Below are positions 1-64,000 of a stretch of DNA of 64,000 nucleotides, piece by piece. The stretch is from Blakeslea trispora (lineage: Eukaryota > Mucoromycota > Mucoromycetes > Mucorales > Choanephoraceae), in contig JAIWNE010000053.1 of the NCBI GenBank assembly GCA_025331445.1, forward strand, positions 124,001-188,000. Reading direction: 5' to 3'. The notes below the pieces were generated by a model. That model worked only from the letters and a program-made list of their open reading frames with translations. It did no database searches and was not told where the DNA came from. Positions within the stretch are counted from its first letter, which is position 1; every line of letters begins with the position of its first letter. Made by a program: the position numbers and the translations under genes.

Positions 1-584
1 AGGTTCACCCAAAGGCTTCCATGAAATCCAACAAATAATACTAGCAAACCACAACAAGCTGCAGAACCCACCAAAGAAATAATCAAAAATCTTTTTGAGC
101 CAGTTGCTTGGGGGAGGAGAAATGACATTCTTTCCGTACTCATTCACGCGAGCGATAGCCTGGGTTGTTTCTAAGCCAAGATCTGTATTGGTTCTGTATT
201 GCTGAGTCAATTCAAGAAGTGAAAGCTTATGGTATGTGGCACTTGTCAAGTCTATTCAAATGTAGGGGGTTAGTTGTCAGAGTCCCTTTTGGACTATTCT
301 ATTCTGTTACCTTCAGCAAGATCTTTCTTTGATTTCTTGGTATGTTTCACACCTTTGGCTTGATTTTCAGAGACAGTAATGGAAAGAGTTCGATAAGCAA
401 TGATGGCATGACTGGCACTAGAAGGTGAGCGTCTGAGTCTTTTGTTTTTAGCAGCAACGCTTGCTTCATCTTTGTCAGTGATATAGCTGTTGGACTCTTG
501 TGAGCCTACAAACTGAACAGCTGTACTCGATTTATCTTCATGCTGCTCTACCATATTACTCATTTTCCCCTGAAATAGCAACAA
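1..584 (-). CDS. Type IIC (Na+/K+- or H+/K+-like) P-type ATPase, N-terminal part only
   Basis: The 5' end of a cation-pumping P-type ATPase that runs off the left edge. Exon 1 is 584..311 and exon 2 is 251..1, joined across a GTAACA..TAG intron. Exon 1 (start ATG at 584 or 563) is a hydrophilic, Lys/Ser-rich tail. Exon 2 carries the cation-ATPase N-terminal domain: HKLSLLELTQQYRTN, then NEYGKNVISPPPSNW and the first membrane helix FGGFCSLLWFASIICWISW. The N-x-L/I-x-P-P-P-x-x-x-W motif followed by FGGF..LLW is typical of Na,K/H,K-ATPase alpha subunits rather than of fungal ENA or PMA1 pumps. IIC pumps do occur in early-diverging fungi. The catalytic DKTG region is outside the window, so ion specificity cannot be judged. 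Confidence 0.8.
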
Positions 585-1980
585 GAGCTATAAAGACGAA
601 AGAGATGAAACAACACTATGAGTGATTCATGGTATTTATACAAGATAGTAAATGGAGCAAATAAATGTGCTTTGTGACTTGATCCATTGCTGCTATAGCG
701 TATATCACTCATGTATCAGTGTTACTCAACAAGTTGTTTCGCAACTTTTTTTTATTCGCTTTTTAGAAACAAATAGCGCAAGCTGTAACTTTTTCAGTTG
801 AAATCGATGCTCTCCCCCATTAGGCAGCTGAAAAAAAAAAAAAATCTTGGACCAGATGAGAGTTTTGTTATAAAATTAAGATCGAATAAGATAAATCCCT
901 CTATTTTTGTGTAACAAGCAAGAGTAAATCATGCTGCTGAGACTTTATCGCATCCCTTTTTTTTAAAGGTTAAAACAAGTAGGTTCACCATTTCATATAT
1001 ATAAACAAAGCTATCTGTTCTATTTCGTGGCTACTAATGAATTGACTTTAACATTTTGTGTTGTTGACAACAATAGTGTCTATATAAACACGATCCATTT
1101 TTTTTTCTTGGCTTTTCAATTTCATGCAACCATCTAACCTTAAAATTGAGCACATTTGTGTGTGTTTTTTTTTCTGTTTCCTCTTTGCGCTCATTGGACG
1201 AGCCAGTCTTTCAAATTCAACACATATAGATATAGATGCGTCTTTTATTTTTCCTGTACGAACGCAACACAAGTCAATTTGGTATTTAGTAGATTTATTA
1301 CTCTTAATAAGATAGACTCATTCTACAGCCACCTGATCAGGCTAGTAAGAAGGCTTGCCTTAAAACAAAGGTAACTTTGAGCATATATAGGTCATTTGTA
1401 AATTACCATAAAAATATCTCCAAAAGTTTTGCCAGGATGTTTATTCATAAACAATTACTGCTCTTCAAGAAACACAGACAAAGTAGACAAGCTAGCATCA
1501 TTAGATGACCTCTTTTTTCTTGCCAGTATTAAATTACTTTAAAGAGCAATAGTCATTTACAAGTAAACATCTTATCGACACTTTCTTCAGATTAAATCTG
1601 TGGTAAGGATCTTTTGTTTCTATTTACGTTTAGTATGCCACTCGTTTAAGATATAGCTGAGCAAGCTTATCTAAAAAAAAAGAATTCTAACCAAGTGTTT
1701 AGTATATGTTTACAAATAAAGTCGTGATCGCTCATCACACAATAGCCTAATTGAAAGAAATGTCTTAACAGATGGATGGCTGAGATAAGATGTTAATGGT
1801 AACACACTTGTACTGTTCATCTTTAAAGCAAAGACCCTTTACAGACCAATCCAGACTATGTCTTACAAACACTTTGAAATGACATTTTTATTTGTATGAT
1901 ACAAATACGCTGTTTTTGTGAGGGTGTTGTCTTAATTTAGCTTTTGTAAAATAGTCAATACGCAACTCCTATTGAAGCAA
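585..1980. other. Intergenic, no gene seen
   Basis: About 1.4 kb between the ATPase start and the 3' end of the SUMO ligase gene. It is AT-rich with poly-A/T runs (for example 831-844 and 1168-1175). Short open frames here have no recognisable content. The part next to 584 should hold the ATPase promoter, but no clear TATA box or other element can be assigned. Confidence 0.5.
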
Positions 1981-3515
1981 TCAATTGAACCACTGTTTTT
2001 TTTTTGTTAATCTATTAAATAAAACATGACTTACTTCAAAATCTTTTATGTGGACAAGACAGATAGGACAATACCAACGTCTGGTTTCTAAATGATGCTT
2101 GAAGAAAGCAGCAGCATCAAAGCAATTAGAATGACGACAATGTATACTTTTGGCAGGGTGTCGTATTCGTGTCTGAGAAATGACATCAATCAGTGAAACA
2201 AACTCTGTAAAACAAGTATTCTCAAATACGTCTGCATTGCTCAAGTAGGCCATAAACACATTCTCCAAGTTTTTCATTCTGTCTTTTATGTCGTCTGGTT
2301 GATGATATTGCTTCAGCAACTTGATAGCATCCTGCTGTGTCCTTAGAGGATATGTGCTTTTTTGAATGTTACGAGCAATGTGTTCTGTCATAGTTTGCAA
2401 ATAAAGTTCACATACCAACTACAGATGGTCAGGAATAAACAATACCAAGAAATCCCTCATCATCCCTACCTCTTCGATTGACTTTCTAGCCACAGAAGAT
2501 ATTGATATATGACTGATGTTTTGTTCTTCATGACCCACAAGCTCTACCTCTAAAACAACAGGGGATCTCCTTCTGTGAAATTTCCCCGACTGCCTGTTTG
2601 TTGAATCGGATAAAATAGGTCTTTTCGGTGAAGAATAACGATAGAATGTATCAGTGATATCCACATGCATAAATCCTTCCATGACTAAATTCTAAAAAAA
2701 TAGAAAACAATGAAGCAAATCAAACTATGATCTTATTATGTTTAACTCACTTCTTACTCTATGTTTTTCGCTCCAAACCTCTTGATGATTAAAGCGTAAA
2801 GAGTGACATAAAGGCTTTATCAAAGTACGAGTTGAATTCCAAAATAACAAGTGATATTCAATGGCACTTTGCTGGTTCTGATGAACAAACTGTGTTCGCT
2901 CCATTGATTTCCGAAATATTGACATTGGAATTTTGATTGAGCAGTTTTTGTTGTCTTGATGTTGCCAATCTACATCCGTACGATACACTTCATAGAGCCG
3001 ATCATATACTTCGGTCGTTGGAACTGAGTCATAGGCAAGAGGATCCACTTGCTTTGAGTCTTTTTTTCGACTGCATTGAAATGTTTAAATACAGAGTTGT
3101 ATCAAACCTTACAAGTAACTTACGATTCTCTGTAATCTGCATAGGCAATGTTCTTTGCTTTACATGCTGGATAGCCAGGATAGATGGTGTGTAACAGATA
3201 CTCTGCCAATTCGTGCGTTAGTAGAGAATGTACATCAGGCTCTTTATCATGTAGTAATTGATGATTCAGGAGATAGCTATAGATAGCCTCTAGTTTACGC
3301 TTTCTTAGACGAAAAAGACTAATAGGTATCTGTTTTTTTTTTGGTTAATGCAAGACTTTTTACTAGAGAGGTATAACCAAACTTACAATGCCTTGACTTA
3401 TAATGTCTTTCAAATGTCTAAGACCCACCAATTCTCCAATTTCTTGAGATTGCTTAATAGCCAATATATTTGGCTTTTGTCGTAGCTTCCTTCGTTTGTA
3501 ACATGTGATATTCAT
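1981..3515 (-). CDS. PIAS/Siz-type E3 SUMO-protein ligase (SP-RING)
   Basis: Probable SUMO E3 ligase. Five exons: 3515..3387, 3329..3124, 3070..2758 (or 2751), 2691 (or 2684)..2470, 2418..1981; about 435 aa. The alternative donor/acceptor pair for intron 3 (GTAAGA with TAG, or GTGAGT with a later TAG) is equally in frame. The N-terminus has a SAP-like helix pair (residues 25-60). The C-terminus has an SP-RING/MIZ finger: Cys and His in CRHSNCFD and then WYCPIC, spaced as in PIAS/Siz. The PINIT region between them is weakly visible. The chain stops about 25 residues after the finger, so it is shorter than yeast Siz1 (about 900 aa) and lacks the long C-terminal tail with SUMO-interacting motifs. 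Family call is solid; the substrate is unknown. Confidence 0.8.
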
Positions 3516-4429
3516 TGGCAGCTTTGAAAATGAAAGAAAGAAAGAAACAGAGTTTATTGAAACAATGGGGTTGTTTAGAGTACTTTTTATTTTATTGTCT
3601 CAATTCAGTGACTTTGACACTTGACGCATCAAAAAGGCTTTTTTAAATTGGGGAAACCAAAATAGGCAACATGACATCAGTACTGTACCAACAGCAAATC
3701 AGATCACAGGCTAGATATTATGAAATACTCAACCTATCCTTTATACCATATTCCTTATCAATATACTGAAGATTCAGTTACAAATTGCATTAAAGAGAAA
3801 TGAATTTTTTTACAAGACTGTCCAATTTCAAGCACAATAGCGACAATAGGTTACTTGCAAGTAGGCAGCAAGAACTCATATGAAACATATGATTGCACTG
3901 CACACTATTTAATGCAACTTATAAGGTAAGCTTTTAAAGACGGGACTGCTATTGAAAGGAAAGAGGCATTTACTCAATGCCAGCTTTATTATCAAACTGA
4001 GATGGAGATAATCAAAAAATAATTGGGCAGTTCAAAAGCTTTAATCAAACTGATTGCTTGCCATTTAAATACAGTAGGAAAGGAAAGTAACTTGCGAATA
4101 TTTAGAATAAAAACAATGAGAAAAGTTGATCGGCGATAGCAACATTAATCCTAACGGCTGTCTTTCCAATACAGAACTCTTGCCATTTTTCTTTACATTT
4201 AGAAACAGACAATCGTAACGTATAGTTACCTTTGCCTATTTTACATTGACCATAATAAATGGTAATCATCATTGGCTCACTCGCCTTGTTTTGTTGTTAG
4301 AAAGATGTACACATCTTATACCGCTAGTTTAATTCTATATTATGCCAATAATGAACTTGTATACTTGCACTAAATTTTCTTATCGTATGTAAAGACGTTG
4401 GAAGATAGTACATTTTTATTTCGAGGAGT
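3516..4429. other. Intergenic, no gene seen
   Basis: About 0.9 kb between two minus-strand genes. It should contain the promoter of the SUMO ligase gene and the 3' region of the reductase gene. No open frame of substance and no repeat was found. Confidence 0.5.
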
Positions 4430-5242
4430 TTACCAAACAAAAGGAATAAGATTCTTTCGATTGCGTAATGCGGTTTGTTCGTATTCACTTGTAAGGTTAG
4501 AAGTGTACCAATCTCTGGTCTTTTTGGCACGAACAGATAAATAGATGAATGGAAATGCCTTGAGTGTTAACGAAACAACATTCTGGCTAACCAGAATAAA
4601 GCCCAAGAAAGACAATTGTTCACCAAAATAATGGGGAGCAATCACATGATTGAATAGACCGCCTTGAGGAAGACTGTAAGAGGATCCCAGTTCCTGCTGG
4701 GTTGAGCTAGCCTTTGTACGCATCTTTCTAAGAAGCCAATGATGGTATCCATTGATGAACTCGCCCAAGATAAAGACAGCAATACCTATGGTCGTAAATG
4801 AATCAGAAAAGACATTGTCAGGCATCTGCTGTGTCACCATAAGATCCAAAAGAGTAGTGAGACTATAGGTAAACATAACAGAGAGCATTGTTTCGGTATT
4901 CGTAGTACTCTTGTATATATGAACAAAACTGACTTCAAATACACGTTTTGAGAAATGGAACAAGCTCATGAGATGAATAGTGTCAAAGTGTGTTTGATGG
5001 CCGAAAAGAGAAGGGGTTTTGACTAGCAAGCATATGATTACACTTGGTAGATATATACATATCATGGCCTTCCTGCTGGGTATTGTATCGAATTTGCGAC
5101 TACCAAACTTTGAATAAGGTGTTGTCTCACCAATGAGACCACCGAAAGCGGTAATGTTCAGTAGAATACCAAGTATTAATGTAGAGATTGAAAATAATGT
5201 CCATTCTGGTATATAAAAGCCGAGTAGAGAATTAGATTCCAT
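4430..5242 (-). CDS. Steroid 5-alpha-reductase-family membrane enzyme
   Basis: A 270-aa, single-exon, polytopic membrane protein of the 3-oxo-5-alpha-steroid 4-dehydrogenase family (SRD5A, TECR and polyprenal-reductase relatives), which reduces C=C bonds with NADPH in the ER membrane. Diagnostic features lie in the C-terminal half: GYHHWLLRKMR (about residue 165), GGLFNHVIAPHYFGE (about 195-210) and the closing RNRKNLIPFVW. The Gly-Gly-Leu-Phe...Pro-His-Tyr-Phe-Gly-Glu block and the final Arg-x-x-Leu-Ile-Pro-Phe are the family signature. Length fits SRD5A1/2-like proteins (about 260 aa). Whether the substrate is a sterol, a polyprenal or an enoyl-CoA cannot be told. It starts at ATG 5242 and has no in-frame extension. 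Confidence 0.85.
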   Translation of the reverse strand: MESNSLLGFYIPEWTLFSISTLILGILLNITAFGGLIGETTPYSKFGSRKFDTIPSRKAMICIYLPSVIICLLVKTPSLFGHQTHFDTIHLMSLFHFSKRVFEVSFVHIYKSTTNTETMLSVMFTYSLTTLLDLMVTQQMPDNVFSDSFTTIGIAVFILGEFINGYHHWLLRKMRTKASSTQQELGSSYSLPQGGLFNHVIAPHYFGEQLSFLGFILVSQNVVSLTLKAFPFIYLSVRAKKTRDWYTSNLTSEYEQTALRNRKNLIPFVW

Positions 5243-6904
5243 GTTATTGTTGTATACAAAATTGAAAAGAGTCAGTTGAAGAATGACTCCAAAAAAAAAG
5301 AGAGAGAGCCAAAGGATTAGATAAAATGAGAGTGAAAAAGATATTAAAATACAACTTATAAATGAAAATCATTATGTAATTGTACTATCAAAACGATATT
5401 TTAATGTATGTCATTTTCCTGTCTTTTTTGTTGTTGTTGTTGCACCATAATTTTTGACAGTCCATTAAACACATATCGCATTCTTTTGTTTATTCTCATA
5501 CATACTCATCAATTATATCGCTAGATGAGCAAAGACAAAGAAAAATAAAAGGGGGGGCCTTTGTTGAGACTTGAGAAAGAAAATAAAGTCCCCCCCTCAC
5601 CACCTAAAAGATAACTGTCAGTACCCTTGCTTCCTAAACTACTAAACTCAAGAAAAGAAAAAAGTCAAAATAGGATGTGACAACCACGTTATGAATTAAT
5701 TAAAGTTAGCTTACTTTGCAGATGGATGTTCCGTAGCCTTCTATTTACTTTGCTCTATTTCTTTATTTGATATATTTCCATTCATTGGCTAGCAACCAAA
5801 AGAGACAACACATATGAAACAAGTGATGTTGATAACCTAAAATGGGTATGACATTATGCTGTTGTCTAAAGTAGCAACTCGTTTAGGCATTTTGTGTAAT
5901 TTAATAATTATCATTGGACGGATTTTCAAGGCAGGAGCCAATGAATGAGAAAACATGTATACTAACCTTAGATTGTTTCTTCAGACTTTAGTATTAATTT
6001 TTAATATAATAAATTTAAATAATAAGAAAAGAGCTAATAATAATGCCTTTCATCTCTAGTGTGTGTGTAGAATTCTGCAATGATTGAAATTCGTATTTTT
6101 TTGCTCAAGTGTTGCATTTAGAAAACACATACTCTTGCATGTTTGTTTATCAAAGTACTACTCAGCTATCTGTAGAGTGTATACCAAATCATCTGAGACT
6201 AACCTAATCGAGTAGCATTGATTTATAGCTGTGAGAGAGAGAGAGCTAAAGAAACATCTAGTGTTTGCTCTTGTAGGGTCATCAATGGCATCTATTGCTA
6301 TATTGCAGATGAATTTACAAATACATTTGAGCAGGTTATTTTGCTTCACTTTTTCTTGCTAACGAAATTTCGAAATACGCAAAGGCATTTCAAGGTCAAT
6401 TATTCGAATGTGAACAAAGACTTCAATTTGATTGCTAAAGGTAGTCCAATGAGCTTAAATCCGCTTTCTACATAATGGTCTTATTTTTCCTTACAATCAG
6501 TTGTTATTATTATGCACATTTGGAGGCAATCACCTCAATTGACTGGTATTTGATAAATCACAGTGTACGCTTGAATGCAACTTTATCCATCCAAGTATAT
6601 TAACTTGAGCTGACAAGATCACACACTTTTGCTGTTGTACTATGACTGTGTTGACTCAACGTTATATTTCAGCACTTGCATATGTTCGATTATTCAAGAT
6701 CAAATGTTAAATAAACCCCCCGTGCTTTAATTTATCACTTCACTAGAGCTAAAAAGCACAAACAATGCCCACTATGGTTAGAGATGCAACCGATATCAAA
6801 AGCTAGAATATTTAAGCGCCATGGCTTTGTATATGGTTTATTGTTTGTTGTAAGAAAAAGGGAGGGATTGTACATCTCTTATAAAGCAAAATAAGCCAAG
6901 CAAT
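5243..6904. other. Intergenic, no gene seen
   Basis: About 1.7 kb upstream of the reductase gene. It contains homopolymer runs, a (TTG)n-like tract near 5427-5441 and G7/C7 runs at 5551-5595. Overlapping short frames near 6158-6475 lie on both strands with no family resemblance and were not accepted as genes. Confidence 0.5.
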
Positions 6905-7711
6905 TTAGTTTTTGGCATGATCTGCTACCATAATAACAGCACTTGGAACTGGTTCTCCTTCCAACTTCAACTGCCATCCGGTTTCAGTTTCATAAGCTGT
7001 TCCATATTGGCTGGAACCACTGATGGTATCAGCATAAACCCAATTGAAAGGCTGGCTATTTTCTGACTGAACAACAAGCCAATACAACTTGGATTTCTTT
7101 AATACAACAACTTCATCAGGCTTCCATTCAAGAACGCCAAACATATCGTCCTGACTCATGTCATCATCTTGGTTGTTGTTGATTGAAACAGTCTCAACAC
7201 ATTTGTTTGTATCAGGTACTTGAGCATGATTACTCGCCTTGGAAGCACAGATTGATAGCTTTCCCTGGATGTGATTTTTAGTTGTTGAACTGGCTACAGG
7301 AATCTGGACAGAGACAAGATGAACGTGACGATTAGGAAAGATTCTGTCCCACCAACTTTCACCACCTGCCAGATGTAGACTGCGGCTCATGCTTATTTCT
7401 TTGAAATTCTCAGGGTTGGGAGAAAATGCAATGGCTGCGGCTTTGTCTGACTGAATGGGCAAACCAGATATGTTGTCAATAGGAGGAAAGCCTGTATGCA
7501 AGATGATACGGGGATTCGTACTCTCATTACTGCTGTTATAGGTTGTTACGTGTGCTTTATCTCGATTTCTGATAGAGGGACACACAAGATGGATCAGGAG
7601 GGCCAGAATTCCAATAGAAGACAGCAATCGGAGAAATAGCTTGCAGCGTCTTCTTTTTGTCTTTTGTCGAATAATCTGTTCTTCAACACTGTATTTCTCA
7701 TCCAATCTCAT
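6905..7711 (-). CDS. Type II membrane protein, function unknown
   Basis: I do not recognise a named gene. From ATG 7711 the protein has 268 aa: a basic cytoplasmic tail (KTKRRRCKLFLRLL), one membrane helix (about residues 26-45), then an extracytoplasmic part of about 210 aa with several N-x-S/T sites. The C-terminal half has a beta-rich look with the pattern KSKLYWLVVQ, QPFNWVYAD and GWQLKLEG, reminiscent of the 'choice-of-anchor'/carbohydrate-binding-like domains of secreted bacterial proteins; this is a resemblance, not an assignment. A CAG acceptor sits just upstream (TCATCAG at about 7735), so a small upstream exon is possible. It lies head-to-tail with the membrane protein gene at 7791-8477. 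Confidence 0.6.
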   Translation of the reverse strand: MRLDEKYSVEEQIIRQKTKRRRCKLFLRLLSSIGILALLIHLVCPSIRNRDKAHVTTYNSSNESTNPRIILHTGFPPIDNISGLPIQSDKAAAIAFSPNPENFKEISMSRSLHLAGGESWWDRIFPNRHVHLVSVQIPVASSTTKNHIQGKLSICASKASNHAQVPDTNKCVETVSINNNQDDDMSQDDMFGVLEWKPDEVVVLKKSKLYWLVVQSENSQPFNWVYADTISGSSQYGTAYETETGWQLKLEGEPVPSAVIMVADHAKN

Positions 7712-7790
7712 GTTGGGTTTGTACGTAAACTGATGAAAAAAAAAAAGAAAGAAAGAAAGAGATAAATACCTAATAGACTGTTTCATCCCT

Positions 7791-8477
7791 TCAAAAAAAA
7801 AAAAAGACTCGAGTCACATGAGAATAACAATGCAGATGGTAAGTTTCATGTGATAGGCCAGAAATAAGATCAATCTTTGGCACTGCTAAAGGATTCATCT
7901 GTTCCAGCTTATAATTTGGACAAAACAAGAACAAAAAAAAAAAAAATCTAAATTTGAAGGGGTGAAAAGTGGTATCCATCAAACCAGAAAGAAGCATGAA
8001 ATTTCTAAAATAGGTTTTAGCAGTGCAGCTTGGAATGATTAGCCACACGGTCATGCAGAAGGGCGCCATCACGGGGAGGGCAAAAGCAACTGGTAGGATT
8101 GCCCAAAGTACCAAATCAGTTTCCAACCAGTCCTTGGGAACTGAAGGGGATAGAAATGAAACTTTTAGGCTGCTTGATTCATTTACTACCAAGCCATCTC
8201 AACTATCACCTTTAAGCTCTTCCAGGCTACTTTTCTCAAGACAGTCCTTTGTCTTATTTACGCATCCCTCTCTCCAGACAGAAAGAAGACTGTGTTTAGA
8301 TTTTACCTTATATTCTTCTTCAGGTTTTATATTCAGCTTTGCAGTAGTCTGGTTTATGTCTGGAGTATAGGCCAAGGAAGTCTTAACCATCGACCACACC
8401 TTCTCGACCGACTGCAGCTCGCAATGGCATGGTGTCTTTGTGACAATATTGCAATCATACCCTATTGACAAGGTCAT
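7791..8477 (-). CDS. Hypothetical membrane protein, 3' end unresolved
   Basis: Not recognised. Exon 1 is 8477..8210, joined by a 69-bp GTGATA..CAG intron to an exon starting at 8140 in the same frame, giving a continuous reading through the join (..LEELKVPKDWLETDLVLW..). The first 90 residues are hydrophilic with several Cys (PCHCE, EGCVNKTKDC) and N-glycosylation sites, so may be lumenal. They are followed by a strongly hydrophobic stretch (LVLWAILPVAFALPVMAPF) and a second one soon after. Beyond about 7990 the frame enters a poly-Phe stretch coded by a T-rich tract, which may be an intron; the true 3' end is uncertain. No upstream exon could be fixed. Confidence 0.45.
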
Positions 8478-8919
8478 AGCATGCGTAAATAGGGCTTATT
8501 TTTAACTCTTTTTTTTTTAAACAAGGTCTTTTGTTATCCTCATACATTTACCATCTGTCCTTGCTGAACCATTCAATCTTCTTTTTTTTTTTGCTACATG
8601 TGGTAGGAACAGGGTTCATTTTGTGCTTATGATATTCAACATTGGTATCAGGATGATGATTGATATTTCTGCCGATACCTTGCTTGTTATCTAGGCTTCA
8701 CTTAAAGAGTTCTTCTTGATATATCAATATCGTAACTGTCTTTCAGAGCTGTTTTGATAGCCTTCACAGTCATTAGACATCTTATTTTTATTTGTTTATT
8801 TTCTGTAATTAGAGGTATTCAACTACAAAGAAATCGTATTCGAGTTTCTATAGAGGTTGTCCAATTTAGCCATATAGCAATTGACAACAATACTTGTAGG
8901 ACTAGATGAACAACATTAG
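8478..8919. other. Intergenic, no gene seen
   Basis: About 440 bp. T-rich tract at 8510-8520 and 8581-8593. Nothing recognisable. Confidence 0.4.
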
Positions 8920-9598
8920 TTAAACAAATAAGTCAAGACAGTAGTCTAATCTTTCAGTTAGATAGGCAACAAGATGTTCTTTATTACACCTCTGAATCTT
9001 GACTTGAGAGTATGCAGAGAATAGTTCTGCAGTTGAACTCGCTGCCCCCTCCAGATAACTTTTAATGACTAAAGTGGCTTCCTTAGTGGGAAGAAGAGCT
9101 GTCATTATTTGAGAGTCCAGGCTTTTTAGCCTAGAAATTGAATTCAAACAACCCAAAATTGCTATTTCCATATTTTAAGGCTGCTTTTGCATTTAGCTGT
9201 GTCGAATCTTTTCTGGTTACTTTAGGAACATACAAATGATTGGTATTGGCCATGATGGCAACATCAACAGGGATTGCCAATGACTACTCTGATTAAATCG
9301 TTTACACAGTTCAATCTTCTCATTTACTAGCAATACAAACAAACGAGGATCAATGAAGATACTAAAGACTAATGTAGGTAAAAAGTAGTGCATCAATATC
9401 ATTGGCTTCTTTCTTCAGCTTAAAGATTCTGTCAGAAAAAAAAAGAAACAGATGATATCTTTGAACAAGAGAAATAAACACATACTTTATCGAATAAAGC
9501 CCAACAAAACTGAGTGCAAAAGGCTTACACATGCTATAAAGCTGTACATAGTTGAACATTTCATCAAAATGAAGCCTCTTGCTGGTCTGGGTCTATTG
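8920..9598 (-). pseudogene. Exon-like fragments of an unrecognised gene, probably a relic
   Basis: Three minus-strand blocks look like exons. The first, about 9590-9487, follows a CAATAG acceptor and reads TSKRLHFDEMFNYVQLYSM. The second, about 9425-9370, reads FKLKKEANDIDALLFTYI after a GACAG acceptor. The third (9171..8920) reads 83 residues to a stop. The first two join in frame across a GTATGT..CAG intron. The join to the third is not convincing, since a short stop-bearing stretch intervenes and the introns needed are only about 40 bp. No family is recognised. Either a real gene with unusual small introns or a decayed gene. Confidence 0.25.
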
Positions 9599-12500
9599 AA
9601 AAATGAATGCACACAAAGATGAGATCAGAGACTATCTTTAGCTGAGTCTGTAAATCAAGTGCATAATCTCTTTTTCATTGATATTATTCACTGCAATTCT
9701 GATTTGTAGTGTATCGAATTGCATGCGGGTGTCATTGTGTGACAGTTATAGTAACTTGTTTCCTTTGAAAGTATTCGGGAAAACGGCCTAACCAAAAAAG
9801 GTAACTATAATGCGTCAGCTTTCCTTCCCTAAAAGAAAAAAAAAGGAAGACAAAGAAATAAACAAACTCTAAACAAGTCAGCCAAATTCTAGTAAGATCA
9901 ATGCCCTGTCGTATGGCTTATCTTTAGACAGCTAAGTGTAGAGCTTTATTTATAGGTGAACAAGATAAGAGGGAATGATTCAAGGCCAGAAAGAAAGGTA
10001 TTCTTGTTCAAGATCAGAGTGCTTGAATTTCTGTGACAACAATCCAGCCAAATTGAATAATAAAATGATAACAGCTGCAAAAACTTGCTTCAAGCTGCTC
10101 AACCCTTAGAATAAACTGTGAAACAAAACTAAATGGTTGCTAGTAGTGGTTCTTTGTATTTTGATCCATTCTATCTCTTTGCTCATTGTTGATACCCATT
10201 GCTCATTGTAAAGTGATGTATTTCAAACAATACAGTTGTCACAAATGGGTATTTGCCAATGCTTGATATTCAGGAACCTATGCTTTAGGACAGTAGTCAA
10301 TTCTCTCTCTCTCTTGCTTCTGGTTGAGTTGATGTCAAGTAGAGTGTTATATGTGGTGACTCAGCTTTGGTTGAAGTCACGTTTGGCAACATTAAAACAT
10401 GGTCACTGCTAAAGAAAATAGCTTACAAGAAACACTTGATGGATCTCGTTTGGACAGCTTGATTGTAAGTTGTATTTATCTTACCACTGGTCATTTCAAA
10501 TCCAGCAACTGCTGTACAACATAGCCTGGATCAGGAGCATGTAAGAAGACCATCATTCAACATTGATGTTACAGCTATCAACTGATACAGTCATAAGCAT
10601 AGATACAGCAACAGTTTCTGGTTCTAAAGAAAGAAAAAGAGACGTTTGGTCCCATTAGATTAGAAGATCATGATTGAATTCGATATAGTCACAAAAGAAG
10701 CAAGCGAAATGTCAAGGCTAATAAACGTTTGCTGCTTCTTAGTCAGAGAACCTTTGGCTTTAATAATAACAAAAAGAAAGCATCCACAACTGTCAAACTC
10801 AATAGGATGTAATAAAAAGAAAACAATGACTATATGTCTTCCTTACACTCTGGTAAAATAAATAAATAAACTAAATAGATTGGGGGAAAGGAATCTCAGA
10901 ACTGTGGTACAGGCTTTAGGTTACCACTGGTCCCAATCTATCCTATTGCGGTCAAAATTCGATCTGACAATATTAAACAATGTTGTGCTTGCTGTATTGT
11001 TCTGGCAAGCGAGACGCATGTCCCTTTTTTTTTTGTTTCTTGGAGCATATAAACTACTCACAATCATATAGATTCTGATTTGAATGAAAGCATAAAACTC
11101 AGCTATTCTTCTTTCTGGAGTCATCAGATGATATAGCGCAGAAGCAGTAAACATTTTCTAGATTTTTATTTATTTTATACCAGCAATAATGGTGACACCA
11201 CTCACAACTTTTGTAGTGCCTGTAACGGTGAGAATTTTCTTTGTTGCTCTTTCTGCAATTTCTTTTTTTTTCTTCTTTATTTTGGCTTTCATAACACACT
11301 TTTGAATTAAATAATGTCAGATCACGTGGTTTTCTGTTTATCTTTTTTCGATTTCTTTACGTTGAAGTGTCTACATGTCGTTCAGGAGAATAATGATAAA
11401 CCAGAGTTTGATTTATGAAAGCGATGGTAGCTGTCAAGTAAGAATTGCGAATAAAGCTACCAGTGCTAAATCACTCTGACTTTTTTTATATATATCATGT
11501 CTCCTTTCTATTGTTTCGGTTTGTGTATGTACTTTATTTAAAAAAAAAAAAGATGTTTCAAGTCTATTTTCTTGCAGGAGAATAGCTGCTTTTTCTTCCT
11601 TTCTTTCTAGCATTAAACTATATTTGCGCAGACTAGATAACTAAGCCTTTTCATCATCAGTGTTTTCCTCTGTTGAATTTATCCTATTTATATCTGAAGT
11701 TGAATTTTATGATTTATTGTAAAAGAGAAAAGAAAAAATTTTCTGTGATGTCCACTATTTTCGATTCGGCCCATTGATTTAGCCATCCTAATCATAGTTT
11801 ACAGAAATCCCCGTAGTAACCGTGTAACCATAGAAACAAATTATGAACAACGATAGAGGAAACTAAGTTCATAGTTGGTATCGGATCACATTTTGCCATT
11901 CGGCACTCATAATGCGGACAGTACTTTTTTTTTTTGAAAAAAAAAGAAAAAAAAGATGAAGCTGAGATTGATTAGTAATGGAAGCTATTTTCTTGTTTTT
12001 TTTTCTATAAGTCGAATGTATTTACATATAAAGACAATGATACCAAAGAACTGAATAAAAAAGAAAATTGAAAATTCTTAAAATAGCTTGGTAGAAAGGA
12101 GAAAAAATAAAGGGGGGGGGAAAGCATGATGTTTATTCTAATGTTTTGGGATAGAGCGGATGATTCGGCACGACCGGCACAATTGTAAATGTTGTACATT
12201 GGCTGCCCTTCTTGAATCCCCGCTCATTATCGGTTAAAGTATAACAAGATGACTCTATTTCTTCTTTTATTGTATGTATATACTTTGGCGCGTTTAATTG
12301 TGATGGAAAAATCCAAGCTGTAATGGTTTTATCTTGTGATTATCTATCATTTCGTATCTCGGGGGTGGTTTAGAAATGACAGGCAAGTTGCGTTATGCTG
12401 TTCATGTTTTTTTTTATGCTGTCATTTAAAAAAGTGACTCATGTGCAATAGGAGCCACCTAAAATGGAAATAGCGGTAAATCAGTAGCAAGTTTTTTTTT

Positions 12501-12646
12501 GTCATACAATCAGTTTTCTTTATATGTCTTGCAAAGATAACTTTTTTTCTTTTTTTTTTTAATCTCTTTTCTATATAATTTTCTTTTTTCTTTTTTTTTT
12601 TTAATTTTCTAAATCAACACTAGACAATAAACACAATTAGAAGAAA
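9599..12646. other. Long gene-poor stretch
   Basis: About 3 kb with no supported gene. It is AT-rich, with many poly-T/poly-A runs (11927-11955, 12541-12602) and a G9 run at 12112-12120. Short frames (10670-10861, 10880-11299, 12005-12199) overlap on both strands and carry no recognisable motif. The last few hundred bases should contain the AUR1 promoter; long pyrimidine tracts (12541-12602) directly precede its ATG, a common feature of fungal promoters. Confidence 0.5.
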
Positions 12647-13948
12647 ATGTTGTCAACAAAACGATTTACTTTAGAAAAGACATGGTCTATGTATGATCTG
12701 CAGTATGGATTCATGTTTACAGTGCTTTTAGCAGATTTCCTTATCATTCAATCATCTCTATTATTTCGTTCAGCAATTGCATGTCTCTTAATATCTTCAT
12801 TTTTCATCCCGTATATTCGACGATTCACATTACCTGCCTTACCCATCTTTACCTGGCTAATTACCTTTTACACCTGTCAATTTATCCCACTTGAATACCG
12901 ACCCGATCATATCTTTGTTAACCTCTTACCTACACTTGAGCGTATTCTCTATGGCGCCAATCTATCTGAAATCATCTCAAAACATACACACCCAGTATTG
13001 GACATCTTAGCCTGGCTCCCTTATGGTGTCATTCACTTTTCATTCCCTTTTGTTCTTGCTGCTCTCTTGTTCATCTTTGGTCCTCCCGGTAGTGTCAAGA
13101 TTTTCGGTAAAGCATTTGGTTATATGAACCTTGCTGGTGTATTGACTCAATTGTTGTTCCCTAATGCATCACCTTGTAAGTTTGAAACAGAGAAAATGTT
13201 ACTTTTTTAAGAAAATCTTAACCAAATTATTATAGGGTATGAAATCATTTATGGGTCAGCTCCTGCCGACTATTCTATTCCTGGCGAGGCAGGTGGATTG
13301 CTGCGAATTGACGAAATCCTTGGATTAGACCTCTATGGATCTACCTTTGGCACATCACCACTTGTCTTTGGCGCATTCCCTTCTTTGCATTCAGGTTGTG
13401 CAACCATCGAAATGCTGTTTCTCGCCTACCTGTTCCCTCGCTTGAAGCCAGTGGCCATCTTTTACGTCATGTGGATGTGGTTCTCTACCATGTATTTGAC
13501 TCATCACTATATGATCGATCTTGTCGGTGGTTCTATTTATGCCATTCTAGCCTTTGCAGTCGCACATCCTTTCTTGCCTCAGGTGGATAAAAACTTTAAC
13601 ACACGTATGGACTATCTTGGTGTACCCAACTGGACTATTGGATCTCTTATTCACAGCATCGAACACGATCCTCGCGACAGCTATAAGCTTCCAATCTCTG
13701 TTGATGAGTTTGAACTTACTGAGGAAGAACCCGTACAGGAGACGAAACCAACTCGACCTGAACCTTTACGAGTTGCCACTTTGGAACTTTATTCTCTTCG
13801 TACAATGGAAAGACAGGAAACAATATCGTCATCCTCCTCCTCCTCACCTGCACTTTCACCCTCAGGCTATTGGTCATCTACATCAGAGCCTACTTCACCC
13901 ACCACACCATTCTCAAGTAGTCCTCGCTTGGAATTCAATAAGCCTTAA
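12647..13948 (+). CDS. AUR1: Inositol phosphorylceramide synthase catalytic subunit
   Basis: Transfers phosphoinositol from phosphatidylinositol to ceramide in the Golgi, an essential fungal sphingolipid step and the target of aureobasidin A. Two exons, 12647..13175 and 13236..13948 (60-bp GTAAGT..TAG intron), give 413 aa against 401 in yeast. Multiple membrane segments are followed by the PAP2-like catalytic motifs: YGSAPADYSIPGEAGGL, then FGAFPSLHSG (catalytic His) and THHYMIDLVGGS (His and Asp). The C-terminal tail of about 100 residues is cytosolic-type, acidic then Ser/Thr/Pro-rich with a run of seven Ser. Convergent with the Nudix gene. Identification is firm. Confidence 0.95.
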
Positions 13949-14333
13949 TGTTACATATTTATTCATTTCTGTTTTATGCTCTTTTTTTTTTTATACTGTC
14001 AACACAACTTGTTTATATCTTGCATTTCCACTCCCCCCCCCTTTTTTTCTTTTTTTTTTTCTTAGTTATACAAAATTTGTATATAATAATCTTCCCTTTA
14101 TTTATCTTTACTAATCCTACTTTATTCTACCCATCTAATCTTATTCGCTACTTTATCCACTTTTTAATCATCTTTTTCTGTACGAATTTTAACAAAACAC
14201 CTATAATGCCTAATCTCAATAAACTAGCTACAATAGCTGCTTTTCGAATGGACATGAAATAGACCCTATCCCATTCAAATCTAGGAATCAAAGATTAGCC
14301 AATGTTATGCAGAGAAGTCTCTTGTTTCTCCTC
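13949..14333. other. Intergenic between convergent genes
   Basis: About 385 bp of pyrimidine-rich sequence with C8 and T10 runs, the shared 3' flank of AUR1 and the Nudix gene. No gene seen. Confidence 0.5.
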
Positions 14334-15500
14334 TTACCTATCCAACATGGTCATTGTCATTGGTTGTGCATAGGCTTTGTTTTTTAACAGTAGAGTTAAC
14401 TGGGTTATCCAACGTGTAAGATACCCAATATCCTTCCTGGAATAAACAGGCTCTTTTCTTGTCAATTGAACAAATTCCAAGCGCTTCTTTTGAGTAAACT
14501 GAACAAGATCACTTGTCATGCCCAAAGTCAGACCCCATAAGCGAAACTGTGGTTGAGTTGGCAAGTCAATCGCCGGGAATTGAACTGAACCCATCATGAT
14601 CCGAACAAGGGCCCGAAGCCATGGTGTGTCGAGCTTGCGAACAATAGATAATGGTTCAGTTATCAACTGACATGGATAGGCATTTTCTGAAAGAAAGAAT
14701 GGCAGTGGCACCCCTTCAATAAGAGAATAAGGTCATCACGTTAGTCAGCACGTGTGGTTACACGAATACTATCACAACGAATAGCTTTTTTTTTTTTTAG
14801 ACTTTACATTGCACAGCAGCTACTTCAGATTCTTGAAGTTGAAATGGGGGTGAATCAGGCACAATCTGTAAATACACTGTAACACCATTAAGCAGATGTT
14901 GTGCACACATTCTTTCTTTCTTTACCAAATGGAACCAATATCATGACTAAAGCATTATCCTTGAGTGACATGATTTCCCTTTCATCCAATTTGCCAACAA
15001 GTAAATATTTTGAATGATCACTTAAATCAATGCCAATTTCTTCTCGCACTTCTCTTTCTACTGTCTCTTGATCCGTTTCTCCTGGTTCGTTTTTACCACC
15101 TACAAAGGCAACATGGCCTGACCATCTGAATGACAACATTTAGAAATCTGTGGTCTGGTTATGCCTCAAGTATTTACCTATCACCCGGATGTGCAGTGCG
15201 TTGCATAAATAATATTTCTGCATGTCCATCGCCTTGATTGACCCAAGGTTGCTCGAGAAAGTCATCTATTGTCTTGATGTTTTCATTGGATATGACATGA
15301 GATGGACAATGCCATCTTAAGATAGCAGCTACTGCACCACGACGCTTTTGTTCAGGTGGTGAAGGAATATGGATAGGCTGATACTGATTTAGATGGGTGA
15401 CCAAATTTCTAAATGCTACAAATAATGATACGCGTCAAATCCATGAAATAAAAATTGGGCGATTCTCCTCTATATTACTTTTGAAGTTTTCACTGCTCAT
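14334..15500 (-). CDS. Nudix hydrolase (CoA/nucleotide diphosphatase-like)
   Basis: Five exons: 15500..15479, 15415..15178, 15125..14926, 14876..14808, 14713..14334, for 302 aa, all in frame. The first exon codes only 7 residues and a split codon. The Nudix box is complete and spans GKNEPGETD through REVREEIGI (G-x5-E-x7-RE-U-x-EE-x-G-U), so the metal-binding glutamates are present. It is preceded by ILFMQRTAHPGDRWSGHVAF, the arrangement seen in peroxisomal CoA diphosphatases and related NUDT7/8/PCD1-type enzymes. The C-terminal part (PDSPPFQLQESEVAAVQW, then LWGLTLGMTSDLV) is also conserved in that group. Exact substrate is not decided by these motifs. No obvious PTS1 at the C-terminus. Confidence 0.88.
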
Positions 15501-16459
15501 ATCTTTTTTTTTTATAAAAGAATAATAAAAGAGAGAAAAAAATGAGGAAAAATAAAATAAAATAAAATAGTGATACTTTATGACGAAACAAATTTGCTTC
15601 AAAAGTATTCCTCTTTCTTTCTTAGAAAATAGCTCGGACCATTTGTTACCAAATTACTGTAGAAGCTCATCCTCTTTAGCGCGAATGAAGAGCCTTAGCA
15701 GAGAATAACCGCACAACAATCAGCTTATTTGATTCATTGAATAGGTCAAATCTTAAAAAGTCTATCCTAAACAGAATAACCGAAAATGTGCAACCACCTA
15801 AAACAGAAACTTCTTTTCTGGAGTCTTAATTTGGTATTGAAATCAATCCGACAAATAGCTTCTAAAACTTTGAATTGGTGAGTTTTGGTTAATATTTAAA
15901 ACTAAACAACATGTGGTTCAATCCAAGTATGGGCTACACTCTATCATGACGAAGAGATAGAATTTCAACTCAAAGTTTCAATAAGAGAGAAAGAGAAAAA
16001 AAAATAGGAATCTGGTGGTCAAAAGATGGTAGGAGGCGGTACAAGAAATTGTTAGAGCCGACAGGTAATGTTCACTTTACTGATGTTTGATATATGACCA
16101 ATCAAGCAAATGTACTGCTTACTACAAACCAATAGTTCAACTAATCTCTTTACAGAAACCAAAAAAAAAAATGCTAGCCATGAATAGCTGTTTATTGTAT
16201 TACTAAAGTGAAGTTAATGGCACTGCAATTGCAAGGGTTGTAATTGGATACATCCATTGCATCTAAAAAGACAGACCAGTAGAGCAAGCATAACCATGTT
16301 TGAATGAAATCATTGTATTCAAGTCTTACTTGAGTCTGTAACTTGGAGTCAAGCAAAGGACTGCTAAAAAAAAAGGGTGCTTTGACACTAATGCTACACC
16401 TGAGCTTGAAAGCTGCTTTTTTTTCCCTCTCTCTCTTCCTTCATACACCTTGTCACTTT
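15501..16459. other. Divergent promoter region
   Basis: About 960 bp between the divergent Nudix and frataxin genes; it should carry both promoters. AT-rich, a (TAAAA)n-like tract at 15552-15568. No gene seen. Confidence 0.5.
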
Positions 16460-17160
16460 ATGCTTCGACAGATCGTCCTTGCTTCAGCCAAATGCTCAAG
16501 ACCTTTGTTGTCTTTTCGAGCAATTCCTAGGGCTCGTTGTTACCCAAGACAAGCTTGTTTGATTCCTTTGCAACGTTCGTTTCATGTCAACCCTATTGCG
16601 AACAATCAGTACAAAATCACGTAATGTAGATCCTGAGTTAAAGAAAAAGAGAGAAAAAGCAAGTTATTGATGCTATTCTATAGCGAATTGACAACAGATA
16701 GATATCATCGTTTGTCTGATAAGATTCTAGATCATATTGTCGGTAAACTCGAAGAAATGTGTGATGAATTAGATATGCCTGGTTTCGACGTTGAGTACAG
16801 TGTAAGAAAAGAAAAAGAAAAAAGAAGTGTCTTTAGGTATTCATTTGTTGTGTTTTTTTTTGGTTAGCAAGGTGTCATGACTATTTCTGTTGGTGAACAT
16901 GGTACTTATGTAGTCAATAAACAACCTCCTAACCATCAAATCTGGCTTTCATCTCCAGTGAGGTAAATGAAAGACTGATGTGTGTTTCAAATGAACTAAG
17001 CGACCCTTTCCTTAGTGGACCACAACGTTTTGATTATGATGAACAACATCAAGCATGGTTCTATCAAAGGGACAATCACACATTAACAGAAGTGCTGAAT
17101 AGAGAATTATCTGAAGCACTAGGACAACCTATAGATTTACTTGAAGGTTATGACCAATAA
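16460..17160 (+). CDS. Frataxin, mitochondrial iron-sulfur assembly factor
   Basis: Mitochondrial allosteric activator of the Fe-S cluster assembly complex (Yfh1/FXN family). Four exons, 16460..16620, 16684..16801, 16868..16962, 17016..17160, give 172 aa, close to yeast Yfh1 (174). The chosen start gives a basic, Arg/Ser-rich targeting peptide. The mature domain has the acidic first helix ([19 protein letters not shown]), strands [20 protein letters not shown] and [18 protein letters not shown], and the closing helix around [19 protein letters not shown]. The IWLSSP..GP..F motif is the frataxin hallmark. Ends 40 bp from the convergent DUF2358 gene. Confidence 0.93.
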
Positions 17161-17200
17161 AAAAAAAGCGACTTTTTTTTTTATTATTGTATGATGTCTC

Positions 17201-17980
17201 TTAGAATCCAGGATTTAATACAGGTGGTCTTTCCCAAAACAAAGAGCGAAAGCGAACACCTAATGAATGAAGTAAAACAACTCGCTTACTGGGTGGTGGC
17301 ACAATACGCTGAATACGGTGTTCATCGATATATCCATCTTGATCAAAGTGATAAACAAAGACACCTTCAATATGTCTTGTACTCTGTTCATGCAACCAGC
17401 TCCTATGGTTGATACCCTGTAGTTTCCATCTTACTTCCAATCGCTTCACAGGCCCTCTCGATTTCAAATCGTTCTCTGCCTGATGAACAGAGGAGAACAT
17501 GGTATAGCTATCTTCATCTAGGGGATCTTCTTCTGTCAATACTCTCATCTTTGTAATCTCCAGCTGGATATCATTAAAATACATGCTGGAACTCCACTTC
17601 AACATCTGTGCGATACCCAGATAGGCTGTGCGACCATGGATAGATAGTTTTGTATAATGAGGATCTGATAGTTTGATATGAGGTGAATAGATTGTATGCT
17701 CCGTCAGACCTCGAGAAAAGAAAAGAGGGATATCATCTTGCAATGTAGCAATAGCTAAAAGAAAAAAAAAAGGGGGAGGGAATAGGATAAATGTCAGTCT
17801 ATTTCTGTCAAAACAAGTAGCTTTTGACTTACCAAAACCAACTCTTAATTCGTATTCTTTAGGTCTAGTGGATTGAGATAATGTTCTATAGATTGGATTG
17901 GAGAGACGCCTTGATAGTGCGCGTTTAAATGAATAAGACAAAAGCATGATTCTTGATGATGCAAAATTTAAAGTTTTCAA
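17201..17980 (-). CDS. DUF2358 / SnoaL-like mitochondrial protein (C6orf136-like)
   Basis: Two exons, 17980..17833 and 17754..17201 (78-bp GTAAGT..TAG intron), 233 aa. The N-terminus (MLLSYSFKRALSRRLSNP) is basic and looks like a mitochondrial presequence. The rest fits the DUF2358 pattern: an opening LQDDIPLFF helix, then FSRGLTEHTIYSPHIKLSDP, a central GRTAYLGIAQ, a V-R-W-K-L strand and the closing GVFVYHFDQDGYIDEHRIQ. Members of this NTF2/SnoaL-fold family (human C6orf136, plant plastid homologues) have no settled biochemical role. Gene is convergent with frataxin; no evidence links their functions. Confidence 0.75.
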   Translation of the reverse strand: MKTLNFASSRIMLLSYSFKRALSRRLSNPIYRTLSQSTRPKEYELRVGFGKSKATCFDRNRLTFILFPPPFFFLLAIATLQDDIPLFFSRGLTEHTIYSPHIKLSDPHYTKLSIHGRTAYLGIAQMLKWSSSMYFNDIQLEITKMRVLTEEDPLDEDSYTMFSSVHQAENDLKSRGPVKRLEVRWKLQGINHRSWLHEQSTRHIEGVFVYHFDQDGYIDEHRIQRIVPPPSKRVVLLHSLGVRFRSLFWERPPVLNPGF

Positions 17981-18161
17981 TAGGGCCCTTACACTTTCTC
18001 CTTTCCCTTCTCTCCCTGTCTTTTTACCTTTTTATATATATAGAATAGAACAAAAAAGAAACAAAACAAAAAAGAGCGACGCTGTTTCTTGAAAAAAAAA
18101 AAAAAAGTAGTGCTTCGGTTTGAAACACCGACCGAGAAATGTATTTTTTTTTTTGCATGAT

Positions 18162-20152
18162 TTATTGAGTAGCTCGCACTTTATCCAATCGACTAATGAT
18201 ACTACGAGCAAATTGTTGAGCAGAATTGGTTTCTATACTCTTATAAAGCTCTTTCCATCTTTCGGATTTCTCATCCGAACTCATCGAAAGTGCTTCATGG
18301 ATAGCATCACCTACTTGCTATAAGTAAAAAAAAAAAGAAAATCAATAACAGAATAAATTGCCTTCTCTCTCATACAAACTTACTGGATAATCCCAAGGAT
18401 TGACTCGGATAGAAGCACCAAAACTACCATAAGTACCTGTAAATTCACTTAAAATCAATGGATTATGTGTTTCTGTTTGACAGACAATATATTCATGTGA
18501 TGTCAAATTCATGCCATCTCTTAAAGGTGTCAACAAACAAGCATCAGCACAGGTCAAGAGAGCCAGATACTGAGGAAAAGAGATATCTTGATGCAAAAAC
18601 ACAATAGGTTGATAAGAAATATTGCTAAATTTCGAATTCACTCGAGAGACTACATCGGATATATGGGCTCGAAGCTCATTGTGTTCAGAGGTTGATAAGG
18701 CAATCTGGATCAACACGACTTCACCTCGCCATTCAGGATGTCGAATCAAAAATTGCTCAAAAGCCAACAGTTTCTGTCGAACGCCCTTGATGTAATCTAG
18801 TTTATCGCGAGCAACAATCAATCGCTTATCTGCATACTTCTCCTTTAGCTTTGTCACCCATTGTGTGACATCCGGATCGGATATTTTCTTGTTCAGTGCA
18901 TGGATATCGATCCCAATCGGATGAATGCCGACTGAACAAGAATGGTTATCCAGTTGAACGCCTGTGGGAGTCGTCTGAATAGATAGGATACGTGCACATG
19001 TTTGAAGAAAGTGACGAGCAAATGAATACGTTTGAAAGCCAATGATATCAGATTGAAGCATGGCTCTTAAAAGTTCCTTTCGAGCTAAAGAAAGAGAGAT
19101 ACATCACAGTTCCCAATCAAGATTCCCTGATAGATTAGCTTTTTCTCAACTCCCCTTTTTTCTTTCTCGCTATTTTGTCCTCTTTTTTTTTTTCTTATCA
19201 CAAGCAAGAAAAGCAATAAATAAATGACTTACGTGGCAAACATCGAAACAGTTCAGAACTAGGAAATGGAATATGAAGGAAAAAGCCAATAGTTGCGTCA
19301 GGAATCTTTTCACGAATCATACCGGGTAATAACATCAAGTGATAATCATTGATCCAAACTAATTAAGAAAAGAAATGTATTAGTTGCACTATGTCATGTA
19401 ATTTGAACATAAAAACAAAATAAAGAGGATCACACTTTAACTGATATCGCCCTTTTGGTAATTGGCTATGATGGTATTAGCAAATTGTTGATTGAGCTCC
19501 TTGTAAGCTTTGAAGGGCCCGTGCTGTGACATCATGTTTTTGGGGTCATCCCTTACCACATAGTGGAAATAGGGCCAGAGAACTTGTTTACAATATTGAT
19601 TGTAATGACCGTCAAACAGGCTATCGGTAGGCATGACAGGATAGGCATGATACTGTTGATGAAAAGTGGTGCAGATCTGCTGTTTGGTCTTATCAGATAG
19701 AGAATCGGTTGACATGCCCAGCGTGCCTACCCAGGCCAGTTGATCCAATTGATCTCGGATAGAGAACAGGGCATTGTTGAGACCAATATTACCCACAGAA
19801 CAAGGCTTTACAGACCATGGCGCGTCTGCAAATGCCTGTTGTGTAGTCTCTAACGAAGGTCGTCTACTCTGAACAGAGAGCAAAGGAACCAGCTTTCGAA
19901 TCTCTTCTTCTCTTTCTTGCTTACTGCGTGGTTGAACTAACTTTTCGGGCTTCTTGAAGTCAAACAGGCCTTCTTCTGGAGGTTCTGTAGACTTTTCTTG
20001 TTGTTGCTTGGCTAAACTCTGAATGAGGTTGAGTGTGTTCTTGGCGTGTCTTTGGCTGTTATTGTTGCACGCCTTTTTTTTTCTTGAAGTTCAAAGTCTA
20101 CTGTATAAGGCAGAAATAAGGTAGCAACAACGACTCGCTTTGTTGATATCAT
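18162..20152 (-). pseudogene. GT20 trehalose-6-P synthase-like protein (Tps2/Tsl1-type), frame broken near N-terminus
   Basis: Trehalose-phosphate synthase-family protein. Exons: 20152..19442, 19358..19233, 19084..18384, 18317..18162. From ATG 20152 the frame reads KRVVVATLFLPYTVDFELQE, the usual Tps2/Tsl1-type opening, then is lost at an A9 tract (minus strand, 20082..20074). One more A would restore the frame, and the exon lengths would then total 565 codons. Downstream the GT20 domain is intact: GDIIWINDYHLMLLPGM across the first intron, FLHIPFPSSELFRCLP, SDIIGFQTYSFARHFL, ARDKLDYIKGVRQK and TPLRDGMNLTSHEY. The usual Arg of the sugar-nucleotide site (DRLDYxKG in Tps1) is Lys here, as in Tps2/Tsl1-type subunits. 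It ends after GT20 with no phosphatase (DxDGT) domain. The break may be a sequencing error, so 'pseudogene' is provisional. Confidence 0.75.
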
Positions 20153-20907
20153 TTTTTTTTCTGTGGTTTATATGAAAAGTAGAAGAAAAGAGGCAAAAAA
20201 AAAAAAAAAGTAAAGAGAGGGATTTATATCTATAAAAGGTAGTGGAGAATCTTGTTTTCATCGTCAGATATACCCTCAGAAATGAATCGCAGACAAAAAA
20301 AGGATGAGACACAAACTCACTTGAAAAATTGAAGATTTGCATTTCATTAGAGAATCAATTACACAATTTTAGAGGGGAAATGCGTATGTTTTTTTTTTCT
20401 TTGTATTTAAATATACATATGTAGCTTTGATTTAGAGAATTCGTAGAGATATCCCGAGCAAATAGCATTACAGGTATAAGCTATCCTTTTCCTTAGAATG
20501 ATGGTTTTGACCCTTTTTTCCTCTCCCTTTGGCTCTTCTCTGTCATTCACTCGCAGACTGAAACTGCTGAATAAGGCTAAACTTAAAGAATTACAAAGAA
20601 AGATACATGTATTCATACTCTTGACTGACCTATCGGCTCTCTAGCATCATGACATTATACATGCTTTCCCTACGCAATTTTATTCATAGATATTAATCTT
20701 GAGCCCTTTAAAAGTGAAGTCAGTCTCTCTTTTTTTTTCTTTCTTAGCTGTCAAGACAGATGAAATAACTCCAAGATACATATTTATTTGTATAGCTTGG
20801 TTGATTTAAATAGCATATAGAAATGACACAAATAGGGTGTCAAGACAGTATAATTGACTTTTTTTTCTTTTTATTGTTTAGAAAACAAGTGTATTTGATC
20901 CAGATGG
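20153..20907. other. Intergenic, no gene seen
   Basis: About 755 bp upstream of the GT20 gene and downstream of SNF5. Holds A14 (20196-20209) and several T8-T9 runs. Overlapping short frames are not supported. Confidence 0.5.
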
Positions 20908-22642
20908 TCAATAAGGATACTGCCATGGAGCCTGTTTGAGCTGCATTGGATTCACTCTGGCAAGTGTTTGATATGATACAGGATTGGATCGAGTAGGTTG
21001 AGAAGGATGCTCCATAAGGATATCATCCTCTGTCGTGGCTGCCTCGGCTGCAATGCTCATACGTGCTTTCAAAGCTGCACTACGCTTATTACTGTTCTGC
21101 TCTTGTTCGTCTACTACATCTTGTTCAGGAGGAGCACTAACTCCTGTACGATGTGTCTTTTGAGGTTCTCGATCAGGCATCACAATGCCTCGACGTGCGC
21201 GATTACCTCTTCGCTTACGTCTATATTATGAATAGGTTTAGAAGGTAGCTTCCTTTTCTTCTCTCGGTCATTTACCTTGCTTCTCGCATACGATCCTTTT
21301 CCATCTTTTCTACAGTTGCATCAGATAGCTCAATGACAGAAGGTGTGAAGCGTTCTAAAGATGAACAGTCACGTACGATACGTTGAAGTAAAGGCAAGAA
21401 ACTATGCCGCATGTCATCATCCAGAGTAGCTTCACTATTGAACTCATAACCAGCCAGCAATAGGGATTTGATGTGTACATGAATTTGTTCTCGAATAGAG
21501 TGAGCAATGGCTGTTCTATTTATCCGTTTGAATCACTTGTTTACTCGGCTTCTTTTTCTTTTCTTTTACCTACTTGAATTCGCCTCCTAAACCGAGATCC
21601 TTGACCAACTTGGCTGCAAATTCTTCAGGTGAATTCCTAGGACAACTGATGTCCCATTCGAACTGATCAATCAACTCCCAATTGCCAACAGTGACATCTA
21701 GCTTGATAATTGTTCTTAGTTCTTGATGTCTGCCTTCATTATTATTATGTGCAGGTGACTCTTGTAAGGCATTCAGGTTATAATCCTCTATTTGGTCTCG
21801 AATGGCTCTAGCTATTTGATCTGAAAATATATTGGCAGGTAACTTCAAGTCCTCACACATTACATCTGCAAACTGTTCAGGTGTCACTAAGGATTCTATG
21901 ATCATTTCAGTATCAATACATTACTCTCCTTTAAATGAAAAAAAAAAGAGGCTAAACTGTTTTACCGTGCAAATTCCATGTAAATGTATCTCTTAATTTG
22001 TAGCCTTCATGCTCTAGATCGATACGGATAGGCACCAGTGTCTCTTCTTTTTTTGCTTGTTCTGCCAAAACACTCAAAGGGCTATTTGTTTTTAAAAGAA
22101 AAATGTCAATATAGCCCAAAAGAAGATTGCATTACTTACAATCGAAATGCAGATTCTCTTTTACCGGGTCGATAGAACCGTTTTTCATGAGGATAACGAA
22201 TACGGTAAGGATGAGTCAATCGACCCTCGTTTCGATAACCAGATCCAAAGACGGCTGCAGGGCCTTGTTGCATACGCGCTTTTCTTTCCATGCTAGCAAG
22301 TTCAATTTCTTTCTTTTTTGATTGAGCTAGTTCAATATGATGTTTATGCTGCAAGTTGAGAACTTGTTGATATGCCTCATCACGCTCTTGGTATTGTCGA
22401 AGATTTCTTTTTTGAGTAGCAGTCTCGATAGGTATTGGTTTTGATTCTAAGATGGGTTTGGGTGTGGCCAGACGAGTGTGCTGAGTTGAAGTGGGTCTAG
22501 CAAGAGGCGGCTTTGATTTGGATTTAGATACAGGCAGAAAAGCCTGATGGCGCTGCTTTTGCTGCATCATGTTGGCAAGTCGCTGTTGTTGTTGCTGAAT
22601 TTGCAACTGCTGGTATTGAAGTTGACTGAGATTAGCTTGCAT
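20908..22642 (-). CDS. SNF5: SNF5/SMARCB1-family subunit of SWI/SNF-type remodeller
   Basis: Core subunit of SWI/SNF or RSC chromatin-remodelling complexes. Five exons, 22642..22140, 22081..21966, 21895..21574, 21515..21276, 21220..20908, sum to 497 aa with every junction in frame. Residues 1-60 are Gln-rich; a basic region with the fungal-type linker (RYPHEKRFYRPGKRESAF) follows. The two SNF5 repeats are clear: VPIRIDLEHEGYKLRDTFTWNLHESLVTPEQFADVMCEDLKLP region (repeat 1) and KLDVTVGNWELIDQFEWDIS with NSPEEFAAKLVKDLGLGGEF (repeat 2), the latter followed by the AIAHSIREQIHVH helix. C-terminal RRKRRGNRARRG is basic. Could equally be the RSC paralogue Sfh1; only one is in this window. Confidence 0.92.
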
Positions 22643-24676
22643 CAGACAAGTATGGTATGGACTTGTCTCCTAGAGAGAGACAGAAAGAGAGAGAGAGCGA
22701 GAGGGTGGGAAATAAAAAAGAAAGGAGGATATAGGCTTAGAAAGGATATTGCGCTTAATATGTATATGTATATATTTCACAGCCAAGATGGACTTTAGTG
22801 TACTAAAACTAAAAAAAAAAGCTGTTGTCAGTAAAGAGATTCAGAGGAAATAGGGGTCAGGACACTCATCATATTCTTTTTATATGCCGCACCAATCAAT
22901 GTACTGGATTAGTTCATCTGGGCGATACTTTAAATCAGACTGTGCATGAATATCAACTGTTTATGCTTCAATGATGTATTCGTTTTTTTTTTTCTAAGCG
23001 AGTCCTTTAGCTTGAGATATAGATGCTGTTCTTTCTCATTCTCTCTAGACTTAATATAGAAGGCAAAATAGTCATGCTTTCGTCTATGCCTCAGACATGT
23101 GAATGTCCTTGAGCATAGTCCTCCATTTAAACTGGACTGATACAAAGACAAAGGCAGCTTGGAAGCTCATTCCACCTCGGTAGCTCAAACGAATGGCTAT
23201 TTGCATCTTGAATTGAATAGAAAAGATAAACGATACCAAATTCTTTATCAACCAAATCTAGACACCTTCTTTAGACTGTGCTTGTCTGTCTAGGGCTGTT
23301 TCTTGAAATTTAGTTGCAATGGAATTCTAATTGTCATCATCAAGTACATAGTTTGGTTACAGAAAGTGATTATACGTTATCTGTGTAGTTTTAAAAGTTT
23401 GCTTTAACTAATGTCAAGGTTTGCTATTGTAACTGTATAACATGGGTTTGACTTTCAGTCCATCTAAAGGAATTACCCAACGTAATGAACTTTTACTATG
23501 TAATTCTTTGCTTTTGTTTCGCAGTTTTCGTATCCTTAGATTATCAGTATGTTCATCTGTAGATATCAACATCACTTTTGTAGATGGTGTATCCAATGAC
23601 TTTACTGATGTCTTCAGGGCTCTAGAATGACTGCTGTTCTGGCCATTGTTTTTCGTTCATTGTTCTCTTCATTTTATTTAATATTGTGATGTAAGTGAAG
23701 ATGTATAGATTGGACCGGTAGAGATTTACATGAGCTATATAATGGCTTTATGTCTTTATCTATAAAAGAAATAAAGCAGCAAGGACATAGTGAACAAGAA
23801 GTTCAATGTGTGGCTTGAGCTAAGCAACTAGAACAAACTAAATGATAATGTATCTTTACAAACTTTTGTAGTACAGGCTGATCCATCATAGCAGTAAGTA
23901 TACTAAGCGAGAAAGTGCAAAAAAAAAAACAAATTGACTCAAGCACCTTCTATTTTCTTTTGTTTAGATCTGCTTATGAAAATTGAGAAATGTTGGTGTC
24001 TCAAGTCAAAACAATAGATATCCTGACTATGTATACTATATACTAAAAAAACTGAAAGCCAGCAAAAGACACTGCAAGAGGAAAACGATTGTCTGATTGA
24101 GTGGTATAGCCGTGATTTTACAGATATGACCTGAAGAGACAGAGACAAAAATATTCCGAGGATAATGCAATGTTTTAAAGACATCTGTTCATCGAGGAAT
24201 TCAAGCCAAGGAATTATTTCAAGAAATAAGATTGAGAAGAAGGTGATGTTGGATGACTGAAGTTGAAAGAAGCAAAGACCCATCCCCCCACACCCCAAAA
24301 AGGAAAAGAAACTCTTCCATGTAGTCATGTTTGTTCTTTCAGGTACATCAAAGCCATTTTCAGTTGTAAAGCATATATAGCATGTCGAGTAATTTAGCAT
24401 GTACTCAAAATCCCTTTTTTTTTGTTCGTCTGTAGCAGTGCGAGATACTCTTATTTAAAGAAGACTCCTATGTTTCTAGAATATTTCCTTATTAATGGAT
24501 ATGCAAGCCACAACAGTATGCTTGCATTTTTTTTTTATACGCAGAGTATGGGAGTGAGAGTGAGAAAGTTAGCGTGACAAGCCACTCTTGAATTTGATGG
24601 ACTTGATTTTTTGGGTTTATTTTTACTTTTTTTTTTTTTTTTCTTGCTTCATATAACCATTTGATAGATCTTGAGC
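22643..24676. other. Divergent intergenic region
   Basis: About 2 kb between divergent SNF5 and the MYND gene, so both promoters lie here. A GA-rich tract (22672-22705, mostly AGAGAG) lies just upstream of the SNF5 start and a T16 run at 24627-24642 lies upstream of the MYND start. A 153-codon minus-strand frame at 23939-24400 was not accepted. Confidence 0.5.
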
Positions 24677-26469
24677 ATGTCTATTCAACCTCACAACGAA
24701 TCCACTATGGATCCCAATGCAGGCATGTTGGAAGTACCTGCCTTCTTGGGCATGACCGAACAACAGTCTCGTTTGCTTGTGGCTCTTTACAACGAAACTG
24801 ATCCTGAATTTGCCAAACAGATGCCTACTGCTTTACCTATTGCAGCTCAACAACTTGCTGCCGAATATGAGAAGCGTAACAATGTTGGCAAAAAGGTAAT
24901 TTAGAAAACCATGTTGTCCAACACAGAGAAACTCATTCTATTGTAAGCTTGAACGTGCTCATCAAAGATGGTCCGAAGAATATCAACTGTTTGATACCAT
25001 TCAACGTGAAGCTGTTGAAAAGCTTTCGACAACCGAGATGAATATCGATAAGGCAGCTGAAGGATTGAAATTGGATGAAGATCAAGAGACCAGCATTCAT
25101 GATTTGGTCATGGGTAGTTTGTTGTACGGAGGTATCCGTCGAGAACCCTCAGGCCCCAACGATCGTGTCTCTATGAGTCCTGTTGCCAGTCCTAATTTTG
25201 AGGGAGCCAAGCGTTTGTTGGAACGTGCGTTTGAGAAGGGTTATACAATGGCTGCTGTTCAAATTGGTTCCTTTTTTATGCAAGAAGAGAAATTGGCAGG
25301 TGGAGCCAATTTGAAGGAAAAGAATCCCACAGCAAAGGAATTAGCTTATACATGGTATCAAAAGGCTGCTGATGCCTCTAACCCAGTAAGTGATAGAAGA
25401 AGAAATGTAGTTTATTTGAACATGGTATGACTCATATTGAAAAAGATGGCATGTCATAAAATGGGTTTCTTCTTGGAGAACGGTATTGGCTGTTCAAAGG
25501 ATATTTCAAAAGCTATCGAGTATTATTTGAAAGCATATGAAGAAGGTATAAGAAAAAAAAAAGAAAGGAATAAAAAAAAAACAGAATAGACAAAATAGCG
25601 AATTTCAAACTCACTGTCTGATTATAGGTTATCCCGATTCAGCCCATAATCTTGGTATTATTTATCAAGGTTTTACACAGGAAACTTCTAGATTTAGAGA
25701 TATTAAGAAGGCCATCGAATATTTTGAAAGAGCTAAGCAATGGGGATTCTCCGCATCATGTAATGCATGTAAGTGGTACAAGAAAGGAAAAAGGATGTGG
25801 CGGAGATGAATGCTGATGATTTATATCTTTTTAGTGGGTAGAATGTATCTTTTGATGTCAAAGAATGCTGATCTTGCTAAAGAAGCCGGTAATCCCGGTA
25901 GCGAACCAGAAGATTATGTTGTGACAGGCATTGAATTGATGGAGGTAAAGTGAAATAGAAGAGCAAAAAGAGTCCCTTTTTTTTTTCTTTTTTTTTTTCC
26001 TTTACTGAAGCTATTTTAGGATGCAGCTAATAATGGTGACGCAGATGCCATGATGATGCTTGGTCTTATCTTTGGATCTAAAGACTATGGTTTATACGAT
26101 ATGGATAAGGCACAAAACTATATGGAATTGGCTCTTGTCCGAGGTGATCTTGAGGCTTACAATTATCTTGTTCGTATCTTGAGAGCCAAGATGGCCGCTC
26201 GTGTAGCACTCGAAAAGGAAAATTTTGAAAACTTTGAAAAGTTAAGTCAAGTAGATCAGGAGAAGCTGATTCGTCAGTTGGCTAAAGAGGCAGCTTCGGA
26301 TAACATCAGTCATCGTCAATGTGCTCATGTGGATTGTGACAAGAGAGAAGAAGAACCCGGAAGTTTCAAGCGTTGTGGTCGATGTCAGCGTGTTGCTTAT
26401 TGTTCTCGAGAATGTCAAAAAGAACATTGGAAGGCAGGCCATAAGGCTGTTTGTAAATCACCTCAATAA
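24677..26469 (+). CDS. Sel1-like-repeat protein with C-terminal MYND zinc finger
   Basis: Six exons, 24677..24895, 24948..25385, 25446..25545, 25628..25768, 25835..25944, 26020..26469, give 485 aa. The central part has several Sel1-like helical repeats (for example AKELAYTWYQKAADASNP, SKAIEYYLKAYEEGYPDSAH, KKAIEYFERAKQWGFSAS and the last near DKAQNYMELALVRGDLEA). The C-terminus is a complete MYND finger: CAHVDC, then CGRCQRVAYCSRECQKEHW and the final His/Cys (HKAVC). Proteins with this layout are protein-interaction adaptors; I cannot name a pathway. An equivalent is common in Mucoromycota as far as I recall. Confidence 0.88.
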
Positions 26470-26589
26470 TGTATAAAATACCACCACTCCTAAAAAAACA
26501 CACACAAGAGAATAATAGATATTGTATACATAAAGAAAATCATTTTTTTTTTATAAAGAAAAAAAAAAGCAAAATGATCATTTTACTGT

Positions 26590-26672
26590 GAAAATGATTG
26601 AATTATTATTAAATAAATAAATAAATAATAATAAAAAAAAATAATAATAAATAATAATAAATAATAATAATT
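26590..26672 (+). repeat. AT-only microsatellite (TAAA / TAA units)
   Basis: A run of ATAAATAA and ATAATAATA units in the short gap (206 bp) between convergent genes, immediately beyond the stop of the minus-strand gene. Only A and T from about 26602 to 26673 apart from isolated bases. Confidence 0.8.
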
Positions 26673-26675
26673 AAA

Positions 26676-27320
26676 TCATGATGATGAAGAAGATGATGAA
26701 TGCAATGGTAATTCTTGAGATGATTTTGGCTCTGGAGTCATAGAATTAGATTCTGAACCTTCTGTTGAGCTATCTTCTTCTACGTCATGACAACCTTGTT
26801 GTGATGAGGGTGAAGGCATCATGGTTTGACAAAGTCGATCTTTATGTTTACGTTGAACAAGCTGAACAAGATCTTGCCGAACTAAGATAGCCTTTCGCCA
26901 CTCATTCATGACCTCCTGTCGAAATGAGTCAATGCGCTCCTTTTTGACAGTCTGATGTTCTAACTTTGACAGGACGACCAACAAGACATGGCACATATGA
27001 TTGAATTTCTTGAATGATTCTTCAAGGTAGAGTTGGACTTGTCGAACAAGATCATGACCGTTACCTTCGTAATTGTACTGTATACTGGATTGCACCGTAT
27101 GGCTAAAGACTTCTAATTCGTGCACCACTAATTTTACTTTGTATAGGCAACGAGTGAATTCAACGAAATTACGGTCATGATTTGATAATGATGAATTTGA
27201 CATTGTGTTTGAATGATTCACAGCAGTCGTAGCAGTAGCAGCAGTAGCAGCAACAGCAGCAGTTGGAGTGGAATTGGAAGTAGTAGTGGAAAGTGGAGGT
27301 AATACAGAAGTAATATTCAT
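26676..27320 (-). CDS. Hypothetical helical protein with low-complexity ends
   Basis: A 214-aa single-exon frame starting at ATG 27320. The first 45 residues are Ala/Thr/Ser-rich, partly from a (GCA)n-type triplet tract at 27228-27262. The core (about residues 48-150) is strongly helical: FVEFTRCLYKVKLVVHELEV, VRQVQLYLEESFKKFNHMC and FRQEVMNEWRKAILVRQDLV, suggesting a helical bundle or coiled coil. The tail is acidic and Ser-rich with a run of seven Ser at the end. Organisation (helical bundle with disordered ends) resembles small Mediator or other transcription-complex subunits, but I see no signature allowing a name. Confidence 0.6.
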   Translation of the reverse strand: MNITSVLPPLSTTTSNSTPTAAVAATAATATTAVNHSNTMSNSSLSNHDRNFVEFTRCLYKVKLVVHELEVFSHTVQSSIQYNYEGNGHDLVRQVQLYLEESFKKFNHMCHVLLVVLSKLEHQTVKKERIDSFRQEVMNEWRKAILVRQDLVQLVQRKHKDRLCQTMMPSPSSQQGCHDVEEDSSTEGSESNSMTPEPKSSQELPLHSSSSSSS

Positions 27321-27793
27321 GCTTTTTTTCTTTTCTTTTTTTTTCTTCTAGAAGGAAAAACAATGCAACAACAACAAAAAAAAGAAAATAAATAAATAGA
27401 TGAAAGAAGACAAATTCACTTGAAGAACAAAAGTAAAAAAAAAAAAGAAAAAAAAACTAGGGAATAAAAAATAAAATAGAAAAATTTATAGACTCCAAAA
27501 AAAAAAAAAAAAAACTTGCTTCATAGCATAAACATGATAGCCAAATAAAGTATATTCCTTTTGTTATAGAAAAAAAGAACAATTCAGAACAAAAAAATCA
27601 AAAATCGGCGTAGAAAAAAAGAAAGACAAAGACCCTTCCCAGCTAAAAAAAAAATAAAAAAAAAAGAACATGATGGAATAAAGCTTGTTTCTTTTTTAAT
27701 TTTACTTTTTTGTTCTTTTTTTATATATATGATGATAAGGGAAAAAATAATAATAATAATAATAAAAAAAAAAAGAATTTATTGACATAAATT
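27321..27793. other. Intergenic, no gene seen
   Basis: About 470 bp, extremely A-rich with numerous poly-A tracts (27496-27513 is A18) and an (ATA)n tract at 27747-27765. Confidence 0.5.
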
Positions 27794-29308
27794 TTACTTA
27801 TTTACATAATATCGATTGATCCAATCACGCACAAAAATACTGGCTTTAGCACATCGTTTGGTAGACCATTTTCGAAAGAAAGCGTCATGTGTCACAGGTT
27901 GAGCAAGATAATCCAGCATGAGTTCAACTGTCGATTTGAGATCTTCAGGTGCATAGCCAGATAACTTGGTTAGACTTGTGTTCCATTTACCCTTGGCCAA
28001 CATACGCTTAGCTAACCAGAGAGAGGCAGCTGCAATCAGAGAGGGTCGAACACCAATGAAGCGATGATCAATACAAGAGGCTTCCATAAAATATTTAGCC
28101 AAGGTACGTGTATGGATATCACAATTCATCTCTTCTGTACAGACGCGTCGCAAGAAATTAAGTGGATTAGGGTAACACAGCTTAAAATTAAGGACCTGAA
28201 GGATAAATCGTTCAGCCTTGATCAGTTCTTCCTCACTCACAGCATTATCTGTCATAAACAAGAAATCACGCATAGGGGGTGTACAGAGCTCTTCAAATTT
28301 GGCTGCAATAAATAAGGCGGTGATGCCAACCAACTGAAGCTTACCCAGCACGACAGTCCGCTGTGATAAGAAGCGATCAATGATATTGACCGTCAGAAAG
28401 AGCGTCTCTGGCAACAGCCCAAACAAGAAGTGAATCTCAATGATCCAGTCAATCAACACACTACGCATACCCCAAGTGACTTCATGTTGTTGAAGGTTGG
28501 AATAGTTGGGATCAGCCATGGTACTCAGTTCACTATCATACAGATGACCAAAGATTTCACCTGCATATTCAGCTACTAGCATGGGATCATTCCATTGATC
28601 TTCACGCAATGATTGTGTAGTCTGAAGCATGGCTTGTTTAGCACGCTCTTCTTGTTGTCTATCATGCAGGACGGCTTCTTCTGTTGCTTTGAACTCAAGA
28701 TCATCCTTGTCTTGTGTTGGCGTGTTGAATAAATAGTGACTATGGTCTTGCGTCTTGGTACGTTTTATCGTGTCCCGTTTTAGTGGATTGTCATTTAAGG
28801 TATGTTGAGGAACAAACAGATGCTTCATATGATGGGGTACTTCAATAGGCAAGACTGGTACAACAGGAAACTCTTCTTCTTCTTCTTCTGTGGGTTTGTT
28901 GGCTAGATTGGTCTCATAAAAATCAAGCACATACGGTTTATATTCATCCTCCACTCCATTCAGGGTATCCTTCTCTTCTACTTCTACTGCTGTTTTCTCT
29001 ACTTTTTTTACTGCTATCTCTTTTTCATAAGGTACTCTCTAAATAGAGTGTTAACAACTTGAAAAAAAAACGAATTTCATTGTCATCTTTACTTGAATGG
29101 TTGTATCATTGCTTTTATCCAATAAAATAGCACGCGATCGTTGAGTTAACTTGGTATCAAACACTGGTTTTTTCAATTCAATATGGCTATTTTTGTTTGA
29201 ATTAAAAGAGCCCAACAGGTTCTCCTACAGAAAGTGTATGAGTTTTTTTTTTAATAAAAGTAAGAGCTTATTTGCTTATTTTACGTGATGTGAAAGTCCT
29301 TGTTCCAT
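27794..29308 (-). CDS. B-type (mitotic) cyclin
   Basis: Regulatory subunit of the mitotic CDK. Three exons, 29308..29285 (8 codons), 29224..29093, 29038..27794, 466 aa. Residues 39-47, RAILLDKSN, match the destruction-box consensus RxxLxxxxN, so APC/C-dependent turnover is expected. The cyclin box starts near WGMRSVLIDWIIEIH (the MRAIL helix) and continues through LFLTVNIIDRFLSQRTV, LQLVGITALFIAAKFEE and the C-terminal cyclin fold (FLRRVCTEEMNCDIHTRTLA). The conserved Lys/Glu pair of the CDK-binding face is in KFEE. The region between D-box and cyclin box is acidic (EEEEEE). Clb-type B cyclin is firm; the exact paralogue is not determined. Confidence 0.93.
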
Positions 29309-29683
29309 CTTTCTCGCAATAAACAGAAAGCGTTTGAAAAAACTCTAAAGTCTCAAGAAAAGCACAAAGAGAGGAAAAGAAATGAGCGAGTGTATGATAA
29401 TTAAAGTGAAGGGAGGTGGAAACAATAGAATTTTCAAGGAGAATGTAAGAATAATAATAAAAAAAAAATTTATGAAAAAACATATACACTACAAAAAATA
29501 CAGTCAGGCTTTCTTGAATTCCCTGAAATTCATTGGCTCCTTTTACTTATTTACATGTCCCGCTTTAAATGTCACAGAAAAAAAAATATACACAACTTGG
29601 ATCAACAGTACACAAGAAGAGGTTCACTCTTTCCTTATTAGTCATACTTATTTAAGCATATTCGTGAAATCAATGCCCTTTAT
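29309..29683. other. Intergenic, no gene seen
   Basis: About 375 bp between the cyclin 5' end and the 3' end of the next minus-strand gene, holding the cyclin promoter. Frames on the plus strand here (29382-29810) overlap the neighbouring gene and look spurious. Confidence 0.45.
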
Positions 29684-31013
29684 TTATAGTTGCGATGGCT
29701 TTCTCAAAGTAGAAGAGTGTCTCGATATAAAGTTTCGTCTTTTCCATAAATCACCCCAATCTTCTTCTTCCAGATCATCCACTTGGTCTACTAGTTCTTC
29801 AGGTGGATAATAATAGGCAGCTCTTCTACCGCTTGTTCGTCTAACAGGGGATGATGAAGAATAAGGTGGGTAAGAGGGATAGTTAGGCTCTTGGGTATAA
29901 TAGAAATCATCTTGATGAGGTTGTATATAATCATGCATATCAATACTCTCTTCATCTTCAGAGGATTCAGGTTCATATTCAAATATCTGTAATGCATCAT
30001 CAAATCGAACTCTTTTCTTTGGTGTAGAAGGATACATTGGTTGCTGTGGTAATGGTGACAACGGTTGTTGTGGTAATGGTGATGATTGTCTTTGTTGTTG
30101 TTGTTGTTGCTGTGACTGTCTTTTACTAGGTGTCTTTTTACGTTGTATACGTTGCTCTAATTGAGGTGGCAAAAAAGTGGTAGGTTGAGGAGGTTGTAGT
30201 TGAACAGGCTTTCGTTTGATGTTGCTATTATTGTACTGAAGTAAAGGAGAAGCAGCCTGCATTCGATTCATAGAAACAGGCCTTGGTGGTGGTATCATGT
30301 AAGGATACATGTTGTAATTAGCAGCTGCATTCATAATAGATTGAGCAGCTGCCATTAAATGATAATTTGACTGTTGATTCATAAATGGACTCGGTACCTG
30401 AGGTAACATGACATTAGGATAAGAAGAAGGATACATGTTGGGTAATACCATGTTGGATTGTTGTGGTAAAGAAGCGGGTGGTGGTTTTGGTAAGATATTG
30501 GTATAAACATCAATGGTAGGTGAGGTCTGAATTGGACATTCTGTAGGTTGATTGGGTCGGAAGGCCATACGGATGGACAGTACATTATCCCACATCTCCT
30601 TGGGCATCTTTTTGAATTTAGAGGCAGGTTGATTCTCTACCAAGACTGTCTGTTGTTGTTCGTCCCGTAAATCCAATACGATAATCTTGATGGATCGATC
30701 AGGTCGTTCGTCTGATATCTCTGGTAATTTACCTTCTTGTTTTGTGCCTGTCACTAGGGGAAAATGAAGTTTATTAGAAAGTAATTTTTTTTCTTTTCAT
30801 TGTTAGGTTACCAATAATGACAGGTGGAATACCACTGGGTGTTGTTTGTCTTCGAATCTTTACATGAGGATCAGGTTTATGAGATGTACAGTGAACATAT
30901 AACAAGACTGGGTCGCCAGGACCACAGATTGTCGATGACTCGAGGTTAGTAAGGTTAGGTTGTTCCAGTTTGAAAATATATATTGAATAGGGTAAAGAGA
31001 AGGGTGAATACAA
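29684..31013 (-). CDS. Low-complexity regulatory-type protein with RVxF-like motif; 5' end not found
   Basis: Two coding blocks: about 31013..30812 and 30753..29684, joined in frame across a GTAACC..TAG intron. No in-frame ATG exists in the first block and a stop lies just upstream, so the start must be in an unseen 5' exon; a CTAAC followed by CTCGAG near 30940 could be an acceptor. The N-terminal 130 residues look folded (STICGPGDPVLLYVHCTSHK, then SIKIIVLDLRDEQQQTVLVE and EMWDNVLSIRMAFRPNQP). The rest is Pro/Gln/Tyr-rich and disordered with a Q7 run. PKKRVRFDD (coded near 30010) matches the RVxF docking motif for protein phosphatase 1 and is followed by an acidic ESSEDEE stretch. Family not recognised. 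Confidence 0.6.
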
Positions 31014-31803
31014 GTAAAGAATTTTTTTTTATAAGAAAAAAAAAGAAAAAGTGAGAGAAAAAGACTTTTTTTTTTGTTTACAGCAAAAAAAAAAAAAGAG
31101 AGAGAGAAATGACTTAATTTGCATGTTTCCACTGAATTTTTCCTAGAAAGTCCGCTACATCTTTTGTTATTGTGTGTGTGTGTGTGTGTGTGGGTTGAAT
31201 AAGGTAGAGTGTTGTACAGCTGTAGGACATTTATGTTAGGTGCCTGAAATGAATAAAAGGCTATCTGCATAAAATGTTTTGAATTTTTGTAAAAGAGTTT
31301 CGTCTCCGCTTCCCTTTCACTTGGGATTCGGGCACATCCCCTCTCTCTCTCTTTTAGAGAGTTAGATAGACAACATTTGATTCTCAATGAGACAAAGTGT
31401 CATTATAACACTATGTCTTGACTAGAAATTGACCACGCTCTTTATGAGCAAACTGTTTACTTATTCTTTTTGAATGGCATCAAGTTCTCATTCTATACAA
31501 AACAATGTGCTTTCTCTTTATAAATAAGTCTCATGAACACAATAAAAAAAAACGAATTAGCATGCTTCTTCTTCTTGCCAACAAAACAATTGAGCTTTCA
31601 AGACAAACGAGAGAAAGACGAGTGCATTTCAAGCTTGAGAAAGACAATGATTTGCTTTGGAATGACTTAATCAAGTGGTTGACAAGCTAAGAAAGAAAGG
31701 AGATACACCTTTTCTCAAAGAAATGTCGCACTTTTAAAATAATTCAACTTGTATTTTTTTTGTACGACAGTTTGATGTCATAAAAAACAATGCACTCAAA
31801 GTA
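31014..31803. other. Intergenic with (GT)n tract
   Basis: About 790 bp. A GT dinucleotide repeat (about nine units) lies at 31172-31192. AT-rich and poly-A/T otherwise. It must contain the first exon and promoter of the gene to its left, but they cannot be placed. Confidence 0.4.
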
Positions 31804-31846
31804 CAGTGGGGTTACAAAAAAATAAGATAAAATTTTAATTTTCCGC
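31804..31846 (+). repeat. Left terminal inverted repeat of the Tc1-like element
   Basis: 43 bp beginning CAGTGGGGTTACA and ending TTTTCCGC, inverted copy of 33092-33133; has A7 where the right end has A6. Confidence 0.95.
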
Positions 31847-32005
31847 AAAATCCAGATTACTATCTTCATTGATGTTGGCCTACTAAACACCACTAAACTG
31901 TTACTAGATGTCTTAAGACCCTCAAAAATCATTGAGCATTGTCTGGATTTACTTATAAAGTCTTTATTACTTTAATGATACAGATCTAACTAATTCAGTG
32001 GCCAA

Positions 32006-33031
32006 CTAAAATCTACTTGGTCCACCTTTGCGGGAAAGGACGTATCTTATTCTTCTGGGCATGTTTGCAATGAGATTATTCCAATCTCTTGGTCTAAAGC
32101 GGTCCCATACTGCTTGCAAACATGCCCTGTGAGCTTCTGCGTTAGGAAAACGCCCATGTCTGCTTCGGTAGGCCTGCACTCGTCGCTTCATGATCATCCA
32201 AAGATTTTCAATCGGGTTTAAATCGGGCGACTGTGCAGGCCAGTCTAGCACCTTCAATCCCTTCTCCACCTTCCAGTCTTTTGCAGCTCTGCATCTATGA
32301 ACAGGAGCCCCATCTTCCATCAATATTAGATTTTGCTCCTGTCCATAGAATTCGAGGAGAGGGCCGTTGTATATGGATGATACAAAGCCTTCCCCCTTGC
32401 GATCTATATCGCTGCAGAAGTGGAGTCGGGACTTATGACCAAACCTGATGGCACCCCAAACCATCAAGCTGGTTCTACCACTCTTGAAACTGGGTACTAG
32501 ACACTCTTCCAAGTACTTTTCATGAGGTCGGCGCCAGATCATTACAGGGGCAGAATTTCTGCCATTTTCGAAAGAACTTTCGTCGGTCCAGATCACCTTC
32601 TCCCAGTCTTCTACTGTCCAATTCTTGTATTTCTTGGCAAATTCAAGCCTCTTCTTTCTATGAAGAGGGTTCAAGAAGGGCTTCTTTTGTGCTACTCGGC
32701 ACCTATACTTCATTCTGCGTAATGCACGACGAACGGTAGCCTTACAGACATTGACTGGCAAAGAGGACGTCAATTCAGCCAAAGTTGCTCTCCTGTTGAG
32801 CACAACGACCCGCTTAAGAATCCTTAAAACTCTTGGAGTGAGTTTTCTAGGTCTTCCAGATCCTACAGCACGATCTGTGGTACCTTGCATTTTTTGCCTT
32901 CTCAACAATGTGTAGACACTGGAAAGCTTTACATCTGTAGCTCTCGAAATTTGCTTAGCATTCATACCGTTTTGGCTTAATCTAGCAATAAGACGCTTAT
33001 CTTCATCAGTTAAGTGGATTCTTTGAGACAT
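32006..33031 (-). CDS. Tc1-like DD34E transposase
   Basis: A 341-aa transposase filling the element. The N-terminal paired-like region has two helix-turn-helix units (LIARLSQNGMNAKQISRATD, then TLAELTSSLPV..KATVRRALRR) linked by a GSGRPRKLT AT-hook-like motif. The catalytic triad is complete: Asp in WTDESSF, Asp in LMEDGAPVH, and Glu in SPDLNPIENLW, with exactly 34 residues between the second Asp and the Glu, the DD34E spacing of the Tc1 group. It uses no intron and has no stop or frameshift, so it may be functional. Confidence 0.95.
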   Translation of the reverse strand: MSQRIHLTDEDKRLIARLSQNGMNAKQISRATDVKLSSVYTLLRRQKMQGTTDRAVGSGRPRKLTPRVLRILKRVVVLNRRATLAELTSSLPVNVCKATVRRALRRMKYRCRVAQKKPFLNPLHRKKRLEFAKKYKNWTVEDWEKVIWTDESSFENGRNSAPVMIWRRPHEKYLEECLVPSFKSGRTSLMVWGAIRFGHKSRLHFCSDIDRKGEGFVSSIYNGPLLEFYGQEQNLILMEDGAPVHRCRAAKDWKVEKGLKVLDWPAQSPDLNPIENLWMIMKRRVQAYRSRHGRFPNAEAHRACLQAVWDRFRPRDWNNLIANMPRRIRYVLSRKGGPSRF

Positions 33032-33091
33032 GTTGATATAAAATAGAGATAAAGGAGATCATCCATTCCATACATTGTTAACATATTTGAA

Positions 33092-33133
33092 GCGGAAAAT
33101 TAAAATTTTATCTTATTTTTTGTAACCCCACTG
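33092..33133 (-). repeat. Right terminal inverted repeat of the Tc1-like element
   Basis: 42 bp, inverted copy of the left end; followed by the TA target duplication. Confidence 0.95.
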
Positions 33134-33866
33134 TACTTGCTTTATGATAATTTTTTCTTTTTAAAAATCACTCATAAACAAAACAATCGTGCGCTTGGTT
33201 TTGAAATGCGACAACCATCATCGTATGCCGAAGGACTTTGTAAGGTATCCCAGGGTGCGTCGTGACGTATTATTATAGGGCTTGGTAGCTATCCTATGCT
33301 GCGACAAAGGTCATCGCCTGTGTGATAGTAGACTTTGTGCTTTGCTGTTGCCTTGCCAGGGCCGCTCTAATAAGCGCATTGCTTTTCTACACATCTCATC
33401 ACTTAGATTGGATTGATGCATGTACAAAGCTAAGTATTAAGTTTCTACTGTAGGAGTTTGCGAATAATTAACTCAAATTGTATGTAACTATGTAGATAGT
33501 AATTAATTCGCTGATCACAGATACTAAACTTGTTATATATGGCGTTCATACACAGCTCTCCATCCTGGGACACTAAAATCATCTTGTCTTGTAATGCAAC
33601 TCAGTGTACACAAATACCAAGGACATAGTTACCTTTTTTTTTCCACAATAATCTTCTCCCTGGCTTGAATATAAACTATGTTTATTGGCACTTTTACCAC
33701 ACTTAGAAGCATCCCCAGCGGACCTGTCAATTTTTTTTAAAATTAAATCTAAACGGTTTGATCTCCATGGAAACATTAACATTTATTGTAATAAAGTATA
33801 ACTCTCATATTCTTATGCTTTTTTACTATTATATACTATTTTATTAATAGAAAAAAAAAAAGAAGC
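33134..33866. other. Intergenic with one exon-like frame
   Basis: Contains a minus-strand frame of 67 codons (33782-33579) preceded by a TTGACAG acceptor-like site at about 33728. From that site it reads KCGKSANKHSLYSSQGEDYC and ends MSLVFVYTELHYKTR. It looks like the last exon of a gene whose other exons are missing, perhaps separated by insertions. No family is recognised. The rest shows nothing. Confidence 0.35.
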
Positions 33867-34626
33867 TTAGTCACGCCCAGGCGAATCAAAGGGACCATAA
33901 CTAGCCATGCCCTTACAATGGTCTTTTTCCGTCAATCTGACAATGCTTGGATTCACAAGTTGAGAAAGCAAAGGAGGAGGGGAGACAGAGTATCTTGCTT
34001 GCTTTAAATTCTCTTTGTGAGATGTATGCAGATTTTGAATTGCTTTCAGTGTGTTTTCGAGCTGACACTACAATAGAAGAAAGCTAAGTAAAGGCCAACT
34101 AATTTCTGATACAAGTTGACATTTGCATACCTTGAAGCTCCAATAAAATCGAATTGTCTGCTGAAGGAATTCCTCCTTGTCCTTAAAATCAGGCTTTATC
34201 TCCAAAATATCTTCTCTCCAAAGGTGAAAGATATTTTCATTGAAGGACAAAGACCAGAGCTTTATCTTGTCCTCTGCAAACAGAAAAAAAGGGGAAGAGT
34301 TAAATGAATATGACGTTTTTCTAGCTCCATATAATACTATGAGTTTACCTACAGCATGAACAAAGAAAATTTTCACCGTCTGAAAGACATCAAGTGAGGC
34401 ATACTTCAGTTCGTCCGCTATTGTCTTGAGCATCGAAAGAACGGCGAACATGCCTTTGTGGTGATCGAAGTTTATTTTGGTTATGTCAGTGTTTTTAAAC
34501 ACACCAGAGACTTCTACAACGCAGACTTCAATATCGTGGAAATCTTGCAGCCTGATTACTCCGTCAGCATTGTAACAGAATCTGCCGTCTTTGAACTGCC
34601 CCTTTTGCTTTAATTGTCTAACGTGC
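33867..34626 (-). pseudogene. 5'-truncated gene of an unnamed family
   Basis: Three in-frame exons: 34626..34349 (after a CTGAAG acceptor-like site), 34273..34131 and 34067..33867, ending at TAA. They read HVRQLKQKGQFKDGRFCYNA, then VCVVEVSGVFKNTDITKINF, DKIKLWSLSFNENIFHLWRE, and finally LVNPSIVRLTEKDHCKGMAS..YGPFDSPGRD. Splice sites are consensus and the sequence reads as conserved protein; I have the impression that similar uncharacterised proteins are common in Mucoromycota, but cannot confirm it. The part that should hold the start is absent: 20-30 bp upstream of the first exon an inverted repeat (34656-34807) begins. Probably beheaded and non-functional. Confidence 0.55.
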
Positions 34627-34655
34627 CTTCAGTCTTAAAACGCCGAAAAAATCAT

Positions 34656-34807
34656 CAAACTTTGAAGAGCTTCACAGAAAAACTTTTGCAGGCAAAAAAC
34701 AAAATCCAACCTTTTAATGTTGTTTTAAATATGTTTTAGAACAATGTTAAAAGTTTAGAATTTTTTTTTGCCTGCAAAAGTTTTTCTGTGAAGCTCTTCA
34801 AAGTTTG
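34656..34807. repeat. 152-bp palindrome with perfect 44-bp arms
   Basis: Arms 34656-34699 and 34764-34807 are perfect inverted copies (starting CAAACTTTGAAGAGCTTC). The 64-bp centre is itself imperfectly palindromic (CTTTTAATGTTGTT against AACAATGTTAAAAG). The outer arms are identical while the centre has diverged, as in a MITE or foldback element with conserved ends. No clear target duplication is seen at the edges. Confidence 0.9.
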
Positions 34808-35764
34808 TCGGTTCCCGAAATTTTTTGGCTGGGAGGTATATGAGAACCCCAAATCTTGAAACAAGGTCTTTACAGGGCCTAAAATTAATCAAAACATGTA
34901 TTACTGAAATTTGAGAAAAATTAGAGCACAGCCACATGATATAAGAATTTAGTACTAGACGCGAATAAACTTACATAGATTAAGCCTGAACCAACCTGAG
35001 GGGGGGGGGGTTTAAGAGGAGAGTTGTCCTTCCCTCTAAAAAACTGTGTATAGATTACCTCCAACATAGAAAAACCTAAAGTGTAAACATTGTCTTAGTT
35101 TTTCTGTTTCTTAGACATCGTTTTAGCTCTTGAATGGATCGCTTACCTCTTCTTAAGAAAAGAACAAATAAAAAAAGGCCTATTCATTTTGATCAGTACA
35201 GATATGCGACAACAATCATGATAAAATACATGCCTTTCTTCCAAACAGTTACTTTTCTGGATGTCATCTAGACAGCAAGAAAGCGCGGAGTAATTACTCT
35301 AAGAGATCATTAGCAATTATTTCACAGCCTAAAGAACAGCCTTGTTACCTTTGTTTGTAATGTATTCATTCTAAATAATAATCAAAGAAAGAAAAGAAGG
35401 AAAAGGTACTTTTTTTTTCTTTTGTTTTTATAAATTAGATTGACTACATTACTGATCAGTTGTCCTCATTGTCTGATATATTGATTGTTTGTTTGATCTT
35501 TGTGTAAATTGGTCTGGGCTCTGCTATAAACAATGAACACCCTGGTTCTTTATTTAACAATACAAAAAAGACCAAATCTTCATTCTTATCATGAAAAGAG
35601 TAAAGCTTGATGTAGATCATTTACCTTGATTACTGTTCATTATTCTGTAGTGAAAAGAGAAAAAAAAGAGTAGGATGATACATTAATGCCTTTGCATCAG
35701 TGAAAGCATGCGAGTAAATCATGTCATACAAATCATATATATACTGTCGATTTGCTGAATGAAA
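34808..35764. other. Intergenic, no gene seen
   Basis: About 950 bp; a G10 run at 35002-35011. No recognisable coding content. Confidence 0.45.
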
Positions 35765-35990
35765 AGGTACTCGAACTGATGCCTGGTGAATCCGTCACTT
35801 TGACTTTGGCAGATAAAGCCGACTATTCACAAGAAAGAAAATGCCAGCAATGAAGTCTACAGAGTTTCTGATGAGTATCTTCAAACGCAGAACCCAAGCA
35901 ACTTTCCTCCTGCAAGTAGAGTTTACTTTAACTCTCATACTGACAATCTGAAAAACTACAACTTGTATTGGAACAAATGGGGACAGTTCC
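35765..35990 (+). pseudogene. Helitron/Pif1-like helicase relic
   Basis: Two short coding-like stretches in different frames. The first reads ELMPGESVTLTLADKADYSQ, the second EVYRVSDEYLQTQNPSNFPP. Together they match the order of the C-terminal part of helitron-encoded Pif1-type helicases (a 'PGE' segment, then '..YLQTLNPSxFPP', which precedes the 'LKVGxPIxLLRN' motif; the latter is not visible here). The frame changes near 35845, and no larger frame exists, so this is a decayed fragment. Confidence 0.4.
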
Positions 35991-36099
35991 CCAAAGAAAA
36001 AGAATCAAAAATTACTTCAATACACCATATCAATAGAATAAATAAATTTATATTCATAACCTTCTTACTAGAACAGTTCTAATATACACTTGAAATAAG

Positions 36100-36210
36100 G
36101 GCAGTGGTATATAAGGATCGTGGTATATAAAGTTTATATAATATTTTGAAACTCAGGTATGGATTGGGTGCGTCGTGGTATATAAGGATTTAGGGTCATG
36201 GTATATAACC
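36100..36210 (+). repeat. Four spaced TGGTATATAA repeats
   Basis: TGGTATATAA occurs at 36105, 36121, 36176 and 36199; three copies share a preceding G and two continue AGGAT. Spacing is irregular (16, 55, 23 bp). It may be a decayed minisatellite, a transposon end or a cluster of TATA-like sites. It lies 350-460 bp upstream of SF3B2, between two transposon relics. Confidence 0.7.
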
Positions 36211-36261
36211 TCACTGATGATGTGCGAGCAAAACTGGATTTTGCACTGAAAAAAAGCTGAA

Positions 36262-36432
36262 ATCTATCCAAGAAGACGAAACGAAGACGAAAGTAAAGAG
36301 AGTTTTGTAATTGAACAGGAAATAAGGTACAGCGAAAACTGTATCTTTGTAGATGAAAAGGACTTCAACCTGCACATCAACCGCTCACAGGCAAGAGCTG
36401 AAAGAGGACAGCCTGCTTGGAATCAGGTCGAT
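36262..36432 (+). pseudogene. Tc1/IS630-type DDE transposase fragment
   Basis: A stretch open for about 50 codons reading VIEQEIRYSENCIFVDEKDF and NLHINRSQARAERGQPAW. The order 'IFVDExxFNLHxxRxxxxxxxGxPA' is the region around the first catalytic Asp of Tc1/IS630-family transposases. No flanking domain, so a fragment. Not derived from the intact element at 31804-33133, whose corresponding motif is WTDESSF. Confidence 0.5.
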
Positions 36433-36561
36433 TTGAGGACTTTATAGATCTGCTAATTTATGCTTTGGTTTCTATCATTCAGTGACTGTTCATCAAGCAG
36501 AATTAAAAAGCTGTCTTTTTTTTTTTAGGCCTTTTTTTTTTATTCTGATTATTGTTGAGTC

Positions 36562-38526
36562 ATGTCAGCAGTCGCAGCAACACAAAACGACAGTATCCTT
36601 GATAAAAAGGATGAAACAAAAGCTCAACATCACAAGGTGAGAAGGAGAAACAAAAAGAAGAGCAAGAAACAACGCCAAGAAGAAGAAGCACAACGTAAGG
36701 CAGTAAGTAATGAAGCGCGTATTCTATACAAAACAAGCTTTTCTGACTCTATAAAAAAATAGTCGCAACAACAACAAAACGAAGATGAGCAAGTACCAGA
36801 TGATGTGGAAATTGAGTATGTGGTTCAGCCAGTTGACATGTCTCAGTTAAAGACTATGGACGGTTTATCCAACCTTGATGAAAACACTCTTCAGCAGTTT
36901 TCTGACATCTTTAAACACTTTCAAACAGGCAAACCAGAAGACAATGAAGAGGTAAATAATATCAATTAGCAAGGGAGAATGTAATGACTGAGCAATCATT
37001 GGCATAGGAATTTCCTGTGCTTGATAATACAGCACCATCATCTGAAATAAAGGAAGACAATTCAGACGACGATGAAGACGGAGACAAAGACTCGGACCAA
37101 CCCTTGTCCAAGAAGAAGATGAAGAAGATTCAACGTCTGACTGTAGCTGAGTTGAAACAGCTTGTAAAGAAACCCGAAGTTGTTGAGGCAAGTATGGCTT
37201 ATTCTTGTTATGATTTATCTCATGCTTATTCTCTCTTTTATAAAGTGGTGGGATGTAACAGCCAATGATCCCAAATTGTTAGTCTCACTTAAATCATACC
37301 GTAATTCAGTACCAGTACCTGCACATTGGAGTATGAAGCGAAAATACCTTCAAGGAAAGCGTGGTATTGAGAAGCCACCATGGGAATTGCCTGATTTCAT
37401 CAAGGATACAGGTATTATGGAAATGCGTGATGCTGTGAAAGAAAAAGAAAATGCAGCTGGACTCAAGAGCAAGATGAAGGAGAAGGTGGCACCCAAGATG
37501 GGCAAACTCGATATCGATTATCAAAAGTTACACGACGCCTTTTTCAGATTTCAGACAAGAGGCAAATACACGATGCATGGCGAGTTATATTATGAAGGTA
37601 AAGAATTCGAGACGAAATTAAAAGAACAAAAGCCAGGTCAACTATCGGAAGATCTGAAGGAGGCACTCAATATGCCACCGTTGGCTCCACCTCCATGGTT
37701 GATCAATATGCAGCGTTATGGACCACCACCCAGCTATCCTAACCTCAAGATCCCCGGTCTAAATGCTCCTATACCCGAAGGTGCTCAATGGGGTTACCAT
37801 CCCGGTGGTTGGGGTAGACCTCCTGTAGATGAATACAACCGTCCTCTCTATGGTGACGTGTTTGGTGTTGCCCAGCCAACAGCTGCACCTCCCGAGATTG
37901 TTGAACCCGTAGATAAACAACTATGGGGTGAACTTGATCCAGAAGAAGAATATGAAGAAGAATCGGAAGAGGAAGAAGAGGAAGAGGAAGAGGAAGAAGA
38001 AAGTCAAGGACAAGACGAAGCACCTACAACTGCTGCTGATGACCTGAATGATGGCCTGGCCACTCCCTCTGGCATGCAATCCATTGCCTCTGGTCTTGAG
38101 ACACCCGACCATATCGAACTACGTAAAGATCGTAAACGTGAAGAAGAGGACGGACCCAAGCAACTCTACCAAGTCTTGCCTGAAGTTCAAAAGAACATCT
38201 CTGGCTTCATGGGCTCGCAACATGGTTATGATTTGACTTCTGTTGAAAAGCCAGTTATTGCACCACCACCAGGCAGACAACAAGTCCCTGCTAAGCGAAA
38301 GGCAAATGATGTGGATGTGGCTATTGATCCTAGTGAACTAGAAAGTGGTTTAGATGAAGCTACCTTGCGTGCTAAATATGAAGCCCAGATGCGTGCCAAA
38401 TTACCATCGAGTGGTGACAATGAGGATCTATCTGATATGTATGCTGAACATGCCAGTCGACAAGCAAAGAAAGCAAAAGCATCAGAAAATAGAAAGGAAG
38501 GAAAGAAGAAGGAATTTAAGTTTTAA
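36562..38526 (+). CDS. SF3B2: Splicing factor 3B subunit 2 (SF3b145/Cus1)
   Basis: Subunit of the U2 snRNP SF3b complex, which anchors the branch-point helix. Exons 36562..36702, 36763..36951, 37008..37187, 37246..38526, total 596 aa. The conserved core is unmistakable: LTVAELKQLVKKPEVVE, the DUF382 block SVPVPAHW..KRKYLQGKRGIEKPPWELPDFIKDTGI, MGKLDIDYQKLHDAFFRFQT, and the PSP domain around GPPPSYPNLKIPGLNAPIP and PLYGDVFG. An acidic run of Glu follows; the C-terminus ends KKKEFKF as in other members. Intron 3 (37188-37245) starts GCAAGT, a GC-AG intron; that choice joins PEVVE to the next exon as the family requires. SF3b serves both major and minor spliceosomes. Convergent with BRL1/BRR6, the two stop codons being 2 bp apart. 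Confidence 0.95.
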
Positions 38527-38528
38527 TG

Positions 38529-39304
38529 TCAATAAAATTCGAGATGATAAAGAAACTAAACAACAATAAACAGACAATGACCTAGTCATATCGATTGAGT
38601 TTGAGTCAATGAAATCCATTAGCAAGCTTACCATGGCTTTAAGACTAAGTGAATCAACAAACCCGTTCAATAGTTCACCAACCACTTGTGCTGCTACTTT
38701 GGTAGTACTTGCTAGTATTGGCTGATATTGCCTACATGTAAAATAAGACTTGTTAAGGATGTCACTTGTTATTTCTTTTTTTTTGTTTCTCTTTTTCTCT
38801 CTCTCTTGTAAAAGGATATTTATCCCATTCACTACAAATAGATTGCCAAACTGCTCCAGCCAATTCAGGACCACACTGATGTTTTACGTAATTTTGGTGA
38901 CATTGTCGGGCTTTTTCTGCATATTCTGAAATTTCCAAACAAAATCAATCACTGCTTATTTTCTTCTTTTCTTCTTTTTATTACCTTCAAGTTTCAACTG
39001 ACAACGTGATTCTATCTCTGCAGTCAATGATCTGAGTAGTTGATAGGTTATGAATAGAATAGCAAAAATGCCTATAGCTCGCATGATGACTCGTAGATAG
39101 CTAAAGACAGTGATGAGATTGTTTACAAGGTAAGGATCATCCTAGTGATTTAAACCTGGAGATAATGATTGGTATATCGGGTGTTGCCAAATAACGAAAG
39201 CAACTGTCAATTAAATGCTTTATTCTCGAAAAAGGATCAACAGGAGGGGTTTCCTGTATGACCCTTTGTCTTTTAGTAGGTCTTTTATCTTCAAAGCTTG
39301 ACAT
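38529..39304 (-). CDS. BRL1/BRR6-family nuclear-envelope protein
   Basis: Nuclear-envelope membrane protein needed in fungi for nuclear-pore biogenesis and lipid homeostasis. Exons 39304..39156, 39100..38985, 38925..38820, 38737..38632, 38555..38529, total 167 aa. One membrane helix (MRAIGIFAILFITYQLL) precedes the lumenal domain with its conserved Cys: CHQNYVKHQC, ICSEWDKC and the closing LLNGFVDSLSLKAM, which parallels 'IINSFIEPISYKTM'. The third intron (38819-38738) is AT-AC and only this splice puts the fourth Cys in place. The second membrane helix usual after 'KTM' is not visible; the last exon adds only 8 residues, while reading through the last intron instead gives about 50 residues that overlap the SF3B2 coding end. 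The 3' end is therefore uncertain. Confidence 0.85.
38738..38819 (-). other. U12-type AT-AC intron
   Basis: An 82-bp intron beginning ATATCCTTTT and ending TTTTAC. TCCTTAAC lies about 15 nt before the 3' end, the U12 branch-site consensus at the right distance. No GT donor can replace it in this stretch, and the join gives the sequence EWDKC required by the BRL1/BRR6 family. Confidence 0.85.
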
Positions 39305-39617
39305 GCTTTTTAGATAAAATAAAAAAGAAAAAAAAAACCCAAAAAAAACACAGGGAAATGTGACGGACATTTGAATGAAATCATTGTTTATTGCTAAAGA
39401 AAACTACTTCAAGCTGGTTTCTACAGTACCATCATTAACATGGTTTTTACGTATAAAGAGCGACTATCTCAACAGCCTGATGAAATCAAAATGTCATAAA
39501 GATTTTATAAAATCAGAATTTTAAAAAAAAAAGAAAAAATAATGCATTTCTTTCCTCTTTGTTTCTCTCTCTTTTTTTTTTCTCTTTTTAAAAAGGTAGA
39601 ATACACCTTAAAGTCTA
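39305..39617. other. Divergent promoter region
   Basis: About 310 bp between divergent BRL1/BRR6 and the RhoGAP gene; a long pyrimidine tract (39550-39590) directly precedes the latter's start. No gene seen. Confidence 0.5.
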
Positions 39618-42094
39618 ATGATAAAAAACAATAGCTTTGATTCATCCTTTTGGCCACCCAATTCAGCAGACAAAGTCCTAAACTATCATCTTGGCTTACA
39701 GACATTATTTGATAGACTTGCATGTTCCGTAAGCGAGAATATAACCATCGCAACTTTTTTACAGAAACGTATTGAAGTAGAAACAGCCATTACTCAATTG
39801 CTCTCTTCTACCCTGGACTCACCCAAAGCAACCGCACTTGAACAAATGGAAAATGCACCCAACACAAGTCTAAAGAGTGCATTCTACACCATCTGTCAAG
39901 AAAGTACCGAAGCAATCCATTGTCATAAACTTCGAACCAATTTGTTGACACAAGAAGTACTTGAGCCATTGTTGGATTTTACACACGAATTTGACCAGAT
40001 GATCTCTTTGGCTAAAACAGAATTGAAAGAGCAAATTTCGGAATTTGAGCATGAGGCACAGTCGGCTCAAATGACTCAGTCTGTCTATTGGTCTCGCTGT
40101 AAGGCTCTCATGAATGCATGTCCTCAATTCAAAAGAAGCAATCGACTCGATCATCAATTTCTACCAACACTAAAGTCCTTACAGGATCATGGTATAGGCC
40201 TATCCAAGGAACAGATAATGAACCAACTGGCAAAAGCAGGTCATGAAAACGATTTCGATAACCAAGATGTATGGCAAAGACTACTGGCATTTGGTTTTCT
40301 CAAGCCTGTAGAAACTAACAATGAATCCCCTCTTTACAAATTACAATATGATGTCATGGATTGTTACCTGAAGCAGTCTACAAACGATCATAGTCATTTT
40401 GTTGGTCTATTCAAGTCAGCTCACCCTTCTGAAACAATTCATAAAGCATATATGGAAATGATACGTGCTGAAAGAGCGTACAAGGAAAAGGTGGCGTCTG
40501 CAGATAGGATGCGAATGAAACTTGAAGAGAATTTGGTAAAAAAAAAAAAAAAAGAAACAAAAAAAGGCCAGCATAAAAGGCAATATTAATGAACTTGGTA
40601 GTTTGACTGCTTAAATGAAATGGAGCAATGGGAGAAGAAAAGGATGATTGTCCTGAAAGAAGGTAACTTATGAAACCAAATCTTGATTGTATGTGTTACT
40701 CACTTTCTTGAAGTATTTCATTCAATGATGACCACATTTTCTAGTTCAATTTCAATTATGAGTCAGACTTACAACCAAATGTCATTATTTCAAGAAACAT
40801 TGAATGCTGAAAAAGACATTTCTTACATTGTCCAGCAGTACAAAACTGGTCCATTCTGTCCAAAACCATTTGTTTTCGAGAATTTCTTTGATGAACAAAC
40901 TAGCGATCAAATATTTGGAATTCCGATAGAAAAGGCTGCAGAGTTTCAAAAGGCATTTGTACCACCTATCATTTCATGCACACTACAACTCATTCAACAA
41001 GGTAAAGAAAAGAAAAATAAGTTTTTTACATGTCAATCTCTTTAACTTTTCCTCTTGATTCAGATATTGAAGCATTGCCCTTTGATGATAGAGCTGAAAG
41101 AATCAAGACTGTATGGTGTCAAGCTAAAGATATAAAGAGCATGAATCAGATCTGCAAAGAGTTGAACCATCTGTCATCCATAGAAGAGCTTGCAAAGGCA
41201 CTAGAATCTTATGATGCTTGTACGCTTGCCAATATCATTAGAATTTATTTGCTAGAGTTACCTGAATGCCTCTTGACATTTGATTTCTATGAGACAGTCA
41301 AGATTCTTTATTCAGTTCAACAGCATGATGAAAAGAGTCGAATCATATCGATTGCTAAACTACTATCGACTTTGCCATCAACTAATTATCAAACAATCAA
41401 GGCATTTTGTCTTCATTTGTCTAGGTAATGAATACAACACTATATCTTTTTAGACACTAATAACACGATATATATATATATACGTAGATTATTGCCATAC
41501 CAATCATCAGAGGAGTTTCTTCAGACTATATTGTATTTGTTTAGTCATGTTCTTTTACGCCCAAGAATATATTTATCTACTAATGTACATGATCATCACC
41601 CTAAAAGGCTATTGCGCGATTTGCTTTTGTCCTTTGACAAAGTCTTTAGTGCAGAAACCGACAAGAGCCAAGAGCAAAATGTATCTCGATTGACTATTGC
41701 GGCTGACACCTATTTCATTCAGAATCCAGTATCATCTCTTCCTCCCTTACCTCCTAAAGACACGCATTTAAACAGTTTTCATTTGAGCCGCCCAAGTGAT
41801 ACCAGAGTTCGATTCAACTACAACTCAACTGGGATACCAATCGTACCTCATTCATCCGTCACACTATTTCAAGACCCTGAGCATAGTCAAGCAACAACAC
41901 CAAACCATCAAACGTTCATGATAGAGGATGATAGCAGCCTGAACCCCGATAGATTGTCTACTGATATTAGCTTTGTTCTGGATTCAGATGATAGTGATGA
42001 TAGCAGTCAGACAAAACCTACAGAGCATGATAATTTCTCAACCAAGGATATATTGGACAATATTGACTTGCAAGACAATTATTCTTATTCATAA
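39618..42094 (+). CDS. F-BAR / DEP / RhoGAP-domain protein (Rgd2-like)
   Basis: Membrane-binding Rho-GTPase regulator. Exons 39618..40535, 40602..40662, 40714..41001, 41064..41424, 41488..42094, total 744 aa, all in phase. An F-BAR (FCH) start is clear (SSFWPPNSADKVLNYHLGLQ, then LFDRLACSVSENITIATFLQ). A DEP-like insert sits at about residues 185-250 (LPTLKSLQDHGIGLSKEQIM, then NQDVWQRLLAFGFLKPV), after which the F-BAR helices resume (HPSETIHKAYMEMIRAERAY). The GAP domain begins IFGIPIEKAAEFQKAFVPP and contains IIRIYLLELPECLLTFDFY. The segment that normally holds the arginine finger (G-x-x-R-x-S-G) is missing between IQQ and DIEALPFDDRAERIK. The tail is acidic and Ser/Asp-rich. The layout matches fungal Rgd2. 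Confidence 0.85.
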
Positions 42095-44020
42095 ATATGT
42101 CTTTATAAGCAGAGTAGAGATAATTAAACATGTTTTCTTTTGTTGTTGTCTAAGTAAACATCTAATTTCCTCGAATGAGCTTATTCTTTCTCAAACTTTG
42201 AATGAATTTAATCGTCACTTCTTTACGTTAATTGACCCCCCTCAAACATTAGATTAGACTTTTTTTTTAAGGGATGATTTCTTATTTCAAGATGCTAATC
42301 ACTGTGGCTGATTTTTGATTCAGTTTGATACAACAATAGCTTGTTGCGAATGGTTGGAGATAACACGGAATAAAAAGGCATCCTACCATTTGTTTATGTG
42401 AATTAGCTTTATTTTCAAGAGAACAAGTGTTTGTCATTATAAAGCAGACAGCAGCATAAACTATCGACGTTAAACTCTGTTTTCTTAAGCTTTGAATGGT
42501 TAAATTACAGGTGAATGAAGGATGGATGTTACCGTTGAGGCTGAATATGGAATAGGTTAAACACTGATTCGGTTTAAACAAACAACGTGACTTTCTTCTT
42601 TTCTTCTTTTTTTTGCTTCTAGATGAAACTGGATCTTCATGACGAAATAAACTTGTGACGATCAAATCATTAATAATCATGTTGTTTATTGAAAACAAAG
42701 CGCAGAATACGAGAACACCTTCTGTTTAAAGTCTATATTGACACCAAAAATCTATCGCAGTTATCGCTCATCTTGATTGCTTTTTGACCTCATTCTCGAG
42801 ATGCAATATGCTGTCATGCAATGCGATGAGGAATTGATTTCTACTATTATGTTTGTTGTCAAGAGGTTATCCATTAAAATTAAAGCCTGCATCAAACGGC
42901 AAACTTTGTCCCCAAAAAAAAAATAAAGTTTAGAAATAGAAAAGTGCAGTCGTAAGATACCAAAAAGCGACTTTGATTGTTTCCATTAGATGGTTGATAT
43001 CTTACAGCGCGCAGTCAACATACTAAAACTCTTCCTCGTAAGTCACGTTGGTCTGACTACCAGCGCGGATTATTCAAGGTGATATGACTGATGTACTTGT
43101 TAGAAATCAATTCAGGCAAAAATGCTTTCATTCACTACACATCAGTGAAGCATTTGAGAACTTTGCAGCTGTAGAAGTTTGTCGTATAAAATAAGAAAGT
43201 GATGCTACACAAAATATAACCATTTGCCATATGGTCGAATCAGATACAGAGACTAATCTGTGCTACTATACCCAATCCTTGTTGCTGCTCCAATTCTTTT
43301 ACTAAGCAAAGACCCTCTCTTTAAGCTTGTTTGATTTCTATTGATTAGATAGATAGATTACGTGGCTCAGAGAATACGTGTCGTTTCGGCAACAATGGGA
43401 TAACTCTGTTCCATCTGGTGTTACGAACATATCATTAAAACGAGTTCCGCGAGCTGACTTCCGAACCGTCAGATAAGTACTATCATTTACGAATGATACA
43501 AAGAAAGCAGTCTGGTCATCTTGTCTTGACAAAAAAAAAATGCTGCCCAATTAAACTGGCCTTAATCGACTATCAATTGCATTCTTGGTCAATTTGTATC
43601 ACAATCGAATTCTGATTTGTTGACGGATCAAACATGCTAGTCAGAAAATAGAAATTGATTATACCGTCGGCGCACATAAACCGCTCAAATCCCGATTAAG
43701 GTTTAGAAAAAAAAAAAGAGTGGCAACGCTTATTAGTAATAAGTGTCAAGTTTTTTTTTGGAGTCACATCTATTACCAAGAAACCACTATATAAATCAAG
43801 TTTTTTTCTTTATTTTTTTTTTATTTCTTTTCTTTAGACAACTCTTGTATACAAACTTTTCTTTGCTCTTTGTTTCTATAAACTCTTTTTTAAAAAAAAA
43901 AGGTATTACGTTTACCACTTTCTTGCTTGATCAGACAAGGCATGCTTACTAACAAAAATTAATACTATTATAGCAGATCAAAAAAGAAAACTTTTTTCTT
44001 GAACAGAACAGAAACTATCA
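42095..44020. other. Intergenic upstream of the ABC transporter
   Basis: About 1.9 kb with no accepted gene. Frames at 42282-42698 and 43338-43550 (minus) show no family features. The promoter of the transporter should lie in the last few hundred bases; long T tracts (43801-43835) and A10 (43892-43901) are present, and ACTATATAAATC at 43787 is a TATA-like candidate. Confidence 0.45.
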
Positions 44021-47000
44021 ATGGATCTCCCGAACGAATTACATCGTGATAGCGTTGACAGCGCGAGTAACAGTGATGGAAACACGATTGCCGAAAGAGA
44101 CGAAAAACATACCCCACTCTCTCAAATTCGTTCTCGCGGTGGTTATGGTGAAGTGGATGGCAATGCTGTTGATATTGATAATGCAATCGAGGAATATAGA
44201 TCTCTAGAACGTGAGCTTACTCGCCAATCTCTTGCCGCCTCCGGAAACAACAAAGATGCTGAGAAAGGTCAAGGTTTTGATCTGACTGAATTCTTATCGG
44301 ATCAACATTCACAATTGACATCGGCTGGATTGAAACCAAAGAATATGGGCGTTATTTGGAAAAACCTATCTGCCTATGGTCTCAGTGCAGAAGCTCGGTC
44401 CATCAGAACAAATGCTTCTATATTTATTGACGCACTCCAGTTTTGGAATTGGGGTCGCAAGAAGGGCACCGATGTAACTATCATTCATGAACTTGACGGC
44501 TTTGTAAAACCTGGTGAGATGCTTCTTGTTCTTGGCCGTCCTGGTGCAGGTTGCTCAACACTTCTTCGTGTACTTGCCAACATGAGATCTGGATACACAA
44601 ACATCACGGGTGAGGTAACTTACGGTGGTATCGATGCAGTGGAGTTTGGCAAATACTTCAAAGGTGAAGTTGGTTACAATGAAGAAGAAGATATTCATTA
44701 TCCCACTCTTACTACCGAGCAAACCCTTCGCTTTGCACTAAAGAACAAGACACCCAGCACTCGTCTTCCTGGAGAGACAAGAAAAGACTTTGTGAACAAG
44801 ATTCTATATATGCTTGGTAACATGCTAGGTCTGACAAAACAGATGCATACCAAGGTAGGCAATGCCTTTGTACGAGGTCTATCTGGCGGAGAACGCAAAC
44901 GACTTTCTATTGCCGAACAAATGACAACACATAGCTCTATCAACTGCTGGGATTGCTCTACACGTGGTCTTGATGCTTCGTCTGCTCTCGATTATGTTCG
45001 ATCTCTTCGCATCATGACAGACATCATGCATAAAACTACCGTTTCTACTCTATACCAAGCTTCAGACAGCATTTTTGAGCTTTTCGATAAAGTCATGGTT
45101 CTGGACGAAAGCCGATGCATCTACTTTGGTCCTACATCCGAAGCCAAGCAATACTTTGTTGACATGGGCTTCCATTGCCCTTCTAGAAAGTCTATACCTG
45201 ATTTCTTGACCGGTCTCTGTAATCTGAATGAACGTGAAGTTCGAGAAGGCTATGAAGATAAAGTACCTCTGAATGCTCCTCAGTTTGAAAAGACCTATAA
45301 AGAATCTGAATTGTACAAAGAAATGATGGTTCAGCGCCAATTATACGAAGAGGAAATCTCTAAAGACAAACCCTATGAAACCTTCAAGCAAGCCTTTGAA
45401 CAGGCCCACAGTGCCTCTCCTTTCTATAGTTACTACCAGCAAGTCAAGTCACTTACTGTTCGTGAATACCAGCTTATTCAAGGTGATATCATGTCTCTTA
45501 TCATTCGTTTTGGTGATGTGATTGTCAAGGGTCTTATTACTGCTTCTGTCTTTTACATGATGCCATTGGATGGCACTGGTGCTTTCTCTCGTAGTGGTGC
45601 TATTCTCTTTATTGTACTGATCATTGCTTTCATTGCTCAAGGTGAATTGCCAACCTTTATGGAAGGTAGAGGTATTTTGCAGAAGCACAAGCGTTTCGCC
45701 ATGTATCATCCTTCAGCACTCTATGTCGCTCAAGTCATCATTGATTTTCCTTTGGCTATTGTACAGAGTCTTGTGTTTGTACTTTGTGTGTATTTTATGA
45801 TGGGCTTAGCATTAGACGCAGGAAAGGTAAGCATATTGTAACAACACTATTCTTCTTTTGTACTTACGTTCCCCCCCCTTAGTTTTTTTTCATGTTCATC
45901 AACTTGGTTTTTCTTACATTATGTGTCAATGGCTTCTTCCGTTTCTGGGGTGCTATCAGTCCTAATTTCTATATTGCTTCTCAAGTGTCAGGTATCCTGT
46001 TTATTGCCCTTGTCATGTACACTGGCTATCAAATCCCTTATCCTCGTATGCATCCTTGGCTCATGTGGATCTACTGGATTAACCCTCTCGCTTACAATTT
46101 TAAAGCTCTTTTGTCTTCAGAAATGACGGGTGCTGCTTTCTCATGTGAGGGCATCAACGCAGTCCCTTATGGTCCATCTTATACTGATCAAGCCTATCGT
46201 GCCTGTGTTCTTCCTGGTGGTAACCCAGGTGATGAATACGTTTTGGGTGACAACTATCTAAAGTTTGTCTATGATTACGACACATGGCAAAAGTGGATTG
46301 ATTTTGTTGCTGTTGTACTCTTCTTTATTCTGTTTACTGTCTTGACCGCTCTTTCTCTAGAGTACGTTGAATTCAATCAAGGTGGCAGTATTACCAAAGT
46401 GTACAAGAAAGGCTTTTCACCAAAAGAAGAATCCGAAGAAAGTCAGCTGAAGCAGACAACAAGACATGAAGAACAAGACATGGAAGCTGTATCTGACGGA
46501 ACTACATTCTCATGGCATAACATCAACTACACTGTTCCTGTCAAGGGTGGTACCCGTCAATTGCTGGACAATGTCAGCGGTATTGTAAAGCCTGGTCATC
46601 TGACTGCTCTCATGGGTTCCTCTGGAGCTGGCAAGACAACACTTTTGGATGTCTTGGCTAGAAGAAAGACGATTGGTAAGATTGATGGTCAAATCTATAT
46701 GAATGGTGAACACTTGGCAAGCGACTTTGAACGTCTCACTGGCTATTGTGAACAAATGGATGTTCATAATCCTAACGCTACCGTTCGTGAAGCACTTCAG
46801 TTCTCTGCTTATCTCCGTCAGCCGGCTGATGTTCCCAAGGAAGAAAAAGATGCTTATGTTGAACAAATCATTGAGCTCTTGGAAATGAAGAAAATCGGCG
46901 ATGCTCTTGTAGGTGACCTCTCAACTGGTACTGGTATCTCTGTAGAAGAACGTAAGCGTCTCACTATTGCTATTGAATTGGTTGGCAAACCTAAACTCTT

Positions 47001-48390
47001 GTTTTTGGATGAACCTACCTCTGGTCTTGATGCACAATCTTCTTTCAATATTGTCCGCTTCATTCGTAAGCTTGCCGATGCTGGATGGCCTGTGCTTTGT
47101 ACGATTCATCAACCTTCTGCTACTCTCTTTGAACATTTCGATCACTTGATTTTGCTAGTTCGAGGTGGTAAGACTGCTTACTTTGGTGAAATCGGCAAAG
47201 ACTCTCGTACAATGATCGACTACTTTGAATCCAACAATGGTCCTATCTGTTCTCCCAAGGCAAACCCCGCTGAATACATTCTAGAATGTGTTGGTGCTGG
47301 TACTGCCAGTAACAATACTCAAGATTGGGCTGAAATCTGGAAAAACTCTCCTCAAGCAAAGGCCCTTGAAGATGAACTAAATGAAATTGACCGCAGCATG
47401 GATCATACTGTCAAGCGTCAAGTAAAGACTTATGCATTGCCATTCTTTTCTCAACTTTTGCTTGTTCTCAGACGTATGAATACTTCATGGTGGCGTACAC
47501 CATCTTACAACGTCGGCCGTATGCTTAATCTTACATTCATTGCTCTTATTGCTGGTTTTACTTTCTTCCAGATTGGCAACACTTCTTGGGATATGCAAAA
47601 CCGCATGTTTGCCATTCTTGTGACCATGTTCTCTGGTAATCTCTTTATTATTCTGATTCAAGCACGTTTCATGGAAGAAAGACTCTGGTTCCGTCGAGAA
47701 TATGCTAGTAGATACTACAGTTGGGGTCCATTTGCTCTATCTTGTGTTCTAGTTGAATTCCCATACATCATTGCTTCTGCTGCTCTATTTTTGGTTATCT
47801 ACTACTGGACTGTTGGATTTACCAATACATCTGATCGTACAGGTTATTTCTTTTTGCAATTTGTTGCTTACTTGAGTCATTCTGTTTCTTCTGGCTATGC
47901 TATTGCTGCTGCTTGTGAATCCATGTCTTTGCCAGGTATCATTAACCCTGTCTACTTGACAATTCTGTATAACTTTACTGGTCTCTTTACACCTCCTTCT
48001 TCCATGCCTCGTTTTTGGAGTTCGTGGATGTACTGGCTTGATCCCTATCACTATTTCATTGAAGGTCTAGTCACTAATGCACTTGATGGTGTCAAGGTCG
48101 AATGTGGCAGTGATGATGTTATCAAGATCAAATCGCCTCCTGGCCAGACTTGTGAACAGTACATGTCAGAGTACTTTACTAATGGCGGCCTTGGGTACAT
48201 TACCAATCCAGAAAGCACTGATTATTGTAACTATTGTCAATACAGCACCGGCAATGATTATTATGAAACAAGAATTGGATGGTCTTTCTCCAATAGATGG
48301 CGCAACTTTGGTATTCTTTGGATATTTACTGCATTCAATATTTGTATTTTTGTCTTGTTTACTTATCTATTAAGAAAACCAAAGCGATAA
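44021..48390 (+). CDS. PDR-type (ABCG full-size) ABC transporter
   Basis: Plasma-membrane pleiotropic-drug-resistance-type pump, (NBD-TMD)x2. Exons 44021..45826 and 45883..48390 (56-bp intron with a C8 tract before its TAG) give 1,437 aa. The first NBD has Walker A GRPGAGCSTLL (Cys for Lys, as in Pdr5), signature VRGLSGGERKRLSIAE and a Walker B region INCWDCSTRGLDASS. The second has canonical Walker A GSSGAGKTTLLDVLARRK and Walker B PKLLFLDEPTSGLDAQSS, but a degenerate signature (STGTGISVEERKRLT). Thus one composite ATP site is degenerate, as in the Pdr5 group. Six membrane helices follow each NBD, and a Cys-containing extracellular loop lies in each TMD (for example FSCEGINAVPYGP). Substrates cannot be inferred. 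Confidence 0.95.
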
Positions 48391-49116
48391 CAAAATCACA
48401 TTGTCTCTTTTATTTATCTCATGTATACATACTTTTCATATAGCATTAATTAAACATACACAATAAACGTAATTTTCTCATTATACATCTGTTGATAGTG
48501 CAATACATTATCTTGAATAAAGATGAAAATAATACATAAAAGCTTGACCCCAAAATTTAACCATAGTTGATAGCCATTCTATGAGAAATAGAGTTGAATG
48601 AATCAAAATGCCATGGTTAGATAGCTCTTCTCTTCAGCTATCATTGAGTCTTACAGAGGGAAAGAGTTAACCAATTCTCCTTGTGGTATAAAAAGATCTC
48701 AATTCGGCTATCCCAGATTTGAACTCCACCTTACAACTAACCTTATATCAAACTGTTTGAACTGGATGATTCAAGCAAGCTTGTAGATAGACTCTTCGAT
48801 TACAGCCTGCTGATCATGACAATTTGTACAATTTCAAGACATCTTGTAGTTTGTGTTGGTTCAATAGATGCATTCACTCAAAGAACATCAAGACATACAA
48901 CTTTGCCATTTTAATTGTACGATCTGGTGTCACACAGTGGAATCTTCGCCCCTGATTTTTCTTAAAGGGTCCCTTAAATTTAAGATATGCTGATGTGAAT
49001 AATTTGACCATAGATATAAACAGATTGTTATCTATAGATGATATCTTTCTTTTTAGTTAAATTTTTTCTCCTATTCTCTTTCACTTCTTTTACTCTACAA
49101 AGCAGCTTATTTCGGG
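48391..49116. other. Intergenic, no gene seen
   Basis: About 725 bp between two plus-strand genes, with the oxygenase promoter at its right end (T-rich 49050-49090). Confidence 0.5.
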
Positions 49117-50287
49117 ATGGTAGTAGAATCGATACCTATCGTTGACTTTGCTCACTTCAAATCAAATCCTAAAGAAGTAGCCCAAGACGTGTTTAATGCA
49201 TGCAAGTCAATCGGATTCTTCTATATGATCAATCACAGTATTCCACAAGAGAACATCAATAAGGCATTTGAACTGGTAAGATAAAAAAGTACTATATTTT
49301 CAAAGTTAGTAGCAAAAGCTCAATGAAAAGAGGAGAATAGAGCAAAGCCTTTTTTGACTTGCCAAAGGATACAAAGCGCAAATATTTAATTCAAGAACAC
49401 AATCACGGTTATTCTGAGCTCTATAGTGAAAGGTAAGACATGAATGAATCAGACAGTCAAATTGCTTATGCAAAATTATAGATTGGATCCCGAACATCAG
49501 AGGCAAGGCGACCACAAGGAGTAAGTGAAGCAAATATGCGTTTGATAAATAGGTTGATTAACTTGTCTGTAAAGAGGATTCAACTTTAGAAATTTTATTG
49601 AGGGGAAGCCATTTGAGCCTCTGCCTGAGCCATTTCAACTTCACGTTGACTTCTTGTCCGAGTTCTCAAAGGTAAAAGAAAGAAAAATAAGGATATACGT
49701 ATGAGCTTATTTTACCCACTTAGAGTTGTCATACTACTGCACTTGCTATACTTGAAGCATTCGCTATTGCTCTTGAGATTCCTGAAGATAAAGGCGGTCG
49801 TTTATTTTTTGAACCAAAGCATACCTATGAAGGTTCTGGTGAAATCCTGCGTTTTCTCAAATACCCTTGTGGTGGCCAAGCAGAATATAAAGACCCCATC
49901 CGTGCTGGCGCTCATTCGGATTACGGATCTATTACTCTCTTATTTCAAAAAGATGTGCCCGGTTTGGAAGTTCAGGCCAGCCGCGAATCTTGGATATCTG
50001 CTCCTTTAGTACCAGGCGCAATCATTGTAAATGTAGGTGACCAAATGGAGCTTTGGACAGGCGGGCTTTTTAAGTCGACCAAGCATCGTGTGACCTTTTT
50101 ACCTGAACATCAACATTTGGATCGGTATTCGATACCATTTTTTGTTCATCCAAATGATGATACGCCATTGGAACCATTGCCATCTAAATATGTAACAGCA
50201 CAACCATCCAATGGCCAAGTTCTAAGTGCGGGCGAGCACTTGCGTCAACGCTTAAACGCCACTTACCATTACGGAAACAAAGCTTAA
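49117..50287 (+). CDS. 2-oxoglutarate/Fe(II)-dependent dioxygenase (isopenicillin-N-synthase-like)
   Basis: Non-haem iron oxygenase of the plant/fungal DIOX superfamily. Exons 49117..49275, 49341..49432, 49482..49520, 49590..49671, 49724..50287, total 311 aa. N-terminal DIOX_N block: IPIVDFAHF, then KSIGFFYMINHSIP and FFDLPKDTKRKY. The catalytic core has the iron facial triad: His and Asp in AHSDYGSITLLFQ and the distal His in FKSTKHRV, with the 2OG-binding Arg-x-Ser in DRYSIPFFVHP. GDHKE before the fourth exon matches the usual position. Exon 3 is only 39 bp. No biosynthetic neighbours suggest a substrate, so it could act on hormones, flavonoid-like or other small molecules. Confidence 0.92.
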
Positions 50288-50966
50288 TATATATTATATT
50301 CAAACGCATGACTTTTTAAGCATTAATAAAAGAGAAAGATGGAAAACAAAATGCGATGAAAATAAGGCCAAGTCATTATACTGACAAAATAAATGCGATA
50401 TGCGTATTATGTCTTGAGCAAGTTCAAATTCAGTAATAAGATGCAGTTTTTTTCTTCTTCTTTTCTTGGTACTGTTGCTTTGTCATTCATCAACGCCCAA
50501 TTTTATGCATTGAATAGTCTAAATTTTGAACATTCACCCTCTTGATGATCTTTGATTTTAAATTATCTAGCTTTAGATTTTGTTGAGAATGCAATTATTT
50601 CCATCTCAATGCAAATCATTCTTACGTTCAATAATCACCTTATTGATGGGCACTATTTTACTACTACTTTTAATACTGTTGCTCTTATGTGACCAAACTA
50701 TTCAAATCTATCGCTTAGTCAAGTCAGATTCCTACCTAAATGTATTGAACATTACACCATACACTGTGTTATTTCAATGGACACATTATATGCAACCGAG
50801 ACACGCCAGGCATAACGAGTGGTATCAAGTACCGCATGTTGGAATTCGAATTAATCTAGCCAATTGAAAAGCGAGGCTTTTTATTATTTCGCGTTCAAAT
50901 AATTATTAATTCGCGTCTGTTCGCGTTTGCGAAACACTCTTTTGTTTACATTTACTATAATTAATT
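50288..50966. other. Intergenic, no gene seen
   Basis: About 680 bp. A 95-codon plus frame (50580-50867) has one hydrophobic stretch but no support. Just before the transposon relic the sequence has TTCGCGTTCAAATAATTATTAATTCGCG (written in two parts in the literature sense: a near-palindrome of TTCGCG blocks at 50888-50917), possibly a transposon end. Confidence 0.3.
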
Positions 50967-52672
50967 ATGCCCCGATTAAGCAAAAGAGCTCGACACTTCA
51001 AATCACAAAAGAAAGACGCAAAGGGAAGACTTATGAAAAGAGACGAAGTTTCTGTTGAAAACTCAACAGTTGATAATGTCGAAGATTGCCAAGTTTTGCA
51101 AACTACTGTAAGCACCTCGTGTCTTGACCACTTGCAAGACAACGACAGCAGCACCAGGAAGAGGAATGGTCATTACACGAAGAACTCTAGAACCACCAAG
51201 TGGAGAAAAACTAAGGAAGCTCAAAAGATAGATCCTCGAGTAACACTCTTCAACTTTGGGATTACTTTGGAGGAAAAAGCCCTTCCTGTTGTTGAGGTAG
51301 AAATGAGTGCCTCCCAAAAAGAGTTGACCTTGATTGAGAAGTCGCTAGACTCAATCAAAGAGATCAACAAGCCTGTCATGAACAAGAAGCATGAAGGAAG
51401 CTCTTTGAATTCCTATAACTTCTTTCGTTATATGTCTGTCCAGAACTATTTCGAAAAGAGACTTGCAGGTTTGAAAAAGGGCAAAGCATCTGAAGAAGTT
51501 GCCAAGCACTTATGGCCACATAACAACGAAGAATACCGTGCCAAATGCATTGTCAAATGGGCCAAGGAGTTCTTGGAAGCAGGTGAGCTTTCAGATCACT
51601 CTCAGGGCGCCCACAACAAGAATGGTGCTATAGAATGAAACCATAACCTCCTACACCTAATCAAATCTGACTTATACATATCTATAAAGTAACACGAACA
51701 TCCTTGATTAGACAATTATTGAATGTATTAGCAGAGCAGCCCCTGTGTATAATATAAATCTCCTTCCACTCTTGAAGTCTAATAAGGCTATACAACAGTC
51801 TCAAAAAGTACTCACATATAGTCTTAATTTTAACAAAAATACAAGACCAAACACGCGAGCCATTTTCAAGTGACAACGATGTGAAAATGATGTCGTCGTA
51901 CTTTGTATTCTTGGTGTCAAATGCGCAGTTTTAGAGTCTACTGTGGCAAAGCATCCCCATGAGCGAGGACACAATTACTGTAAGAACCAAAAGGCGATAT
52001 TCTTTGATGGGCATGAACGTCAAGATGTCATGGAATGTCACAATTGTTGGTCCAAAAGAATACTAGAGTATGCCAACAAGTCAGAATCCTACGCAGGTGA
52101 AAACCAAGAGGAGGTTCTGGAGCCGAACTTGGCGGAAGGTGAGAAGAAGTTGGTCTTTGTGATCCACGACGAGTCGAATTTTACGCCAACAAGGCATGGA
52201 AGACACGCTGTGACAATTCAGGACCCAAAGACAATTCAATGTGTTCTGTATTGCATTTTCTGGAAAGCAGACCAGACTTTCTTGCGCAAAAAATTGCTTT
52301 ATAAGAAGTTGTAGAAGATGTTGGCCATATCTTTCAGCTACACTCCAAGTACCACTGAGAGTATAACTGGATCAAAATGTATCGGGGTATGGCAAAGAGA
52401 GGCTGCTTAATCGCGTTTATACATTCAAGTCTTTGTAAAAGAACATTCCTACGTTTTTGAACAAAGCTGGTGATATCACCAAGATACACAGATATTTTCA
52501 AAAATGTATAAACTACATCAAGGCTTATGGTAAGCATAAAAATAACAGAGGCGTAGCCAATGATGTCAAGCAGCTTCTGAGAAAAAATCTCTTTCTCATA
52601 GAAAGGTCAGAATCCCCAAAGACTTTGAGTAAGCCTTTTTTAAATAAAAACATTTATGAAAATAGCTAGGAC
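50967..52672 (+). pseudogene. Degenerate DDE-type transposon gene
   Basis: Remains of a fungal transposase gene. The first part (50967-51638, 223 aa open) has a basic N-terminus, then YMSVQNYFEKRLAGLKKGKA and CIVKWAKEFLEAGELSDHSQ, a helix-turn-helix layout. A non-coding 300-bp stretch follows, then 51943-52314 reads KAIFFDGHERQDVMECHNCW and LVFVIHDESNFTPTRHG; the 'FDGHERxDV...FVxHDES' arrangement is seen in a fungal DDE transposase family I recall only as hypothetical proteins. A third frame (52457-52669) reads KIHRYFQKCINYIKAYGKHK and probably is its C-terminus. Multiple frameshifts and stops make it inactive. Confidence 0.6.
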
Positions 52673-53183
52673 ATAGAAGAGGTGCATCGTTAAGGCAAAC
52701 TGATGAAGCTGTTTATGTGGCATGGTTAACTTGCATGTTTTTATTGACACAAGAGCATCACCCTATTGTCTTTTCCTACTGCAGAATAATGAGCAGTAAC
52801 CACTGAAAATGCTCTATTCCAGACATTTCTTCCATGCTAAGGGCAGATCTTTTTGCATTGCCAAACAAAAAAACAAGGTGTATACTGATATAGAAGGAGA
52901 TAAATCAGAATCTAGTAAAGCCCAAAGTGTCAATTTTATTGGGTAATACGATCGGAACCTAGGGACCATTCTGGCTTTAAAAAGACAATTAAAATCAATT
53001 ACAATTTTTTTTTGCCATTCTTTCTCCTTTTCAGCGTTCAGGACATCAACATAAAGAACAAGAAAGAGCAGCAGATTCATTCTACTTCAGTGCTGCTTTA
53101 GTTTCTCTTATCCCAAGCGTTTTATAGCCCTGACTTCATTCCTTTGAGTGATTCTGACAGACATTTTTTTTTTACCCAATACC
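52673..53183. other. Intergenic, no gene seen
   Basis: About 510 bp between the transposon relic and GDA1; the GDA1 promoter should lie at its right end. Confidence 0.45.
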
Positions 53184-54754
53184 ATGATGACTTCTATCAA
53201 ACAAAAGAAGAGCTTGTTTTGGAAGTGTGCTGCTGCTGCTGCCTTTTTTATAGCCATTTTGCTATTAGCCTATTCACCTTCGTCTCAATATGCCAACTCA
53301 TATCAATCCACAGAAGGTAGTAGTTTTAATTGCTATTAATTTTATTTTGGCTGAAAAGTTACTAATTTTAGTTATTTTTAGATCAAAATGATGCACCTTT
53401 GTCAAACCAAATTATTAGCAGCAATGATAGTGGTAACCAGTGTTCAGCCACAAAAGATGGTCAGCCATCCACTGAGTATGCTGTCATGATCGATGCTGGA
53501 TCTTCAGGTTCTCGTGTTCATGTCTACAAATTCAAGGTATGCAGTGGAGACCCTGAACTAGAAGATGAAGTATTCCATATGCTTGAGCCTGGATTGTCTT
53601 CCTATGCAGAAGATCCTACTGCTGCCGCTGAGTCCTTGAAAGAGCTGATGAACATTGCCGTTGAAAGCGTTCCTAAAGAAAGGCAAGCATGTACACCTAT
53701 TGCCGTAAAAGCTACTGCTGGTTTGCGTCTTTTGGGCCAAGAAAAAAGTGATCGCATTCTCAAGTCTGTCCGCAAATATTTAGAAACATATCCATTCCCC
53801 ATTGCTGGTGAACATGGTGTGGAAGTAATGGATGGTAAAGACGAAGGTATGTATTAGATAGTTATCTTTTTTAAACCGTCTTCTTACAATATTGCAAACA
53901 AAAAAATAGGTGTATATGCATGGATTACAGTTAATTACTTGCTCGGCAAGTTAAAGAAGAGCCAGCAAGGTCAATCTGCAGCTATTTTCGATTTGGGCGG
54001 TGCTTCAACACAAATTGTATTTGAGCCTACATTCTCAGTACCAACAGAGAGCATGTCAGAAGGCGAACACAAATATCAATTAAACTACCAGAACATCACT
54101 CACGAACTGTATCAACACTCCTACCTTGGCTATGGCTTGAAGGAAGCTCGTAAGCAAATCAAGTCAGCTGTGGTAGATGCTTGGCAATCTGGGCAGACCA
54201 ATGGAGGCAAAGTATACCATCCTTGTCTTCCTTTAGATTATCAAGAAGACTTTTCCTTGTCAAACGGTAGCCAAATTCAACTTGTAGGTACTGGTGCAGG
54301 GCATGCAGCCTGTCGAGGCGTTATCGAAAAAGTGTTCAATAAGGAAAAGCTGTGCGAGATGGCACCTTGCGCTTTTGATGGCGTTTATCAACCACCGTTA
54401 ATGGAAACATTCAAGGATAGAGATCTCTATGTATTCTCATTCTTTTATGACCTAACTCAGCCTTTGGGTATGCCAAGTGAATTTTCTATTCGCGAACTAG
54501 GTGAATTGACAGAGCGTGTATGCCGTGGAGACACAAAGCCATTCCAACACGTACCTAACGCTATACAGCTACTCAAAGATACGCCTGGCTACTGTCTTGA
54601 CTTGACTTACATTTACAATTTACTCAAGTTTGGTTATGACATTCCCAGCGATCGCTTGGTGCGCACTGCTAAAAAGATTAAAGGAGCAGAAACTGGCTGG
54701 TGCTTGGGTGCTTCTATTGCCATGCTTGATGAAAACAAGCTCTGTCAACTTTAA
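53184..54754 (+). CDS. GDA1: Guanosine/nucleoside diphosphatase (GDA1/CD39 family)
   Basis: Golgi type II membrane enzyme that hydrolyses GDP (and UDP) left by glycosyltransferases, allowing nucleotide-sugar import. Exons 53184..53316, 53382..53846, 53910..54754, total 480 aa. A short basic tail (KQKKSLFWK) precedes one membrane anchor (AAAAAFFIAILLLAY). All five apyrase conserved regions are present: DAGSSGSRVHVY, KATAGLRLLG, GKDEGVYAWITVNYLLG, IFDLGGASTQIVFEP and TGWCLGASIAML. The last region closes the protein near the C-terminus as in yeast Gda1 (518 aa). A second ATG (53187) directly follows the chosen one. Confidence 0.93.
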
Positions 54755-56356
54755 GCAATGCACACTTTATCATTCTTTAACTTTCTATTTATTTCATTTT
54801 TCTTACATACAAAATGCATAGACAAATAATACATCATTAGACATTTAAATCTTTCAAGTATGAAGAAGGTCTTTTTCTTTCTTTTACATAGCTAAAAAAT
54901 CCGTATAACTAGCGTACAAAAAAGACATGTCCTTTATTGAACAAGTACCAACATGCTTAAAATTCATTTTGCTTTATGCCTTGCATGTCATTTATTCCCT
55001 TTATTTCATTCTTGATGAGCAGTTCTTTAGTTTGATAGGTTATTGAAATACCAACAACTAGTACAATGCGCTTGAAGCCAAATCAAAGCAAAAAAACAAA
55101 CTTGGTGTTACAGTCAGAAGTCTTAGAATCATGCGTCATTGTTGATGCGCTTCGCTTAGATTCTGTTACATACCTGATGCACTTAATCAACTTGCCGTTT
55201 GTGATGCTATCATACTCACAGAGTATGAAAACTTTGCAAAATTTTTAATTTCCTGTCATAGTATCATATTGCTTCTATTTTGCCAGCAGATCTTACTTTG
55301 CTGATGTGTGGAATTTTAATATTTCAACTAATTACACATCAAGAGAGTGATGTGCTAAAAGAATGAACTGTTGTCAATGTAGACGTTTCATCTTGGAAAG
55401 CACAAAAGGGACGCATTTATAAACAAAATGCAATATTTTTCTCTCAGAGCGCAATCTAATTATGGGAATGGTGTGCACCATCCATATCGACTTTTTGTAG
55501 CCACTAAACAAAGATACGAGTGATTGATATATCCAAAACAAAGCCATTATCAGGTATTGTTTGGAGGATTACTCGTGCACCTCAGTGGCTTATCAGAACA
55601 TCTTCTTTTTTGTTCATTCTAACAACAATAAAGTTTATGTGTAACTCGTACTGGAGTAAGATGAATGCATGAATGTGATCTTTCTTGAATTGTGATATTT
55701 AAAATTGAAATAACAGTAAAAAATAAAAGTGAAGCAAAAGCTGAAGAAACTAGTACTGTTGATTTAATCTATTTCAATCTCAAACGCTTCAGCATCGTCT
55801 AAAGTGGATGCTATCTTGAAAAGGAATGACTGAAAGATCAAAACGCTTTACCTTACTGTTCTCCTGTGTTCTGGAAGAACTAACAGTGATTCCAAAAAGG
55901 GCACTTGAAGTTTGGAGACACACCAGGAGAGATACATGCACTTTCATACATGCTGGCAACAGGCAATGACCAGATTGACTTGCTTGATTGCTTCATACTC
56001 AAGGTAACGAAGTGATTGTCATTTACTCGTTGCAGAAGCAATTTCATTCCTGTTTCTTGGGCTATAGTACAAAGGAATGTACGTGCAAGGTGGAGTCTTG
56101 GTATAATTGTTTTCTGTGTAAGTAGCAGTTGGTCTTTGGAAAGTATCAGCAGCTATTTCAGTACATCCAGGCATGAGAAACCAATGCTGCTCGCTTGCAT
56201 TGGACATTGTTAAATTTATGACTTCTTGGTGTCTTCATACTCTTCCTTGGCGGTGGGCTCATGAACGATATCAGAGATCACGCTTTTAATAAAATATTAA
56301 AAGCATACCTCAACAACCTTAGCGGGTGTGTTGTACTTTAAGGAAGCGACAGCTTC
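54755..56356. other. Intergenic, probably decayed sequence
   Basis: About 1.6 kb with no supported gene. Short frames (55066-55248, 56016-56213) have no recognised family. A plus-strand piece near 55905-55960 reads GDTPGEIHALSYML and could be coding relic. Lies next to the MULE-like relic and may belong to the same decayed element. Confidence 0.4.
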
Positions 56357-57011
56357 TTAAAAAAAATCAGTATTTGGCAACCAATTAACCCGATAGGCTC
56401 TAGAATCGTTGGTGAAATGATGATTGCGATTACCTTCTACTCTTTGTACAGTTACCATCTTCCTTGCTGGGCACAACTTAGCTTCGATTGCATAAGAGTA
56501 GCTCTCTTTTGTGCTTCCTGTTTTCTTGCTCTTTTTGGGATCATTATGTTCTTTGTTCAAGGCTGAATCAATAGGCTTGCGTGGATTTTTGAACCGCTTG
56601 TCATGTCTGCAGATCAAAGTAACAACTTGACGCTTTTGATCCGATCTGTCGATTGTTGTTGGACAATTATGTTTTTTTTGCCCAATTCTTGAGCATGAAT
56701 TCTAAGCTGGTCAACAGAAATATTTTTTTTTTTAATAGAAACAACCTTTCTTGATTTTATTAACGCTTTGAAAGAGACATTTTGCATTGAACTTGTTGTC
56801 TTCATCAGATCTACTCTTAATATTGGCAATTACATGAATACATTCTCCACTCACTAGCTTTAACTTCAAAATCAGATAAGTCGATTGTGTTGACTTTGTT
56901 TGACATCTCGACACTGATCTTGTTCCCAGCTTTAACTTCCTTAGTGTTGCATGACTCAACATCAATATCGCTGATATCGTCACTATACTCTACAACATCA
57001 ATAAGCAGCAC
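56357..57011 (-). pseudogene. MULE-like transposase relic (N-terminal part)
   Basis: A chain of minus-strand frames interrupted by stops and shifts. In order they read DVVEYSDDISDIDVESCNTK, then VDQLRIHAQELGKK and ICRHDKRFKNPRKPIDSALN, and finally VQRVEGNRNHHFTNDSRAYR. Cys/His-containing '..CxxxxxxK..RK.......H-N-H' regions of this type form the FAR1/WRKY-GCM-like DNA-binding domain at the start of Mutator-like transposases. No catalytic domain is attached here. Confidence 0.45.
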
Positions 57012-57559
57012 ATTTTCTTGACTCGTTTAGTGAATGGTTATAACCAAATAAAAGAGAGAAGTTTCTTAAATTGGTTTCTAACGCTATGCTCTCATCTTAC
57101 TCTGATACAAGTTACACAGAAACTTTATTGTTGTTAGCATGATTAGAAGAGAGGAAATACTCGTAAGTCATTGAGGCGCGCAAGAGGAGCGCGCAAATAA
57201 TTTTCGTATTGTTTACTACTAGAGCTTGTTGACTACATGATATTACTGTTTCTGGTTTTGTAAAAGCTGAGCACGGTTCGAAACAAGCTGAGCAACATGA
57301 CAAAATTTGTGATACATGCAGTTGACTGCTGATTCTAAAGAAATCTTTGTATCAAAAACAAAGCGTAAAGGCTCCTAAAGCACACTTCTTTAGGAAATGG
57401 AAGAGCATATGACTCACCAGAAGAAAATAAGATGAACCGGATAAATTAACCCCGCCTGGTTCCGGATGAATCCGTTCATAACCGTAATCATATAAAGAGA
57501 TCAGCAACTCTTTTCGTCTTTTGTTTTTCTCAAACTATATTACTTTATTTATCTATACA
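57012..57559. other. Promoter region of the monooxygenase gene
   Basis: About 550 bp. CATATAAAGAG at 57490, about 70 bp upstream of the ATG, is a good TATA-like box. GGTTCCGGATGAATCCG (57459-57475) contains an inverted CGGAT..ATCCG pair, a plausible regulator site. Role of both is inferred. Confidence 0.45.
57490..57500 (+). promoter_or_regulatory. TATA-like box of the monooxygenase gene
   Basis: CATATAAAGAG, 60-70 bp before the start codon, preceded 15-30 bp upstream by the inverted pair CGGATGAATCCG. Position and sequence fit a core promoter; no transcript data. Confidence 0.4.
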
Positions 57560-59826
57560 ATGTCTGACGAAAAAGTTGATGTATTTGTTAGTGGTGCTGG
57601 TCCTGTTGGCCTCTTTTTTACCTACTCTATGGCTATGCGTGGTCACACAGTCTACTGTGTTGATCCAAAGCCTTGTCCAATTGATCAAAGTAGAGCTATT
57701 CTGATTACTGCTCGAACTATGGAAGTTCTAGAAAGTGAAGGCCTTGCTGGTGACATCTTGTCGGAAGCTGTTATTCTTTGTGGTGCTAGAACGCATAGAA
57801 ATGGTGTTCTTGTAAGTTGAGCAAACCTTATTTCTGTTCAAGTTAAAAAAAAAAAAAGAGAGAGAGTGTGTGTGATTGTATTAAATCTATTTTTATCAAG
57901 GTTGGACAAATTGAAGCTTGTGGAAACACACCTTATCCACACAATACTGTCATTAGACAATCAAAGACAGAAGAGGTTATTTATCATCGTATTGAGAAAG
58001 ACACAAGCTGCAAAATTCATTGGAACAACGAGCTTGTATCTTATACTCAAGATGATGATAGAGTTCTATCAGTCATCCGCGATATACGTACAGGCGAGAA
58101 GAAGACAATTGAATCCAAGTATATCATTGGAGCAGATGGAACCCATTCAGCTGTTAGAAAAGGCAATCCTGACTGGACATACTTGGGCGCAACAATCACT
58201 ACAAAATTTGCATTGGCAGATTTATATTTGAAAGGAGATGATTTCGAAGAGTTATCTAGCAGATTTAGTCTTTATTTGTCAGATAATAGTAAGTACTAAC
58301 TTGTTGAACTAAACAACCACATCTACTGTCATTGTTTCTGATGACTATATTGAAGATGCTTTTGGCTTGGTGAGAATCAACCCGATCAATGAGCAAGGGG
58401 ATCGACCCATCTTCCGTGTATTTGGCAACTTGGAAAGTTTTGAGCGCAAAATCAACGACAGCAGCAAAAGCACTCATGGTTTGCGTGATAAAACCGAGGA
58501 GACCCCCATGGACAAGAAAGCGGTTCAAGAATGGATGGACCGAATGAGTGCGCCTATAAAGCACGAGGTAGATGAGTTGATCTGGTCATCCTATTTTAGG
58601 GTGAATGAAAGAATAGCCAATGGATTTAGAAGAAAGAGAGCATTTCTGGTTGGAGGTAAAGGCTAAAGCCAGTGTATACTGTCTTTGTTTGTAACTAATT
58701 TGAATGTTTGTTATGCGTAGATTCTGCACATTGTCATTCTCCCGTAGGAGGTCAAGGCTTAAATACAAGCTTACAGGATGGTGAGTCATCTTCATCTCCC
58801 GTTTTTCTTTTCGGAGATCTGTATTCATTTGTTCTAACTGTGACAATATTATATCAAAGCATTCAATCTTTGCTGGAAGTTATCAAATGTCTTGAATGGT
58901 GTCGTATCAGATCCAGATAAAATCTTGGACTCATATTCCAACGAGGTAAGCATTGTGTCGCTTTACCATCCTCAATAATAATGTAGTTTTAACAATGCTA
59001 TCTTCAATTTTGGGGGGGCGTATTAGAGAGAGCCAATTGCCAAAGCAGTTATTCAGACAACTGGAAATACTACAGAAGTTGGCTTGGCAAACAACTTGGT
59101 GCTACAAGCTATTCGCACAACAGCTATGAAGCTCACTTTAATGGTTCCATTTATCAAACGGATTGCATACACAAATTTAATGCAGGTAACGTTAACTATT
59201 TTACTTTTTTTTTTTATTTGCCATATACTCAAAAAGTGATTTAGCTCCGAATTGCTATTGATCCTCAAACAAGTGGGATCTTGGGTTCATCTGATAAAGG
59301 CCTAATCAAAACAGGTGAATTTCTACCTCACTGCGGTGTACTAAGGAAGTCTATTATACCTCGTAACGAAATACCAAAAACCATCCAAAGGTATCGCTTT
59401 CGAGATCTGTTCGTTCGCATGGAGAAATATACAGCAGTCTATTTGGGTGCTTGTCCCTCATCAGTCTTGCCCAACTTGGATTTGTTAAAAAAGTTCTGGA
59501 TTGATACTCGCCAACTCCCTATCAGACGTGTCGTCATTCAATCCAGTTGGCATAATCGTCAATCTGGCTTTCCCTCCTGGATCAATGAAGATGAGAAAGA
59601 CGAAGCCAAGCAATCTTTTTACATCGAAGAAGCATTTGACCAAGTGGATTCAGTATCATACCATACTGGTTTATATTCTATATCCGCCTCTTATTTTGCT
59701 GGTAGCAAACCTTATAGTGCAGTCCTGATAGTACGTCCTGATCTTCATATTGCACATGCTAAACTCGTACAAAATGAAGCTGACCTTGATGCAGCACTTG
59801 ATTTCTTTTCTTCAATGTTTGCTTAA
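57560..59826 (+). CDS. FAD-dependent aromatic hydroxylase (phenol 2-monooxygenase-like)
   Basis: Flavin monooxygenase of the PHBH/phenol hydroxylase group (NAD(P)H + O2, hydroxylation of an aromatic ring). Seven exons, 57560..57811, 57901..58288, 58356..58655, 58721..58780, 58860..58945, 59027..59185, 59245..59826, total 608 aa. Flavin sites: GAGPVGLFF near the N-terminus, IIGADGTHSAVRK in the middle, and GDSAHCHSPVGGQGLNTSLQ (the usual GDAAH). The C-terminal thioredoxin-like domain typical of phenol hydroxylases is present (YTAVYLGACP, then VLIVRPDLHIA). The second splice acceptor (58355) was chosen by phase; the 67-bp intron it removes is otherwise open, so retention is conceivable. Substrate unknown. 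Confidence 0.9.
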
Positions 59827-60180
59827 TATTCTTTTCTTCACCATTTTCGACATTTTTGCACCTTTATACTTATGCTGCATCACCAGGTCATATATAATTT
59901 TTTTTATTGAATCAATAAAACAACATGTCTGTTCTATTTAAGTTTAGGTAATTGAATGGTTGCGTAGCAATCAGTAACTAACAAACTTTTCAATTTTTTT
60001 GTTGTCACTTTCATGTTACAATAGTGTTGTCGCGACTTACGTAACAAGCACACGATAGCATTTATACGACGACAAATGTGACAGTATGTGGCATCCTTCC
60101 TGTTGTAATTATTGCAGTATGCTCTTTCTCACAATTTTTCAAAGGACGTGATCTTTGAACTTGTCTTTAAAATCTTCTTT
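59827..60180. other. Intergenic, no gene seen
   Basis: About 350 bp of 3' flank of the monooxygenase gene and edge of a transposon relic. Confidence 0.45.
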
Positions 60181-60910
60181 CAATTCATAGCATAAAAAGG
60201 AATAAACTTTACAACTTCATCTTAGACCAGGTTTTCCTTAACCTTGATACAGTTCCCTGTGAAGCCACCATGACAGCCATCTACGACAGTTCAAAAACTG
60301 CAAGACAGTCTGTATAGATGTGACTAGCGAATCAGCAATACGCACATGCATTATTAAATTCAAAACTGAGGTCTTTGAGAAGGAGGCACAGCAGAATAGT
60401 TGCTCATCACTCTTTGAACACTTTATATCCTGTGTATGCAGCAGCCATTCAAATGGCTCAGCTGTTTGTCTGTACCACTGCCATTAGCAATGTTGTTAAA
60501 ATGAAAGTTATAGTCATGAACAAAGCTTAGGCGCTGAGCGGCAGAGAAGTCCATGACCATACCCAAAAATCGATACCTGTTAATCTTCATATGCTTAAGC
60601 ATTTGAATAAAGTATTCAGCAAAGTTAATAGCTACTAAACCATTAACAATTGCTTCAAAAAAGAGAGGCAACATTGCAACACAATTTGAACTCACAAATG
60701 ATAAAAGAACAGAGATACTTTAGTGCGAGAAGAAATAACAGTTGAAATCTTTGTAGTATTTAAAGGATCATTCTTAGCTCTTTTTATAGTTTTTTCTTGG
60801 TTTTCATCAGAAAAATGAATGCGCCTGTATACTCCATGATGACGAGTTCTTTTGCAAATGTTTTTTTTTGGCCAAAAGATCATAGCGCATGAAATACTGC
60901 ACTCTAACAA
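60181..60910 (-). pseudogene. MULE-like transposase relic (catalytic/C-terminal part)
   Basis: Minus-strand frames reading CVAMLPLFFEAIVNGLVAIN, KINRYRFLGMVMDFSAAQRL and FVHDYNFHFNNIANGSGTD, then GCCIHRI. A following shifted frame reads FLNCRRWLSWWLHRELYQG. The succession 'hydrophobic segment, (V)MDFSAAQ, CxxH, WLxWW' is that of the catalytic half of Mutator-like transposases in Mucoromycota, as I remember it. It is broken by stops. A second block upstream (60910-60692) reads IRRRNHGVYRRIHFSDENQE-like sequence and may be its N-terminal side. Together with 56357-57011 it may be one element split around the monooxygenase gene, but that is inference. Confidence 0.4.
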
Positions 60911-61570
60911 GACAATCTTTGTTATGCATTGATACTTTGCATTTCACACATTGCTACTTAGCAATTAAATGAGAATTAACCTTGGGGATCATTTCCTTTC
61001 GATAAAAAGTACAAGGCTCATTGACACAGTAGACAATACTAAGACATTTTTTGGTTCTAACAGTAATGCCCTTTTTGATTTTCTTGTTGCCCTGTTTCGC
61101 CTTGAACTTCAAGAACTTCATTATAAAGGCCGCTAGGAAGTTGAATTTTATCTGTTTTCTACAGACATATCAAATGAAGAGAGTACTATTAATCAGGTAC
61201 AACAATGCAAAATGTAATCTGGGTATATGTGGCTTGCATCTTCATGACATCCAAAAGTAGGACAACCATTTATGCGCTGAAGTTAAAAGCCAGATGCAAG
61301 TAGTCACGCATAAACAAATCACAAAGATGTTTGAGTATTAAATCTTGTTTGATCTTTTCTGCCAACACTATTGCAGCTTTATCATGAGTAGATACTTGGC
61401 GGAGCAAGTATGTGGCTATTTCGGGCTTGTATTGTGGTCGCTCCAGCTTGCACCTCAAGGTGAATTGATTTTTGAGCCCATCCGAATGAAACCAATAACC
61501 AATTAATCCGAATTGAATAGCTTGGAAAACTTACCGAAGAGGTACATCAACAGGAGTTTCAGTATGGACT
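60911..61570. other. Intergenic with one conserved-looking frame
   Basis: A minus-strand frame, 61458-61270, reads LERPQYKPEIATYLLRQVST and LAEKIKQDLILKHLCDLF. It looks protein-like but no family is recognised and it has no flanking exons; possibly another relic. Confidence 0.35.
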
Positions 61571-62374
61571 ATGTGGATCTGGTCATTTGCAGGGATTTTT
61601 CTTGGTTGTTATAATTTTGGAATTCAGGTCACCATAGCACTTTGTATCCAACCACAGATTTTTGCGTTCATTGCAATCGTTTGTGTGTTTCAGGAATTTC
61701 GTTATCAATACAAATGGTCACAAATCGACACTTTATGTGGTTTTGTTGTCGCATGCTTAGTATTCGCAGGCATTGAGGTTGGACTTGTTTTTGCTCTTAA
61801 GGTATGCTTCTTGCTTGCTCGTTGTTGCCCTATCGTATACTTACTTTATTTTTGCAGAAAGCAATTGAAGTCAATAATCAACGTGCTGTTCAGTTCTTTG
61901 GTGTGTTGCCTGTTGTCTTTGTCATTGGTGGATTTTTACCGCAATACTATGAGATATTTCGTAAGACTATTAAACAAGAAAAGAGACAATAGGTTAATCT
62001 AATTAAAAAAAAAAAAAAGGTGAAAGAAGGGTTATAGGCATATCACACATTTTCCTTGCAATGGACTTTTCAGGCTCAGTTTTCTCCATTGTCAGTTTAG
62101 GTAGAACAGACAAAAAATGAGTTTGTTACTGCTGACTAACACATAGCCAGTCTGTGGAGACTCTATAGATGCGCTAGCTCTAGTAAATTACATAGCTATT
62201 GGTTGCTTAGATGTAGGCATATTGACTCTTTATTACATTTTTGAATGGTACCAGTCAAGGCGACCCAGTAAAGAAGATAATGAAACTGTCATCAAAGAGA
62301 TATCCGATGACTGTGAAGATGCTCAAAGCACCAAGTTCTCACCTTTGGAGGCATACACCAAGACCACATCTTGA
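61571..62374 (+). CDS. PQ-loop-type multispanning membrane protein
   Basis: Membrane protein with PQ-loop features. Exons 61571..61801, 61858..61960, 62038..62100, 62169..62374, total 200 aa. Helices include FAGIFLGCYNFGIQVTIAL, DTLCGFVVACLVFAGIEVGL and FFGVLPVVFVIGGFLPQYYE; the Pro-Gln pair in FLPQYYEI is the PQ-loop mark, and IQPQIF offers a second. It continues HIFLAMDFSGSVFSIVSL and NYIAIGCLDVGILTLYYIFE, then a hydrophilic tail. Family members transport small solutes such as cationic amino acids in vacuoles, but this protein looks shorter and starts abruptly. Immediately upstream the sequence reads protein-like in another frame (EEVHQQEFQYGLC), so the true N-terminus may be lost by a frameshift near 61571. 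Confidence 0.65.
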
Positions 62375-62758
62375 ATGCAACAAGGCAAAAGAACCGCCAT
62401 TGGAACAGTAGACTACCTATAAGAACAATCATGATTGTATAGACTGCCAGTTCGAGAAAGAAAAATGCTACATAATAATACCACGTATCATCTTATGCCA
62501 TCATAAAAGTGATAATTAGAATGACCTTTTTCTATAGCTTTTTGGTTTTTATCTTTTTTCTTTACTTGGACAATGTAACAGTTTCAGCAAGGTTCTTGTA
62601 ACATGAACACTCGATGAGCCAGTGATGGCAAAAATGCAGAATCGCCAAAACCATACTGCATAATATTTCCAGTTTTTGCCTTGTTTTCTTTCACTATTAT
62701 TTGCGTGTGTTGGGAGAAGACTCTGAGATTCGCCTGATATGTTGTGATTGTCGCTCAT
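62292..62758 (-). CDS. Small membrane protein, DUF6787-like
   Basis: Two exons, 62758..62566 and 62491..62292, total 130 aa; the 74-bp GTAAAG..AAG intron has a near-consensus acceptor. The chain has WFWRFCIFAITGSSSVHVTR and then WYYYVAFFFLELAVYTIMIV and FFCLVAFKMW, suggesting three membrane helices. The 'F-A-I-T-G-S-S-S-V' segment resembles the ALTGSSAV motif of the bacterial DUF6787 proteins; function unknown. Its last 83 bp overlap, antisense, the last exon of the PQ-loop gene. Confidence 0.55.
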
Positions 62759-62929
62759 ATTTCCTTATCAGATTCTCTTTTGAAAGGAAAAAGAAAAAAA
62801 AACACTGCAGAAAACGCAGTGTAACAATTTCTCTACCTTATCAAATCTCAGCATATCCAGCCTGATTTTTTGAATTTCAACAAAAAAAAAAAAGTCCCTT
62901 TTACCCTTTGTTTTTTTTTTTCAAATATT

Positions 62930-63262
62930 TATTGGTATTTTCTTGTAACAAAAGAGATTTTTCTCTTTTAAATTTTCTTGTAACAAAAGAGGTTTTTCTC
63001 TTTTAAATTTTCTTGTAACAAAAGAGGTTTTTCTCTTTTAAATTTTCTTGTGACAAAAGAGGTTTTTCTCTTTTAGGTTTTCTTGTGACGAACATATTGG
63101 TATTTTCTTGTAACAAAAGAGGTTTTTCTCTTTTAGGCTTTCTTGTAACAAAAGAGATTTTTCTCTTTTAGGCTTTCTTGTAACAAAAGTGGTTTTTCTC
63201 TTTTAAATTTTCTTGTGACAAAAGAGATTTTTCTCTTTTTAGGTTTTCTTGTGACAAACATT
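62930..63262 (+). repeat. 35-bp minisatellite with 165-bp higher-order unit
   Basis: Ten tandem units based on a 35-bp monomer (TTTTCTTGTAACAAAAGAGG, then TTTTTCTCTTTTA). Eight are full, two are truncated (about 63075-63097 and 63241-63262), each truncated one ending in GACAAACAT or GACGAACAT. Arrangement is twice [four full + one truncated], the second block beginning 165 bp after the first (GGTATTTTC at 62934 and 63099). Each full unit contains AAAAGAG..CTCTTTT, able to form a 7-bp hairpin. It lies 25 bp beyond the SCC2 stop codon, in its expected 3' untranslated region. Confidence 0.9.
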
Positions 63263-63286
63263 TGTTTTGTTGCTTCGTTTCAAATG

Positions 63287-64000
63287 TTAAGTGTTTTCAA
63301 TTACACTTGCAATTGTATCATTCATCAAAAGATGCTCAAATCTCAAACAGGCATCCATAGCAGCCAATGTGCACATGTTTTGCCCTTTTCGATAATAATA
63401 CAAATCATTCCAATCGATACACTGTTGAATGTCGAGATTTCTTGTGATTTCTCGGCCTTTCGTGCTACTATTAGGCCTATAATGTCGTATTTCACTATTT
63501 CAAAAAAAAAAAAAGAGAGGAGATGAGTTTGATATGTAAAGGAAAGCTTAGTAAAAAAAAAAAAGGAAGGATACGTTACTCATCAAGGATACCATAAACC
63601 TCTAATAGTAGTATCTTAACACGGATTAGAATAAACATGGCAACGCAGAGTTTAGAAGCAATCATAAGATCACGATCTGGTTCTTTAGGTGGTTGATTGA
63701 CTTCCTCTTCACCGGGATCAATGGGTTGAATAATGCCTTTCTTCTTTAAAGAATGCACATAGCAAAGCAAATCAGCACCTAGTGTCATCAAAATACGATC
63801 CATCACATAAACCATATGTAGCACTTCATCAGACCTGGCTAGATTCAGGGCCATCATGTTTTCGCCTAGATACTTGAGGTAGTCCAATCGAATATCTTCA
63901 TTTGATGTATTCTTCAGATCGAAATCAAAAGGTTTGATCAATGATAGCAAAAAGTCGAATTTGGCCTTTTTCTTTTTCTTCAAGATCGAAAAAGTCAGGC
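63287..64000 (-). CDS. SCC2: Cohesin loader SCC2/NIPBL, C-terminal part only
   Basis: End of the cohesin-loading ATPase activator Scc2/Mis4/NIPBL; the gene enters from the right edge. Exons 64000..63580 and 63494..63287, joined in frame by a GTAACG..TAG intron (63579-63496). It reads LTFSILKKKKKAKFDFLLSL at the edge, then NMMALNLARSDEVLHMVYVM, LCVAMFILIRVKILLLEVYG and, after the intron, YRPNSSTKGREITRNLDI and NDTIASVIENT at the stop. The 'VKxLLxxVYGL' helix followed by 'xxxxPxxxxKxRxxxxxxxxxIxxxIDW' matches the sister-chromatid-cohesion C-terminal domain. An unspliced reading would stop right after the first exon (GILDE), which is why the intron must be taken. Confidence 0.85.

Follow-up and report, generated by a model that had tools for sequence, protein, structure and literature searches.

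The BRL1/BRR6-like gene

Blakeslea trispora is a mucoralean fungus. The stretch analysed here (the window) is 64,000 nucleotides of contig C235 (219,730 bases) in a 37.2-Mb assembly, and its minus strand carries a gene whose product resembles the BRL1/BRR6 family. A public hypothetical protein of B. trispora, P0001, comes from the same gene and has the same joins for exons 1 to 3. The features are as follows.

39156..39304, minus strand: exon 1, from the ATG at 39304 (P0001 agrees, but begins at an in-frame ATG upstream)
39101..39155, minus strand: intron 1, GTTTAAAT...TTTAG (join as in P0001)
38985..39100, minus strand: exon 2 (join as in P0001)
38926..38984, minus strand: intron 2, GTAATA...TTCAG (join as in P0001)
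38820..38925, minus strand: exon 3, ending ...SICSEWDK with its last codon split in phase 2 (from the frame)
38738..38819, minus strand: intron 3, putative U12-type AT-AC intron, 82 nt, phase 2 (from signals, frame and domain gain)
38810..38819, minus strand: its 5' splice site, ATATCCTTTT, with a predicted pairing of -6.1 kcal/mol to the 5' end of U11
38752..38760, minus strand: its branch-site motif, ATCCTTAAC, predicted to pair with the genome's U12-like RNA at -7.6 kcal/mol
38738..38739, minus strand: its 3' splice site, AC, with the top Pfam score among the 20 junctions scored
38632..38737, minus strand: exon 4, CRQYQP...SLKAM, which provides the last predicted lumenal cysteine (from frame and Pfam)
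38582..38631, minus strand: intron 4, GTAAGC...ACTAG, 50 nt (from the second hydrophobic stretch and the Pfam gain)
38516..38581, minus strand: exon 5 with the stop (from frame and Pfam), overlapping the end of a plus-strand ORF by 11 nt

That plus-strand ORF (37168-38526) contains DUF382 and PSP domains, is convergent with the BRL1/BRR6-like gene and lies tail-to-tail with it; we take it to encode an SF3B2-like splicing factor. Intron 1 (39155-39101, minus strand) has an unusual start, GTTTAAAT, and contains ATCCTTACC, yet its 5' splice site does not belong to the minor type.

The spliced product is 180 amino acids long and matches positions 1-129 of the 133 in PF10104 (Brr6_like_C_C) at 91.9 bits against a cut-off of 25, which bears out the family assignment made in an earlier note on this DNA. 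A 19-residue scan marks residues of about 44-79 and 146-180 as hydrophobic, and five cysteines were counted by eye between these two stretches. The last exon was provisionally begun at acceptor 38556; this was replaced by acceptor 38582, which gains 10.8 Pfam bits and adds the second hydrophobic stretch. Protein searches for relatives of the gene returned P0001, this fungus's own protein, as the sole match, and no related solved structure was found (best E 0.89).

The yeast relatives are required for nuclear pore assembly and biogenesis, and in yeast Brl1 a lumenal domain, whose four cysteines form two disulfides, joins two membrane spans (PMC9402233). The Blakeslea protein is like them in its PF10104 domain, its two hydrophobic stretches and the cysteine-rich stretch between, but unlike the yeast proteins it has a short N-terminus.

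The probable U12-type AT-AC intron

Intron 3 of the BRL1/BRR6-like gene is very probably a U12-type AT-AC intron, as judged from its signals and from the protein that its removal would yield. Its first base is the A at 38819 and its final base the C at 38738, minus strand, so that the position given in the earlier note (38738..38819) is exact. Introns of this class have (A/G)TATCCTT at the 5' splice site and a branch site resembling TCCTTRAC, and cutting them out from AT to AC restores a conserved frame. Intron 3 has ATATCCTTTT first, ATCCTTAAC inside and TTTTAC last, and joining its ends gives the full-length PF10104 match described above. The core of the branch motif, TCCTTAAC, lies at 38759-38752 on the minus strand, 14 nt from motif end to intron end; in minor introns this distance is expected to be roughly 10-20 nt. 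The U12-type signals claimed in the earlier note are thus all present. The pattern ATATCCTTN{30,60}TCCTTRACN{8,20}AC matches once in the 64-kb window and in none of 100 dinucleotide-preserving shuffles.

The same note had held that splicing here, and only here, yields EWDKC. The junction does produce EWDK/C, but "only" is too strong: counting the AT-AC junction of intron 3, 74 junctions with GT-AG, GC-AG or AT-AC ends keep the frame. Scoring on PF10104 covered 18 of the 73 others and one unlisted AT-AG junction. With the same provisional last exon, these 19 alternatives reached 45.9-70.1 bits versus 81.1 for AT-AC; with the better last exon the AT-AC junction scored 91.9, the AT-AG junction 81.3 and two other junctions 79.4 and 76.1. 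The choice of the AT-AC junction is based on Pfam and not on sequences of relatives.

Three other explanations of this region were considered. An ordinary major intron, with GT-AG or GC-AG ends and different borders, is extremely improbable: many such junctions keep the frame, but those scored reached 45.9-67.9 bits against 81.1 (18 of the 73 listed alternatives, three end types pooled), and most delete or insert domain residues. It is also very improbable that no splicing occurs here, with P0001 correct or the gene a decayed copy that retains the motif as a relic. The public model does read through, running into intron 3, where in-frame stops end it at 164 amino acids. However, this truncates the domain to positions 1-76 of the 133 in the profile (40.9 bits), and the downstream exons match the remaining profile without stops. 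A model such as P0001 is what a gene caller refusing AT-AC ends would give.

A minor intron with AT-AG ends would keep the 5' and branch sites unchanged and use the acceptor AG at 38733-38732, six bases later, giving EWDKQYQP. This junction is in frame and its AG comes after a pyrimidine-rich stretch, but it loses the last predicted lumenal cysteine and falls below the AT-AC junction with either last exon (70.1 versus 81.1 and 81.3 versus 91.9 bits). Additionally, five candidate introns elsewhere in the genome (L004, L005, L014, L060 and L062) each have an in-frame AC 11-16 nt past the branch motif, and the AT-AG reading is accordingly judged improbable.

If intron 3 is a U12-type AT-AC intron, U11 would pair with CCTTTT in its 5' splice site and U12 with the ATCCTTA surrounding its branch adenosine. 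The minor spliceosome would then ligate exon 3 to exon 4 past the AC (SICSEWDK/CRQYQP), and the product would have a complete domain and both hydrophobic stretches. We infer that cells splice the transcript in this way.

The minor-spliceosome machinery

The genome contains a U11 snRNA at C247:46504-46720 (66.9 bits against an Rfam gathering score of 39, E 9.7e-11), whereas the U11 model matched none of 14 control genomes. The RNA reaches 217 nt (L002:1501-1717) owing to its first stem-loop, a long hairpin that far exceeds that of the model, with 81 extra positions. Its fold is well beyond those of shuffles (z -5.97). A U12-like RNA lies at C11:107419-107580 on the minus strand and scores 45.8 bits (E 1.2e-6), below the gathering score of 53; the U12 model had no match in the control genomes. 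Its 5' end with GAGUAAGGA and its AAUUUUUUGA site both align to the model, but its fold is only slightly better than those of shuffles (z -1.79). Although it is below the gathering score, the U12-like RNA is judged to be real because a 14-nt element is common to the regions upstream of U12 (72 nt) and U11 (70 nt). The search for minor-spliceosome proteins covered U11/U12-25K only. Two pieces of C219 exceed the PF18036 cut-off, and the protein joined from them by hand scores 83.7 bits on PF18036; its match to the U11/U12 small nuclear ribonucleoprotein 25 kDa protein of PDB chain 8r7n_B has E 2e-9.

No match to the Rfam models of U4atac and U6atac was found in the whole genome, and no control genome matched either. 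A 22-letter U6atac core was found nowhere in the genome with up to three mismatches. A 16-letter core with up to two mismatches occurred at 11 places, versus 19 for the reversed control, and none of the 11 loci matches U6atac. A gapped core occurred at 30 places versus 22 for the control, and none of the 10 fetched matched. These negative results are weak evidence of absence, since the Rfam searches are silent in the controls as well and, in Lichtheimia corymbifera, U4atac is reported as undetected and U6atac as highly divergent in its second half (PMC4133162). Both RNAs presumably exist in diverged form.

The earlier note had suggested that the organism keeps a U12 machinery, and the U11, the U12-like RNA, the 25K homologue and the further AT-AC candidates described below agree with this. 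The genome check that it proposed came out in part: U11 and a 25K homologue are present, the U12-like RNA is below its cut-off, and the searches for U4atac and U6atac gave nothing. Its placing of the fungus in Mucorales fits the organism name of P0001.

An element upstream of small RNA genes

In the genome the 14-nt element, AACCAYAACTTGTC, occurs three times without a mismatch (L026, L027, L028:1501-1514).

C11:107639-107652, minus strand: 72 nt upstream of U12
C247:46434-46447, plus strand: 70 nt upstream of U11
C258:150145-150158, plus strand: 67 nt upstream of SRP RNA (RF00017, 124.9 bits)

The pattern was derived from the U12 and U11 sites, and only the SRP RNA site is independent. With up to one mismatch there is no enrichment (41 places versus 94 for the reversed control). 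Used to look for more snRNA genes, the element gave none among the 20 of the 38 inexact loci that were compared with Rfam (no match at E 0.1); of the other 18, 11 were inspected as short pieces and seven (including L045) were outside the Rfam scan. AACCAYAACTTGTC may be a shared promoter element. In Lichtheimia a shared promoter element is reported as not found (PMC4133162).

A near-identical multi-copy sequence occurs in L034, L039, L042, L043 and L044 near 1480-1750, and in L045 by matched letters only. It consists of AACCACAACTTGGC followed by TATATAAACCC, some 150 conserved bases and a T run. The copies in L034 and L042 have no Rfam match and contain no tRNA. The sequence may represent a family of small RNAs not yet described, or a short repeat.

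Other candidate minor introns in the genome

The pattern TATCCTTN{25,55}TCCTTRAC occurs at 12 places in the genome versus five for the reversed control, and four of the 12 are intron-like: the window's intron, L004, L005 and L014. The pattern TATCCTTTN{26,56}CTTRAC occurs at 39 places versus 25 for the control. All 39 were inspected, and frames were checked for ten candidates from both searches. Six candidates were accepted, namely the four intron-like places, L060 and L062. All six start with ATATCCTTTT, have a frame-keeping AC 11-16 nt past the branch motif and meet an in-frame stop if read through. In five of the six, another acceptor is also frame-open from the same 5' site (in L062, that acceptor uses a different frame); the AC is therefore a choice and not the sole possibility.

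Among the five further AT-AC candidates, those in the VPS11-like and DIS3-like genes appear to be the best supported. Spliced L014 matches PEP5_VPS11_N at 58.8 bits. Spliced L005 matches RNB at 52.7 bits, and a DIS3-like exonuclease, which is its top hit in the PDB, aligns across the junction with no gap. Spliced L004 scores 18.1 on RabGAP-TBC, under the cut-off of 25.2, and spliced L060 and L062 have no Pfam match. By eye, L062 resembles a palmitoyltransferase. The six candidates are a lower bound because the patterns demand short introns whose signals are near-perfect.

No convincing GT-AG minor intron was found under the strict patterns used. A G precedes TATCCTTT in seven of the 39 places (L056, L057, L064, L066, L076, L108 and L110), none of them convincing; six were judged by eye from their ends and L066 by a frame check. 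L066 has CCCTTAAC, but its AG is only 7 nt on. Two other rejected places are outside the six accepted candidates: L065, which lies in an LSM12-like gene, contains ATATCCTTTTC and GCCTTAAC, but the acceptors that keep its frame are 28-31 nt on, and L109 is weak.

U12 and the branch site

The U12-like RNA has GAGUAAGGAUAA where the Rfam consensus has GAGUAAGGAAAA. The base before TCCTTRAC, which the pattern leaves free, is A in all four intron-like places versus one of the eight others. In five of the six candidates the duplex energy at the branch site favours this U12 over the consensus one, and in L060 the reverse holds.

Window's intron: this U12 -7.6, consensus U12 -6.5
L004: this U12 -11.5, consensus U12 -9.1
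L005: this U12 -10.3, consensus U12 -7.7
L014: this U12 -13.5, consensus U12 -9.2
L062: this U12 -7.8, consensus U12 -5.3
L060: this U12 -8.0, consensus U12 -8.7

Pairing strength alone cannot single out minor introns, since, in the BRL1/BRR6-like gene, the ATCCTTACC of intron 1 reaches -11.0 kcal/mol with the U12-like RNA, and with U11 the 5' end of intron 4 reaches -6.7 kcal/mol. U12 and the branch sites may have changed together; this is a lead and not proof, because the sites are few, the genome is AT-rich and only one species is concerned. A bolder proposal is that the Blakeslea minor spliceosome is near its last stage, with nearly all surviving introns AT-AC, and that GAGUAAGGAUAA in U12 and ATCCTTAAC at the branch replaced GAGUAAGGAAAA and TTCCTTAAC in a lineage-specific compensatory change that preserved pairing. 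This proposal is tentative and, at present, rather doubtful.

Significance and comparison with known systems

Minor introns are already known in Mucorales; what is new is this instance, in a BRL1/BRR6-like gene. Literature searches found no paper for Blakeslea trispora with the spliceosome or for BRR6 with the minor spliceosome, and none of the matches listed for U12 and AT-AC introns in Mucorales named that order. Blakeslea would be a further mucoralean fungus with minor splicing, and would have a minor intron in a relative of the yeast genes on which nuclear pore assembly depends. P0001 would be a public gene model that misses an AT-AC intron and whose protein is cut short as a result. A genome with few minor introns suits the question of what sustains a second spliceosome, and the wider leads are the U12/branch-site co-change, the AT-AC-only remainder and the common upstream element.

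U12-type introns are known in Rhizopus oryzae and Phycomyces blakesleeanus, in which the minor snRNAs are marked as present; ESTs gave one AT-AC and two to three GT-AG minor introns in R. oryzae, and 8-9 and 8-12, respectively, in Phycomyces (PMC2846911). Blakeslea is like both in being mucoralean with few minor introns, AT-AC among them, but unlike both it has no convincing GT-AG minor intron under the strict patterns. Just a few minor-spliceosome components are reported for Apophysomyces (PMC5604411).

Among early-diverging fungi with minor introns, Rhizophagus irregularis has 205 predicted and Basidiobolus meristosporus 249, and Rhizophagus also keeps the full set of four minor snRNAs along with a 25K orthologue (PMC10639083). 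Blakeslea resembles them as an early-diverging fungus with minor introns, with at least six strong-signal candidates versus their 205 and 249. That survey reports no convincing minor introns in Ascomycota and Basidiomycota. It classifies annotated introns, and unannotated AT-AC introns would therefore be under-counted there.

In Lichtheimia corymbifera the third stem of U12 is reported as atrophied and the last stem of U11 as extended (PMC4133162). Blakeslea is similar in its low-scoring U12 and in that the searches turned up neither U4atac nor U6atac, whereas the U11 extension is in the last stem in Lichtheimia and in the first stem-loop in Blakeslea.
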